Source: Marchantia polymorpha subsp. ruderalis
Lineage: Eukaryota > Streptophyta > Marchantiopsida > Marchantiales > Marchantiaceae
Direction: 5' to 3'
Length of the DNA: 64,000 nt
Assembly: GCA_037833965.1 (NCBI GenBank)
Contig: AP031356.1
Span: 5,416,501-5,480,500 of the forward strand
In this document: positions 1-64,000 of the stretch, one piece after another
Layout: every line of letters begins with the position of its first letter
How positions within the stretch are numbered: position 1 is the stretch's first letter
The notes under the pieces: model-generated
What the model was told of the DNA's origin: nothing
The model's database searches: none
What the model saw: only the letters and a program-made list of their open reading frames with translations
Program-made: the position numbers and the translations under genes

Positions 1-264
1 CATGTAGCGGAAAAGCATCTCCAAGCTTCAGGTTACTCGGTTCTGCGTCTTGGACTATTCCCCTCGCATGGAATTGAGTTGCAATGTATTGATCGCTAAA
101 CTCTTGTGGCATTGCGCATAATTAAGACTGTAGACTCATTGCGTATTTCCTGCACGGGCTGCAACCCGTCATAGGGTTTTCAGGAGCAGGTGCTCGATAT
201 GCTAAGAGGAAACATAGAGTTTCAGGAACAAGGTTCGAGTGTAAAGTGCTTGATAATCTTCTAT

Positions 265-840
265 TCAGGAGGTGCTAGAACTTCCTTTACTAGTGAATTT
301 GTTAAGCCATTGATCCTCGGGAATGGAATCAGCCCAGGAAGGGCGAAAGCCTCCCAAATCAATTGCTTTCATAGCATTGAGTATTCTGGTCCGATGCTCC
401 TCAGGAAGAGGAGCAGCTCGTCTTGCTTCATGAGCTTGATTGGCTTCGAAAATCGCTCGCTCAGCCTCGACTCTCCGGCGCTCTTCTTCCTCCTCTTCAT
501 CACTGTCCGGTAAATTCAATGGCTCTTCACGATCTGACAGCGACAAAAGCTCCAAACCACTCGCATTGCCATAGACATGGAACTCCATGCCATTCACAGT
601 CACGATCCTTTCCTGTGGCCTCCGCCCATTGCTTAAGCTCCCTCCAGCAACCATCGCCGACCCGTTCTCATGATGTCCATTGGCGACACCACTCACAGCG
701 GCTGACCCATATTGAGATTCTTCAGGACGATTGCTCGCTCCCTCAGCCCTAATCGGATGATACACAATGTCAGCGTCCGCCTCGACGTGGTTCCCATCGT
801 CCTCTCTTCCTGCCGTAGAAGTCCACAGCGGCGGAGCCAT
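265..840 (-). CDS. Small acidic protein with MEA1-like C-terminus
   Basis: This is an open frame of 191 codons, read from the ATG at 838-840. Residues 1-75 are low-complexity and Gly/Ser/Asn rich. Around residues 108-125 there is an acidic run (PDSDEEEEEE) followed by a charged helix (RRRVEAERAIFEANQAHEARR). The C-terminal 45 residues hold the most specific signal: an ILNAMKAIDL helix, then P-x-WA-x-x-I-x-x-x-QW (PSWADSIPEDQW). From memory, that spacing matches the C-terminus of the male-enhanced antigen 1 (MEA1) family, whose molecular role is poorly known. No signal peptide or membrane segment is visible, so a soluble cytosolic or nuclear protein is likely. The frame is intronless as seen. 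Intact codon structure, with charged and low-complexity regions typical of expressed plant proteins, supports a real gene. The family name is a motif-level call and could be wrong; that this is a coding gene is more secure. Confidence 0.66.
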   Translation of the reverse strand: MAPPLWTSTAGREDDGNHVEADADIVYHPIRAEGASNRPEESQYGSAAVSGVANGHHENGSAMVAGGSLSNGRRPQERIVTVNGMEFHVYGNASGLELLSLSDREEPLNLPDSDEEEEEERRRVEAERAIFEANQAHEARRAAPLPEEHRTRILNAMKAIDLGGFRPSWADSIPEDQWLNKFTSKGSSSTS

Positions 841-1890
841 CGCCGTCCGCTTCCAGCTGCTGCTCTCTCCTCCCCTGGCTCTCCGTTCTGATGTTCACCG
901 GTACGTGTTGGACCTCATAGCCGAATCACGCACCTGCACAATCCGAGATCGGACAACTCCAGGGCGTGGAATTGCTATTGAGCAGATCCACTGCTACTTC
1001 GATCGATCGATCGATCGACCGACGAACCTGTCGGGACGAAGCTGGATCGAATCAGCTCACCTCTCGCAACTCTGCGCATGCACTCCACATGCCCCCAAAA
1101 CTGTCAGCGGCGACGAGAGTGCGCGACTGATCTCTCGTCGCAGAACCTTCTCCATCCCGTCAGAAATGTCAGCACTGCGAAACGTAGCGATTCTTTCGTT
1201 ATTGGCTGAAACATAGCGTCGGCCATACTGGCCTCGATCTATAAGCTCCCATGGCCCCACGACAAAGCAAAATAGCGACGAGCAGGGGAAGTTGAAATTC
1301 GAAAAGATTTATCCATCATTGAAGCAAAGTTGAATTGGTGAGTAATGACATTATCAATATTTGAGTTCAAAATTTAGCAAAAATGGTATAGGTGATAACA
1401 TTGTGAAGATATGATGGAGTTACGCAACTTCAAGTAAGTACTCCGTGGATGAAACGGAACCCCAACAGCATGGATGTGCTCCCAATATTTCTTAACCTAT
1501 GCTTGCAAATTACACCTTCTCACAAAAGACTTTCTATCTATCGACATGATATTTGTGATGTAACATGACCATTTCTAATTTCACCACAAGGAGGAGTCGG
1601 AAGGTTGAAAATCTCCTATTCTATGTGGTTGATTTTTTCAAAAGCAACGTACTTTCAAATTGGATGAGTTTTCATTCTCCTCGACCGTGTGAATTTATGG
1701 GAATGTGTAATAATTACATGTCTTTGGGCTTATGCATTAGATTGAGAAATGTGGAGGTAGTGACTCAAAATTGCGCATGTTGGTGAGAGAGTGGCAAATA
1801 ATTGATCTAGTAAAGTATCAATTTTTTTTTAGAATTTATTGTGTATTATAATTTAGTCACCGTGTCTTTGTTATTTTCAGATGTCATTTG
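841..1890. other. Upstream region of the MEA1-like gene, no gene seen
   Basis: GC-balanced sequence upstream of the minus-strand gene, with a short (CGAT)n run near 998-1016, grades into AT-rich sequence after about 1290. Short open frames on both strands show no recognisable protein and are treated as noise. The promoter and 5' UTR of the 265-840 gene must lie in the first few hundred bases, but no specific element can be defended. Confidence 0.4.
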
Positions 1891-1946
1891 TCGTGCTACT
1901 CGTTATCGCCATACATCATACATCGCTGACATGCTCTACTCACAAC

Positions 1947-3692
1947 TCACACATATACACAAGGAACAAGAGTGTCCACACACAAAGCTATCACAAACTC
2001 CGACAACAAAAATGACTGAGAAAGTCTGGCCTGTCGTCCATCCTCACACCTCTGAGAGTCCAACTCCACGGTCCCCCCACGTGGCTCTGAAGCGCGCGCA
2101 ATACCTCTGGTCACTACAACCGATGCCTCCACCTGCACGACACTCGCCAAATAGGAGAAATACTCTTCCTCGTTAGAAGTGGAAGTGCTCGCCCCAGAAC
2201 TCGCCATAGTAGCTAGCCTCTGCTCCAACTGCTCAATCCGGGCAGCCATCGAGCTCTCTGTGGCCAAAGTAGCACTCGCTGCAGTGCGTCCAACTACACC
2301 GGCACCTCGACCACCTCTACCAGCACGGACACCTCGGCCTCGGGAAGCATCACCACCACGATCTTTACCACCAGATGTCAACTCTGGATAAAGGTCAAAA
2401 AACCGATCTTGAGTATGACCTGCCCGACCACAGTGGTCACACACCACCTTTGCTGACTGGGGTCTGGCCTGTGAACTCCGACCTCCGGCCTCCTGGGTAC
2501 AATCTCTCCGCAGATGATACCCTCCACATGTCCAACATGCTGGTCCCTGCTGCTGACCTGCAAACGACGGCACTGGTGCACGTGCTCTTGTATCTCTAGC
2601 GGCCGTCTGATGTTGTGTTTGCGCTCCGCGACCCCCACCACTACCACCATCAAAGGGTCTAGACTTTGCCATGCTCTGCGAGACACGAGGGGTAGTGGTC
2701 GTGTTTCTAGCGAATGAAGATGTCACCACTCTCTTCTCCACTATGTTAAGCTCAATCTTCTCAGAAAGAGCAAACACCTAGGCCAATGTCGGTGACGCAT
2801 CGCTCAAGAGGGTAGCATCTTGAACCCTCCGCCGTAGCTCTCTGTCCAGTATCCTGTACCAATACTGGACCGCCTGTGCCTTAGTTACACCATGAGTAAC
2901 TAAGATCAATCGCCGCATACGAGTGTATGACTCCCGAAGAATCTCACCAGTCTTCCGCTCAAACTCCTGGAGACTCCTCAACTTCTTCGTCCTCACCCCC
3001 TGATAGTTCTTCCTCAACCTCTTGAAGAACTCAAGAATGGAGCTGAACGAAGGAACGCCAGTAGCCTCTCCACTCATGCTGCTACTGGCAACGCTAACAG
3101 CACCGCTGCTGGTACCTGCCCCAGCTACTCCACTTGTACCCTCGATGATGCTACCACTCGCACCTCCCTTGGTACCAACATCACTCTGTGTAATAGACAT
3201 GTAGTTTGGAGACCAATGACGCCTCCATGCGTCAATCTCCATAGCATACTCTCTTCCAAACTCATGATAGTCCTCCATGGGGGACCCCTCTAGATGCTGA
3301 AACAACCCCTTCCATGCAAACAAGCGTGTAAACAACGTGAGGTTACGCAAGAATTGCATATCGCACCACGTGTCAAACTCCTGGATGAAATCATCCAACT
3401 CAATGGTGCCCACTGCACCAGAGTACCGCCGTGGTTCCTTCATGGCCCCGTATATCCCGTCCATGTCCTCAGTCAACGAGTGTGATACACTAGATGATAT
3501 CACCACCAAAGATCCGCTATCTGCCACACCCCGCGCCTCTGCAACCACTGCTGCGCTAGGATGAGGTAGCCGATACCTCAACCCACTCCGCGTAAATCCT
3601 CCACGATCCTCAACGGAACCACCAAACTCCTCCGTGATGACTAACTCACCAACCGGCACCACTGCCACAACTCCACTTGCCCTCGTCCCCAC
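1947..3692 (-). pseudogene. LTR-retrotransposon gag (family E), split by an in-frame TAG
   Basis: Two open stretches (3692-2781 and 2777-1947) lie in one frame and are separated only by a TAG codon at 2778-2780. The first part is capsid-like: ELDDFIQEFDTWCDMQFL, a helical middle, and a RMRRLILVTHGV segment that is typical of plant retroelement Gag. The second part is Gly/Arg rich and carries two zinc knuckles. One is CWTCGGYHLRRDC. The other is CDHCGRAGHTQDRFFDLYPE, where the last Cys position reads Phe and so is damaged. Together they would give about 580 residues. No protease, RT or integrase follows within the window, so only the gag end of the element is present. Sequence just downstream (about 1890-1960) resembles the repeat at 58876-58960 and 59230-59320 in reverse complement. 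The stop most simply reflects CAG to TAG mutation in a dead element. Confidence 0.8.
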
Positions 3693-4392
3693 ACTAACCT
3701 GCTCTAACCCTACTGACTATGGGTATGGCCAACCTAACCTGTCATCACCGCAAGAAGATTCTCACGGTCCACTGGTCATCACTCCAGTCTCACCATGAGA
3801 AAGTCAAAGATAGGCGCCGGTGATCAAATCCAGCCTCACTATGGACAACACACAGGAGTAAAACTACTCCAACAACCAACATCACCCCAGACATGGGCGC
3901 GCATCAAGAAGCCAGATTGGAGAGGATCCAAACACAAGCAAACAGCTGGCAACGACTCTCCAGTCTAAATGAAACACAACACAGAACAACACAACACACG
4001 AGCACTCGACTCGCATCGCATCGCGATCTCAAGTCGAGCTCCATCGCCCCCGGCCACCTTCTGTCACCAACGCTATCTTTTGCATCGCGTCGCCAAGAAG
4101 ATATCTCCGCCAAACTGTCTCGTCTGACAACTCACTTCTCCCCTTCTACTAGAGTAAGGAATCTAAAACGTCCGCCTAATCTACTCGTTCCCCAGAAGAA
4201 AAGGTATACGGATGAAATGTATACTTCCACCACTTCAACCAACACAGACACAAAACACTAAAACTCTAGTATAATGTTCACCACGTCATATAGCTAGAAG
4301 TACAATGTGAAGGCATTGTACAACTGAAAAATCATATAGTGAGAGCAAGTGCATGTTCTTAGTCTCTTTCGAATACTCTAATTTTCTCTTCT

Positions 4393-4423
<31 letters not shown>

Positions 4424-4619
4424 CATTCTCTTCTTCTTCTTCTTTTTTCTTTTTTTTATATAAATATTTATATATAAAAAAATTAGAAAGCTTATTGGGT
4501 ATTTAAAAAATTTGAAATACCGTAATGCCCACGGGTGGTGGTGCAAATTGCTAAATCAAAAGAACTCTTAAGGTGTCTCTCAAATATCTTCGATCGTAGA
4601 ACAAAACAACAAAGCACAC
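3693..4619. other. Leader side of family E gag, no gene
   Basis: This lies between the gag start and a possible primer-binding site. It contains polypyrimidine and AT-rich low-complexity DNA, including the TA microsatellite listed separately. No coding signature was found. In the minus-strand reading it would be the 5' untranslated leader of the element. Confidence 0.35.
4393..4417. repeat. (TA)n microsatellite
   Basis: About 12 uninterrupted TA dinucleotides. They are followed within 20 bases by a (TTC)n tract and a T-rich run. Simple sequence only. Confidence 0.9.
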
Positions 4620-4632
4620 GTGCTCTGATAAT
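4620..4632 (-). other. Possible tRNA-iMet primer-binding site for family E
   Basis: On the minus strand this reads ATTATCAGAGCAC. It contains TATCAGAGC, the core of the plant initiator-Met primer site of many LTR elements. It lies about 0.93 kb upstream of the gag start at 3692 on the same strand, which is the right order. The adjacent LTR end is not a clean CA, so the call is tentative. Confidence 0.4.
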
Positions 4633-6430
4633 CTACTCCTCATAGGTCCGGCTTGGTCCTAAACCCTGTAGCCACCCTCCTTGTGAACCTCGGGTTTGCC
4701 GAGCTCTCCTATTCCGCCATGGCAAAAGTCTCGACCTCTCGAGTAGAAGCAATTCTTACTTCTGGATCAGTGTTCAAGATCTATCACACTATATTCAAAG
4801 ATCAAAAGCAGCACATGCATGGTGCAGCCTTTCGATCAACACAACGCACTCTCTTTGTCTGTCTTCTCTTCAAAATATGTCTCTTGTAGCTCTGAAATTA
4901 GAAAATACGAAGCTTCACTTTGATCCAACAGAAAGTAATCAGATCTGCGAGCAGATATGTTCATATATCCTGTCTCACCCTGCAAGGGCTTCACCTAAGC
5001 GCTGACGCATCCTGTGAACCAGCCCCTTCAAAAAAAACTCTAATTCATGCACACCTTGACAATAAGTTCTGTACGGGCAGAAGCATGCAATCCCTTCGCA
5101 CATTTACGAGTAGTTCCCAAGGGGTACTCCCGATTGTACTCCGCCAAGGCTTCTGGTATCGAAGATGTCAAAATGCTGATTACATTCTCCCATTCGAAGA
5201 CACGCTCAAGCTACTTCTTCGGTTCTCCCATCCTTAGTAGTGTGGACATGAACGCTTCTCTTAAAAGCGAAAAAGTAGCCTTCCTATCTTGTTCTTCCTT
5301 CGACGCAGTTTCCTTAACACCCCTTTCTTCTACCGGACTGTCAACTAGAATTCTCCCTAGTGTCAAGCTCTTTCTGAATGTGGCTTGAGTCTGAAGTCTC
5401 GGAGATCGTAAAACGAGTGATGAAGACGAAACTCCGCAAGTCTTCAATTCGGCCAGAGAACAAAATCAAGTAAGAAATCATAATCTACCACCGAAACCAT
5501 CACTAACCCGATTACAAAGACTATGAGTTCGTACAGCCATTAACTTCCAAAACACCTGCAGATTTGGATCGTTTGTAGAAGTCCGAGACAAAAACGAAGA
5601 ATATCTCACACAGGGTGCCAACCAAGATAGAGCTCGCTGTCAGTGTACTTGATTTATACTTGAACATAATACGCAAGCGGAGACTCATTTGAGGTCTACC
5701 GCACCCTTTCCCTCATACAGTTGTGGATGTCGGCTAACAAACTCGCACCTTTGTTCACTTATTCTTCACTTGAATATCACGTATTCCGATCGTGAAAATA
5801 CATCGCCCAGCCGCCAAAGATCTTTCATGTGCCCTCTTATTTCAATCACTGCATGCATAACATATCTTCCTCGATGTTTTCTTGCCGTATGCGCAACGAA
5901 TTGACAGTCTTGTCAAATCCCCGTTTCAAAACCGACGACCTTCTCTCAAGACAAGAGGAATCTACAGATAGCTCAAACTGAGAAGCCTATGCTGTAATCT
6001 CGGATCTTTCGTATACGAAACACTTTGCAAACACTTTGCAAGAACGAAAACAAGAAAAGAAACCCGAGAAAAGCCCAAACAACAACCTGAAAACACGAAC
6101 AAAATCGTGAAAGAAAAACTGAATAAAACACAAACAAAATATCTTAACAAGCTACCCCGTTGCATTCACGTGAGTTCTTCGAGTAAAAAAGAGTGTCGAA
6201 ACTCAAATACACAGAGAGTCGAGCCAAACTCACTACCCTGAGGTAGAATAAGAGTCGAAGCTAGTGGAGAAACCTCCTGCGCGTAAGGCTCAACTCGAAG
6301 AACTTACAGTTCTTCGAGTTCGCCTTCAATATAACTCAGGGTCGTCGACCCCAACGTTCCTCGACCGTCTGCCTACACCCAACGATAGCCAACTCGCAAC
6401 GTGCCCCCAACTCAAATCTGAATTCAACGT
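4633..6430. other. Unclassified repeat-like region, possibly family E LTR
   Basis: No convincing gene is present; the short frames on both strands have no recognisable domains. If the primer site at 4620-4632 is real, the minus-strand 5' LTR would fall here. A perfect 12-bp hairpin at 6292-6320 recurs in diverged form at 59018-59046, which supports a shared repeat family. LTR ends could not be fixed. Confidence 0.35.
6292..6320. repeat. Perfect 12-bp hairpin (AACTCGAAGAAC stem, 5-nt loop)
   Basis: The left arm at 6292-6303 and the right arm at 6309-6320 are exact reverse complements around TTACA. A near copy (GACTCGAAGAAC, 4-nt loop, one mismatch in the other arm) occurs near 59018-59046. 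Confidence 0.85.
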
Positions 6431-8080
6431 TTATACACATGACACATTTGTTGATGATAATTAAATGGAAAAAAATAATGTTAGATGATAGTTTCTGACG
6501 TTCATATTGTATACCAAACCTTTAACTTGGAACTTTTTTGATACATTTATTTACGTAATTTTTATTTCTAATTGTGAAATTTGTAAGACATAGTATATGA
6601 TTTATAGTCTGTGTCATATTTGTATGCAGAGTTATTACACATTTATTTATATAACTGTTTTTTTTCTATATACTACATTTTTATCTATCCATATAAAACA
6701 CTGCATGATTTTGCATTATATAATGATTTTATTTCGAGTAGCATGTCAAGCAACTTGAATATGCAAGTTGGTTGTAAGGCTTCAAAATATTTTTAACATT
6801 AGCAATTACTTAAGTATATTAATTTGCACAAACATGAAGTTGCGTAATTACATCAAATCTTCAAAACTTTACCACCTGCACCATTTTTTGTAAATTTTAC
6901 ATTCAAATATTAATAATATGATTACTCACTAATTCAACTTTGTTCCAATGACAGATAAATCTTTTCTAGCAATATATCTTTGTTTACGATTATATAATAT
7001 ATCTTTTTTTAACTCTTTATATTTACAATCAATGTTGATACCATATTATTCAGATTTCAAATCTTTCTTAGAAGTGAATTATTTTTACATCATGCTTTAG
7101 ATTTAATTCTATAAAATATGCATCTGAATAATATTTCTTGCAACTAGAAAATTAATTTCTAAACTTTCAGTTACAATTAAAGTATGCATCACGTTAAATA
7201 TCATGATCTACAATGAATTGATTAAACTTATTATTCAATGTTCTCAACAATTACTTGAATGGTAAATAGCATGTTTCAAATACTAACAAATACTATCTCA
7301 ATGATATTATATAAATTTTAAATTTTTGTTTGCTTACTTTCAGTTACAATTTTTATTTTTTCTTCAATCATATTTTTCAAGCCATATTTTAATCAATATA
7401 AAAAAAATTTCAAAAATTTATGGTTAGGATTAAAATAAATTTATTAATGTAATCACATATTCAAATATTAATCAAATGAAAAAAATTAAATAAATTCTTT
7501 CATAGCCTACACCAAAACTAGGATAAAATCATCTAAATTAAAACAAACATGAGTTAAGTACCAATAAAGAAACTCAAACATCTACTCATCCATTTGATGT
7601 AAAACCAAAAGTTGTAAATGTAGTAAAATAATGCTCACATCTTGCTCTCAAAGTTCTTGATTCAAAACTGAAGGTTTAAAATGTATCATAACAATACTAA
7701 GAGCTTGATTCTTAAGATCTTTCTATTAGTTGTTAAAGTTGTAGAGTATATAACTTAGCATATTGACTAGATCAGCAATTTTTAGCTTGTCTTTTTCAAA
7801 GTAGATAATTGCGTTATTAATTATATTTGACTATGTCACATACAACATTCTTGTACTTTATGAACACCATCTTGTTTTGCCAATTTTTGGATGTAGTCGC
7901 TTGTGTTGTTTGTGTAAAAAAAAATATTTCTTTGTTAATATGAAAAATTTCACAAACCTACAAAGAAATTAGCCCCGTTGCTGTAAACTTATCAACTTAT
8001 TTCAACATTGAAAGTTGTCAATTTGACTCCTTTGCAAACAATCCAATCTTTGTGCTCAAGCATGTCAAGAGCTGCATCTT
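6431..8080. other. AT-rich desert, no gene
   Basis: Strongly AT-rich sequence without recognisable coding potential. It probably includes flanks of the decayed hAT element that follows, but no terminal inverted repeats could be assigned. Confidence 0.5.
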
Positions 8081-8094
8081 TGATGTTTAATATT

Positions 8095-9327
8095 TCATGG
8101 AGAAAAAATCATTCCAATCCTATATTCATCAACAATCGAATGATGGATTTGATATTTTGTAGAGTTTGTTTTGCTACATGCCATCACTGAGGATTGTATG
8201 AAATAGTGAATGCAGATCTTGTTGGTATATCTACAAACCTCTTTAACTGTCTTACAATTGAAAATCGTGTCTATCATAAATTTACTGCAACAAATTTTGT
8301 AGCTCAGAGTTTAAGGAATAGGCAAGTGAATATGTATGAAGAATTCCAAAAAGGTAAGCTTCTTCAAGTTGTGCATCAACAACAACATCCGCAACAATCA
8401 CCGCATCCTTTATACAATATATTGTTTTAAACAAAGTTGCAATATCAACATCAAAAAATTTGATTGCATCCACACTATGATTCAATCATCAACAACTCAA
8501 TATGCTGACATTTGGATTCTTCATTTTAGATACATTGTGAGTCAATGTGTGATAAGCTTTGAGCATTTGATCTATTTCATTTTTCTAATGTATATTGTTT
8601 GTTTCTGTATACTATTAGCAACTTTTTTTACATTCTTCATAAACTCTCCGTCAGATAATTCGTTCAAACGGACTTTAGCTACAAGATCTACTTGGTGCAA
8701 CATAGAACAAATCTTGTGCATAGGAAAAAATATTTCATTTTCAAGCTTTGTGACTATCCCACCAATTCTTTTGCTAATCATGTTTGTGCCATCAAAAGCA
8801 ATATCAATCAATCATTTATGTTTAAGTGTGTCATATGAAATCCAACATTGTCACCGTAAGATTGAATATATTTGCAGTTGTATGCTGCTCAAATATAGGA
8901 ACCACTGCAACATAAAAATTATTCAGACTTATTTTTAAGTGAAAGCAAACACGTATGGCAAGTTATAAACAAAAACTGTGGTATGATGAATTCAGTGCCA
9001 ATGAAAAAGCTAGAATAACATGTGATTACATAATTCATACATATCAGAAAAATTTGTTGCCACGATAATGCAAACATAATCAACCATCATGACATGTGAA
9101 ACAAATTTTATCTTGCCAACACCAATCCATTCCTTGGTGGATTATAGAATTGCAACAATTTGATTAAACGATAATACATGAGAGTAGCATGAGATGATCA
9201 GATGGGATTGCAAAACATTCTTAATTGTGGTCACATTACTGTCATCATTTGAAGTCTGAAATAAATACAAAGCTTTTGCTCGTGGACCTTTGATAGGGTC
9301 AGTCATATCAAAAAACAAATAGTACAT
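8095..9327 (-). pseudogene. Decayed hAT-superfamily transposase
   Basis: Fragments on the minus strand appear in the correct N-to-C order. Residues from 9327-9142 read like the early RNase H-fold strands (FFDMTDPIKGPRAKALYLF ... DDSNVTTIKNVL), matching the usual Y-x-D-x-G-x-P-K-T...DGTAETI region. Residues from 8811-8572 give FDGTNMISKRIGGIVTKL, then FFPMHKICSMLHQVDLVAK and LNELSDGEFMKNVKKVANSI. This corresponds to the DGA-x-x-M-x-G...CxxHRLxLA block with its catalytic Asp. The usual CxxH reads MHKICSMLHQ, so it is diverged. Shorter pieces at 8485-8282 and 8277-8095 continue it. Frames and stops are broken throughout and composition is very AT-rich, so the copy is old and inactive. Matches are at motif level. 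Confidence 0.6.
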
Positions 9328-11133
9328 GATATTGTAATTTTTTGTCCGTTTGAATGCTAAAGTTATGAATTGAAACCTAACGGGTGAACCACTTATCTTT
9401 TGTGTTTATTGTGCGTGATGATTATAATGTTTGAGATTCTAATTAAATTCCTGGTTCAGATTTGAGTTGAACTTCTAATGCTTATGTTCACCAAGCATCA
9501 TGTTGGTGTTACTTGTAAGATATAATTTTGATGAGTTGGTTATACAAAAAAATCTCTGGTTATGTTAAGTGTGAGATGTGTGGGCGAAAAAATGATAGGT
9601 TTCTAGAGTAGACTTTAGAATAAAGAAAGCTGATTTCTAGTTCATAACTTTAAACTTATGAGTGAAAACTAACTATATCTGAATATTACAAAATATTGCA
9701 TCCATATTTACATTCAATATAAACAGTATCGCTGTGATTTAAAAATTAAAACGGCTAACATATTATCAATTGATTGAATAACTATTTTCTTGCAAGTGCA
9801 AAATTACGGAAAAGAAATAATTTGACATGAGGCAAAATTGATAAAGGTGAAAAAGAGATGCAAGCATAAGATGCATTTATTATTTAAACTTTTCGAGGTG
9901 TAATATGACATCAAACACAGAAATATTACAAGACAAAGAATGAAACGGGTACATATTTTTTTACAAGGTATTTTTTTGAATTTTTTAAAAGTAATAATCT
10001 TCTGTCTTTGACTTTAAAATATTGACTTCTTGAAGTTTTCAGCTATCACGAATTATGATTCTATCGTGTGAAGATGGCTCCACAAAGCATCATGTATTTT
10101 TTGATTAAGAAAACTTGTATGAACAAAGTAATTAATTCGTATGAAATTTATAAAAGATAATTCTCACAAGTTTCGGAACAAATGTTTGCATCAACAAAAG
10201 GGACAGAATCATGAATGGAAATAAACGAAACTCTTTGTTCTTTTATGGTATTTAAAAAAAAATATGATGCAAGATTTAATTTTCAAAACATTGAAATCTT
10301 TAGAAAAATAACATAAAAAATGTCACAATTTTTGCAAATTTTTTTTCTAAAAGGGTTAGACAAATTGTTAGTAGTGCACTGGGCATGAACTCCAATCCTT
10401 CTCAACAAACCGCGTTAATCAATCCTCATTTCAGATAGTTGGTTGAATAGCCACAGAAACGATTTCTTACACAGCATTGCTGTCCTCGTAAGTTACATTT
10501 GATCCACCATCAATGACATGCAGTATGGAAACTGAAGGAGACCAAATGGTTGTTTGAAGCTAACATGTTGACTTCTTGGGCAATCAGCTGACGTACTGTA
10601 CAACATCGGAGCAGCTGTGTGGTCACTGATCATTGCTTCTGTCTTGCCTGCATTGATCTGACTGATCTGCCCTGCCTCTAACCGAGAGTATTTGAAGTTG
10701 TTGTATAGTTGTGTGTGGCTCTAATGACGACCAGTCGGGAATTGACTGCTCCTCATCACATACCTCAATGTTGGCTGCAGAAGCCCAGCTACTCAATCGA
10801 TCTGTGCTGGCAGCGACGTGGGAGTTGCTAATGCTATCGATCAGTTTGAACCTTCTGAGTGTAAGTGGAGTCCAGAGCACGCTGACAAAACATGGCTGTA
10901 GACATTTGCCACAGATTTCAGAGCCCAAGGATTCAATCAGAGCTCATATGTCGCGAAGGCAACTTTTACTTACAAATCATTACCTTGTCGTACAAATTTC
11001 TCGTGCTCAGGTTCATCAGCTCCTGTGCTCTGTCTCTAGAATGAATATCTATAATGAATGTCTATGAGGACATGAGCTTTTGTCAAATCCCCAAAGGATT
11101 TGGGACTTGCAGTAGAAATCTCTTCTTTAACTC
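9328..11133. other. Intergenic, AT-rich then mixed, no gene
   Basis: AT-rich until about 10370, then normal composition. The short open frames after 10620 have no recognisable features. Confidence 0.45.
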
Positions 11134-11705
11134 ATGATCAGGTTGCCAATGGCAGCCTCAAGAACGACGTGTTGTATCAAATCGAGTGACACGGGACATA
11201 CTAACCCGGGAGTGATCTCACCTGGATTCGGTGCAGACCTCTCTTGGCATGCAACCAGCAAATTCGCACCATCTTTCGACACTGGGAATCTTCTACATAC
11301 CACAAGGTTAAGTGTGACCAGATTCCTTCATCGTTTTGCACTTCACCTGAAGGCAGCTACCGATACGGTGACAAATCCATGACCACAGACAAGTTAACTT
11401 TGAGTTCTTCTCATGGCTCGGAGGCCCGGCTTCCTGGCATGATGCCAGCGATTGCACCTTGACTCTCGCAGAAGCAGTTGGCATCGTTGAATCGGGTTCC
11501 CGGCAACTTACCTCTGTCATCACAAGTCGGCCTCGTGTTCGGATCCACCAACTTCTCTTACTGCCTACCGAGTCAGAATCTTCTCTCGCACACAATTTCC
11601 AGCCCTCTCTATTTGGCCCAGCTGCAGCACCTTCCAATGCTACATGCCTTACACTCGCATGATCTCGAACGAGATATACTGCTCCGAGCCTTGGCCTGCT
11701 CACTC
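11134..11705 (+). pseudogene. Nepenthesin-like (A1) aspartic protease remnant
   Basis: Pieces of a plant A1 peptidase appear in order but in changing frames. Near 11235-11260 there is DLSWHAT, like the segment after the first active-site DTGS. Then SSTYHKVKCDQIPSSFC and YRYGDKSMTTDKLTL follow (from about 11285 to 11400), corresponding to the SSTY...C and YGDGSxTxGxLATxTLTL hallmarks. At about 11510-11570 SSQVGLVFGSTNFSYCLPS matches the LSLPSQxG...FSYCLPS block. From about 11590, SPL-FG-AAAPSNATCLT and YTRMISNEIYC resemble the LxFG...YTP(L/M) region. At least three frameshifts separate these blocks, and a clear first DTGS and the second catalytic motif are missing. It is a dead gene fragment of a family normally secreted or vacuolar. 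Confidence 0.68.
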
Positions 11706-14049
11706 CCCACTTATTTTCCTTTGTGAGCAGACAATTCTGCCTTCTCTATTTTTGTGATCCCAGTCAATTCAGTGTTTAGTGTCCAATCTGTGCGAACTTT
11801 CTTCTAGACGAGATGCAGTTCTTCGATAATGAGTGTCTTACATTATTATTTCACAGGAACGAACGCTGTGTCGGAGCTCCGCAGGAGGTGCACATTTTGT
11901 TCGACGAGTTTATTGTTAACGGAGTTCAATGCATTGCAATCATGCACGAAATATGAATATGAAAGCATTGCACATGCTTTCATATCTCAACCGTCTCGCT
12001 TCCCACCGCACTAGTAACTGAGGCGGTCTAGACCAAAGTTTAACTTTGCGATTGTGAAGTTCAAGAGAACTATAGGACTCGATCGGGATTCGATCGATGC
12101 TTTGAGAGTCGAGTGCGGGAGTTTGCCGAATTCCCCACATTCACATTCCACCTCAGATGCTGACTTTCCCCTGAGAACTACATACATGGTCTTCGCCTTG
12201 CCATTCATCGATGGTCAACGACTGGGTTCTTCATAATTTAGAACTTGGAGAGCGAGAGCAGATTGGGTTCAAGCTGACAGGATGTATGTGGATGAATGAA
12301 GACCCAAGTCCTAGCCTGGCGAATACTCAAGCAGGCAATGTCTCAGAACTTTTCGTCTTCGTGCCGCACAAGTTCATGGCATGGCTCTCAATATCGACCA
12401 GAACAGGGAAGGTAGGGAAGTACTGTGCCCGTGCTGGACATTGCCATAGGATCAGGAAAACTGTCCACCCTCTTTCCCCATCGTGATATTTAAGGAATCG
12501 AGCAGAGAGATGTCCTTTGGTTGTGACGACATTGGAAGTGCTCCGAATGGTCACGTCAGTATTAACATGGAACTTGAGAACTATAATTTTCAACCGAGGA
12601 TGAGATTACATTGAACCGGACGAGACGGGTGTAAATTGTCCGACCATTTACGGATGAATCAGAAGTGCAGGTCTATGAAGATACTTGACGCACACGAAAT
12701 ACGTTGGACAGGCGAGTCACAGCTGTGGTGGTGAGTTGATAGAATGTCTAGTCAGTGGGACGGAGCTCGATCGAGTACAGATGCTGAAGAAGACGGAGAG
12801 GAACATAGTTCAGCTCAGCGGCACTGACCAATTTGGACTCCACCTTCCACCCTCCACCCTGGAGAGTGGACCCATCCATTAAAAAGGCCCCTCCCTCGCT
12901 CCCTCTGCTTTAATGTCTTCGTGAATGATTGAAGACTGACTCCTCTTGGCAGCCGAGAGACCCGTGCCACGTCCCAGACGATGCCCGAGCTCACTGCCGC
13001 TTCGTTGACTCGGTTTTAAAACACCAGAACAGAACATGTAGACGAGTGAGATGAGTAGATGAGTGGGTGTCGCCATCGCCCGTCTGAACAGAGAAGCAGG
13101 TCCAGCCTGCCTTGCTGCCTGCACGCACGAGAGCAAGCATATGCTCCTCCTGACGTGCCGAGGCCAAGGCGAGAACCGAGGTGAGGACATGCTCTGTCTG
13201 TCTGCATCTGTCTGTCTGTCTGGCTCACTAGTACTCGGAAGGATGACATCTCACAAGACATCTCCTCTGCCTCGACTGCCTCGGCAGTAACCAATACCTC
13301 GACTTCTACTCGGAAGTTCGCTGCTGCAGTCGCTGCCTCCAGTCCTCCAAGCCCCAACGCAGTGAACTACCTGCCATGGCTGCTGCCCACCCCCCCTCGT
13401 CCACATGTGAGCTTCTATTCTCTGCGTGTTTCTCTCCGTGCCTAATCTCACACGAAGATTTGTCTGCACGAAGAGAGAATGCAGACCAGATCGGACCAGA
13501 TCGGACCAGATCAGACGGGACCGGACCAGAGAAGACAAAAGACCGGAGGCGGTGGTTCCTGCAGCAGTAGCTAGAAGACATAATTTGTGCTCAAGGACTA
13601 GTTCTGCCACTTTTGGGCCTCACCTCAATGATGGACTTTCATCTGCTGCTTTTAGTAGATAAACGCCTGATCCGAACAGCAGGCGCATGGCATGGAGTGC
13701 CCTTGAAAGCATGCCGGCAACCGTAGGGTCGTGCTACCCCCGGGCTGCGAAGAGCAATCCGTAAAATTTGTAGAAAATTTCGACTTTGCAAGACCTGGAC
13801 GGACGCCGAACCAGGTGCATGTCGATGAAAGTCGTTCAGACCTAGTGGAACGAGAATCTGTCAGCTCCCAAGCAAGCTTGCGTGCGTGGGATCAGTTGGA
13901 GTGGCTGTGGCTGTGGCTGGATCCGGGAGGAGCACTCAGGGCTGCATGGTCTCGTGATTGAAGGGCTCAGGGCATAGATTGGTCGGTCGATCGTTCGATC
14001 AGGCAGATTCCAGCGTTGGCATCAGTCGGAAGAAGCTGAAGAAGAGAAG
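11706..14049. other. Intergenic region upstream of the proton channel
   Basis: No gene was recognised. The start may hold further unreadable protease debris. It contains a (CTGT)n tract near 13194-13220 and a run of GGACCAGATC-type decamers near 13485-13535. The promoter and 5' UTR of the channel at 14050 should lie in the last few hundred bases. Confidence 0.4.
13485..13535. repeat. GGACCAGATC decamer tandem repeat
   Basis: Repeated GACCAGATCG units with drift (GACCAGATCA, GACGGGACCG) form a short minisatellite. No coding or regulatory role can be claimed. Confidence 0.7.
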
Positions 14050-14835
14050 ATGGGCGAGAGGGACGGCCTGAGGCAGAGCTTTTTAGATCCAGAAGAAGGG
14101 CAGAGGCCGGACGGGCCGGATGACGATTCGAGCGGATTGAGTGAACAATTTGCCCGAGTGGCAGATGCGTGGCGGAAGCAGAGACAGTCCGAATGGCTGC
14201 AGTTCGGGACGAGCACGACGGAGCTGGAAGAGAGCAGGGCGCCGTGGAGAAAAGAGCTGGGCGAAGCTCTGGAAGCCACGCCGGCGCACGTGGTCATCGT
14301 GGTTCTGCTGCTGGTGGATCTGCTGGCGACGGTGGTGGACATACTGAAAACGGTTCACAATAAGACTCACGATCTGAGCACCTGTACTGCTTACTTGCAG
14401 GAATGCCAATGCGTGCAGGACTTCGAGAAATCGGAGTCCTGGGAATTTCTGTACTGGATCTCCATCAGTATTTTGAGCATTCTGGCGCTGAATATTGTGG
14501 GCCTGTTGGTGGCCTTCGGCACCGCCTTCTTCCGCCACCCTGGATATGTCCTGGATCTCGTGGTGGTCGGTACTGCTCTTGTGTTGGAGATCTTCCTGGA
14601 TTCCGACACCGTGGGTTTGTTGATAGTGTTGACTCTGTGGCGCATCGTCCGAGTAGCCCATGGCATATTTGAGGTGACTGACGAAGCTTGGGAGAAGCAG
14701 ATCGATACGTTCAAGGAGCAACTCAAGGCTGCAGACTCCAAACACTACGCAGATCAAGAGCTCCTTCGACAAAAGGATCAACAGATTGCCGAGCTGAGTG
14801 GACAGCGCAATGGGCAGGAGAATCAGTACTACTGA
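14050..14835 (+). CDS. HV1: Voltage-gated proton channel (Hv1/HVCN1 family)
   Basis: Intronless frame of 261 residues; family members are usually 200-300. It is a voltage-sensor domain without a separate pore, expected to conduct H+ across the plasma or an internal membrane. S1 (about 80-99) has the selectivity aspartate D90 in LLLVDLLA. S2 is about 131-156, S3 about 165-183 (D169, E180) and S4 about 187-205. A charged heptad-like tail (about 206-253, ending in QKDQQIAELSGQ) fits the dimerising coiled coil. Compared with human Hv1, the S4 triplet RxxRxxR reads T195-LW-R198-IV-R201, so the first arginine is Thr. The S2 glutamate (E153 in human) aligns with N148, the S3 D185 with E180, and N214 with H204. 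The S1-S2 loop holds three Cys (112, 119, 121). The start ATG follows a purine-rich leader. Topology and the D90 motif make the family call strong; altered gating is inference. Confidence 0.87.
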   Translation: MGERDGLRQSFLDPEEGQRPDGPDDDSSGLSEQFARVADAWRKQRQSEWLQFGTSTTELEESRAPWRKELGEALEATPAHVVIVVLLLVDLLATVVDILKTVHNKTHDLSTCTAYLQECQCVQDFEKSESWEFLYWISISILSILALNIVGLLVAFGTAFFRHPGYVLDLVVVGTALVLEIFLDSDTVGLLIVLTLWRIVRVAHGIFEVTDEAWEKQIDTFKEQLKAADSKHYADQELLRQKDQQIAELSGQRNGQENQYY

Positions 14836-15970
14836 CTCCCCCGCGTTGCGACCCCCAGGCACTGAAACTCGTGTCGGGCCGGATCTCTGCCATACTCGCT
14901 ACAAGGACCTGGAAATTCTCGTCTCTCGGGCTTTGGCGAAGCTAGCGATCGCCTCGTACGTTCTGCGAGTCTTCCGTCGATGAGAAAAAGCAGAAGCCAT
15001 GAGAAGTGACTGTCAGTCCCGTTGGATGCGAGAGTTGGTGTGCTTCTCTTGAATAACTTCTGCAGTTCGAAGTTAGAGACGGTAGAGAAACGGGCATATT
15101 GCTCGGGTTGTTTATGACTTTGCGAATCTTGTTTCCTCACGTGCTTTCCCCCCATACTCATCAGCTGACAACAATCTTTCGTTTTAAATCTAGACTTCAG
15201 GTGTCTTTTTCGTTAAAATCTGTCGTTGTTTACTGGTACTGCTGGCAACAAGTAATAATATCCTCCTCTTCAACTTCTCGCGCCTCAGCTTCAGCTCGGT
15301 GCATGCATGGGACTTGATCCTGATGCCACTCTTGTACTCAGTCGGCCCTCACTTGCCTATCTGCCGGAAACCATCAAACTTTTGGGAAGAATGGATGCGG
15401 GAGGGGCACTTGTGCATAAACGAAGCTGAGCAAGATATCTAATCCACTTCATTTCACACGGGGAGTTTTGGGATCTGGCAAATGAGCTAAGAATGTCATG
15501 ACACTGTCACATTTTTAATTCTCGCATTCATGACTTCAAGCACGCGAATTGCATCTTCATGAACGGTAAACCTTTCATATTTATGCTCCACCCTGTGGAA
15601 GTTATGAAAGGGACCACCGTCGGACAAACTTTATTCATCCGCACTGTCATGGAATGAGAAGCTACGCAGGAGTTTGACGTCCGTCAATAATGTACATGAT
15701 ACACAGCTCTACACGACGCTACCGAAGGAGCTAGGAAACAGCTGCATTTTCACGTCACTGCCATGATACTACTCACAGATCCCAGAGTAATATTCAAGCA
15801 GCGAATCGTGAATGCTTGACTCTTGACCTTAAACCTGTACAGGGGCATCTCGATGTTGATCCGGATGGTCCGATATTGCTCAATAATGAGTAGTTAACTG
15901 GTGCAGATAGCGAAAGACTTCGTCCTGATCACGAGTCCCGGATCTCCTCTACGTATACTTTGTGGCTGGG
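14836..15970. other. Intergenic between convergent proton channel and endo-mannosidase
   Basis: Both neighbouring genes end here (channel on +, mannosidase on -), so this holds two 3' UTRs. No further gene or structured element was seen. Confidence 0.5.
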
Positions 15971-18829
15971 TCATTTAGCCTTGTAGTCTACCTCTAACCT
16001 GTGGACGTTCCAACCCTCTAGGACAAGAACAGGTGTGATGTGTTTTGGAACCTTGAAGGAGATCTGCACCGTGAGGGATTCTTCCGGCACCAAGGAAAAG
16101 TAATTGACAGAGTATGTGACGGGAAGAAGCCGTTGATCGGCCTTGTGCTTGTCGTAAGTCCCTTGCAGCACAGAGAAGTGGAGCCAGAAGGCAACTCCTC
16201 TTCCAGAAGTATCGTCAACTCCCTGGCTCAGTGAACCTTTCGGTGATGTCTCGCTGGGAGGTATGTTCTGCACTAGAGCAGTGATTTGCAGCAGGTCCCC
16301 CTTTTGTTGCGAAGAAGCAGCGACCTGAACCGGAACCTTTTTCACTCGAAAGTCAGCGCCAAGTAGAGAGTAGTCTCCTCCTTGAGGGTGAAGCCAATAG
16401 AAATTTCTGGACACCTGGAGACCTGACTCGTCGAAGAGTTTCAAAAGAACAAAGTAAGTTCCCTTCGTTTCTGTAATACTATTGAACCGAATCTGGGAAA
16501 GCTTCGTCGTCTTGAATGCATCCAACATCAACTGCTTCGATGTTTCCTTGTATATGCACTGGCCTTGCACGTCCCACATGCTGGCATCTAACCAGGCATT
16601 TGCAAGACGGTCGGATGTAGCGTTCGCAACCTCCACAAAACTCGACCCCAGATTGAGCTGTACATGTACCGGCTCAGCAGCTGACTTAACACCATAAAAT
16701 CCTCCCGTTTGATCCAGGAGAAAATCATAGAGCCCACCACGTAGGCCAGGCCAAGGGTTCTGATTCTTCCAGATCAGAACACCAGTATACTTCTCCCACA
16801 TCCGAGAATTCCAACCCTCGAAAAGCGCCTTGTACTGCACATAATTGGCAAGCTGAGCTTTCGCACAGAAATCGTCCAAACCGGTGTACTTACCATAGGT
16901 GCATATCTGACTCTTGACGTCATTCTCAGGATCACAATATGGAATATACTTGTGGTAGTCCCAGGTTTTGTTCGGCACATCCTTGATGTAACCTCCTTCC
17001 ACCTCCTGCATAGTCGGCGGATCCCATGCCGTGGGAGGCATGGTTGCTCGGATGGTTGCAGCGTTGGGGACTCCCACGGAGCCGATCTCAGGATTGAAGC
17101 CGAAAGAATAGTAATCGTCTGCGAAGAAGTCTTCCGGGTTCTGGATACCGTAAGGCCCATCAGACCAGTCTCCCTGTCCTTCTCCGAACCCACTCCAAAG
17201 AGAGCCTTGAACGTATGTGCGAGTGCCATCCAGGAATTGTGTGACATCCTCTTCCAGGACTCGGGACTCCCCAGAGTCGCTTCCAAAGCTGGAATTCAGC
17301 CGCAACTCATACTGCAAAGCTTGGTTAATGTCCGCAGCCGGGACCTGCTCGTTGCCACCGACCCACAGAGCGAGACTGGCATGATTCCTTAGCAGCTTGA
17401 CGGTATCCCTGGCACAGCGCAAGAACAAGTCATGATCTAGAGGCCAGCTCTGCTCCGAGGGTTCAACACCCCGCCCATTGCAGTCGCCGGTGATCCAAAA
17501 CTCTTGCCATACTAGAAGTCCGCGCTCATCACAGGCATCGTAAAATGCCGGCCTCTCGGCCAGAGCTCCGGCCCAAACTCGGATCATATTCATGTTCATG
17601 TCAGCATGAAAGCCCACATCGGTATCATATCTGTCTTTGGACAGCCGAAGCAGAGCATCAGACAGGATCCAATTCCCTCCCCGGATGAACACCGGCTGTC
17701 CATTCACGACAAACTTCCTCCCTCCTGTAGCGGGATCGATGTGTGTCTCGATCTGCCGGAATCCGATCCGATGGCTCCACACGTCAGACTCCTCGTATCC
17801 ATCCACGCTGACCGTGATCTCCACCTTGTACAGAGGCTGCTTGCCCATGCCATTCGGCCACCAGAGCTCAGGCTTGTTAAAAAACAGCGGCGGAAGAGTG
17901 TAGACGGTCGAGGAGCCGGCTTTGATCGAGAGCTGGGACGAAGCAAAGCCCTCCACAGAGCAGAAGCCGTCATCGCCATCGCCATCGGCATCTCCAGCTG
18001 CACCTGTCGCTTCGTCGTGCAGGTCCAGAGTGACATGGATGCTGATAGAGCACTGCAAATCGGCAGCAGAGGAGTTTACCAGCTCTGCCGATGATTCCAG
18101 ATAGCTCCTCGGGAATTGATCGTAGAATGTGGTCACCAGATGGGGGTCCCGGATGGACACAGGCCCCGTGAAAGCCACGGAGACCTCGTCCCAGAGCCCA
18201 GTGTTGCGGTCTCGGATCGGAGTCATCCAGTCCCAGCCCAGAACGTATTGGGCTGCAACATCCTTGGCAATGTCGTGGTTCCCTCCCTGCCCTCCCTCGG
18301 GAGGAACTGCGCCCGGATGATCGGGAGGATGCACAATCACAGCGAGCAAATTCTGCCCACCGGGAGCCTTGACGCAGGATGAAATGTCCACGCTGTGTCG
18401 CATGAACATTCCGCCGGGCAGGCGACTCTGCTGTCCATTCACGTACACTTCGGCCGAGTAGTTGATGGCCCGGAACTTGAGGTGCACCGACGAGAACTTG
18501 CCCGTGGGCGTCTGGAAGCTCGTGCAGAACCAGAATGTGTAGTGCTCGCGTCCTGCATCGGCGATGTCCGGAATGTTCTCATTCTCCATTCCATAGAATG
18601 GATCGGGGATCTGCTTGTTCTTCAGAAGCGTGGCCAGAACCGTCCCCGGCACTTCTGCTTGCATCCAGCCCTTGGTCGTCGAGCTGGGAAAGTGAGAAGT
18701 GCTCAGCTGCTCGCCTGTTGGCCCTACTTCTGAGGCCCGAGCAGCCACCCATCCCTCGACCAATTTGATTTCCATCCCCGTCAATCCCCCACAAAAGCTT
18801 GGCAATCGATTGCCGTGCCGACAGGCCAA
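15971..18829 (-). CDS. EBM: Mannosylglycoprotein endo-beta-mannosidase (GH2)
   Basis: Intronless frame of 952 residues with full GH2 architecture. It has a sugar-binding jelly roll (about 25-220; FRAINYSAEVYVNG, GWDWMTPIRDRNTGLW), an Ig-like domain (about 225-355), a TIM barrel (about 365-700) and C-terminal beta domains. The general acid/base is E494 in WVGGNEQVP and the nucleophile is E581 in GFNPEIGSVG, both in the usual context. GGNWILSD and MNMIRVW are further barrel landmarks. Plant members hydrolyse the Man-beta-1,4-GlcNAc bond of high-mannose-type free N-glycans during glycoprotein turnover. This reaction is inferred from family similarity. The first ATG gives 18 extra residues; Met19 (codon at 18775) is an equally good start, since plant homologues begin near EIKLVEGWVAARASEV. 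An insert at about 274-288 is Gly/Asp/Ala rich (DADGDGDDG). No clear signal peptide is visible. Fully intact, probably functional. Confidence 0.93.
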   Translation of the reverse strand: MACRHGNRLPSFCGGLTGMEIKLVEGWVAARASEVGPTGEQLSTSHFPSSTTKGWMQAEVPGTVLATLLKNKQIPDPFYGMENENIPDIADAGREHYTFWFCTSFQTPTGKFSSVHLKFRAINYSAEVYVNGQQSRLPGGMFMRHSVDISSCVKAPGGQNLLAVIVHPPDHPGAVPPEGGQGGNHDIAKDVAAQYVLGWDWMTPIRDRNTGLWDEVSVAFTGPVSIRDPHLVTTFYDQFPRSYLESSAELVNSSAADLQCSISIHVTLDLHDEATGAAGDADGDGDDGFCSVEGFASSQLSIKAGSSTVYTLPPLFFNKPELWWPNGMGKQPLYKVEITVSVDGYEESDVWSHRIGFRQIETHIDPATGGRKFVVNGQPVFIRGGNWILSDALLRLSKDRYDTDVGFHADMNMNMIRVWAGALAERPAFYDACDERGLLVWQEFWITGDCNGRGVEPSEQSWPLDHDLFLRCARDTVKLLRNHASLALWVGGNEQVPAADINQALQYELRLNSSFGSDSGESRVLEEDVTQFLDGTRTYVQGSLWSGFGEGQGDWSDGPYGIQNPEDFFADDYYSFGFNPEIGSVGVPNAATIRATMPPTAWDPPTMQEVEGGYIKDVPNKTWDYHKYIPYCDPENDVKSQICTYGKYTGLDDFCAKAQLANYVQYKALFEGWNSRMWEKYTGVLIWKNQNPWPGLRGGLYDFLLDQTGGFYGVKSAAEPVHVQLNLGSSFVEVANATSDRLANAWLDASMWDVQGQCIYKETSKQLMLDAFKTTKLSQIRFNSITETKGTYFVLLKLFDESGLQVSRNFYWLHPQGGDYSLLGADFRVKKVPVQVAASSQQKGDLLQITALVQNIPPSETSPKGSLSQGVDDTSGRGVAFWLHFSVLQGTYDKHKADQRLLPVTYSVNYFSLVPEESLTVQISFKVPKHITPVLVLEGWNVHRLEVDYKAK

Positions 18830-21361
18830 ATTCTCTTCGTGCGCCTTGGCAACTTTCTCTCAATGCCGCATGGACGGACTCAGTCTGATCAGCGAAACCG
18901 TCTCCGACTTCCAAGGCTTTCTTGTCATTCCTCGGCTTGTCTTTCAGACATCGGCTACTCGTCGATCTGGCCACAGTGGACAGCCCGCGACAGCTCTGAA
19001 AGCTCGAGGCTACATCAACAACCGCTGCAAGAACTCCGCAGGATCCAAAAGGTCTTGGGCTTGGGCTTGGGCTGGGGCTTGGGCTGTACACGAACGATCA
19101 GCTAGCTCGACCGGAAGCGAAGCGAAATGATTCAGCACGGGAATCACGCGCACAGGAGAAACCAATCATATCACAGCTGCAATAAAATACATCTTCTTCG
19201 CCAATCCGGGCTCAACAGCCAGACGTAGAAAGTCGAGGCGTTTGAGGGCGAGCAGAACCCAAGAAGCAGACGGAGCATTTGAATCCTCATACTGCCTTGC
19301 AATGCAACAACCACGTTAGCGATGAACCTCGATGGCTTCCCTGTCGGCAGCATACGAATCATCCAGGAAAAGAAGCATCTCCTACTCTCATGCCATGCCG
19401 AGAATAACAGCTTGCTGCATGCGGAATTTCCATCGCAACTGCATCAGAAAAGTAAGGCCGTATCCCTCCCGCAGAAAGAATCTCGTCTAATTCGCTTCCT
19501 TATCCGTATCTTGGTGACCACGATAGGGCACAAAGGACGAGAATTTCGTGCGGGTACAATCAGTGATTGAGCGACTGAGAAACGCAGATCCTTTTGATGA
19601 TGTACATCTAGGACGGTCTTAGCAGCTCACGACGCCCTCAGAGTACTAAGGGAATTAGGAAGGCCCAGAGGGTTCGGAGTAATTGAGGAAGGACACAGGA
19701 AGATGACTGGAAGAGCAAACAAGGCCTCGTGCAGTCGATAGGAATCCCGTGCGGACGAAGAAACCTGGTGCCAATCACCAGGATCTTTCCCTCGACCTCC
19801 TCCTTCTACGGTTGCGGATGCAATCATTTAAAAACCTCTCGTGTCTGTTTCGCTCATTGCAGACCTGCAGGCAGCATCATTGGTTCTTGAAATCACGTCC
19901 ACACTGCAAGAGGTCAATCTTGATGAAACGAGTGTTCAGAGTTCAGGGACTCAGTAGGGAATACCTCTGGAACCACTGACTGGGGTGGGTGGCCGCTCTC
20001 TTACGAGGTGTAAGATTTGATTCCGGATGTCCATTGACAACAAGTGCCATATCGCTGACGGCCAGTCTCTGATGTCGATCTGTCCCTGCCCCCGAGATCC
20101 ATCCGAATGCTGAGGTGGTCTGCGACATTGATTGGACTCTTGCAAATTTTTACGTACGACAAGATTTAGGTGCGCAAGGTGAGCGCACCGTCAATTTACC
20201 AGGCCCACGATACTCCCGATTGGCAAATGCAGATCCTGCGATGGCAGCTGGCTTCAATCATGGGAGTGAAAGGGTGCTACAGATGTGATTTTGACTGTCA
20301 CAGCGACATCTAGAGTTTTGGGCTGACGCTCCAGCAAACATTTTCAGCACACAGTTCCTTCCTGATGAAGAAGGTACCACTGAAATTCCACGAGCTTTTC
20401 ATGTAAGCGCCCAGTGTTCGCTAACAGCTCGTCAAATCCGGGGCATACACCTCTGTAGATAATCAACACATATACTTAGGGGGAGTTTAACGCCAGCACA
20501 CTAGATTGCACAGAGATTTGAGATTTGAGAAGCTTGATCGGACCCTTTTCGTCCTTCAGGAACTACGGAAGCAAGTTATTATTTTTAATCGAAGTTGTGT
20601 AAGATTTCTGTAGACGCGTTGATACTTCGTTGAATACATGGCTGTTTGAGCAAACGGTGTGGGTTACAGTGTCAAAGTACACAAACCACTTAAAGGAAAG
20701 AATGTTACCTGACAGTAGGAGAGCTATTTATTTCCATCCACAATCTCACAAACATTCGGGCGACACCGAGACATTTAAGTCAGGTGCTGACTAAAAGTGA
20801 TTGCCACTGTCGAATTTCTGATTTAAAAAAACTAAAGGGTCCTCCCTTCTACCTACGCTAAAACGAGCACCAACGATGAAGTCCTTTTGGACTTGAATTT
20901 CTGAATCTGTCTGCTCCAGGTTACGAGAAGTAACCATGATTCCACCCATACATCGTGCACAAGCCTTCATCTTTGCCGAGACAATCAAGAGACTTCTTAG
21001 TGCCTGTGTTCCCTAACTAATTTTGCAACAGCTCAAGTGCCGCTTGCGAAGAGTAGCCGTACCAATTCCTCGTCTCTGACTGGAATAAATGGATTCAACT
21101 CTGAAAGTACGTACGGTGCAGGTCAGCAAGAAGGGGTCCAGGTGCTCTCGGGGTCATCTTGCACATTAGCCTTTTCTGAACAATCCTAATACAATGTGAA
21201 GGCTGTGAGCTCTTATTATTGCATCACAACCTCTCATCAACCGAGCCGAGCTTGATATTAAATTAACAGCGAGATAACATTGTGTACAAGCACCAGGAAA
21301 CGCCACATCGTGACGACGAACTTTTGATCGTTCCTGGCTGGCTGACTGACTGACTACAAAC
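18830..21361. other. Intergenic: endo-mannosidase promoter side and CCaMK 3' flank
   Basis: Contains the divergent upstream region of the mannosidase, with a G-run motif at 19057-19083, and sequence downstream of the CCaMK pseudogene. Open frames here are short and unrecognisable. Confidence 0.45.
19057..19083 (+). promoter_or_regulatory. G-quadruplex-type motif upstream of the endo-mannosidase
   Basis: Five G-runs of 3-4 bases are separated by loops of 2-3 bases (a CTTGGG repeat). The motif starts about 230 bases upstream of the mannosidase ATG, with the G-rich strand being its template strand. The pattern is certain; a regulatory role is inference. Confidence 0.5.
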
Positions 21362-21722
21362 TCAGTAGAGTGCTGTAGGTGGAAAAGAGGCATCTTTCAG
21401 GAAGTTGCTATCTGTTATGGCCTCCTTGAACTCTTCAAAATTATTCTTCCCTGCCTCTGTAACGTCCGGTAGCAAGTGTTCGTCTGGTAATGCCCGTAAA
21501 ATTGAAGGAATGGCTTTAAAAGCAGGGAGCGTGTTCTTTCATCGACGTTGTAGAAGTAAAAGCCACGCCGGAAGCTGAATGTTGAACACAGGTTGCAGTA
21601 CATTTGCAGCTCCATCAAGGGAAGTGTTCAGAAAGGAAATCAAGGTCTGTAGGTTAACAAACCCGTAGCATGGACGCTAGTTCTCTCGTGAGATGAAGCC
21701 AGAGCGATCGGTATCATACAGC
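21362..21722 (-). pseudogene. CCaMK: CCaMK terminal exons with frameshifted and deleted EF-hands
   Basis: After an AG acceptor near 21722, LYDTDRSGFISRE gives the second EF-hand, and then a one-base loss shifts the frame. Further on, ILRALPDEHLLPDVTEAGK is followed directly by NNFEEFKEAITDSNFLKDA. About 15 residues of the last EF-hand loop are missing between them. The stop is at 21362-21364. Confidence 0.85.
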
Positions 21723-21932
21723 TACATAAGAAAAAGAAAACGATCAGAGAAGCAGTTTTTGGATGAAGCAGCAGCAGCAAATGTGGCCTGAGATACTCTT
21801 TCATCGATATCGTCTAACTAGTGGGCACAATTTGACAAATAATTCATTGAGCTTCTAGTTTAAGCAGCCGAGTTAAGACATCTCTGTCGTCTCAGTCCGA
21901 TGGTTGGGTTTCGTTCTTTAAGAAAGGCCTAC

Positions 21933-22199
21933 CTGAAAGCGGAGTCTCAGACCCTCATCTCCGTTGCCTTATTCAGAGAAGAAGCCGACGATAATCTCTC
22001 TCATGTCCACGCAACCATCTTTGTTGCCGTCAAAGAGGTCAAAAACGCGTTGTGCCATTGTCACCAAGCTCGCCAAGTTCATGGCCTTCAGCACATCCTC
22101 AAATCTTCTCCCTTGCTCCGTCTGTTGAACTGCATGAAAGAACTTCGATGAGATCCGATTGAGTTTCAAAACATCGAAATCCCACAAAGCAACTGCACT
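21933..22199 (-). pseudogene. CCaMK: CCaMK visinin-like exon with the first EF-hand
   Basis: The frame gives RRFEDVLKAMNLASLVTMAQ, then a canonical EF loop (DGNKDGCVDMREI inside VFDLFDGNKDGCVDMREIIV), matching the family sequence FEEVLKAMNMxSL. A TAA follows after GFFSE, then GNGDEGLRLRFQ continues in frame to a normal GT donor at 21931-21932. Confidence 0.87.
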
Positions 22200-22654
22200 T
22201 CTTTTCCATGGCATTAGACACACACTGACTTGTCAATGGGTAGCCCTCTGCAGACTTTGTAACCCTGTAATGCCTCGAAATGGACTGACGCGTGACGCAG
22301 TCTCTCAGAAGACGGACATTTTACAATTGAGCTTCCACTCAAACAGGAAGCTCAATAAGTCTGGTCGCACCCCCAAGAAACCTCCTACGCATCTCCTCTA
22401 GTCTCTCCCCATAGAGCTTTAGAGCTTCAAAGGAGAGAGGGGTTTCAGTCATAGAAGTAGACAGTGAGAGGAACACCTCTCGTGAACAAAACTCGATATG
22501 CGGAACTGAATTTTGAAGGAGGAGGCTTTGAGAACAAAAAAATTTCCGTCAAGTGCGCATAAGAAGTGTTTTTGTACTGAAGAGAAAGTGCTACAGGGAC
22601 TAAGATGTCTCTGAAATGTGTTTGAAGCTTTCCAAGATCTTCTTCGCTGATATT

Positions 22655-22785
22655 TTATTCGAGCCGACAAGCGTCTTCAGCTTTCTAGTCCGAAGGAGGA
22701 CCTTGCTACTGAAGATACTTGCAAATCCTGCAGCACGGAATTTGCGACGTGCATTTAGAGATTGTATACGCATGATGACATCTTG
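22655..22785 (-). pseudogene. CCaMK: CCaMK autoinhibitory/calmodulin-binding exon
   Basis: From the codon at 22771-22773 the frame reads MRIQSLNARRKFRAAGF, then ASIFSSK and RTRKLKTLVGS without a stop. This is the basic amphipathic CaM-binding helix that sets CCaMK apart from CDPKs (family pattern RLQSFNARRKLRAAA). The frame is intact here although the rest of the gene is dead. Confidence 0.87.
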
Positions 22786-23169
22786 CCCATAGGCTCCCTC
22801 TTTGCAGCATCAGCATAGAAGTAGAAGAAGTAAATGCAGATCCCTTACTTATGTTACAAATTACCGTCTGATCGATCGTAACAAAACCAAGGCTCGGACT
22901 GGAAATTGAATACGAACTGACTAGCGATTGATCTGGCTAGAATTATATGGTGATCTTGATTATAGGGTTCACAATTCCCGTAGTACATCATCTACTACCT
23001 CAAAAAAATTCAGACATGACTGAAATGATAAACTCCATCTCACCATCTCAAGCCAGAATCGCAAGAAAATGCCACAATCATCGTGGCAAACCGTACGCTT
23101 TCACAACAGACTCGGATTCACATAGGGCTTCCAGCTCTTCAAAGACAGCACAACACACAGTAAACATGC

Positions 23170-23300
23170 GAACTGTCATTGTCCTGAAAGCCTCGAGACA
23201 CAAGGAAGAGCTACCTCTGCCGCGGAAGGTCCGTAGCGAGGATTCACTGCCAATCAACTTCCGATGAGTTGCTTTGCAGATGACGTGACTTCGTTCCAAA
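23170..23300 (-). pseudogene. CCaMK: CCaMK C-lobe exon with internal TGA
   Basis: Minus frame starting near 23298 reads WNEVTSSAKQLIGS, a TGA at 23254-23256, then LAVNPRYGPSAAEVALPCV. This matches the kinase segment SAKQLI..LLTVDP..RPSAxExLxHPWV, with HPW changed to LPC. Confidence 0.8.
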
Positions 23301-23719
23301 GTTCCCAAGGTCAACCTTCAACTTTTCCATGCGAAGAATTTCTATAGGTTAGAAAGCAACAAGATCCTGGCAGTCTCCTATCCATTAAACAACTGCAGTT
23401 ATTCTCTCCCGCAACTGAACAGAGAAGCTTGGCTTACCGAGAGGATCAGGTTCTGCTTTTCTCTGTTTGTTCTTGCATGGAAAAGGGAATTACTGCACTT
23501 CAGCGCAGGTATCCTCGACCCCATCGTCTCGTGGATCCTACAGCACTGCTAATAGCATGCTTCCTACGTCCCTGCAGACAGAAATGTTGGAAGGTTGCCA
23601 TGTCCAGTCAAACAGCAGCGGCCCCTGCTCGGGCACAAAAATTTGCAGATATCGGAATTGAATTGTTTGTGCTGGAGGTATTTGTATGACGGCCCCAAAT
23701 GTCCACAAGCAGCGGCAAG

Positions 23720-24340
23720 CTATAGGAGCTTGGAAACAACTTGCCCTCGGAGGAGAATGTACAAGATGACCCCCAGTGACCACATATCGCTAGCTGATAG
23801 CACGGCTTCCGGCAGAAGGGCTTCTGGAGCAACGTAGTAGATGGATCGAAATATCCCAACGACTGGACTCGTGACTCCGTCTATGCGGCTGAGTCCAAAG
23901 CCCATGATGTTCAAAGGTGAAGCCTGAGCAGGAGCAAGAAACAGGTTTCATTTCACTGTGGAAATTTCATTTGAGCTTGGTGCAGACTGGCGAGGCCACT
24001 AGCAATTTGACGAATGACTTCAGCAGCTCCTGCTTTGGAGTATCCTTTCTGAGACGAATCGTCGACAAATCGTTTCGTAACAATGATCTCTCGTTGGCAA
24101 GGAGAGCACCCGAGAAGGGCACCTCTGTTGTGCTGGCGGTCGTTTCTTGTTTCCATTTTACTCCAACACCTCCTCCACCACAAGCAAACTGTTGGTGGAG
24201 GCATTTGGCCCGAAGCCCATTCCCATGCCATGTTTCTTCGAAAATTTTGTGGCCACAATCGCCCCATCTACTAGTTCATGCCTTGGCGCACCATTAAGAA
24301 TCCACCGCTGCCCAGTATCTTGCCCATTACATCTCATCAT
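23720..24340 (-). pseudogene. CCaMK: CCaMK kinase-domain exon, broken
   Basis: From 24328 the glycine loop GKILGSGGF is readable, then two stops follow. A second frame gives IVATKFSKKHGMG (VAIK lysine region), and a third gives VPFSGALLANERSLL (the helix-C/TNEI region). The first frame resumes at GYSKAGAAEVIRQIASGLASLHQAQM. The HRD loop is destroyed. NIMGFGLSRIDGVTSPVVGIF, YVAPEAL and SDMWSLGVILYILL follow in one frame. The exon ends at LLRG with GG|GCAAGT, a GC donor in place of the usual GT. Confidence 0.85.
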
Positions 24341-25160
24341 CTACTCTTCCTATCTGCCCCACATGATAACATCTACTACTCCCGAGTTGGCCGGATGGTT
24401 AGAATCTTCCAGCATCTACACCTCTTGCCTTCATTTTCAATCCGTGTGATCCTGGCACCAATTCCTGAGCCCCAAAACATTTTCTCGTTTTGTAAGAGAT
24501 TGCCTCTGCCACCACACACGGGAATCAGCCTGGCGAAGATATCGTCGATTCCACACGCCTCATCAAATTACTCGCTCACTCAAGTAGTTTGGTGTGCTTC
24601 CGCTGCCTACCACCTGCCACCTGCCACGACCATCAAGCGTCGAAACCATCTGTGTTTCAAAACACAGATGGTTCTAATTCTCGGCCCGGGAAATTCAGGA
24701 GCTTTCATCATCGATCGGCATTTCATTCCGACCAGAGTTGCAGAACCGAAAGGAGTGGGAGCAAACCCAGCACTTCCTTGCTGAGCTGTCAATGAGGCTA
24801 GATGAGGTGGCGGGTTACGTGTGCATCGATCTGAGAAATCCTTCAACTTGCGCATTTGTTATAAAGTCCCCGCCACAGCTCGTACTAGTTCGTTGCCAGA
24901 ACAAATCGCTGGCAAACACGCTCTGCTCTTAGAGCCATCACTCCTGGTCTCTAGACCAGATGAACAAACTTGTGCACTTGTGGCTCGGTTTTTTGTCTCC
25001 CCTCTCGTTCTTGTTGGCCGAGATTGGGTCACACATTGCGACCTTGGTGGCTCTGGCTATTGTACTTGGCTCCTCCCCCTTCTCTATTTCAAGGAACAAT
25101 TTCGTATGGGTTTTTAATACTGTTAGTATAAAATGTGATCTCTATGTTTACTTTTGATTA
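24341..25160. other. Upstream flank of the CCaMK pseudogene, no gene
   Basis: Normal-composition sequence upstream of the dead kinase. It contains the 13-bp hairpin at 24644-24673. Short frames, including a hydrophobic one near 24960-25157, have no recognisable identity. Confidence 0.4.
24644..24673. repeat. Perfect 13-bp hairpin with TCAA loop
   Basis: AACCATCTGTGTT at 24644-24656 and AACACAGATGGTT at 24661-24673 are exact reverse complements. Confidence 0.9.
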
Positions 25161-25372
25161 AATTTATCAAAGATTGTTTTTTATTGAATGTACATACTTT
25201 AGAAATCAAAAATTCAATTATATGTAAGCGTTTCAAATACATTTTCATATATTTTATCTATCCATTATTTACATCTAATATTTCAAAATATTTTGAGTGA
25301 ATAGAAACAAGAAACATCGTTTCTTGTCGCCTGAGTGAGTGAAATATTTTCTTGTGCAGATTGTTCTAGCTC

Positions 25373-25416
25373 TGTACATGTTCCCCGGACATTTACATTT
25401 CCGGGGAACATGTACA
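25373..25416. repeat. Perfect 16-bp inverted repeat with 12-nt loop
   Basis: TGTACATGTTCCCCGG at 25373-25388 is the exact reverse complement of 25401-25416. The GC-rich core contrasts with the AT-rich surroundings. Confidence 0.92.
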
Positions 25417-27796
25417 TGTCAAAGTTTTAAAATGTGCATTGACCAGCAGTGAAATCTATTTTTAGATTTATGTAGATTGATAAGAATTATGTTACATCGA
25501 TATTGACAATGAATATGATTTGGATAAAAGTTGTAGAACAAGATATATGTTTACATTTTGTGGTGGATGCATAAACTAAAAATCTATTTTGCATAATTGC
25601 ATAGTTCATTCATAACAAAAATTGAATTGTGAAGAAAAAAGAAAAACTATTTGATTGAATATATTTATCATTGACATTAGATTGAAATAATAGGTTGTAC
25701 GTATTTACCGTGATAGTATAAATGTATCACATCTTGTTACAAAATCAAGTGATGGGTAACAAAATGAAACTTATTAACATCTGATCAACTCATTTAACCA
25801 AAGATGTAATTTTTGATGAAAAAAAATTGAGCTAATCAAATTTAACTGGAAGTTGAATTTTATTGGTCAAAACTATATTCTGAAAAACTTAAGTAGACAT
25901 TATGATACTATACAATTTTTGGATAAATAACAAAAGTAAAATTTACTAAAAATTTTATATTTTTTTCTCTATCATATTTTGGCTAGGGTTTGATTCTAGT
26001 TAGCTTTGGTTTGAAGGTTTCTATACATTAAAAATGGAGTGTACTATACCTGCAATACAACTTAAAAAAAACTGTTATTAATAATCTAAATAGGAAAATG
26101 ATTTGAATAATTCATGTTTTAGGTTTACATTTCCTGATTACATAGGAGGAGTACAAGATGTATCTTGCTCCAAACATTATTTTTAGGTTTTTGAGCAAAG
26201 CTAATGTAAAGCTAACATAGCCCAGCAGAGGTGAATGAAGTATGGTTTGTGTCGATTGCCTAATCTTTGCTTTAGGTTTGCATGCTTTCTGATAATTGGT
26301 TGTTATACTTTAAACTTTGCATAATTGGAAAAAATGTAAGTCTTAAATTTGAAAATAAATAAATATTATCTATTTATTAATCATTATTAGTTCAATTTTT
26401 TATTTGATTAGGCTTAACATGTTCATTATCTTTTATCCTTACAGCATAGTACATTATCTTTGTTCTTTCAACAATGAAAATCATGTAGTTTGAGTTGTAA
26501 ATAAATGTTTGCACATGGCATGTAACTCTAGTGTATGATTGTAATGAATATATGTTTTTTGTGATATTTTGGTTATGCAGTTGATATTTTATCACACAAT
26601 GATATTGAGAATGTATACTTTTCTAATATTTTTTGACAAGGACCAATAATCTCATGAAGATAAAGTAATTTGCCATCACTTTGTTTATCTTCATCGAAAA
26701 AAAATTAAAGCTCGAAATACTTCATAAACTTTAATACTACTGATATGTTTATTACAAATTACAGAGAGGAGATGCAAATGAGGATGGTACACATGATCGT
26801 GACAAGCTCTTGTGACTTGGCTAGCTTAACTATACAACTCACTCTCATGTATAAAGACAATGAGCTTGTTCTTTTCTTGCTAAAGAAAAGTTGCAGCAAA
26901 GTTGCTAGTAGATCATTTATTTTCATAGGTTAGACAAAAGATAGATTAGAACTTTACTTTAATTGATAACTACATCAACTTTTTGGCCAAACTTGCAGAT
27001 TTCTGCTTGTGGTTTTTCTTATTATCATCTTTCATATTTTTTACGAAATTTATAATCAAAAAAGTATCTGATTTATGTCTTTTATGTAACTTTGAAAATA
27101 TATATATGTTAATTGAAGTGAACAATTATTGTTGGATTTATCAGTCATTAAGATCTAATGTTTCGTACTCTTCTCTTCAATCTTACTATCCAAAGGATGT
27201 CTACAACGATTTTTCTCTCAATGCAAGATTGTTAACAAATGGTAGGCTTTCGAACAATAAGCTGAACGACCCACTAAGTTAAAAAGTATCGCCTTGCAAG
27301 ATCACGAAAGATATCAAAGATAAAGGTAGGAGGTGGAATGCTAAAAGAGTCTAGAGTAAGACCCCTCCACCTTGTACTGCAGATGCAAAGTGGATATGAT
27401 AATGTTTTTAAATGGCTGTGAGTATCCAATTCATCTGTTTCTACATACGTGTTTGATACCAATTCTCCGATTTAGTAATTGTAGATACCTGAAATTTTTT
27501 TAACGATCTTCAGATAAGACATACTTGTGGGATACTATGGCAACCATCAGTATTTGCGGAAGTAGTAAAAGATGCAAATTATACCCATCAAAAGATCCAA
27601 ATTCTATTGTTTCTGATAAAAGGCCGAAATGTCACCTGATAAAATCTTCATTTGTATAAGGTGGATGGGAGGAATATCTGGAGGGATGGATATGCGTATT
27701 TTGTGATGTTGGGACAATGCAATTGTCAGCTTTAATTTCATGCGACAGTTGCATGGGACATGTCAGAACGGCTTTGGATGCACATAGCGAGATTCA

Positions 27797-27936
27797 AGAC
27801 TTCTCAGTTGATGTATACGAAGAACATTCAACAATGTGCGCGTGGCCGCTTGCTTATAGATATTTCAGACTTCTCAGCTGATGCATACAAAGAACATTCA
27901 ACAATGTGCGCGTGGCCGCTTGCTTATAGATATTTC
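27797..27936. repeat. 70-bp tandem duplication
   Basis: Units 27797-27866 and 27867-27936 differ at only a few positions (transitions). Both contain the GC-rich patch GTGCGCGTGGCCGC. Confidence 0.92.
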
Positions 27937-28062
27937 CGGGAATTCAATGTCATATATTTTTCTTTCTTCCGCGCATATTACAAAAGAGGTCTAACAAATA
28001 TACCTCATAGATATTTTCTACTCTCATAATATCGACACTACTTTTCAGATGGTGATTACACA

Positions 28063-28283
28063 TAGCGGTCGGCCCGGCTCGGCTGGAGCCGTTAGTACAT
28101 GGAGCCGGCTCAGCTCGGAGCCGATCGCCATGACAGAAGCCGGCTCGACCAAGTCGTAGCCGAGCCGGTCTGAAGCCGGCTCAACCCGGCTCGACTACGT
28201 CGGCTGAGTCGAGTCGACTGAGCCGGCCCGGCTTCGGCGGAGCCGGCTCGAAGCCGGCTCCGCCGAAGTCGGGCCGACCCCTA
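28063..28283. mobile_element. hAT-type MITE, GC-rich, with 8-bp target duplication
   Basis: A 221-bp GC-rich block lies inside AT-rich DNA. Its ends are inverted repeats: TAGCGGTCGGCCCGGCT on the left, and TAGGGGTCGGCCCGACT on the right read in reverse complement (two mismatches in 17). The flanks are ATTACACA (28055-28062) and CTTACACA (28284-28291), a 7/8 match. An 8-bp target duplication with TAG-starting ends is typical of hAT elements. The inside is full of AGCCGGCT palindromes and a 22-bp stem (28227-28248 with 28252-28273). It has no coding capacity. Confidence 0.75.
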
Positions 28284-28721
28284 CTTACACAGAGTAACTG
28301 TCGAGAATCATTTTGAACGCGTCTTATTTTCGCACTGTCTACGAAGTACGACTAAATTGCATGTCTCTGAAAGACGTGACAGTAAGTACTTCCTAGCTGT
28401 TGGTAACAAGCACTAATTTATGGCGTCACATGACGTTTTTAAGGAAACGGTTCACGACAATCTACTTGTCAGTCAGAATAATCATCTTTCCTCATGAATC
28501 AAACTTGGATTCTAATAGTACAGTTTCGGAGTAAATGCACTCAACGTTTATACAAAAATGGCGAATCTGAATTATAGATTGCGCAATTTGTAACGAATTT
28601 CTACTGCTACGGGCGGCTGCAGTGTCTTGGACTGATGTCGCATAATTCTTCTCCAACAGAGATCTGTACAGTTCTGGGAATAATTTGGCCAAGGTGACCA
28701 CATACAGTTACAGAGTCGAAT
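28284..28721. other. Downstream flank of FAD4, no gene
   Basis: Contains the 3' side of the FAD4 gene. Nothing else was recognised. Confidence 0.45.
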
Positions 28722-29750
28722 TCATTGTTGTTGCTGCTGTTCCAGATTGATCTCGGAACCATCTTCGAAATATGAACCTTCCTGCAACCACTCAGGTTGA
28801 GTCTCGGCCCATGACCTCGGAGCAACTCCATAATTGGAATGAATGAACGCTTCTAGGCTCGGGAAAATCCGATTCTTGTCGAGAAAAGGGTTCCACAAGC
28901 CACTGACAATGCAATAATTGATGTCATACGGAGATCGGTGGTGAGCGCCGTGCATTTTCCTCGACACGAGAATTCCTCTATCCTGTAAAGCTATAACTAA
29001 TGGGGGCAGCTGACTTTTCTTCATGTGAGACCAAGCGTGGAATTGCTGGCTCATGACCACAAATCCGAGAAACAATCCCAAAAATGTGTCCAAAGCCGGA
29101 TTGCTGGGGAGAGCCAAGAAGGGAGCGAGAAAGAGTGCGACGGGCCGTGCAATGGCATGAATGTTGTTGGCGAACTGCCTTTTGGTGATAGTCCAAGGGC
29201 GCTTGTGGTGGCCTTGAAATGCGTCGATCTGAGAGCCGAAGACGGGAGTCTTGGCGTCCCCGTAGTTGTCGACGCCCCAGTGGTACACTCCCGTTCCCAG
29301 GTCCGAGAGCGAATAAGCTGCCAGAGCTGAGACGCAAATTACAGCTGCGTCCTCGGGGCTGTGAGACGCCGTCACCGCTTTCGCGAGCAGTCCCATCACG
29401 GACGCCGCTCCTGCCCCGACCCACAACCTGTGCTCCATGGTGGACTCGAGGCTCGTGTCGCTGAGACCCATCTTGGAGCCCGACAGAGCCCCAGCCTTCT
29501 TCTCCACCACTACCTGCTTCGTGGCCGTCTCTCCCTGCACCTGCTTCGACGGAGGCTCGGCCAGCACCGCGCCAATCGAGCTCTGCCCATTCTTCCTCGA
29601 CAGACCGCGGCAACGTCTTGAATTTGACGTCTTGAATTTGAAAATGGGCTGCCCGCGCTGAGAGGTACTCCGAAGCGGGTTGAAGCTCGGCGTCACCGCT
29701 ACCGCTCTGCCGGCACGAAGCCCGCAGGTCGCCACATCGAGACACGCCAT
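28722..29750 (-). CDS. FAD4: Plastid fatty acid desaturase FAD4 (TMEM189/Kua-like domain)
   Basis: Intronless frame of 342 residues. Residues 1 to about 65 are Ser/Arg/Thr-rich with few acids, as expected of a chloroplast transit peptide. A hydrophobic segment at about 109-150 leads into the desaturase domain. The His/Asp metal ligand blocks of this family are visible: D150-x6-H157, QGHHKRPW (H181, H182), H198, QFHAWSH (H238, H242) and HGAHHRSP (H267, H270, H271). Family members at the thylakoid introduce the delta-3-trans double bond into palmitate at sn-2 of phosphatidylglycerol. The animal and bacterial relatives (PEDS1/TMEM189, CarF) make plasmalogens. Order, spacing and the transit peptide favour the plant FAD4 branch. 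The C-terminus ends in a short Gln run (EQQQQQ), perhaps from a CAG/CAA microsatellite. The gene looks intact. Confidence 0.92.
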   Translation of the reverse strand: MACLDVATCGLRAGRAVAVTPSFNPLRSTSQRGQPIFKFKTSNSRRCRGLSRKNGQSSIGAVLAEPPSKQVQGETATKQVVVEKKAGALSGSKMGLSDTSLESTMEHRLWVGAGAASVMGLLAKAVTASHSPEDAAVICVSALAAYSLSDLGTGVYHWGVDNYGDAKTPVFGSQIDAFQGHHKRPWTITKRQFANNIHAIARPVALFLAPFLALPSNPALDTFLGLFLGFVVMSQQFHAWSHMKKSQLPPLVIALQDRGILVSRKMHGAHHRSPYDINYCIVSGLWNPFLDKNRIFPSLEAFIHSNYGVAPRSWAETQPEWLQEGSYFEDGSEINLEQQQQQ

Positions 29751-31590
29751 CCTTCCGGTCCTCGCTCAATTGTGGCAGGACGCCGCTGGAGTTTCCTCGA
29801 GAAGTTGATTTTCGGGTTGTGCTCGCACTGCGAGGAGAAGCCAGATACTGCCCAGCGACGGGAGTGCTGCAGTGGAAAATCCTGTTGAGCTGCTCGGCTC
29901 CGAGGAGGGGAGAAAAACTTGCTCGGATTCGGTCCTTCTCGGAAATGTATCTGGATTTCAGAAGAAGGCGATGGAAGCCTGTAATTGAGGGGAGCTGTCC
30001 TTATGTTCCTAGTTCGGGAGAAATTGAGGCCGAAGAAAGGTCGAGCGAGCTGCGGAAGGAGAGCGGAGTGGCTGTGATCGCTCTCCTCCACAACTTGCAG
30101 GGCAGACAGGACTTTGTCTCTGGGAGCGAGCAAAATACTCCGAGGAAGGAAGGAAGGGAGGAATGAGAGCAGCAGCCGAGAGACTTCTCGGCCACAGGAA
30201 TTCAGAGGGCGGGAGTCGTGTCTACACGAGACCCTGAGAGCACACGTGGGTCGATGCCTGGCACCGCAACCGCTGTGTGATCGAGCCGGCAAAGGCGACT
30301 TCTGTCCGCATTGCGCCCGCTCGCTGTGGGGAGTGCGTGCCTCGCCTCCATTCTTCGATTGCAGACCTCTCGCAGTCAGTTCAGAGCCTCGACGTCGCCC
30401 GCACCCGAATGCATGATCGTCCTCTATTGACCCACGTTCATTGGCTCAGAGCCAGGTATTGTGCCACGTCCATTCTCGAGCGATCTCTCGTTTCGTCTAT
30501 TCTGCGAAAGTCCATCCTTTGCGTTCCGAGCTTTTGGACTCGCTCTGCTCATTGTCATCCTCTCGTTCTGGGTCAGCATCGGCGATCAGTTGTCTCGGCA
30601 ATTTGGTATGACACCGCCCCGTGAAGAAGACTACTTGCTCAAGAGAAATTCCTATTTATTTTGGATATCGTAGAGGGCGTTGCTAGCTAACATCACTTGT
30701 GTCTTTTGTGACTTGAACTTCAAAGCAGGTTTGGTGTCATCTCATTCCCTTCTGGGACTCCCCCTCCAGCGGACGGGAAGCCATTAATAATTTCTGTGTT
30801 CGAGCACATCTTGACCTCTCCATTACAATCCCAAGTTTGTGGCAAGGGTGAGCATTGTCTACCGGTATTCACGGCGAATGGCTTTATGACTACGTGAGTA
30901 CCGCTTCCCGATTTCAAAAGAAAATCTTGGTCGCTATTCGCAAGTACCGCTTTAAACCAAGCAATTTCCTTCACTTTGAAATATAATTAGTTTCGTTCAC
31001 TTGCCAAATAATGTATTCATATAAACTATTTAATTTTCATTTTTTTCATTTTGAATATTATTTTATTAAAAAATTATCACTTAACTTGAAAAAAATCGAA
31101 ATTTCCAAAATAGTATCTTCAAAATGTGTATAATTTTCTAAATTTCTTTTGATGCGAGTGAATATATTTGGATTCACAAATTAATTTCTAAAATTAAGTA
31201 TTAAAATTCTAAGATTGAACATCATCTTTATTATTGTAATGATATTTTTTCACATTTTCCTTGAGTACTAATTAAAAATGACATGTTTTTTGAATTTTGA
31301 AATTTATTTGTCAACAATTAATTATATGCATGATACATTTTTTATCTTACCAAATTTAATTTAATTTTCATAAATATATTGGTAAATTTTGAATCATATT
31401 TAGATTCTAAAATATCTAAAAAGTACTAAGGATTTTGGTATTTTATTTAATAGGTTACGTCAAGAGTAAAATTTTAATTAGATGTGTGTTTATTTGATGA
31501 TAAATGCATTAGTTGGAAAACTATTTTATATGATTGTGATTCAATTTACAACAGAAATTGAATATGTAATGATAACAAAGATAGCAAAGT
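29751..31590. other. FAD4 upstream region grading into AT-rich desert
   Basis: GC-balanced sequence to about 30970 contains the FAD4 promoter and 5' UTR. Open frames here overlap on both strands without recognisable products. From 30980 the sequence turns strongly AT-rich. Confidence 0.45.
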
Positions 31591-31604
31591 AAACTTTATA
31601 AGTA

Positions 31605-31832
31605 ATGATAAGATTGATCTATCAAATAGATAACATGGATGGTAAACATGAAATTGTTAATTTTTGTTATAATATTCAAAGTGTAATACACCTTGTTGCA
31701 AATCTAATGATATACAGCAAAGTGAAACACATCAAAATGAAGTTTCATTTCATCAAGAATGCAACGTGTGATATTGAGCTAATAAAGATTGGAGATAAAT
31801 TCAATTCAGTTGATTACATTTATTTCTTTTGA
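31605..31832 (+). pseudogene. Decayed Ty1/copia RNase H end
   Basis: The frame reads NIQSVIHLVANLMIYSKVKH, then IKMKFHFIKN and IELIKIGDK. This matches the end of copia Pol (NQSAIxLAxNPxxHxRTKHI...YHFIRE...ELxKI). Only about 75 residues remain and the composition is AT-shifted. Confidence 0.7.
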
Positions 31833-31990
31833 GAGTTTTAGTATAATTTTACTACTAGGCAAGCTTTGCATGAGAAATACATGTATAGTTTATTAACAAT
31901 TTTTATTGCCTCCAAATGTTTTTATTATATCATGTTTTGGCTGCGAATTAGTTTCAATTACTTCTAATATAAAGAGTTATCTACGTTAGA

Positions 31991-32338
31991 TGTAACACTA
32001 AATATCAAAATTAGATATCACTCGAAAACAAAACACAACTCTTAAGATGAGAGATAAACTAAAATGATTATATTCTTCTTTATATAGATATTACCAACAA
32101 GAACTAGGAGATAAGATCTCATCGCAATCATCTCTTTCATTCATAGTGGATTGATAATATGGTGGATAATCTTGACAAGCACACTGATGATTTGATGATG
32201 TGTCACTTTCAAAAAACACACGTAATCTCAATCTATCAAGTACACATATTGTTGATTTGACAAGTGTACTCTAAGGTACTGTAACTATAATTTCATCTTG
32301 AGTCATCTTTACTTTAATTATAACTAAAGATGGTTACA
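31991..32338 (-). mobile_element. Faded LTR of the family B chromovirus
   Basis: It begins TGTAACACTA and ends GGTTACA on the plus strand. It aligns along its length with the fresher family B LTR at 34488-34906, including the region around GTACTCTAA(A/G)GTA and AACTAAAGATGGTTACA. It is much more AT-rich, as expected after long decay. Confidence 0.72.
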
Positions 32339-34487
32339 AACTTCTCTTCTTTTAAGATGCAACATATTTGTTGCACAACTGTTCAAATTCTTGAACTATC
32401 AATGATGCATTAGCAAGATTTTTAGATCGTTCACAAGTTGACTTGTACAATGATATTTTTTTAGTGAATCAAATACTCTGTTTAGATATACTTATGATCT
32501 CAAATCTACTTTTTGAATATCTATTCTATTTCAAATTATTCATAATTAGCCATCAAGATTGATAGAATAGTTAATATTTGTTGATTTGTGAATTATTTTT
32601 ATCGTAATACATGTTTTTGTAATCATGACACATGAAGTAAATGATGTATTTTTCAAATGTTACGGATACTCCATAAAACCGCATGTTGTATGTGTGAAGT
32701 AGTATTAAAAATAGACAATAATTTGATCATGGTTTAACTAAGACTAACTAATCATGACTAAAGTTAAATTGATTTAGTGGCAATTGAAGATTGTCAAATT
32801 TAAAAAATCTCAAATAACATGTCGCCACCTCAACCTAGGATCAATGAAGTTTCTAAAAGATTTAGCTAGATTTATGTCATGTTGCAATGTATTGAAATTT
32901 AATCAAACATAACTAAGTTTATATTTGTAAAAGAAAATTAGATGATAATTATCATTTTTTATCATGATAATTTCTCATGTAGTATAAATAAAAAAATAGA
33001 TAAGACATTTAAAAATTCATTATGTGATGACTTGTTTCATCAATATAAGTTTGAGTTATATTTTATTTTTTTGAGTACCAATGAATGTTTGCAATTGAGT
33101 AATGACTTAAGAGTTTGTGTGATAATATGATTTGAAACATATGCAAGTTGGAAATCTGAATCTTCTAAAATCATAATGAACTTCCACAAAGACATCTGAG
33201 GTGACATGAGTGAGATTAGTACAGAGGTGAGAGTTCCAACTTGTATGACATTTCATTGACATGTTTCAATGTCACAAAAGATTAATGAATCTAGAGTTAA
33301 ATTTTGATGTTTCTATAAGAGACAAATTTGTCATAGATATCAAATATAAACATCTATCTGATATATTAATTCATGATGATCATCTTTATTTTATTTTTGT
33401 TGATTATGAGCAATCAACAACTCATACTTTGATTAGTGTAATCTTTGGTGGATATGTTCCACAAAATTATTGATCGTAGCTACTTTGATTAAGAGTTACT
33501 CTCCTTTCAAAAGTTTCATCAAACTTGATAAAGCAACGGAATGATCACCATACATAAGGCTAAATGAAAACACCTCTTTGAATAATTTTAGAAAATTGTA
33601 ATATGTTCATTCCACAAGAGTAAAAGAAATTTCTTGTGATAAGAATGTTTGTAACAAATCTTCTATAGTCTATTGCTTCTCTTTATTTGACTCTCAATTT
33701 AAATATGATAAACGATTGACATTGCTAATATTGTTTAAGAAAAGTTAAACAAAGTTTTTCAAAATAAACTAGTAAAATGAATATCTCTATATGTATTTAA
33801 GATTTTGTTTAATCTGTGATTCACAAAATGTCATCTAAGTACAATTGAGCAAATTTTGAAGATGTTTCTTTCTCAATGATTGATTTGATGTGAATTATTT
33901 TGTTCAACTTATCCACAAAAATCACAACTGAATCATACTCTAACAAAGTTTATGATAACACACATCACAAATCCATGGTATCATTTTCTTAAAATGGAAA
34001 AAGTTTGTGATTAACTAGTTGATTCTTTATTACTTGCCATATTTTGTTGACAAGTTACACAACTTTGAACATTAGTTTCCACATACTCCCATATTTTGGA
34101 CAAAATTAAACTTGTTAGATGTTTTTTAATATATCTTTCACTCCCACATGGCCTACAATGACTGTATCATGACTTTTTGATAGAATTATTGTGCGTAACT
34201 TTAGGTCTTGCAGAATCTCTAAACGTTGTTTGTGAAACGTCAAATCTCTAGTCTTCTCTTTTTGTCCATCTTATAATGTTCCCTAGACATCTTCATACTT
34301 CTTTGTTGCATGTGTCATCTTGCTTCATCAATCGACTTGAACCCTCATTTCTACAACATAATTAATACATGACATGCGTGTGAGAGCATTCACAAGTTGT
34401 TTCCTACCCTTCACATACATAATTTTCATGTTGAAACAACAACACTATGCTTATCAAATTTGTTATTTAGATGCATCCTTCTAAGTG
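32339..34487 (-). pseudogene. Faded family B pol (integrase/chromodomain end)
   Basis: The sequence aligns without large gaps to 34907-36230, the fresher family B pol, but is transition-mutated and carries many stops. For example, 33236-33470 tracks 35227-35480, and 34030-34470 tracks 35790-36215. It is interrupted by a nested LTR (32672-33231) and ends abruptly at the family B LTR that starts at 34488. Confidence 0.72.
32672..33231 (+). mobile_element. Faded solo LTR of family C nested in family B
   Basis: This matches the family C LTR (43305-44075) from its start-like ATAAAACC...GTATGTGTGAA to GACATCTGAGGTGA...GAGGTGA. It includes the shared ATGTCGCCACCTCAA block, the TATA-like GTAGTATAAATA, and the ACTTGTTTCAT region. 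It splits family B sequence that is contiguous at 35220-35240. Middle portions are deleted or diverged. Confidence 0.72.
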
Positions 34488-34906
34488 TAACACTAGAGTT
34501 TTGAAAAAAGTTAATTCAAAGATAGAAATGTAAACTCTGAAGATGAGAGATACCAACAAGGGTTCTACTCTTCCTTATATAACTCTCACCAACAAGTACA
34601 AGGAGATAAAATCTTATCTCCACCATCCATCCCATTACTAGTGAATGGATTACGTGGCAGATAACCCTAACAAGCACACGGATTGCTTACGTGGCGCTCC
34701 TAACTAACACACTAACTAACACACTCAATCTTTACGTAACAAGCATTCGGATCGCTGATGTGACGTTGTCAACTAGCATACATACTCTCTACCTACCAAG
34801 CGCACGGATCGCTGACATGGCAGCTACGACTAGTGTACTCTAAAGTATCTATATCAGCATTTAGAGTAACCTCTACGTTAGTTTTTACTAACTAAAGATG
34901 GTTACA
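34488..34906 (-). mobile_element. Family B LTR (3' LTR of the minus-strand copy)
   Basis: The ends are TGTAAC...GGTTACA. It follows pol on the minus strand after a polypurine tract (AAAAGGAGGGAGG, 34908-34920), so it is the 3' LTR. It contains a TATATAA box and ACGTGGC-type motifs, and it aligns with the plus-strand copy at 58524-58875. Confidence 0.85.
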
Positions 34907-34918
34907 ACCTCCCTCCTT

Positions 34919-36808
34919 TTAAGATGCAACGTCGTCGTTGCACATACGTTCAAACTTTTGAACTATCAAAAGTGCATTTGCTAAATTTTTAGCTGGTTCC
35001 CAAGTTGATTTATATAATGGATAACCTTTCCATTGAATCAAATACTTTATTTTGGGATACTTATGACCTCGAATACGTTTCTAGAGTATCTTTTCTACCT
35101 CAAACTCCTCATGATCTACTATGAAGGTTGGAAGAGGAGGTGGTGCTGGTTGGTTGGTGAAATGTTTGGGTCGTGGTACATGTTTTTGCAATCGTAACAC
35201 ATGAAATACTGGATGTATTTTCATATGTGACGGAATTTCCAACTTGTATGACACTTCACCAACACGTTTCAAAACCAAAAATGGACTAATGAACCTAGGG
35301 TTCAATTTTGGTGGTCCTACAAGAGACAAATTTGTTGTAGATAACCAAACATGATCTCCGACCTCAAAAATCAATTCTCTACGATGAGCATCGGCATGTT
35401 GTTTTTGCCGATTTTGAGCTATTGCCAACTTCTCCTTGGCTTGATGTACTCCTCGGTGAATATGCTCCACAAATTCGTTGACTGCTGTAACTTTGATCGA
35501 AAACTCATCTCCTTTCGGAAGTCTCATCAAACTTGAAGGAGTTTTATAAGATTAACTCCATACATAAAAAATGGAGACACTTTTGTAGATGCATTAACAG
35601 AATTGTTATATGCAAATTCCACAAGTGGCAAAAGGTTGTCCCATTCTTCTTGCTCTAATGTGAATGCTCGTAACATATCCTCTATGGTTATTTGCCCTCT
35701 CTGTTTGTCCATCAGTTTGAGGATGATAGGCGATTGACATTGGCTATAATAGAGGCTATAATAAACCCGCTGGTTTTTGATTACTTGCCTTGTTTTGTTG
35801 ACAAGCAACACAACTTTGAACGTAAGACTCCACATCCTCACGTATTTTGGGCCAATAGTACACTCGTATACTCTCCACGGTTTTCTCCACTCCCACATGA
35901 CCTGCAATGGCTGTGTCATGACTTTTGACCAAAATCATTGTGCGCAAATCTTGACTTGAGGAATTCATTTACGCTGTTTGTAGAACGCCAAACCTTGAGA
36001 TTTCTCTGCCTTTCCATTTTGTAGTGCTCGAGTGATCTCTTCATACTCCTTTGTGGCTTGTGTCATCTTGCTCCATCAATCAGCCTGAATTTTCACTTCT
36101 TCAACATGATTCAAACAAGACATGCGTGTGAGAGCATATGCAAGTTGCTTCTTCCCCTCCACGGACACAATCTTCATGTTGAAGCGTTGACGCCACTCAG
36201 CCCATCGAATTTGTCATTTGGACAGATCCTTCTGAGTTTCCAAATAAACCAAGGGTTTATGATCGGTCTCCACCACAAACTCCTTATCACCCAAGTAATG
36301 CTTCCAATGTTTGATTGCCAACACAATGGCTAACTCCTCACGTTCAATCGTGTGATAATTTTGTTCTGCCGCCATCAACTTTTGAGAATAGAAAGCAACT
36401 CGATGCCATCCATCCTCCCATTCTTGTTGAAGTATGCCACCTGCTGTTGTACATGATGCGTCAGTAGCCAACTTGATAGGGCGGTTAGATCATACCACTT
36501 GAGGATTTTTGCATGTAATAAAGCATCTTTCAATGCTTGAAAAGCTAACTCTTCAGCTGTTATACATCTCCATTTTTGACCTTTCCCTAACATGGAAGTC
36601 AAGGCTTGAGCTAGACGAGCAAAACCTTTCACAAATCTACGATAGAATCGAATGAGCCATAGAAAACTCTTCAATTGAGTTTGATTCTTAGGTGCTGTCC
36701 ATTTCTGAATAACATCTATCTTCTCACTCATCACTTGGATTTCTCCAGCTGTAACTCTATGACCTAAGTAATCTACTTCTGACTTGCCAAATTCACACTT
36801 TGAAGCTT
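34919..36808 (-). pseudogene. Family B chromovirus pol, partial
   Basis: In minus-strand order there is the RT C-terminus (SKCEFGKSEVDYLGHRV), then RNase H with TDASCTTAGG, EREELAIVLAI and TDHKPLVYL. Next come the integrase zinc domain (H...H...CVAC) and a deletion that removes most of the catalytic core. The integrase C-terminus (GDHVWLSTTNLSL, HPVFHVLRLQKHV) and a chromodomain ending WKGYP...STWEPAKNL follow. Frames are broken, with a TAG at 35081-35083. At 36808 the RT is cut by the end of a family A LTR, flanked by AGCTT. The reading continues, after a gap, in the fragment at 41281-41370. Confidence 0.87.
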
Positions 36809-37782
36809 TGTAATAGCCCACCAAAGGCTATAACTACAGTATAGTAGCAAAAGGTCGAACCCACATGGACAAAGGCAACACACAAAGTACAAAGTGTCAC
36901 GTTTTAACAGACTATTGAAGATTTTGAATTCTCAGGCGACTGTCACTCCCAGAAATACTACAAGTGCTCAACTCGGAGGTCACTCGCAGGACGCACAGTG
37001 CAGCGTAGTTCACCCCAACACATACCTGAAACTATAAAAACACAACTCAGAGGTTGGTTAGGACCTCCACTTAAGGTTCAGGGGGAAAGTTTCTCAAGAG
37101 TACACTCAGAGGATCTGCAGGTAGTGTTCCACAACTCCGGATTGTTAACTCTGACTGCTAGTGCAGAGCACCCGGGTTGGACTTCCTACTTCGGATGCGG
37201 TATCTTCGTCAAACCAAAGTCACTCTCACGCGGTGAACAACACACTCAACTCACAAAACGCGCAGAGAATACAGGAATCCAAACTGAGAAACTCAATTGA
37301 GAAAAAATCCAGTGTCACAACTTAACAGTCTATTGACGAGTTTGAATTCTCAAGCACTAGTCATTCCCAGAAATACTGCGGAGGCTACCCTGAAGGTGCC
37401 TCAAGCAGCGTACAACCTGAATTGTTAACCAAGGTTTACTCGAAGTAACAAAACTTCACTTTGGCATTTAGGTGGAAAAATCTTGAAGGAGTACAAACAA
37501 GAACATTCACTCGAAGGTGTAAGTCCAAACTGCTCAGGTTCTAACTAGACTATACTAGCTCAGAGCATTCGGCCGAAGGCCTTCAACTACAAAATGCGGT
37601 AACTTCGTCAAGCTGTAGCTCGTCTTGCGCGGTGACATAACTAAGGACACAAACGCACAGAGATAATAAGTTCCTAAACTGCACTTCCGAAACTGGAAAA
37701 TTCCCAAGGCAAAACGCCTTGAACTACTTTATACCTTTTAAGTCCTAACTACCTAACATTCTACTCTACGCCACCCTACATG

Positions 37783-40174
37783 TCATCTGCTATGCCTCTT
37801 GTGCGAAGGTCGACCCCGCACAATCTCCCTAGCCGACCAGTTTTCTGCTCTACTGCGCAATCCCGGCCGCCGCAAGATCGCGGTCACCTTTGCCTTGAGG
37901 TTCGCAATGGCGTCTCGCGACCTCGCCTGGAAGGAATCTAACCGCTGTGCCACTCGCCGCCGGCTCCAACTGTCACCCGACATCAAGGCCGCTGCACAAA
38001 TCTCTAACTCGTGCAAGGTCATTCTCTCTCGCGCTGCCACCTCCCAGAGAGTGTAACCTCTCAGACACTGATTCACGCGCACGACTAACTCCTCTCGCGT
38101 GCGATCTGTTGCGCGCCGGTTGTCACCTTCAAATTCCACTAACTGCAGCTCCGCATCCGCACGTTGCGCTCTCAATTCGTCGCATTGCGATTGCAGGCAC
38201 GCAGTAACTCTTAATCTGCCTTGCGTGCGATTTGACACTACTCTAGCAGTCGTGTCTGTCGCACGAGCTCCTCTGCCAGGGTGCTATTCTGAATTCGCTC
38301 CAAATGAAGCTCCGCCTCGATCTGTGCGCGCTGCTTCGCAAATTTGTGCTGGGCTTCAGCTACTGCGTCATTGCGCAGCTGCAGTAGCGCCTTCTGCAGT
38401 TTCTGCGAGTGTAAGATGTCCGTGCATGACATCGTTCTTCTCCTCCAACTCTCTGTACTTGCGGTCCAGGGAAATCAGTACGGGATTCATCGTGACTTTG
38501 ATTCGCGTCCAATTCCTCACCAACTCGACGTAGTATCCCCGATGGCGGGAATCAGCATACTTCACCACCTTGCGATCAAGGTACCGCAATAGTGGTACCA
38601 CCTGCTCGCACAACACTCCTGTCGGCGTGCCTTGCACCGACTCTAGTTCCTGCCCTTCCGAACTCAACTCGTCCTCTGAGTCGAGGATCTCTGTCGCCAT
38701 AGAAATCCTCGGCGATTGCCTGGAACTGGGTCGCGTGGCTCCTTCTGCTGGGACCGCCGCTCCACTCCCTGCTAAGATCTTCAACGCGGTGGGAGATTTG
38801 GCTTTCGGCGGACCCGCTTTTCCTGCCCGATCTGCTACCGCCGAAGACGACTGTGCCGAAGGCACACGTGTCTACTCCTTCCGGCCTTCGTCCTTAGTCG
38901 ATTCCTCAAGTTGGGTCTGTGCCGAAGGCGTCTGATCCCAAGTCCTCTGAGCCGAAGGCTCCTTCCTACACTTCTCCTGAGCCGAAAGCGCTTGAGCCGA
39001 AGGCGCTTGACCCGAAGTCGAGTCGTCGAAAGGTACTTGCTCCGAGGCGAAGCACCTGTCCGTCGCTGGCACACTAGTCGGTGCCGCATGCCGTCTTCCT
39101 TGGCCCGAAGGCCTTCTTGCTTCCTCCAAAGGCGTCCGTGCCTTCGGTGCAGGGAGGTCCGCTGTCCTCCCGCTAACTCGTGCACTCGCATCCTCCCCCG
39201 AGGATGGCGAGTTTCTTCTCTCCGCGGCTCGTCCGGTGTCCGCGCTGCTTGCCGGCAGAACGAGCTTGCGAGCTTTCTGCTTCGGCCGACAGGAGTGCTC
39301 CTGAATCGCCCGACTTCGGGAGGGAGCAGCAGAAGCTTCTCGTTGACTCTTCTCCGCCTCCATGCTCCTCCCACGCTTCCGCTTCCTCCATGCTCCTCCC
39401 TTGATCCCACTTCCGCTTCCGCGGCACTCGTGCTGCTCGCGGTTCTTCTTCTGCTCTCGGTCGAGCTGGTGGTGTACATGCGGGTGTCTCCTCCATGTCG
39501 GTGTCGACCACGTACCTGCCCGGATTGCTGCATGACAGCAAGGGAAACTGCACTCGCTCCGTTGCTGTCAAGCACTCCATCGACCGATAGAAATTAATCA
39601 AGAAGGGGGAGAGGTGATTGATCGATCCCCCCTTCTCCTCCTGCGCATGCTGTCGCGTTGCCTTCTAGAGAATCCGAGCCCAATAGATCAGAGCTCTAGA
39701 CAAAGCCAGCTCCACAAATCCCACCTGCCAAGAAGTCATGTAGGTGGTCCGGTGCAGCTGCAAAATTTGGAGGAGTGCTACCGCGACATTCCTCCGCAAG
39801 TGATCCTTGTAGTCATGGGTCTTGTACCCGTTCTTGCTGGACTTGCTATTCTTGAATAGGACCCGGACGGAAATCTCCTCCTCCTTTGTGACCTGCATAC
39901 TCTCGCATTCGAAAAGAAGATGGCATTCTTCTCCCGCGCACCTTCCCAACACTTGCTCCCATTCGCTGACCTGCCATCTTTCCGGATGCGGTCGGAATCC
40001 GCGCGGAGGTTGGTTCCTCTCCCGCAGCCACTCGCGTATCATCTCTAGACACACCCAATTCCATCCCCATAGGAGGAAATCGAGCTTCACCGCAATCAGC
40101 TCGTTCTGAAATGCATGCAGACCAATCTGCGGCACTTTCAGCGGAACCATCAGCAGTTGGGTGGATCGGGCCAT
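37783..40174 (-). pseudogene. ORF-A copy I, frameshifted
   Basis: Start at MARSTQLL (40172-40174), a position conserved with copies II and III. The N-terminal domain (about 200 aa) includes KLDFLLWGWNWVC, GFRPHPERW, VLGRCAGEE and NVAVALLQILQ. A TAG lies at 39665-39667 where copy II has Trp. A Pro/Ser/Ala repeat region follows (APSAQALSAQ, TPSAQ), then GTPTGVLCEQVVPLLRYLDRK. The coiled coil ends with CLRGYTLWEVAARERMTLHE. At least three frame changes occur between about 39400 and 38240. The function is unknown. It has no membrane segment, so it is not a classic envelope. Confidence 0.7.
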
Positions 40175-40260
40175 CTTCTTGCAAGTTCTTGCTCGCTCAC
40201 TTCGATGCGGACGCGAACTACTCCTCTGCACTCACTATTGCGCGTCGAGAGCCCGGGGAA

Positions 40261-41100
40261 CTCGCTGCAATTTCTCTCTATACTTCTCCCGCGTACTCAC
40301 TCAATCGTTTCGCGAGCTCTCCGCGAATTCTCTACAAGACTCCCGCAAGATTCTACTTCTGCGCACTCGATTGCTGCGCGCTCCTGCACTGTCAAAAATC
40401 CGCGCACTCCTCCCTCTGAGAATTCTCTCCACAAGATTGCTGCGAATTACACTGCTGCGCGTCGGGAGCTTAGGTGAACGCGAAATCGAAAAAAGGAGAG
40501 TGAGAGCGCAGTGGGGTCTTCCTTCTTTCGGCAATCAAGATCGCCCAACGTTTGACACTTGGACTGGCCGCAGCTCGCTTGAATGCAAGGCCAGCTCGGA
40601 GGCGTAACGGCCCAATTCGCACGCTCGAATTCACGCTCTGCCGTTGCGCGGACTGTCACGCTTGTACGTTCAATCTTGAACTCGCTTCAATTTCTCTCTA
40701 TACTTCTCCCGCGTACTCACTCAATCGTTTCGCGAGCTCTCCGCGAATTCTCTACAAGACTCCCGCAAGATTCTACTTCTGCGCACTCGATTGCTGCGCG
40801 CTCCTGCACTGTCAAAAATCCGCGCACTCCTCCCTCTGAGAATTCTCTCCACAAGATTGCTGCGAATTACACTGCTGCGCGTCGGGAGCTTAGGTGAACG
40901 CGAAATCGAAAAAAGGAGAGTGAGAGCGCAGTGGGGTCTTCCTTCTTTCGGCAATCAAGATCGCCCAACGTTTGACACTTGGACTGGCCGCAGCTCGCTT
41001 GAATGCAAGGCCAGCTCGGAGGCGTAACGGCCCAATTCGCACGCTCGAATTCACGCTCTGCCGTTGCGCGGACTGTCACGCTTGTACATTCAATCTTGAT
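40261..41100. repeat. 420-bp tandem duplication, almost identical units
   Basis: Units 40261-40680 and 40681-41100 differ at only a few bases (one near 40267/40687, the others at the unit ends). This makes it by far the youngest event seen in this part of the window. It lies in the leader upstream of ORF-A copy I. Confidence 0.95.
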
Positions 41101-41280
41101 TCCGCCGAAGCTGTTCTCCGCTCGCGTATCGCCAAAGGCGCTTGCGGTGAAGGCACGTCTTCCGACGACTTCTTTGTCCTTTCCGCTTCCGCCGAAGGCG
41201 TTCCGCCGAAGGCTAGTACTTCCGCTTAAGGCGCATCTTTCTACCGAAGGGGGATCCTAGAGGCGAAGGCCTTCCGTAGA

Positions 41281-41370
41281 TGTCTCACAAAGCTTGAAGT
41301 ACCTCTCATAAATGACTTCTATGATCACTCAAATTTTTGCTATACATCAATATATCATCTAGAAAAACTT
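41281..41370 (-). pseudogene. Family B RT fragment (active-site strand)
   Basis: The minus strand encodes VFLDDILMYSKNLSDHRSHL, a TGA, then EVLQAL, which is the FxDD catalytic turn of Ty3-type RT. It lies upstream of the family A copy I insertion. An identical copy lies in inverted orientation at 54907-55000. Confidence 0.8.
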
Positions 41371-41506
41371 TAATAACCCACCAAAGGCTAAAACTGCAGT
41401 ATAGCAGTAAAAAGGTCGAATTCACAAGGACAAGGGCAACACACAGAGTACAAAGTGTCACGTTTAGCAGACTATTGAAGAGTTTGAATTCTCAGGCGAA
41501 TGTCAC
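41371..41506 (-). mobile_element. Family A LTR 3' end fragment
   Basis: Matches the first 135 bases of 49155 onward (TAATAACCCACCAAAGGCTAA on the plus strand). It is cut at GTCAC (41502-41506) by another family A LTR start at 41507. Confidence 0.8.
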
Positions 41507-41735
41507 TGTGGTAACCCACTTTTGGTATTTATGCGGAATTTAAAACATTTTTGGAAAACTGTACCGCAGCAGTAGTGTAAATAGCGATCGGTACATTTAA
41601 ATAGAGTGAAACTAGATGATCTCGTAGAATCTCGTAGAATCCAGGAGTTGGGCGCAATGTCCGGAACAGGCGCCGCCCTGAACGATGGACTCTGAAGGAG
41701 TTCTCCTTCGGCGCAAGGCGCATAATCCGCCTTCG
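41507..41735 (+). mobile_element. Family A LTR 5' end fragment
   Basis: Begins TGTGGTAACCCAC after GTCAC. It contains a TATA-like TTTAAATAG and the GGCGCAATGTCCGGAACAGG block. Other copies of this LTR start lie at 54770 (minus), 55017 and 59532. It is truncated where family C pol begins. Confidence 0.75.
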
Positions 41736-41740
41736 GCGGG

Positions 41741-43281
41741 ATTGTGGAGGAGGAGGTGTGTCGAAGACTTTCCACCCTCAAGTTTGGTCCAAATGTTACC
41801 ATGGAGGAGAAGGCAAGATTTTTGGATATATTTCGCAAATATATCCATGTCTTTGCCTTTAGTTACAAAGATTTGAAGCATGTGACACTTGAAACTCATC
41901 ACATTGAGTTGGAGGAGAAAGCTCGCCCTATTCGGTAGAAGCAATAACGAATCAATCCTCCTACAGCTGTGGTGGTAAAAGAGGAGATTGACAAGTTGAG
42001 GGAGGCTAGCTTCATCTATGAGGTAGAAAATTCGGAATGGATGTCTCCTATTGTGATAGTGAAGAAAAAGAATGGTAAACTACGTGTATGTGTAGATTAC
42101 AAGAAGTTGAATGCTGTCACAAAGAAGGACTACTATCCTTTACCTTTTATAGATGAGATTTTAGAGTAGGTAGCATGCCATGAGTGATATAGTTTTGGAG
42201 ATGGTTATAGTGGCTATAACCAAATCCAAATTGCTTCAGAAGATCAATTGAAAACTACCTTTACCACAGTATGGGGAACTTTTGCCTGTAGAGTAATGCC
42301 ATTTGGTCTATGTAATGCTCCAGCCACTTTCCAAAGGTTCATGAATACGTGTTTGAACCTTTCATTGGAAAGTTTGTGAGAGATTTCATAGATGACTTTT
42401 GTGTGTATGGGAAGAAGGAGGATCATTTTGATCATTTGATCAAAATACTCCACCGTTTGGAGGAAGCCAAAGCTTCACTCAATCCAGAAAAATGCATTTT
42501 TGGATGTGAGGAAGGCTTATTGTTGGGGCACATCATTTCCAAGAATGGTATAGCTGTGGATCCAGAGAAGGTGACGAGGATCATGGAGTTACCTTTTCCG
42601 GTGACGTTGACCAAGTTGAGACAATTTCTTGGTATGGTGGGGTACTATCGGAGGTTCATCTTGTCCTTCTCCAACAAAGCTCATGCCTTGACGAGTTACA
42701 TGAAGAAGAGGACCAAATACGAGCTCATCTTCAATGATGAAGAAGCGAAGTTGGCGTTTGAGGCACTCAAGAAGGCGTTGGTGATGGCTCCAATTTTGGC
42801 GAAACCTAATTGGGGTAAACCTTTTCTTCTGTATACAGATGCATCAAATATTGCTGTAGGATGCACCTTGAGTCAATTTGATGATGAAAAGCATGATCAT
42901 CCAATTGCCTATGCTAGTAGACAGATGGGATAAGCAGAACAACAACAATTGATGGAGTTGGAGGAAGCTCGAGCACTAGCCATGGTACGAGTGGAGCGGG
43001 CTCAACAGTTGCAGAAGAAGTATCACGACAAACGAAGTGGAAATCAGAACTTGAAGCCGTTCAAGGAAGGTGATTGGGTGATGCTCTTTGATGCAATTAG
43101 ATACAAGAGAGCTAGAAAAAAGTTTCTTCCTAAGTATTTTGGACCTTTCATAGTTGAGAAGGTGTGGGGAAACTTTACTTATGATATCAAGGAGTTAGGA
43201 GGACGTCACTTCGATCGAGTCAACCACGACAAGTTGAAATTATTCCATCGAAGATCAGATTCTTTCACTCCGAGGGCGTAG
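41741..43281 (+). pseudogene. Family C (Athila/Tat-like) pol, internally deleted
   Basis: The frame reads an RT upstream segment (HVTLETHHIELEEKARPIR), TAG and TAA stops, then RT proper ([40 protein letters not shown]). A frameshift near 42350 precedes FIDDFCVYGKK and the thumb/RNase H start (LLYTDASNIAVGCTL). At about 42930 RNase H jumps directly to the integrase C-terminus (ARALAMVRVERAQQLQKKYH ... DRVNHDKLKLFHRRSD). Most of RNase H and the integrase core are missing. It is followed after 23 bases by the family C LTR. Confidence 0.85.
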
Positions 43282-43304
43282 TGAAATCTTGGTCCGGGGG
43301 TAAA

Positions 43305-44075
43305 TGTAAGACCAGATATTGCATGTGTGAAATAAAACTAGAATTAGCCAAGGAATTAATCATGGTTAGGATAGTTATGACTTAATCTAGCTAGTTATGA
43401 CTAAGTCTAGCTAGTTTAGCTATAATGTCTATACTTGGCGGAATAACTAGAGAAGGTCTAGAAGATTTGAGTGAGCACTTCTATTTTGTCTTGTACAAAA
43501 GTCTAGATTCCAAGAGAAAAGACTTTTGAACTTCATGTTTAGTTTTGATTGGTTTGACTAAAGTAAGGAGTATTCTATTGGTTAGACTAAGTCTAATGTT
43601 GACTTAGTGGAAAGTGAAAGTTCTAGAAGTTGGAAAGGCACAAATGGCATGTCGCCACCTCAATCTAGGGATTAGTAAACATCTAGAAGGTTTAGGGGGC
43701 CAATGGCATGTTGCCACATATTGATAACTAGTCAACCTTACTATGGTTTATCTTCATAAAAGTAAGTTAGATAGAAATTACCATTTGTTACTATGGTAAA
43801 TTCTCAAGTAGTATATATAGAGAGGTAGGGAAGAGCCTCTCAAGCAAGTTTGGAGAGTTCATATGTAGAGACTTGTTTCATATATGAAAGAGTGACGAAT
43901 TTTCAGTACCTTTGAGTGTCGATGAGTGTATGAGTTGGAGTGATACCTTGAGAGATTGTGTGAGAGGGTGTTTAGCTTATGAGTATGATGCGGAATCCTA
44001 GTCTTCTAGAATCATGATGAGCTACCGAAAAGCCATCTGAGGTAAACCTGAGTGAGAGTCAGCCCGGAGGTAACA
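43305..44075 (+). mobile_element. Family C LTR
   Basis: The ends are TGTAAGACCAG...GGAGGTAACA. A TATATATAG box lies at 43812-43819. A purine-rich GGTCCGGGGGTAAA precedes it, and a tRNA-Asp-like primer site follows it within 5 bases. Pol lies upstream and gag downstream, so it serves as 3' LTR to one and 5' LTR to the other. Confidence 0.87.
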
Positions 44076-44079
44076 TTTT

Positions 44080-44096
44080 TGGTTCCGTTGCCGGGA
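44080..44096 (+). other. Primer-binding site, tRNA-Asp-like (family C)
   Basis: TGGTTCCGTTGCCGGGA resembles TGGCGCCGTTGCCGGGG, the complement of the plant tRNA-Asp 3' end, with three mismatches. It begins 5 bases after the LTR end. Confidence 0.75.
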
Positions 44097-44754
44097 CTTC
44101 AATCTAGAAGGCGGAATGTTTAGGATTTGATTTCTAGCTCGAGAGAAAGTATCCATGAGGGATCACTTGATGTTAACATTGGGGAATGAAAGAGCGGAGA
44201 GTGTGCTTGAGAGCAAAATTCCCTTTGTTTATCCAAAAGTCTCATATGATAGCCTAGAAGTAATTTTGTATGTTTTGTTCACATAAACAGGTTTTTTTGA
44301 GAGAAAAGTGATCTTAGACATCGAAAAAAATATTTTTGAAGGTATTTTTCAGAGTTTTTATTGATTTTAGAGTGGAAGATAGAGAACGTTTAAGTTTTTG
44401 TTTCAGGTTCAAACCATGTGTTAACAGAAAGATATGAGAGTTAGAAGTTGAGGGGGTTTTCACGGGAACCAAAAGTTTGCTCTCAAGAAAGTTTTTATAG
44501 AGTAAATTTCTTTTTTTGTATTTCAATTTAGTCTTTGAAACTTTGTAGGCGTGTGTATTGGAAGATTAGCTACGTGCCAGTTAAAATTTCACTGAGAGAT
44601 CACAGCTAGAGAGTAAGTTATGATAATTTGAAGTTCAGGGGGTACAAAATCATGATAAGAGAGCAAAAGTTTTGGGTTTCTTTATTCGCAGTTTTGGCCT
44701 AGTAGATAACGTTTCTGGGAGAGACCTTTTGAGTGGTTTCCACCTTATGGAAAA
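44097..44754 (+). other. Family C untranslated leader
   Basis: About 0.65 kb lies between the primer site and the first open frame, with no coding signal. Confidence 0.5.
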
Positions 44755-45171
44755 ATGAGTGATCAAGGGGGCTGGAAGGTTAGGTTATCGAAAGTACCTC
44801 AAGGTTTGGATGTTATAGTGTCTCTAGACTCCAATACAAGAGAATTCAAGATGGAGTTTGAAGAAAGAGTAGTTAGTCAATCCCCTAGAGTGAAACGTGA
44901 GACTTGCTTTTATTGTGGAGAAGAGGGACATAAGGTTGTCAATTGTTCCCTGCGGAACAAGGATAGAAGATTAAGGAGCAAGAGGACCTTGGGAGATTTG
45001 AAACTTCACTTGGGACCATCATCGCCACATGAATCCCAAAGTGCAACCTTTTGTGACAATTGCGGAGTGATTGGACTACCGGCGGGACACGAATGCAGCG
45101 GAGTGAAGGCGCTTCTAGAATCACTTGTGGAAGGGTTTGACGGCAAGCTAAGTGCTAAACGGAAAAAGTGA
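44755..45171 (+). CDS. Zinc-knuckle ORF of family C
   Basis: Frame of 138 residues. It has a CCHC knuckle (CFYCGEEGHKVVNC, about residues 49-62) followed by a basic stretch and a second Cys/His cluster (CDNCGVIGLPAGHEC). It lies in the gag position after the primer site. Unusually, a capsid-like piece (LVFYGRENEDVETFVRDFK, 45424-45489) lies after rather than before the knuckle. This may therefore be a separate small ORF or rearranged gag. Likely an RNA-binding role by motif. Confidence 0.55.
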   Translation: MSDQGGWKVRLSKVPQGLDVIVSLDSNTREFKMEFEERVVSQSPRVKRETCFYCGEEGHKVVNCSLRNKDRRLRSKRTLGDLKLHLGPSSPHESQSATFCDNCGVIGLPAGHECSGVKALLESLVEGFDGKLSAKRKK

Positions 45172-45418
45172 CCTCAGCGGGTTCAAGCTCGAACTGAAGA
45201 TGGAGATCATCATTCGGATGATGGAAAAGATGATGATGAGGGTAAGACTCATTGTATGCCTAGGGGAGGAGAGAGCTTTGGCTATCTTGGAGCAACCAAT
45301 TCCTTTTGTGTTTCCTTTGATGAATTACTCAAGGATGGAGTCAGTGTTGTTTGTATTGTATTAGGTAGTCCCATATAAATTTCCAATAGAAAAAAAAAAT
45401 TATAAAAAAAAATTAGGT

Positions 45419-45489
45419 GGAAATGTGGAAGCTTCTGGTGTTTTATGGGAGGGAAAATGAGGATGTAGAAACCTTTGTTAGGGACTTCA
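45419..45489 (+). pseudogene. Family C gag capsid start, truncated
   Basis: MWKLLVFYGRENEDVETFVR continues to DFK. This is the F-x-G-x-x-x-E-D-x-x-x-F-x-x-x-F signature of plant Gag. It is cut at the junction with the oppositely oriented family A RT. Confidence 0.6.
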
Positions 45490-48400
45490 AGACCTCTTAC
45501 CGAAGACACAAAAGTCATCGATGAAAATTTCCAGGAACTTCCTTAGGTGCTCTTGGAAGATGTTTGTCATCATCCGCTGGAACGTCGCTGGCGCGTTGCA
45601 CAGCCCGAACGGCATCTTGTGATAAGCATAGGTTCCCCAGTCGGTTGTGAAGGTTGTTTTGTCCTTGTCCTGTTCCCTAATGGACACCTGGTTGTAGCCG
45701 GAGAATCCGTCTAGGAAACTGTAGCATTCATGCCCTGCGACATGGTCCAAAATAGAGTCCGTGAAAGGGAGAGGGTGATGGTCCTTCCTCGTTGCTGCGT
45801 TCAGCTTTCGGAAGTCCTGGCACACCCGGATCTTACCCGTCAGTTTCTTGGGTACGATTACGATAGGCGACACCCACTCGCTACTGAGTACCGGGTAGAT
45901 GATTCCTGCGCTCAGGTACTTATCGATTTCGTCCTTCACCAATAATGAATATTTTGGGTTGAGCCTGTATTGGCGTTGGCGAATCGGAACTGCCTCGTCC
46001 AACAAGTCGATCCTGTGCTCCCCATACCTTGCAGGTATGCCTTTCATGTCTTCAATCTTCCATGCGAAGACATCCTCATACTGGCGAAGAAATGCCTGTA
46101 CCCTGTTCAACTCTTCTCCTTGTACCTGGCTTGACACCTTCAAGCCTTTACCTGGACTGAGTTGCAGTTCGCAGCAATCACTTGGGTCGACAATCCCCTC
46201 TGTGTGACTGATCTCGCTTCTGCCCAGTCCGACTGCTAGTTGCTATTCGTCATCCGGATGCACATCGTGTCCTTCCTCCTCGATGGAGCAGCAAGTGACG
46301 TAACCTACAAACTCATCCAACGTTTCTGTCTCTGAAGTGCATGACGAGCTGGTCTCCCCTGCAGTTGTGTACCCGGAGGTGGTGGAAGGTGTTTCGCCCT
46401 CGTGTGGTACCTTGGTCCATGGTACGGTAATGACAGTCGGAGGGTCCGCAGGGTTTCGGAACTGTAATCTCTTCCTCCTCCAGTCACACCTTGCTTTGGC
46501 ATCGTATAGCCACGGTCTGCCAAGCAGCACATCATAACCTTTCTTCATTAGAGGTTGCAATATTATGTAGGACAGTTGAAAGTCCACTCCTCCAATGTTG
46601 GTTCTCACATTGCTCAACATTCCTAGCGGCATTCTGCGCGTTTGATCGGCCAGTCGCAACACTCGGGATGTAGGCTCGAAGGTCTGGAACCCCAAGGAGT
46701 TCGCTGTCTCCTCGGTCATGATGTTCACGCCCGAGCCGGAGTCCACTGGTACTTTCTGTATGACGCAGCCTCCGATCTCTACTTCGATCTCTGGAGGTCC
46801 TAGGTCTCCTCCTTCCACTCTGTACACAGCCGGAAGTTTCTCTTTTCGGGGTTTGCGTGGTCGGCGCAACGAAAGCATCAGCATCCTTCTGTACGTCTTA
46901 TTGTCCTCCAACAGCTGGTGGAAGGAAATATTTGCCCTCTGACTCCCTATGTCCTCCACTATGTCGTAGGAAGTGTTGGAAGTCACAGCCGGAAGTTTCC
47001 CTGTACTCGCGGTCGGAAGTGGTGTAGGGGGCCTAGCCGCCTTCCGGTCGTCGTATGTCGTTCCGGCGCCCAGTGCTTCCTTGATGAGGTGACTCACCTC
47101 ATCTTTGATGTCCGGAAGGTAGTCTCGGGTCCGGAACTCTTCCGAAGACCTGTCCGCCTTCTCTGAGTTCTGCTCCGGCTGGGTGTTCCTCATCGCCGGA
47201 GGTGTACCCGGCCTTCTCCTTTGGCCTTCTCTAACTTCTTTAGACTTCCTCCTCTCTTCCCTACGCTCGAGGCGGCGAGTGTCCTCGTGGTCCTCTCCCC
47301 TCCTCTTTGAACTTCGGGTCTCTACCCGTCCGCACATTACTTCTTCCTCCGGCCATACTTCGTCTCCTTCAGCTGGGTCCGGGCTCAGTTCTACCTGGTT
47401 GACCTGCACCTCTTCCTTGCCAGGTGTCGATACGAAACGCACGGCTGGCCTAGGGACTGGTGGCTGATCACATTCGGCTGCTGTATGTCCAGACTTCTTG
47501 CAATTGCTGCACAACGGTGCATACCCCATTTGCTTCCTCGGGTGGGGACAGCTTGGCGCGTAATGTCCCATGTCTCCGCAGTTGTAGCAACCATTGAATT
47601 GTGGTGGAGGTCGGCTGTAATTGCCTGGAGGTGCCATGCGTCTTGGTGGGAGCGTACCCGCCATTTCCCTCGGAACAAAGCGCGGTATATGCACCGGTGG
47701 GTTCGGAGTTGTAGATGGAGCTGTCTGTACCGCGTAGGCGGTGTCCTCAACCGGCTCAGCATAATACATGGGCGGCTCAGCATAATACATGGGATTCTCC
47801 CACTGTGGTGCCCATTCGACCGCATTCACTGGGTAAGATGGGCGCGCGGACATGCACTCCGTGTTGGCATGTCCCACCTGTCCGCACGTAGTACACCAGA
47901 GATTCGCTCGCTGTCTCGCAGGTGATTTACGTCGGTCTTGGCCTCCCACTACATGAACTTTCAGGTCCGCAAAATTCTTCACCAGGTTGTCTACCTTGGC
48001 TGCGATGTCCCCTTGACTCTTCACTGGGATTCCCTTACCTCGATCCTTCTTCTTGATCGTACTGCGTTTCTTCTTCCGTCTTTCTTCTTCTGAAGATGAC
48101 GAGTCCTCTTCCTCTTCCGAGGAAGAACTTGATTCGGAGGAGCTTGATTCTTCTGTCGAGGAAGGCGAGTTCCTTCTCTTCCGACGTCCGCCTTGCGATT
48201 TCTTCTTCGTCGACCGTCGGTCGCGTCTTCGAGTGTCAAGGGTTGACGTCTCAAAGGTCTCCGCGGAAGCTATCACATCTTGGATTGTTTCAGTCTTGCC
48301 TCTCCTATAGAAGGTCTCCATTTCTCTTGAGAGCCCTGTCACATACCAATCCACTGCTTGTTGTACCGAAAATGGTTCTCCTGGGCCTGTCTTCGGAATT

Positions 48401-49071
48401 CGATCTAGGAGGTCTTGGAATCTCTCAGTATAGTCTCGAAGATTCTCCTTCCGCTCGCGTCGAAGATTTCGAAGCCGGGTCAGTACTCGACTGTCATATC
48501 CGAGTTCGCGAAACCGCCTCAGAAACTTTTCCTTGAGCTAAGCCCAGGTCCGGATGCCAGTGGGGTCGGTGCTCTCATGGTTGTACCAGCTACGAGCTCG
48601 CCTGCGTAGCAGGCTAGGAAAGATTCGCAGTCGGTCTTCATCACTGGTCTCACGATTGGCAATGGAGACAGACTCGAAGAGCTTTATGTATGAATCTGCA
48701 TCATCGTCGTCGCCTGTTCCCGTGTATCTTGGATACGAATGTTTGGTGATAGGTTGGGAAAACACCTGGCGGAGATTGGCTTGATGGTCTGCCATTGGTG
48801 ATCCTGTCGACGGACTGATCCTAGGTTGGCCAAACTCAGGAAGAGTTTCTGTCGGAGGAATTTCCAATAGAACTGTTAGCTCAATGCTCTCGGTAGGTGA
48901 ACTGGAACGCCTTTGTCTTCTAGTAGTCGGTGATGGCGATCTTTCTGCAGAGTCCTCACCGGGAGTCTTCTTTTTAGTTCGCCGTTTTGTTTCTACGGCT
49001 TTTTCTGAATCTCGACGGAGTTTTCGTGTGGCTCTCGCACTCAGGTTTCCCACACTATCGCTCGTCGACAT
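45487..49071 (-). pseudogene. Family A gag-pro-RT polyprotein, two in-frame TAGs, 3' truncated
   Basis: One continuous frame of about 1195 codons is interrupted only by TAG at 48538-48540 and TAG at 46243-46245. The gag capsid is SYPRYTGTGDDDDADSYIKL, RARSWYNHE and LREFKE-like helices (LRDYTERFQDLLDRI). Three CCHC knuckles follow: CTTCGQVGHANTEC, CYNCGDMGHYAPSC and CSNCKKSGHTAAEC. An aspartic protease has VPVDSGSGVNIM and LLGRPWL. RT has SEWVSPIVIVPKK, CQDFRKLNAATRKDHHPLPF, MPFGLCNAPATFQRMM and the active site FIDDF. RNase H and integrase are missing because the copy ends at 45487 against family C. The clade call, Athila/Tat, rests on the primer site and the RT motif style. Confidence 0.88.
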
Positions 49072-49115
49072 TCACCGAGCATTGCTGCTCAAGTATTCTG
49101 GTGTTGACGCACTGT

Positions 49116-49132
49116 CCCCGGCAGCGGCGCCA
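49116..49132 (-). other. Primer-binding site, tRNA-Asp (family A)
   Basis: The minus strand reads TGGCGCCGCTGCCGGGG, complementary to the plant tRNA-Asp(GTC) 3' end with one mismatch. It lies 22 bases from the LTR end at 49155 and 45 bases before the gag start. This fixes the family A LTR 3' end and its orientation. Confidence 0.88.
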
Positions 49133-49375
49133 AAAAGAAGTTGTCGGCTCCTTATGTAATAACCCACCAAAGGCTAAAACTGCAGTATGGTGGTAAAAAG
49201 ATCGAACCCACAGGGACAGAGGCAACACACAGAGTAAAAGTGTCACGTTTAACAGACTTTTGTAGAGTTTGAATTCTAGGCGACTGTCACTCCCAGAAAT
49301 ACTACAGTGCTCGACTCGGAGGAGGATCTCGACTCGGAGGATGCTCGGAGGATGCACGGTACAGCGTGGTCACTC

Positions 49376-49402
49376 AACACACACACACACACACACACAC
49401 AC
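49376..49402. repeat. (AC)n microsatellite
   Basis: About 13 AC units in the non-coding 3' part of family A LTR copy II. Copy I has only ACACATA at the matching place. Confidence 0.9.
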
Positions 49403-50106
49403 CTGAAAACTGGCAAAAGCACAACTCGGAGGTCGGTCAGGACCTCCGCTTCGGATTTCAGGAGGAAAGTGTCTCAAAAGTTCACTCAGAGGCTCTGCAG
49501 GTAGTGCCTCCCACTCCGGCTTTTACTGCCCTTCCGCCAGGAACTAGCGTAGGGTACCCGGACTGGACTTTCCACTTCGGAACGAAGCCTCTTCATACGC
49601 CGTGGACGTCACCCTCGACTATCACACCAAACGCAGGGAGTGCAGACCCGACTGAGAACTTAACTGAGACACGATCCAGTAACACACACACAACTTGAAT
49701 TACAAACCAAGGTTTACACGAAGTAATGAAACTTCACATTGGCATTAAGGGGAAACTTCCCGTAGGAGTACAATCAGGATATGTCACTCGAAGGAGTAAG
49801 GGGGAACTGTTCAAGTCTCTAACTCGCAGCCGGCTCTGAGCATCAGAATCACCCGCAGGTGCAGATCCGCACTACTCAAGTCTCTAACCGGGTGCTAGCT
49901 CTGAACATTCAGCCGAAGGCCTTCAACCACAACATACGGTAACTTCGCTATGCTGCAGCTTCTCTACGTGGTGCCAGGACCAAAAATGCACAAACACGCC
50001 AAGAAAGTGAGTTCCTGATCTGCACTTCCGAAACTGGAAGAGTCCCAAGGCAAAACGCCTTGATCTACTTTATACCCTCAAAGGTCCTAACTAGCACTAC
50101 GCTATC

Positions 50107-52626
50107 CTATCTACTACTCGCAACATTTGTGCGAAACCAAACTATTCTACTGCACTCGGCGGATCCAGTGCTGTGCCTCCTGCGCGCCGGACTGCTCCGC
50201 TCGGTGTCCCTTCCTTGCCAGTCTTCCGACCGACTGCGCAACCCCAGGCGTCGGAGCGCTGCAGTGACTTCCGACTCTAAGTGCGCCATAGTGTCGCGCG
50301 CACCCTACAAGAAGGTTTCTAATTTCCTCGCCACTCGCCGCCGACTCTGACTGTCACCCTCCGTCAATGCCGCCGCCCGAAGCTCGAACTCCCTGAGTGT
50401 GAGCTTCTCTTGAGCTGCCACCTCCCAATGGGCGTATCCTTTTAGACAATGGGTCACCCGTGTCGCCAACTCTCCTCGCGCCCTGCAGCTGCCTTCCACC
50501 TCTGCTAGCTGCATTTCCGCTTCCGCATGTTGCGCCCTCAAATCCGAGCACTCGGATTGCAAGTTGCGCAACAACTCCTCATCCTCCTTGCGGGCTCTTT
50601 GACTTTCTTCTAAGGCGCGCGTCTGGCGCGCAAGCTCGGCTGCTAGGACGTGGTTTTGTCTCCGCTCTTCCTGCAATTCCGACTCGATCTTTGCCCGCAT
50701 TAGCTCGGCATCCGCCTGACTTTTCGTCGCCGCATCCTCCCTCTGCTGCTGCAAGGCTTGGTATAGCTTCTGTGTGACCGCCAGGTGTTGTCGGAGGGCG
50801 GTATTCCTATCCACATATACTTGGCACCTAGAGGCCCACCTTGCCACCTTGCTCCTCGTCCTTCGCCTGATAGTCTCCACATAAGACTGCGGTTTTCCAG
50901 TACCCGCGTACTTGGATGTCTTGCGATCCAGATATCGCAGGAGTGGGACTATCTGCTCGCACAACACCCCTGTTGGCGTTTTCTACACCGAATCCGCTTC
51001 CTAATCTTCCGAGCTCGTCTCATCCTAAGTCTCGAGGATTTCAGTCGCCACCGAATCCCTTGGCGACTCTCTGGAACTGTGGCGCGCAGCAGCTTCCGCT
51101 GCGACTGCTGCTCCACTGCCTGCTAAAATATCCAGGGCAGTGGGAGATCCCACTGCTTGAGCCCCTGTTCCGGCTCGATCTTCGGTCTCCGAAGGGGTAG
51201 ACGCCTCAGTGACTCTTGTCACTTTTGCACCGCCCGCTTCTGCTGCCTGCCCTTCCGGCGCAATCTGCGCGGAAGGTGTCTTCGCTGAAGGTGCGTCCGC
51301 CGAAGGCGTCCTCACACTGGTCGTCGTCTCTGTTGACCGACTCGCAGTCGGCCGACCAGCAGTTGTCCGACTGGGAGTCGGATACACCCTGCGCGTCTTG
51401 ACTCCACTTGGCCTGCTTGCTGGTGGCGTTTTCCCAGAAGTGCCTTCCGCCGAAGACGACCCTCTGAGGGTTGTTGGCTCGTCAGCCAAACTCTCTTCTG
51501 CTTCCGGCCTGCTGTCCGGTTCAACGCGCCGTTCAGTTGGCCTTCCTTCCGCTTGTCGGCCTTCAGTCGCCCGACTCGTAGTCGGCCGACTGTCAGTCCG
51601 TCCATCTCCTCCCGAAGGCATTGGTGCCTTCTGTGCAGAGGTATTTGTCGACTTCCCTAGAATTTGCGCGATTATCTCCTCTTGTGTGAGATTCCGCCGG
51701 ATCGGAGTACGCCTGGTCTCCTCAGTACCAGTTGGCATTTTGCGTGCCCTCTGTTTTGGTCGACTGTGAGGCTCGGGGGCGGGCCGACCACGAGTCGGCG
51801 CAGCTAGCACTTCCGGCTGCCTGTCCTCAGGTCTCTCATCCCACTTCCGCTTTCGCGGAATGCGCTCACTTCGACGTTCTTCTGCTGCTCTTGCTGGAGC
51901 CGGAGCCGGAGGCGGACTGGCAGGTTCCTCGTCCAGATCCGTGTCTACTTCGGCCTCCCTCGAGTATCTACCTGGATAGCTCCGGGTCAGCAGCGGAAAC
52001 CGTGTTTTCTCAGACTTTGTCAAACATCCCATCGCCCGATAAAACACGATCAAGTAAGGCGATAGATGATTGAGGGTTCCTCCTCTCTCTTCTTGCGCAT
52101 GTTGGCGCGTCACCTTCCACAGGAGCCGTGCCCAATGCACTGGAGCTCCTGACAACACTAGCTCCACAAATTCTACCTGCCAACCATGCATGTAAGCGGT
52201 CTTGGTCGGCTGCAATATCTGTAGCAATGCAGTCGCGACATTTCTCCGCAATCGATCTTTGTAATCCCGTGTCCGGAAACCGTTCTTGGGATGCCTGGCA
52301 ACTTTGAAGAGCTCATTGTAGGAGATTTCTTCCTCCTGGGACACCTTCACGCTATCGGCCTCGAAGAGGAGATCCCCTTCCTCGCCGGCACACCTGCCCA
52401 ACACCTGCGCCCAGTTACAAATGTCCCATCTTTCTGGATGTGGACGGAATCCGCGAGAGGGCTTGTGTCTCTCCTGCAGATACTCGCGCACCATCTCCGG
52501 ACATGTCCAGTTCCACCCCCACAGGAGAAAATCGAGCTTCAGCCCCAGCATCACATCTTGAAATGCGCGTGGACCGATCTGCGGCACCCTAAGTGGAGAC
52601 ACTCGCAGCTGGGGAACCTTCGACAT
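50107..52626 (-). pseudogene. ORF-A copy II, best-preserved copy, four TAGs
   Basis: A single frame of 839 codons runs from MSKVPQLRV (52624-52626). TAG codons lie at 51025-51027, 51001-51003, 50983-50985 and 50305-50307; no other breaks are seen. Residues 1 to about 210 form a conserved domain rich in Trp and Arg: KLDFLLWGWNWTCPEMVREY, GFRPHPERW, WAQVLGRCAGEEGDLLFE, NGFRTRDYKDRLRRNVATAL, WQVEFVELVLSGAPVHWARL, LNHLSPYLIVFYRAMGCLT. Residues about 230-530 are low-complexity with basic patches (RIPRKRKWDE) and PSA repeats. Residues about 550-780 form a long coiled coil. I do not recognise the family. The layout (ALLQIL...FVEL...GxxxxWARxL...SPYLIxFYRxxG) is loosely reminiscent of plant mobile/putative plant transposon domains found with Athila elements. 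Confidence 0.72.
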
Positions 52627-53039
52627 TGCGTTTCCTGCACACACAAACGTTCTCCCTTTCGCTCGCTCTCTCACAATCGCCACTGCGCGTCGGCCGCTCA
52701 AGCACTGACTGCTCACTCTCTCTTCGCTCACGCTCAAGTTCGCTACTCGCAATTCTTTCCAAGGTCTGTCAAGATCCTTGCGCAACTCGTCTCCGCACTC
52801 TCTCCTCTCACTGCAGGTCGCTCCGCTCTTGCGCGTAATCTTGGAAACTGGAAATCGCAAAATCAAGAATGAGAGAATGAGACTGGAGCGCAGTCTTTTC
52901 TTCTCCGATTTCAAGAACGTCCAACGTTCTTACTGGTTACAACGTACGCAGCCGGCTATATGGCCTAACGGTTTGCCCTTTGCATGCGCGAATTTACGTC
53001 TCCGCACTGCGCGCATTCGCATGCGTGAATGTTGAATTC

Positions 53040-53760
53040 TCCCGCCGCCGCCACCTTCCGGACTCGAGTCTGCCGTAGGGTATACGTCGGCTATGTTGTC
53101 TTTTCCTAACCCGTCCATCACCGGAGGCGTGTCGCCGCTGGTGCGTTCCTTATCCGTCGGCGCCTTGCTGGAGGCGCACATCTAGTCGGAGCGAATTACG
53201 CCGGCGCGCAGTCGTACCGCTTATTTTGTCCTTTATGCCTCGTCCATTGCTGACGGCGCATATCCGCCAGCGCAAATCATGCCAGCGCATCCGGCCGTCA
53301 GCGCCACGTCGGAGGCGAACATCCGACCGGCGCTTTCCTTCCATGAACAGCCGCCAAAGGCGCTTCCGACTCTGAGTTGGTTTCCTCCTATGAGCGCGTG
53401 ATTCCGCCGAAGGCGCATCGCCGAGGGCGTACGGGAATCCTTTCCGGCTGTGAACCCTAGCGCGAACGGCGCATGTCCGGCTACAAGTTTTCCGACGCTC
53501 ATAGCTTCTCCGTCCCTGATCCATCTCCGACGCTCTTGGGCTCGTTAGAACGAGCGTCCCGAGCTCTTTCTAATGTGACTTCAACCAACTGGATCTACCG
53601 TGTATTCCGATCGTTATGAAGGTTTTCCCCTTCCGCGCCAGCGGCGCATCGCCGAAGGCGCACTCATGGTCGGACGCCTTCAGAGGTCCGGGCCCTTCTC
53701 CTGACGTCTTTAGCAAAACCTCCTCCTGAGGTGTCTGCGCCGGAAGCGTAGCTTTAGCGT
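53040..53760. repeat. GCC-rich palindrome-laden leader of family A LTR II
   Basis: Recurrent CGCCGAAGGCG-type imperfect palindromes and variants (GCCGGCGC, CGTCGGAGGCG) cover the region. There is also a GGGCTCGTTAGAAC block shared with the LTR starts at 54430 and 59850. There is no credible ORF; open frames here follow from the GC-rich repeat. Confidence 0.7.
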
Positions 53761-53763
53761 AGC

Positions 53764-54092
53764 TTCCAATTCTAGAACTTCCACTTTCCACTAAGTCAAC
53801 ATTAGACTTAGTCTAACCAATAGAATACTCCTTACTTTAGTCAAACCAATCAAAACTAAACATGAAGTTCAAAAGTCTTTCTCTTGGAATCTAGACTTTT
53901 GTACAAGACAAAATAGAAGTGCTCACTCAAATCTTCTAGAACTTCTCAAATTATTCCGCCAAGTATAGACATTATAGCTAAACTAGCTAGACTTAGTCAT
54001 AACTAGCTAGATTTAGTCATAACTATCCTAACCATGATTAACTCCTTGGCTAATTCTAGTTTTATTTCACACATGCAATATCTGGTCTTACA
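53764..54092 (-). mobile_element. Family C LTR fragment (5' part)
   Basis: Reverse complement of about 43305-43640, starting TGTAAGACCAG at 54092 on the minus strand. It ends inside the LTR, so it is truncated. Confidence 0.85.
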
Positions 54093-54204
54093 GTACGGAT
54101 TCGCTACTCCGTTGGGTCCTCACCTAACTGTGATGCGCTGGCGCCAAAGGCGCCGTACAAGTTCCAACCCCGAAGGCGGATTCCTAGGGCCGAAGGCGGA
54201 TTTC

Positions 54205-54370
54205 CCGCCAAGGGCGAAGTGCCTATGCGCAGGCGAAATCCGTCCGCCTATGCGTACGTGCAAGTTCTCCCGCCTATGCGTAGGCGACATTGTCGGCGGA
54301 CTTCCCGCCGACGTCAAACTCATTTCGCCTATGCGTAGGCGAACTTATTTCGCCTATGCGTAGGCGAAAG
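54205..54370. repeat. Cluster of 16-bp palindromes CGCCTATGCGTAGGCG
   Basis: Full copies of this near-perfect palindrome occur near 54272, 54328 and 54349, with variants near 54208 and 54243. They are separated by short spacers that also contain CGGCGG...CCGCCG arms. The perfect form, CGCCTACGCGTAGGCG, occurs at the right edge of the window. Confidence 0.85.
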
Positions 54371-54770
54371 TCTTCGTATCTTTCGACCGTCACAACTCCC
54401 TGAGTCCTGATCCGTTCCAAGCGTTCTTGGGCTCGTTAGAACCAGCGCGTCAAGTTCTTTCCAACGAGACCCTTACCAAGTCAAGGCGTTTGAGAATTGC
54501 ACAGATTCTGAGGGATTCCTCTAGCGCTGAAGTCGTACCACCGAAGGCGGATTATGCGCCTTGCGCCGAAGGAGAACTCCTTCAGAGTCCATCGTTCAGG
54601 GCGGCGCCTGTTCCGGACATTGCGCCCAACTCCTGGATTCTACGAGATTCTACAAGATCATCTAGTTTCACTCTATTTAAATGTACCGATCGCTATTTAC
54701 ACTACTGCTGCGGTATAGTTTTCCAAAAATGTTTTAAATTCCGCATAAATACCAAAAGTGGGTTACCACA

Positions 54771-54906
54771 GTGACATTCGCCTGAGAATTCAAACTCTTC
54801 AATAGTTTGTTAAACGTGACACCTTGTACTCTGTGTGTTGCCTTTGTCCTTGTGAATTTGACCTTTTTACTGCTATACTGCAGTTTTAGCCTTTGGTGGG
54901 TTATTA
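54771..54906 (+). mobile_element. Family A LTR 3' end fragment
   Basis: Matches the last about 130 bases of the family A LTR (GACATTCGCCTGAGAATTC ... GGTGGGTTATTA). It is cut at GTGAC by the oppositely oriented LTR start at 54770, the mirror of the 41371-41507 junction. Confidence 0.8.
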
Positions 54907-55016
54907 AAGTTTTTCTAGATGATATATTGATGTATAGCAAAAATTTGAGTGATCATAGAAGTCATTTATGAGAGGTACTTCAAGCTTTGTGAGACAATCA
55001 ATTGTATGCCAAAGCT
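54907..55016 (+). pseudogene. Family B RT fragment, ends at AAGCT target site
   Basis: VFLDDILMYSKNLSDHRSHL, a TGA, then EVLQALRDNQLYAKA. It stops at AAGCT (55012-55016), where a family A LTR begins. The missing continuation (SKCEFGKSEVDYLGH) lies at 36808 next to the other AAGCT. Confidence 0.82.
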
Positions 55017-58000
55017 TGTGGTAATCCACTTTTTGTTTTTGTGCGGAATTTAAACAATTGTGGAAAACAAGTACCGCGTCCGCAACTGTAAATAGTAATC
55101 GGTACATAAAATAGAGTGAAAAAGGAGGATCGCGGGTCACTGAGAATCTAGGAGTTGGGAGGGGCTAAGGCCGAGGTCTAGCGCCTTCGGTGCAGACGGT
55201 TCCTGCTGGGAGATCGCCTTCGGCGCCTTTGGCAACAGCTCCTTTGCTGAGGTGTCTCTAGCGATGCGCCCTCGGCGTAGACGCCTCCAGAGGAGATGTC
55301 GCTGAGGACTAAGGAAGCATGCGCGACGGACGCCTTCGTCTTAGGGAAAACGACCTCATCATTTTGTACGCCTTTGGCTGTAAGTTTCTTCGCCCCAACA
55401 CCTTCGGCACTAGCGCCGCCTTCGTCGATAGGTTTCGGCTTCGGCGTACGGAAGGCCTTCGCCTCTAGGATCCCCCTTCGGTAGAAAGATGCGCCTTAAG
55501 CGGAAGTAACAGGAGTTGTGTGTATTCGGCTTGAATGTCTTGAGTGGTGGAGGCTCCTTGGGATTTAAGCAAATTCGGGTCTGAGTAATCGGGTCAGTGA
55601 GTTGAGATGTATGCAATGCTGAGAAGTTTTCCCCTTGAAATATAAGTGTGGAATTGCAAGTGATTCCTACAGGTGTTGTTTGGAAAAGTTTCAGGCTGTG
55701 ACTGTGGTTACGCACTACTCTGCGGGTCTTCGGCTCTAGCTGGGTAGTGGCATTGGCCTAAGAAGTTGAACTCTTTAATAGAATGCTATTTTGTGACAAA
55801 TCGTGACTTTTGTGGTTGTTTCTGTCCTCGTGGGATCGGATCTGTACCATTATGCTCCATTTTGGTATTTGTTTGTCATTACAATTTCAGATGCGGAATG
55901 TAGCGCAGGAAGAAGAGGAAGTAGTGTTAGCTAACGAGGTCAATTCGGATCTGGAAGGCAAACAGCGGAGCTCACCTCAGTAGCGGAGGAAGCGGTCTTG
56001 AGGTCGGAAAGACTCACAGCCGAGAAAGAAGCGTCGAATCGGTGAGACTGCAGTAGCAGAGGAGCGGTTGCAGCGCACCGCCCTCATTGCGATGCGATCA
56101 CCCGACTTTCGGGCCCGATCGAAGATGAAGGCCAGGAGGTTGATTTTGCAAGAAGAAAGCAGCCACGAGAGTAGGAGGACACCGAGGAAGGAATGTCCTG
56201 GGCAAGAAGCAGGGCCAGCGGAGGAAGCGGCCAGGGAGAAGGAAGAGACGATGAGGAAGAAGTCCTACCTTGTAGAAGACATGTCGACTTCTGTCGAACA
56301 GTCGCAAGCTTTAAGGAGAGATAAGGGGAAAGCCATCTTGACTGAGGATGTTCCCTTGAGGCGAAGAGATGTCCATGTGGAGAGTACCTGGACAGAGTAA
56401 CCTCGGGAGCTGAGGTATTGACGGTGTCCTCAGACACTGAGGAGGACCCTGTGGCATTGGAGGAAGTTGCGACAAAGGCCGTAGAAGACGTGGCATCAGC
56501 CGAGAGTGGACCGCAGAAGGGGACCTCACCTCGGACCTCCACGGATACAATCATATTGGAGAAGGGTGAGGAACCCTCAGTAGAGGAGACACAGTCGCTA
56601 GCCTCGGGTGCCGCCGACGGTTGAGTTGCTCTTGTACCTCGATCGGAAGCGGGAGAAGTACATAGAGGGCAACCCCAGTGAATCCTATGTGGAGATAGTG
56701 CGCAACCAAATGCAGATTAAGAGAGAGATGGCGGTTGAGGTCGCCGCTAAGGAACGGAGGAGTCAGCCGACGAAAGCAAAGTACCAAGCACTTCAGAGGA
56801 AGTTGTCTGAGGAAGTTGAGAAGCGACGGAAGGGGGAGCAAGCTAGTGACAGTCTTCGTGATGATGTGGAGAGAGCTAAGTGCGCCAGCGTGGACCTTCT
56901 GAAGAGGTTTGAAGCCTGTAGAACCGCGTACGATGCTCAGTCATTAAAGGTAGATGAGCTGTAGGCTGCTGCGGAGGAAAAGAAGCGAGAGTACCAATTC
57001 AAGTTGGCGGTGAGTGCGAAGAAGCTATCCGAGTATGAATCTGCACGGATTTTGGATCTAGAGTTAATCAAAAAATTGGAGATGTAGTGTGGCGAATTGA
57101 GGACGCAACGGTCGCAAGCTGAAGAGCAGTTATGCGAGGTGGAAGCAAAATTGACGGAGGCCGAAGGGAAAAATCGGCAGTTATCATAAGAGACGCGTGA
57201 AGCCTTAACTGCATGAGTGGAGCGATGTTTGCGCGGGTACGTGTTGTGGCAGATCAAATCTCACAACGGGCTTCAGTTACGCGAGATTGAGCATCGTGAA
57301 GCCAAATTGATAGCGGGGAGCGGACGAAGGCACCGTCGGTTGTCCAAGAAGCTAGAGTTGTATCTTATCAGATCGTGCGATGCGGTAGCAAATCTAGAGG
57401 TAGAATTAGTAAACGTTTTGAAAGGATTAGGTTTAGAGCGGAAGTTAGAGGGAGCGGCAACTGTCAACTTTGGAGGCGTATGACCTGTTCGGTGCTCGCA
57501 CTGTAGCAGATGATAGTTTTGATAGTTAGGAATAAAGTAGTACAAGGCGTTGGCCTTGGGCGTCTTTTCTCAATTTAGGTTCTCAGTTCAGACTTATGTA
57601 TTCTCTGCGCGTTTTGTGAGTTGAATGTGTTGTTCACCGCGTAAGAGTGACTTCGGTTTGACGAAGGTATCGAATCCAAAGTAGGAGCCCCAATTTGAAT
57701 ATTCTGAAATAGCGTTTGGCTAGTGAAAGGATTTAAGCAAATTCATAATTGGCCGCTAGCTACAGGTCTTCTAGTGTACTTCTTGGGAAATTCTCCCCCT
57801 GAATCTTAAGTTGAGGTCCCGATCGACCTCTGAATTTTGCATTTACTTGTTTCAGGTGTGTTTGTGTGTATTACGCTGCATTGTGTGTCTTTTGAGTGAC
57901 CTCCGAGTCGAACACCTGCAGTATTTCTGGAATTAACAGTAGCCTAAGAATTCAAACTCCTCAATAGACTGTTAAGAACGTGACAATTGGTACTCTTTGT

Positions 58001-58069
58001 GTTGTTACTATCCTCGTGGGATCGGATCTTTACCATTATGCTCCAATTTGCTATTTATCTGTCATTACA
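55017..58069 (+). mobile_element. Family A copy IV (diverged, plus strand)
   Basis: Starts TGTGGTAATCCAC after AAGCT and ends GTCATTACA at 58069, where it abuts family B integrase. It contains GCC-rich sequence (55150-55510), a partial internal repeat of the LTR end (about 55510-55883), a diverged ORF-A C-terminal half, and a 3' non-coding part (57484-58069). That 3' part aligns with copy I (for example the CTCTGCGCGTTTTGTGAGTTGA block). Because an LTR-end-like CATTACA also occurs at 55883, it could be read as LTR plus internal region. Confidence 0.55.
56068..57483 (+). pseudogene. ORF-A copy IV, C-terminal half, diverged
   Basis: At 56608 the frame reads VELLLYLDRKREKYIEGNPS, then SYVEIVRNQMQIKREM, the counterpart of VPLLRYLDRK...SYVE in copies I-III. 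A coiled coil with several stops follows, then ERCLRGYVLWQIKSHNGLQL and SRRHRRLSKKLELYL-like sequence to 57483. The segment 56068-56400 is charged and may be the degraded middle region. No N-terminal domain was found. Confidence 0.6.
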
Positions 58070-58470
58070 GGAGATCATGTTTGGTTATCTACAACTAATT
58101 TGTCTCTTGTAAAAACACCAAACTTGAACTCTAGGGTTCATTGGTCCATTTTTGGTTTTAAAGCGTGTTGGTGAAGTGTCATACAAGTCGAAACTTCTGT
58201 CACATATGAAAATACATCCAGTATTTCATGTGTCACGATTGCGAAAACATGTACCACGACCCAAACACTTCACCAACCAACCAGCATCACCTCCTTTTCC
58301 AACCTTGATAGGAGATCATGAGGAGTTTGAGGTAGAAAAGATACTCAAGAAACGTATTCGAGGTCATAAGTATCCCAAAGTAGAGTATTTGATTTTATGG
58401 AAGGCTATCCATCATATGAATCAATTTGGGAACCAACTTAAAATTTAGCAAATGCACCTTTGATAGTTCA
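58070..58470 (+). pseudogene. Family B integrase C-terminus and chromodomain
   Basis: GDHVWLSTTNLSLV, then KRVGEVSYKSKLLSHMKIHP, VFHVSRLRKHVPRPKHF and the chromodomain start [20 protein letters not shown]. These match the minus-strand copy at 35081-35530. Frame changes occur near 58150 and after WKAIHH. It begins abruptly at 58070, at the family A end. Confidence 0.83.
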
Positions 58471-58523
58471 TGAGTTTGAACGTATGTGCAACGAGGACGT
58501 TGCATCTTAAAAGGAGGGAGGTT

Positions 58524-58875
58524 TGTAACCATCTTTAGTTAGTAAAAACTAAAGTAGAGGTTACTCTAAATGTTGACATAGATACTTTAGAGTACATTAG
58601 TCGCAGTTGCCACGTCAGCGATCCGTGTGCTTGTTAGGTAAGGATTGAGTGTGTTAGTTGGGAGCGCCACGTCAGCGATCCGTGTGCTTGTTACGGTTAT
58701 CCACCACGTCATCCATCCACTAGGAGTGGGTTGAATGGTGGGGATAACATCTTATCTCCTTGTACTTGTTGGTGAGAGCTATATAAGGGAGAGGAGAACC
58801 ATTGTTTGTATCTCTCATCTTCAGAGTTTACATTTCTCTCTTCGAGTGAACTTCTCTCTAAACCCTAGTGTTATA
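58524..58875 (+). mobile_element. Family B LTR (3' LTR of the plus-strand copy)
   Basis: Begins TGTAACCATC after a polypurine tract (AAAAGGAGGGAGG) and ends CTAGTGTTATA. A TATATAAG box lies at 58780-58787. Two 28-base direct repeats with a CACGTCAGC core lie at 58609-58636 and 58666-58693 in U3. Confidence 0.85.
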
Positions 58876-59531
58876 CTATGTGTGTGTGTATGTGAGTAGC
58901 ATATCGGCGATGTAGGATGTATGGTGATACGTATTCGAACGACAATTGTCATGTAGTTTTTTACTAAAAATAGTAGTTGGCCTAGGATTTTTGTTCCCAT
59001 AGGGTTTAAGGTCGATGACGACTCGAAGAACGTCAGTTCTTTGAGTCGAGCCTGTTAGTGTTGGGAGTTGTGCAACTGCCCGTAAGTGTCGACCTGGAAT
59101 CTCTTCAGAGTGGGTTGGGCTCAACTTATGTTTGTGACGGTGATGGTCTTACTGCCAGTGGGGTAGTTAAGACTTACGCGTTTTCCAGTGGGGAAAACTG
59201 CGTTTATTTCAGTTGTGGTACATTTGAATGTATACGCTCTCGTGTGCTATGTGTGTGTGTATGTGAGTAGCATGTAAGCAATGTAGAATGTATGGCGATA
59301 CGTATTTGCACGACAATTTGAAAAACTGTCAATTCTTCTAGTTGAGACTTTCAACATTGGTGTAGCTTTCAATAGATTGGCTATGATGTTCCCCTAGCAT
59401 CGGTCTTGATTTTCTGAGCTATGGAGTGAGCGTGGCTCGATTTGGTTTGAAGTTTGTGTTTGAAGCCAATGGGATTTGCACACAACATTTAAGTTGTGAT
59501 ACATTTGTGTATATGTACGCTTTTGTTTCAT
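58876..59531. repeat. Family E-type repeat, partly tandem
   Basis: A block CTATGTGTGTGTGTATGTGA, continuing into AGTAGCAT...GATACGTATT, occurs at about 58876-58955 and again at about 59230-59320. In reverse complement it occurs near 1890-1960 beside the family E gag. The block near 59018-59046 is the diverged hairpin also seen at 6292. It is probably LTR-derived. No gene is present. Confidence 0.55.
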
Positions 59532-59907
59532 TGTGGTAACCCACTTTTTGCTTTTGTGCGGAATTTAAAACAATTTTGGAAAACAGTACCGCAGCAGCCG
59601 TGTAAATGGTGATCGGTACATTTATGTGTGAAAATGGATAATCGCGGATCTCGCAGAATCCAGAAGTTGGGCGCAATGTCCGGAACAGGCGCCCGACCTG
59701 AACGATCGATTCTGAAGGAGTTTTCCTTCGGCGCAAGGCGCATAATCCGCCTTCGGCGCTAAGGGGATCCCTCAGAGTTTATGCAATTCACAACGCCTCG
59801 ACTTGCTCAGGATCTTGTTGGAAAGAGCTCGACGCGCTCGTTCTAACGAGCCCAAGAACGCTTGGAACGGATGAGGACTCAGGGAGCTGTGCGGGAGTTG
59901 ACAACAC
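59532..59907 (+). mobile_element. Family A LTR 5' end fragment
   Basis: TGTGGTAACCCAC start with the same about 375 bases as 54770 reading leftwards. It ends at GACAACA, head-on against the minus-strand family A copy III. Confidence 0.7.
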
Positions 59908-60574
59908 TTCCACTAGCTTGCTGCTAGCGTAGGAAACCCGGTTTGGACTGCCTACTTCGGATCGAAGTCACTCATACGCAGTGAACAACACTCTCAACTC
60001 ACAAAACGCGCAGAGAACACAGGTCCGCACTGAAGGACTCACTGAGAAACATTCCAGTAACACACCATAACAGTCTATTGAAGAGTTTGAATTCTTAGGC
60101 ACTTGTCATTCCCAGAAATACTACAGGGGTTACCTCACAGGCACCTGCTGCAGCGTAACCTGAATTTACAACCAAGGCTTACACGAAGTAGCAAAACTTC
60201 ACTTTGGCATTCAGGGGAAAAATCCCGAAGGAGTACAATCAGGAACAAACACTCGAAGGTGTAGGGGCGAAACTATTCAAGTTTCTAACTAGTCACTGGC
60301 TCTGAGCATCGGCAATCACCCGCAGGTGTAGATCTGAACTACTCAAGTCTCTAACCAATGTACTAGCTCTGAACATTCGGCCGAAGGCCTTCAGCTACAC
60401 AATGCGGATTGCTAAGGTGTAGCTCCTCGTGCGTGGTGACAGAACTAAGGACACAAACACGCAGAGAAAATGAGTTCTTGATCTGCACTTATGATGTTGG
60501 GAAAGATCACAAGGCAAGACGCCTTGAACTATTTTATACCTTCTAAGTCCTAACTAACACTACAGTGCACTATG

Positions 60575-63380
60575 CTATGCGCCTGCACGGAACCACGCAA
60601 CACTACACTCCGCAGAACCTGTGCTTCGCCTCCTACGCGACGGAGTGCCGCGCACTAACTCCCTACCCTGCCAGTCTTCCGCTCGACTGCGCAGTCCCAA
60701 ACGCTGCAACGCCGCGGACACCTCTGCCTCAAGGGTGGACATGGTATCCCGCGCCTTCGACAGAAAGGAATCTAACTTCTTCGCTACTCGCCGCCGACTC
60801 CTACTGTCACCTGCCAACAACCCGGCTGCACGAAGCTCTAACTCACGCAGTGTGAGTTTCTCCTGCGCCGCCACTTCACAGTGGGCGTAGCCCTTGAGAC
60901 AGTGGCCGACGCGCCTCGCCATCTCTTCCTTCGTGCGATCTGCCTCTCGCCTGCGATCATCTTCAATTACTACCAACTGTGATTCGGCCTCCGCACGCTG
61001 AGCTCTCAATTCCCCGCACTCCGACTGTAGCCTGCGGATTAAATCCTCATCCGCCTGTCGGGCGAGCTGACACTCCGCCAACAACCGCGTCTGTCGCACG
61101 AGCTCTTCTGACAGAACCTGATTCTGAGTCTTCTTAGAAATCAGTTCTTCTGTGGTCTTCACCACATCCCGGGTGAGCTCTTCCAGTCTCGCCTTCTTCA
61201 ATGTGTCGTAGTGGGTGTGCGACTTCCGCACGAGATTATACTGTCCCCACAAGCATTCATGCTTCTCCCGCAAATCCTTAAGTTCCCGGTCCACCCGAGC
61301 TAGCAGCTTGCTGGTGTGGACTTTAGTACGAGTCCGCCTGCGCACTAACTCGACGTAGGATCCAGGCTAGAGAGGATCTGCGTATTTATCAAATTTGCGA
61401 TCCAAGTACTTCAGCAGAGGTACTACCTGCTCACAGAGCGCCGCCGCCGGCGCTCCAACGATTTCCTCCTCCTCCTCGGTGTCTCCCGATCCCGACATTG
61501 CTTCCGTGGATTCTCCTTCGTCATCATCCGAGGGAAGGATTTCGGTCGCCATTGAGTGCGTTGGCGACTGGCCCGAGTGGGGCTGCGAGTGGTCTGCGGG
61601 TGTTGCCGCCGATGGCACTCTTGCAGCTTCGCTGCTCCCGCTAAAATGTCCAAGGCGGTGGGTGAATGTGGCCGTGCTACATCCCCATCATCCGCCTGCC
61701 GATCGTCGATCGTCTCCTCTTCGCCGCCGACGTCCGCCGCCGAAGGCGATCGAGCGGAATGTGTCTGCGCGGGGTGTAATTGCGCATCGCGCACTCGAAT
61801 TTCGTCTCGCGGACAGACAATCCGCTCCTCCGTAAGGTCCTGCGCGAGGGCTGCGTCTGGCCTGCGCGTAGGCGCAATTACCGGCGCCTGGTCCGCCGCA
61901 GGCGCAGCGCTGAAGGCGACAGAGCCGAAGACCGCTCGCCCGATGTACATGGCCCCGAAGGCCCTACCGCCGAAGGCGCATCTGCCGGCGGGCTACCCGC
62001 CGAAGGTGCGGTCTCCGCACGCTCCCTGCTAAAAACTCGATGGCCCGAAGGCCCTGGCGCCGAAGGCGCAAATCGCGGCGCGTTATACGCCGGAGGGTCT
62101 GGTCCCGAAGGCCCTTGACCCGAAGGCGGATGTTCCGCCGGCTCCTTCCCCTTCCTACGTTGTACCGGGGGTGAATCTCGCCTACTCGTAGGCGGCCGCC
62201 TGTGCGTAGGCGAACTTTCTCTGCCTACGCGTAGGCAGAGGTCCACGTCTGCTTGAGGTCGCCTGTCCGCTGGGAATCGCATGTGCGTAGGCGGAACACT
62301 CGTCCGCATCGCACGTGGTAACTCCGGAGGACCTTGTCCCGCAGGCCCCTGGCCCGAAGGCCGCCTCTCGTCCGCCGGAGGTGTAGCGTGGTCCGCCGCT
62401 CCTACTGACGTCCGCGCTCTCTCGATCATCTCCGGTGACGCACCTCCCTTCTCCGTGGCGATCGTCGCCGTGTCCGCGCTGCTGGCTGGTAACACAAGCC
62501 TGCGCACCTTCTGCTTCGGCCGGCTGCACACTTCGTGCAGTGGCCGCTGTCATATGGAAGCAGTGGGTTCTCGATGCTGCTCCTCCTCTGGTTCCTCTCT
62601 CCATCTCCGCTTCCGCGGCACTCTTGCTGCGGGTGTGCTTCTTCCCTCGTCCCGCCGGGTCGGCGGTGTAGAAGCTGGTGAATCCTCTGCATCGGTGTCG
62701 ACCTCGTTATCCCGCACATACTTCCCGGGATGGTCGACGGACAATGGCGGAAAGCAAGCGAGCTCCGCCGCGGTCAAACAGTTCCTCTGCCGATAGAAGT
62801 TTATCAAGAAAGGGGAGAGGTGATTGAGAGTTCACCCCTTCTCCTCGAAGGCGTGCTGTCGCATCACTTTATGTAGGATGCTCGCCCAGTGAACTGGAGC
62901 TCCGGCCAAGATGAGCTCCACAAAAGAAACCTGCCACAAGGTGGTGTATGAGGTGCGGTGTGGCTGCAGCAATTGCAGCAGCGCCGCCGCTACAGTTCGG
63001 CGGAAGCGATCTTTGTAGTCGCGGGTCTTGTACCCGTTCTTGGTAGACCTCTCCCGCTTGAACAATTCCACAAATTGCGCCTCGTCCTGCTTCGTCACCT
63101 TGACGCTCTCACTATCAAAGAGGAGGTACCCGTCGGTGCCGGCACACCTCCCCAATGCCTGCGCCCAATCGTGGACGGTCCACCGATCTACGTGCGGACG
63201 CAATCCGCGCGTAGGTCGTCGCTCCACGTCCAGCCATTCGCGTACCATGTCTACACAAATGTGATTCCATCCCCACAGCAAGAAATCAAGCTTTCTTGCA
63301 ATCAGCCGCTCCTCGAAAGCACGCAACCCGTTCTGTGGAAGCCAGAGCGGCAGCATCCGCAACCTGTTCAATCTTGACAT
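60575..63380 (-). pseudogene. ORF-A copy III, stops and frameshifts
   Basis: Start MSRLNRLRM at 63378-63380. The N-terminal domain is well kept: KLDFLLWGWNHICVDMVREW, GLRPHVDRW, ALGRCAGTDGYLLFD, YKTRDYKDRFRR, FVELILAGAPVHWA. A TGA at 62829-62831 precedes TLNHLSPFLINFYR, with another stop near 62550. The middle region is full of GPSG/APSA units and frame changes near 61.6-61.9 kb. The C-terminal frame (LCEQVVPLLKYLDRK; TAG at 61367-61369; long coiled coil; HCLKGYAHCEVAAQEKLTLR) runs to 60575. It is the copy with the longest unbroken coiled coil (61345-60575). Confidence 0.72.
61740..62310. repeat. GCC/GAAGGC and GCGTAGGCG palindrome-rich segment inside ORF-A III
   Basis: Dense CCGAAGGC(C/G) units and TACTCGTAGGCGG, TGTGCGTAGGCG and CTGCCTACGCGTAGGCAG palindromes occur within sequence that is coding-derived on the minus strand. 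The same units recur at 41100-41260, 53040-54370, 55150-55450 and 63780-64000. Confidence 0.8.
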
Positions 63381-64000
63381 TGCGTTCTTGAACTTTGCTT
63401 GCGCAACAACTCTCTCTCTGCTCTGCTCGAGCTTCTTGCTCCCTCTGCAAATTCTAATCTCCCTCAATTCCAAATCGCGCGCACTCAATTCTCTCTCAGT
63501 CCCCAAGTAATCCTCCGCGCGACGATGTCTAGAATGTTTAACAGCTAGCAGGTGGACGCGCGCAGCTCGCACTAGAAAATGAAATCGCAAATTCAAGAAT
63601 GGGGCGTCCTCCGTCTCCTGGTCGAAGGTCATGGTCGGCTCTCGGTCGTGAAGGTCGAATCACTTGATGGCCGCGCCGGCTCCGCGCTATAACGGCCTCC
63701 TCTCTCACGCGCGGCTTAACGCTCCGCCGACGCCGACTTAACTCACACGTTCGAATTGGCAATTTGAACTCCGCTAGCGTACTACGCCGCGGACATGGGT
63801 GCGCAGCGCCGAAGGCGGATTTCTCGCCTTGCGCGCTACACTCGTTTGTACTAATCTCTGGCCAATCCCTCTCCGCCGAAGACGATCATCCGCGCATCGG
63901 ACAAAAGTTGAACTCCCTTCTGCGTAGCCGGAATCTCCGCCGGCGCGGAACTTCATCTGCCTGTGTGTAGGCGCTCGCCTACGCGTAGGCGAATTCCGTC

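Follow-up and report, generated by a model that had tools for sequence, protein, structure and literature searches.

CCaMK is a calcium-reading kinase that plants require to host mycorrhizal fungi. In symbiotic plants, it reads calcium spiking in the nucleus and starts the mycorrhizal programme by phosphorylating CYCLOPS.

Among liverworts, CCaMK is shown to be essential for arbuscular mycorrhiza in Marchantia paleacea in an excerpt of PMC11725925, while an excerpt of PMC11287157 refers to CCaMK/DMI3 pseudogenization in M. polymorpha as "previously reported", citing Radhakrishnan et al. 2020. A 2022 review (PMC9516144) states that four symbiosis genes out of six survive as pseudogenes, without naming CCaMK at that point. 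CCaMK pseudogenization in M. polymorpha is therefore already in print, and the finding described below is not new. Here we set out what remains of the gene within a stretch of DNA of 64,000 nucleotides, which was analysed as a whole and is referred to as the window.

Segment order and identity of the locus

In a tblastn comparison with Medicago truncatula DMI3 (a reference sequence not drawn from a database record), CCaMK/DMI3 segments were found to be collinear on the minus strand from 24327 to 21362, in the order of DMI3 residues 14-29, 139-167, 178-244 (61% identity, 67 aa), 272-300, and 319-377, followed by the EF1 exon (inside a match to 319-447), the EF2 loop (inside a match to 420-459), and residues 461-515. 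Some matches are weak when taken alone, among them 14-29 (E 1.2), 272-300 (E 0.046), and 248-262 (E 11). The best eight-segment chain, which includes 248-262 and excludes the EF1-exon match, reaches 296.9 bits. Among 100 shuffled versions of DMI3 the highest score is 102.9 bits and the average 72.1, and the reversed DMI3 protein scores 78.1. The sequence-only reading, which had placed ordered CCaMK sections on the minus strand at 21362-24340, is confirmed by these collinear matches and by the chain, and its span proved right to about 15 bases, since the first DMI3 match starts at 24327 and 21362 is the last base of the terminal stop codon. The recognisable features are as follows, with the evidence for each in brackets.

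21362-24327, minus strand: CCaMK/DMI3 pseudogene, recognisable extent (tblastn, spliced frameshift-aware alignment, terminal stop codon)
24280-24327, minus strand: N-lobe start, with the glycine loop ILGSGGF at 24318-24298 and frameshifts near 24329 and 24273 (weak match alone, E 1.2)
24055-24272, minus strand: heavily decayed N-lobe, frameshift near 24089 (spliced alignment, approximate positions)
23968-24054, minus strand: alpha-E segment, YSKAGAAEVIRQIASGLASLHQAQM (tblastn)
23950-23970, minus strand: destroyed HRD site, in-frame TGA 23955, frameshift at about 23949 (alignment and translation)
23744-23944, minus strand: activation segment to alpha-F, GFG at 23902-23888, YVAPEAL and DMWSLGVILYILLRG kept (tblastn; Pfam Pkinase, E 5.3e-9)
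23438-23482, minus strand: remnant after the SG codon, FHARTNREKQNLIL (alignment and chain; E 11 alone)
23212-23298, minus strand: C-lobe end, WNEVTSSAKQLIGS, then the in-frame TGA 23256, then LAVNPRYGPSAAEV (tblastn and alignment)
22660-22782, minus strand: autoinhibitory/calmodulin-binding region, RIQSLNARRKFRAAGFASIFSSKVLLRTRKLKTLVGS, free of stops and shifts, with a frameshift after it near 22659 (67.6% over 37 aa)
21933-22121, minus strand: EF-hand 1 exon, RFEDVLKAMNLASL...DGNKDGCVDMREI, in-frame TAA 21971, AG before and a CAG/GTAGGC donor after (tblastn and alignment)
21663-21721, minus strand: EF-hand 2 exon, LYDTDRSGFISRE, with its acceptor AG and with a frameshift near 21683 leading to TAG 21679 (tblastn, alignment, by-eye translation)
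21362-21511, minus strand: remnant of the EF-hand 3 exon, LRALPDEHLLPDVTEAGK...NNFEEFKEAITDSNFLKDA, its calcium-binding region short of 15 residues near 21447, acceptor uncertain (tblastn and alignment)

The spliced, frameshift-aware alignment to the DMI3 reference yields 213 identical residues among 443 aligned, and three segments are uninterrupted: the activation segment (64.4% identity to DMI3 over 59 aa), the calmodulin-binding region (67.6% over 37 aa), and the EF1 exon (67.4% over 43 aa). The Ser/Thr kinase domain of CCaMK is represented by the activation-segment piece, which matches Pfam Pkinase above cut-off (E 5.3e-9). A CCaMK-type autoinhibitory/calmodulin-binding segment lies between the kinase and the EF-hands, as judged by its 37-aa match to the DMI3 reference; this piece matched no Pfam family and no PDB chain. 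Within it, the calmodulin-binding helix NARRKFRAAG, singled out by the sequence-only reading, is found at 22755-22726. The open frame running on after LVGS to 22605 turned out not to be the CCaMK-like frame, the alignment changing frame near 22659. The EF-hand exon previously recognised by LKAMNLASL is likewise present, with its RFEDVLKAMN at 22106-22077. As for the visinin-like EF-hands, the EF1 loop (22034-21996) and the EF2 loop (21718-21683) are still readable, and the EF3 loop is lost with its flanks remaining. On the EF1 piece, Pfam yields EF-hand matches that fall short of the cut-off, and the EF pieces match EF-hand proteins in PDB (best 60 of 154 rows). No CCaMK chain is among the matches listed in the PDB sequence searches.

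No Pfam family passes its cut-off on the three plus-strand ORFs that overlie the pseudogene (23917-24297, 24278-24784, and 22947-23267), which gave one weak DUF7102 match (E 0.047) and were taken as chance.

Lesions and surroundings

Stops in the aligned frame are TGA 23955, TGA 23256, TAA 21971, and TAG 21679, the last one after a shift. Five frameshifts were placed by alignment, near 24329, 24273, 24089, 23949, and 22659, and a sixth, near 21683, was read by eye from a translation in all three frames, in which the EF2 exon changes frame; their number and positions are approximate because the reference, Medicago DMI3, is distant. Additionally, about 4 residues are missing from the destroyed HRD motif at 23970-23950, DFG has become GFG at 23902-23888, about 36 N-lobe residues (DMI3 approximately 104-139) have no counterpart in the spliced alignment, and the third EF loop has lost 15 residues near 21447. 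A stop at 23313 and the N-terminal end of the alignment (24500-24344) were set aside as poorly aligned stretches. The lesions claimed in the earlier reading (HRD loop destroyed, DFG to GFG, in-frame stops, frameshifts, and an EF loop lost) are thus confirmed by alignment and translation; its further claim that the order of damage and the date of the loss could be read here is unsupported, because a single copy can show neither. With the HRD motif destroyed, GFG in place of DFG, and stops and frameshifts in place of an open frame, the features of a functional kinase are absent. As judged from its sequence, the gene is dead, a pseudogene of the family and not a working member, and the remnant would be unable to make an active kinase.

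In the spliced alignment, unrelated sequence lies between the CCaMK segments. The intron between EF1 and EF2 keeps its splice signals, the junction FQ/LYDTD being flanked by CAG/GTAGGC and TATGTAG/CTG; the other intron ends are less sure, since the placing method demands GT or GC and AG. GC content is 0.463 for the locus (introns included), 0.461 for the window, and 0.54 and 0.561 for the two flanking frames, which are the following.

15971-18829, minus strand: downstream neighbour, a GH2 (endo-beta-mannosidase-like) frame open over 952 aa (Pfam)
28722-29750, minus strand: upstream neighbour, a FAD4-like Lipid_desat frame open over 342 aa (Pfam, 6.9e-68)

Of the HV1, EBM, and FAD4 neighbours named earlier, the GH2 and FAD4-like genes are thus recognised by Pfam; the third, a plus-strand ORF (14050-14835), is Hv1 voltage-sensor-like by eye only, its Pfam Ion_trans match lying below cut-off (E 2.9e-4). 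Several repeats and mobile-element remains occur in the same window. A 20-nt inverted repeat that is nearly perfect (95% complementarity, with a spacer of 4 nt) lies at 25373-25416, some 1 kb upstream from the pseudogene, two 70-nt repeats stand in tandem at 27789-27928 (91% identical), and a cluster of short GC-rich repeats, both direct and inverted, with GCCGGCTC units occupies 28063-28283, directly downstream of the FAD4-like gene. Retrotransposon remains are found at 35081-35530 (a Tf2-1-like SH3, and an integrase C-terminal match that is below cut-off) and at 46243-48354 (a 703-aa gag-like ORF with a zinc knuckle, and with aspartyl-protease matches that are below cut-off).

Explanations for the broken gene

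We consider it close to certain that the locus is a unitary pseudogene of a single CCaMK/DMI3 gene at what would be its ancestral position, most likely in Marchantia polymorpha, given that an intron is kept and that no intact copy was found with queries drawn from the pseudogene's own pieces. M. polymorpha is the likely source because two published oligonucleotides of that species, a guide RNA spanning an exon-intron junction of MpPGDH (PMC10808223) and a gene-specific primer for MpSPI (PMC9537460), have a single exact match each in the genome. The forward primer of the male-specific rbm27 pair gave no match, as would be expected of a female assembly. The main interpretation of the sequence-only reading, a broken CCaMK gene, is supported in that the remnant is CCaMK-like relative to the own-genome kinases compared, is broken, and has no second copy by the same own-piece queries.

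It is highly unlikely that the remnant is still partly functional, its calmodulin-binding and EF1-EF2 segments being expressed as a small calcium sensor. Such a role would suit a calmodulin-binding region free of stops and shifts that retains 67.6% identity to DMI3, readable EF1 and EF2 loops, and an EF1-EF2 intron with both GT and AG; however, the frameshift near 22659, TAA 21971 inside the EF1 exon, and the frameshift near 21683 fragment precisely this part, and the similarity of the kept segments is explained by recent loss, with no need for selection. We give just as little credence to the idea that the calmodulin-binding exon and the EF1-EF2 exons might be transcribed and selectively kept, after the death of the kinase, as a short calcium-sensor peptide or a regulatory RNA.

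There is similarly very little to recommend a late CCaMK duplicate that decayed here while an intact gene survived elsewhere in the genome. In the 241-Mb, nine-contig assembly, all three matches from the C-terminal-piece search fall inside the locus (5/5 candidates scored), as do two of the three from the kinase-piece search of the whole genome, the third being another kinase with a weak match (E 8.2e-4; 31/31 candidates scored). An intact CCaMK elsewhere, which the earlier reading had named as an outcome that would count against it, was not found in the 241-Mb assembly with queries taken solely from the pseudogene's own pieces; that choice of queries leaves some room for a second copy, but an intact paralogue would be expected to match them well. 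The locus itself is absent from the 133 matches of a Pkinase family search of the genome (123/777 candidates scored), which fits a decayed kinase and also exposes the limits of that search.

Less probable still, with hardly any chance of being correct, is the view that the gene that decayed here was a CDPK, a CRK, or some other kinase in place of CCaMK. The kinase core is common to CaMK-like kinases, and the kinase piece matches STK17A, MAPKAPK2, CaMK1D, DAPK1, and calcium-dependent protein kinase 3 in PDB (best 60 of 94 rows). Nevertheless, it is nearer to DMI3 than to the own-genome kinases compared: over the activation segment, the best of these (L001-L008 plus L014, which is the same kinase as L001; the best 8 of 133 Pkinase matches, which may or may not include a CDPK or CRK) reaches 46% over 63 aa, against 64.4% for DMI3. 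The calmodulin-binding and EF1 pieces, both about 67% identical to DMI3, find only the locus itself in their own genome, apart from a single 11-aa chance match of the calmodulin-binding segment (E 3.1); the EF1 segment has no match beyond the locus in this own-genome comparison. A CDPK/CRK identity is therefore rejected as improbable, since the genome-wide piece searches favour CCaMK, as do the segment identities relative to the kinases compared; a best match to a CDPK or CRK, the other outcome that the earlier reading had set against itself, did not emerge from these comparisons.

The intron kept at FQ/LYDTD with its GT...AG signals argues against a retrocopy, which is rejected. Chance similarity is rejected because the 296.9-bit collinear chain stands far above the 100 shuffles, none of which exceeded 102.9.

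A unitary CCaMK pseudogene would be accounted for if the lineage ceased hosting arbuscular mycorrhizal fungi and selection on CCaMK lapsed, after which point mutations, small indels, and deletions would have built up; the position between the GH2 and FAD4-like neighbours would then be the ancestral one. The decay of CCaMK fits a liverwort that abandoned the mycorrhizal partnership. A Medicago IPD3/CYCLOPS query gave no match in the whole genome in a search run with no positive control, a result that is consistent with CYCLOPS having been lost but goes no further.

Comparison with described CCaMK genes

The closest described counterpart is the M. polymorpha CCaMK/DMI3 pseudogene of Radhakrishnan et al. 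2020 (Nature Plants), which, as represented in the excerpt of PMC11287157, agrees with the present one in gene, lineage, and state; the locus described here is very probably the one reported there. It shows, at the level of single bases, the decay of a core symbiosis gene after the loss of arbuscular mycorrhiza, and its lesion map could serve for comparison among subspecies and for dating the loss. Medicago truncatula DMI3 has the same domain order of kinase, calmodulin-binding region, and EF-hands, with 64-68% identity in the three kept segments; unlike DMI3, the copy in the window is without the HRD motif, the Asp of DFG, the EF3 loop, and a portion of the N-lobe, and it carries stops and frameshifts. 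The expected orthologue is the CCaMK of Marchantia paleacea (Marpal_utg000137g0173321, in the excerpt of PMC11725925), a gene that is intact and functional in that species and broken at the locus described here.
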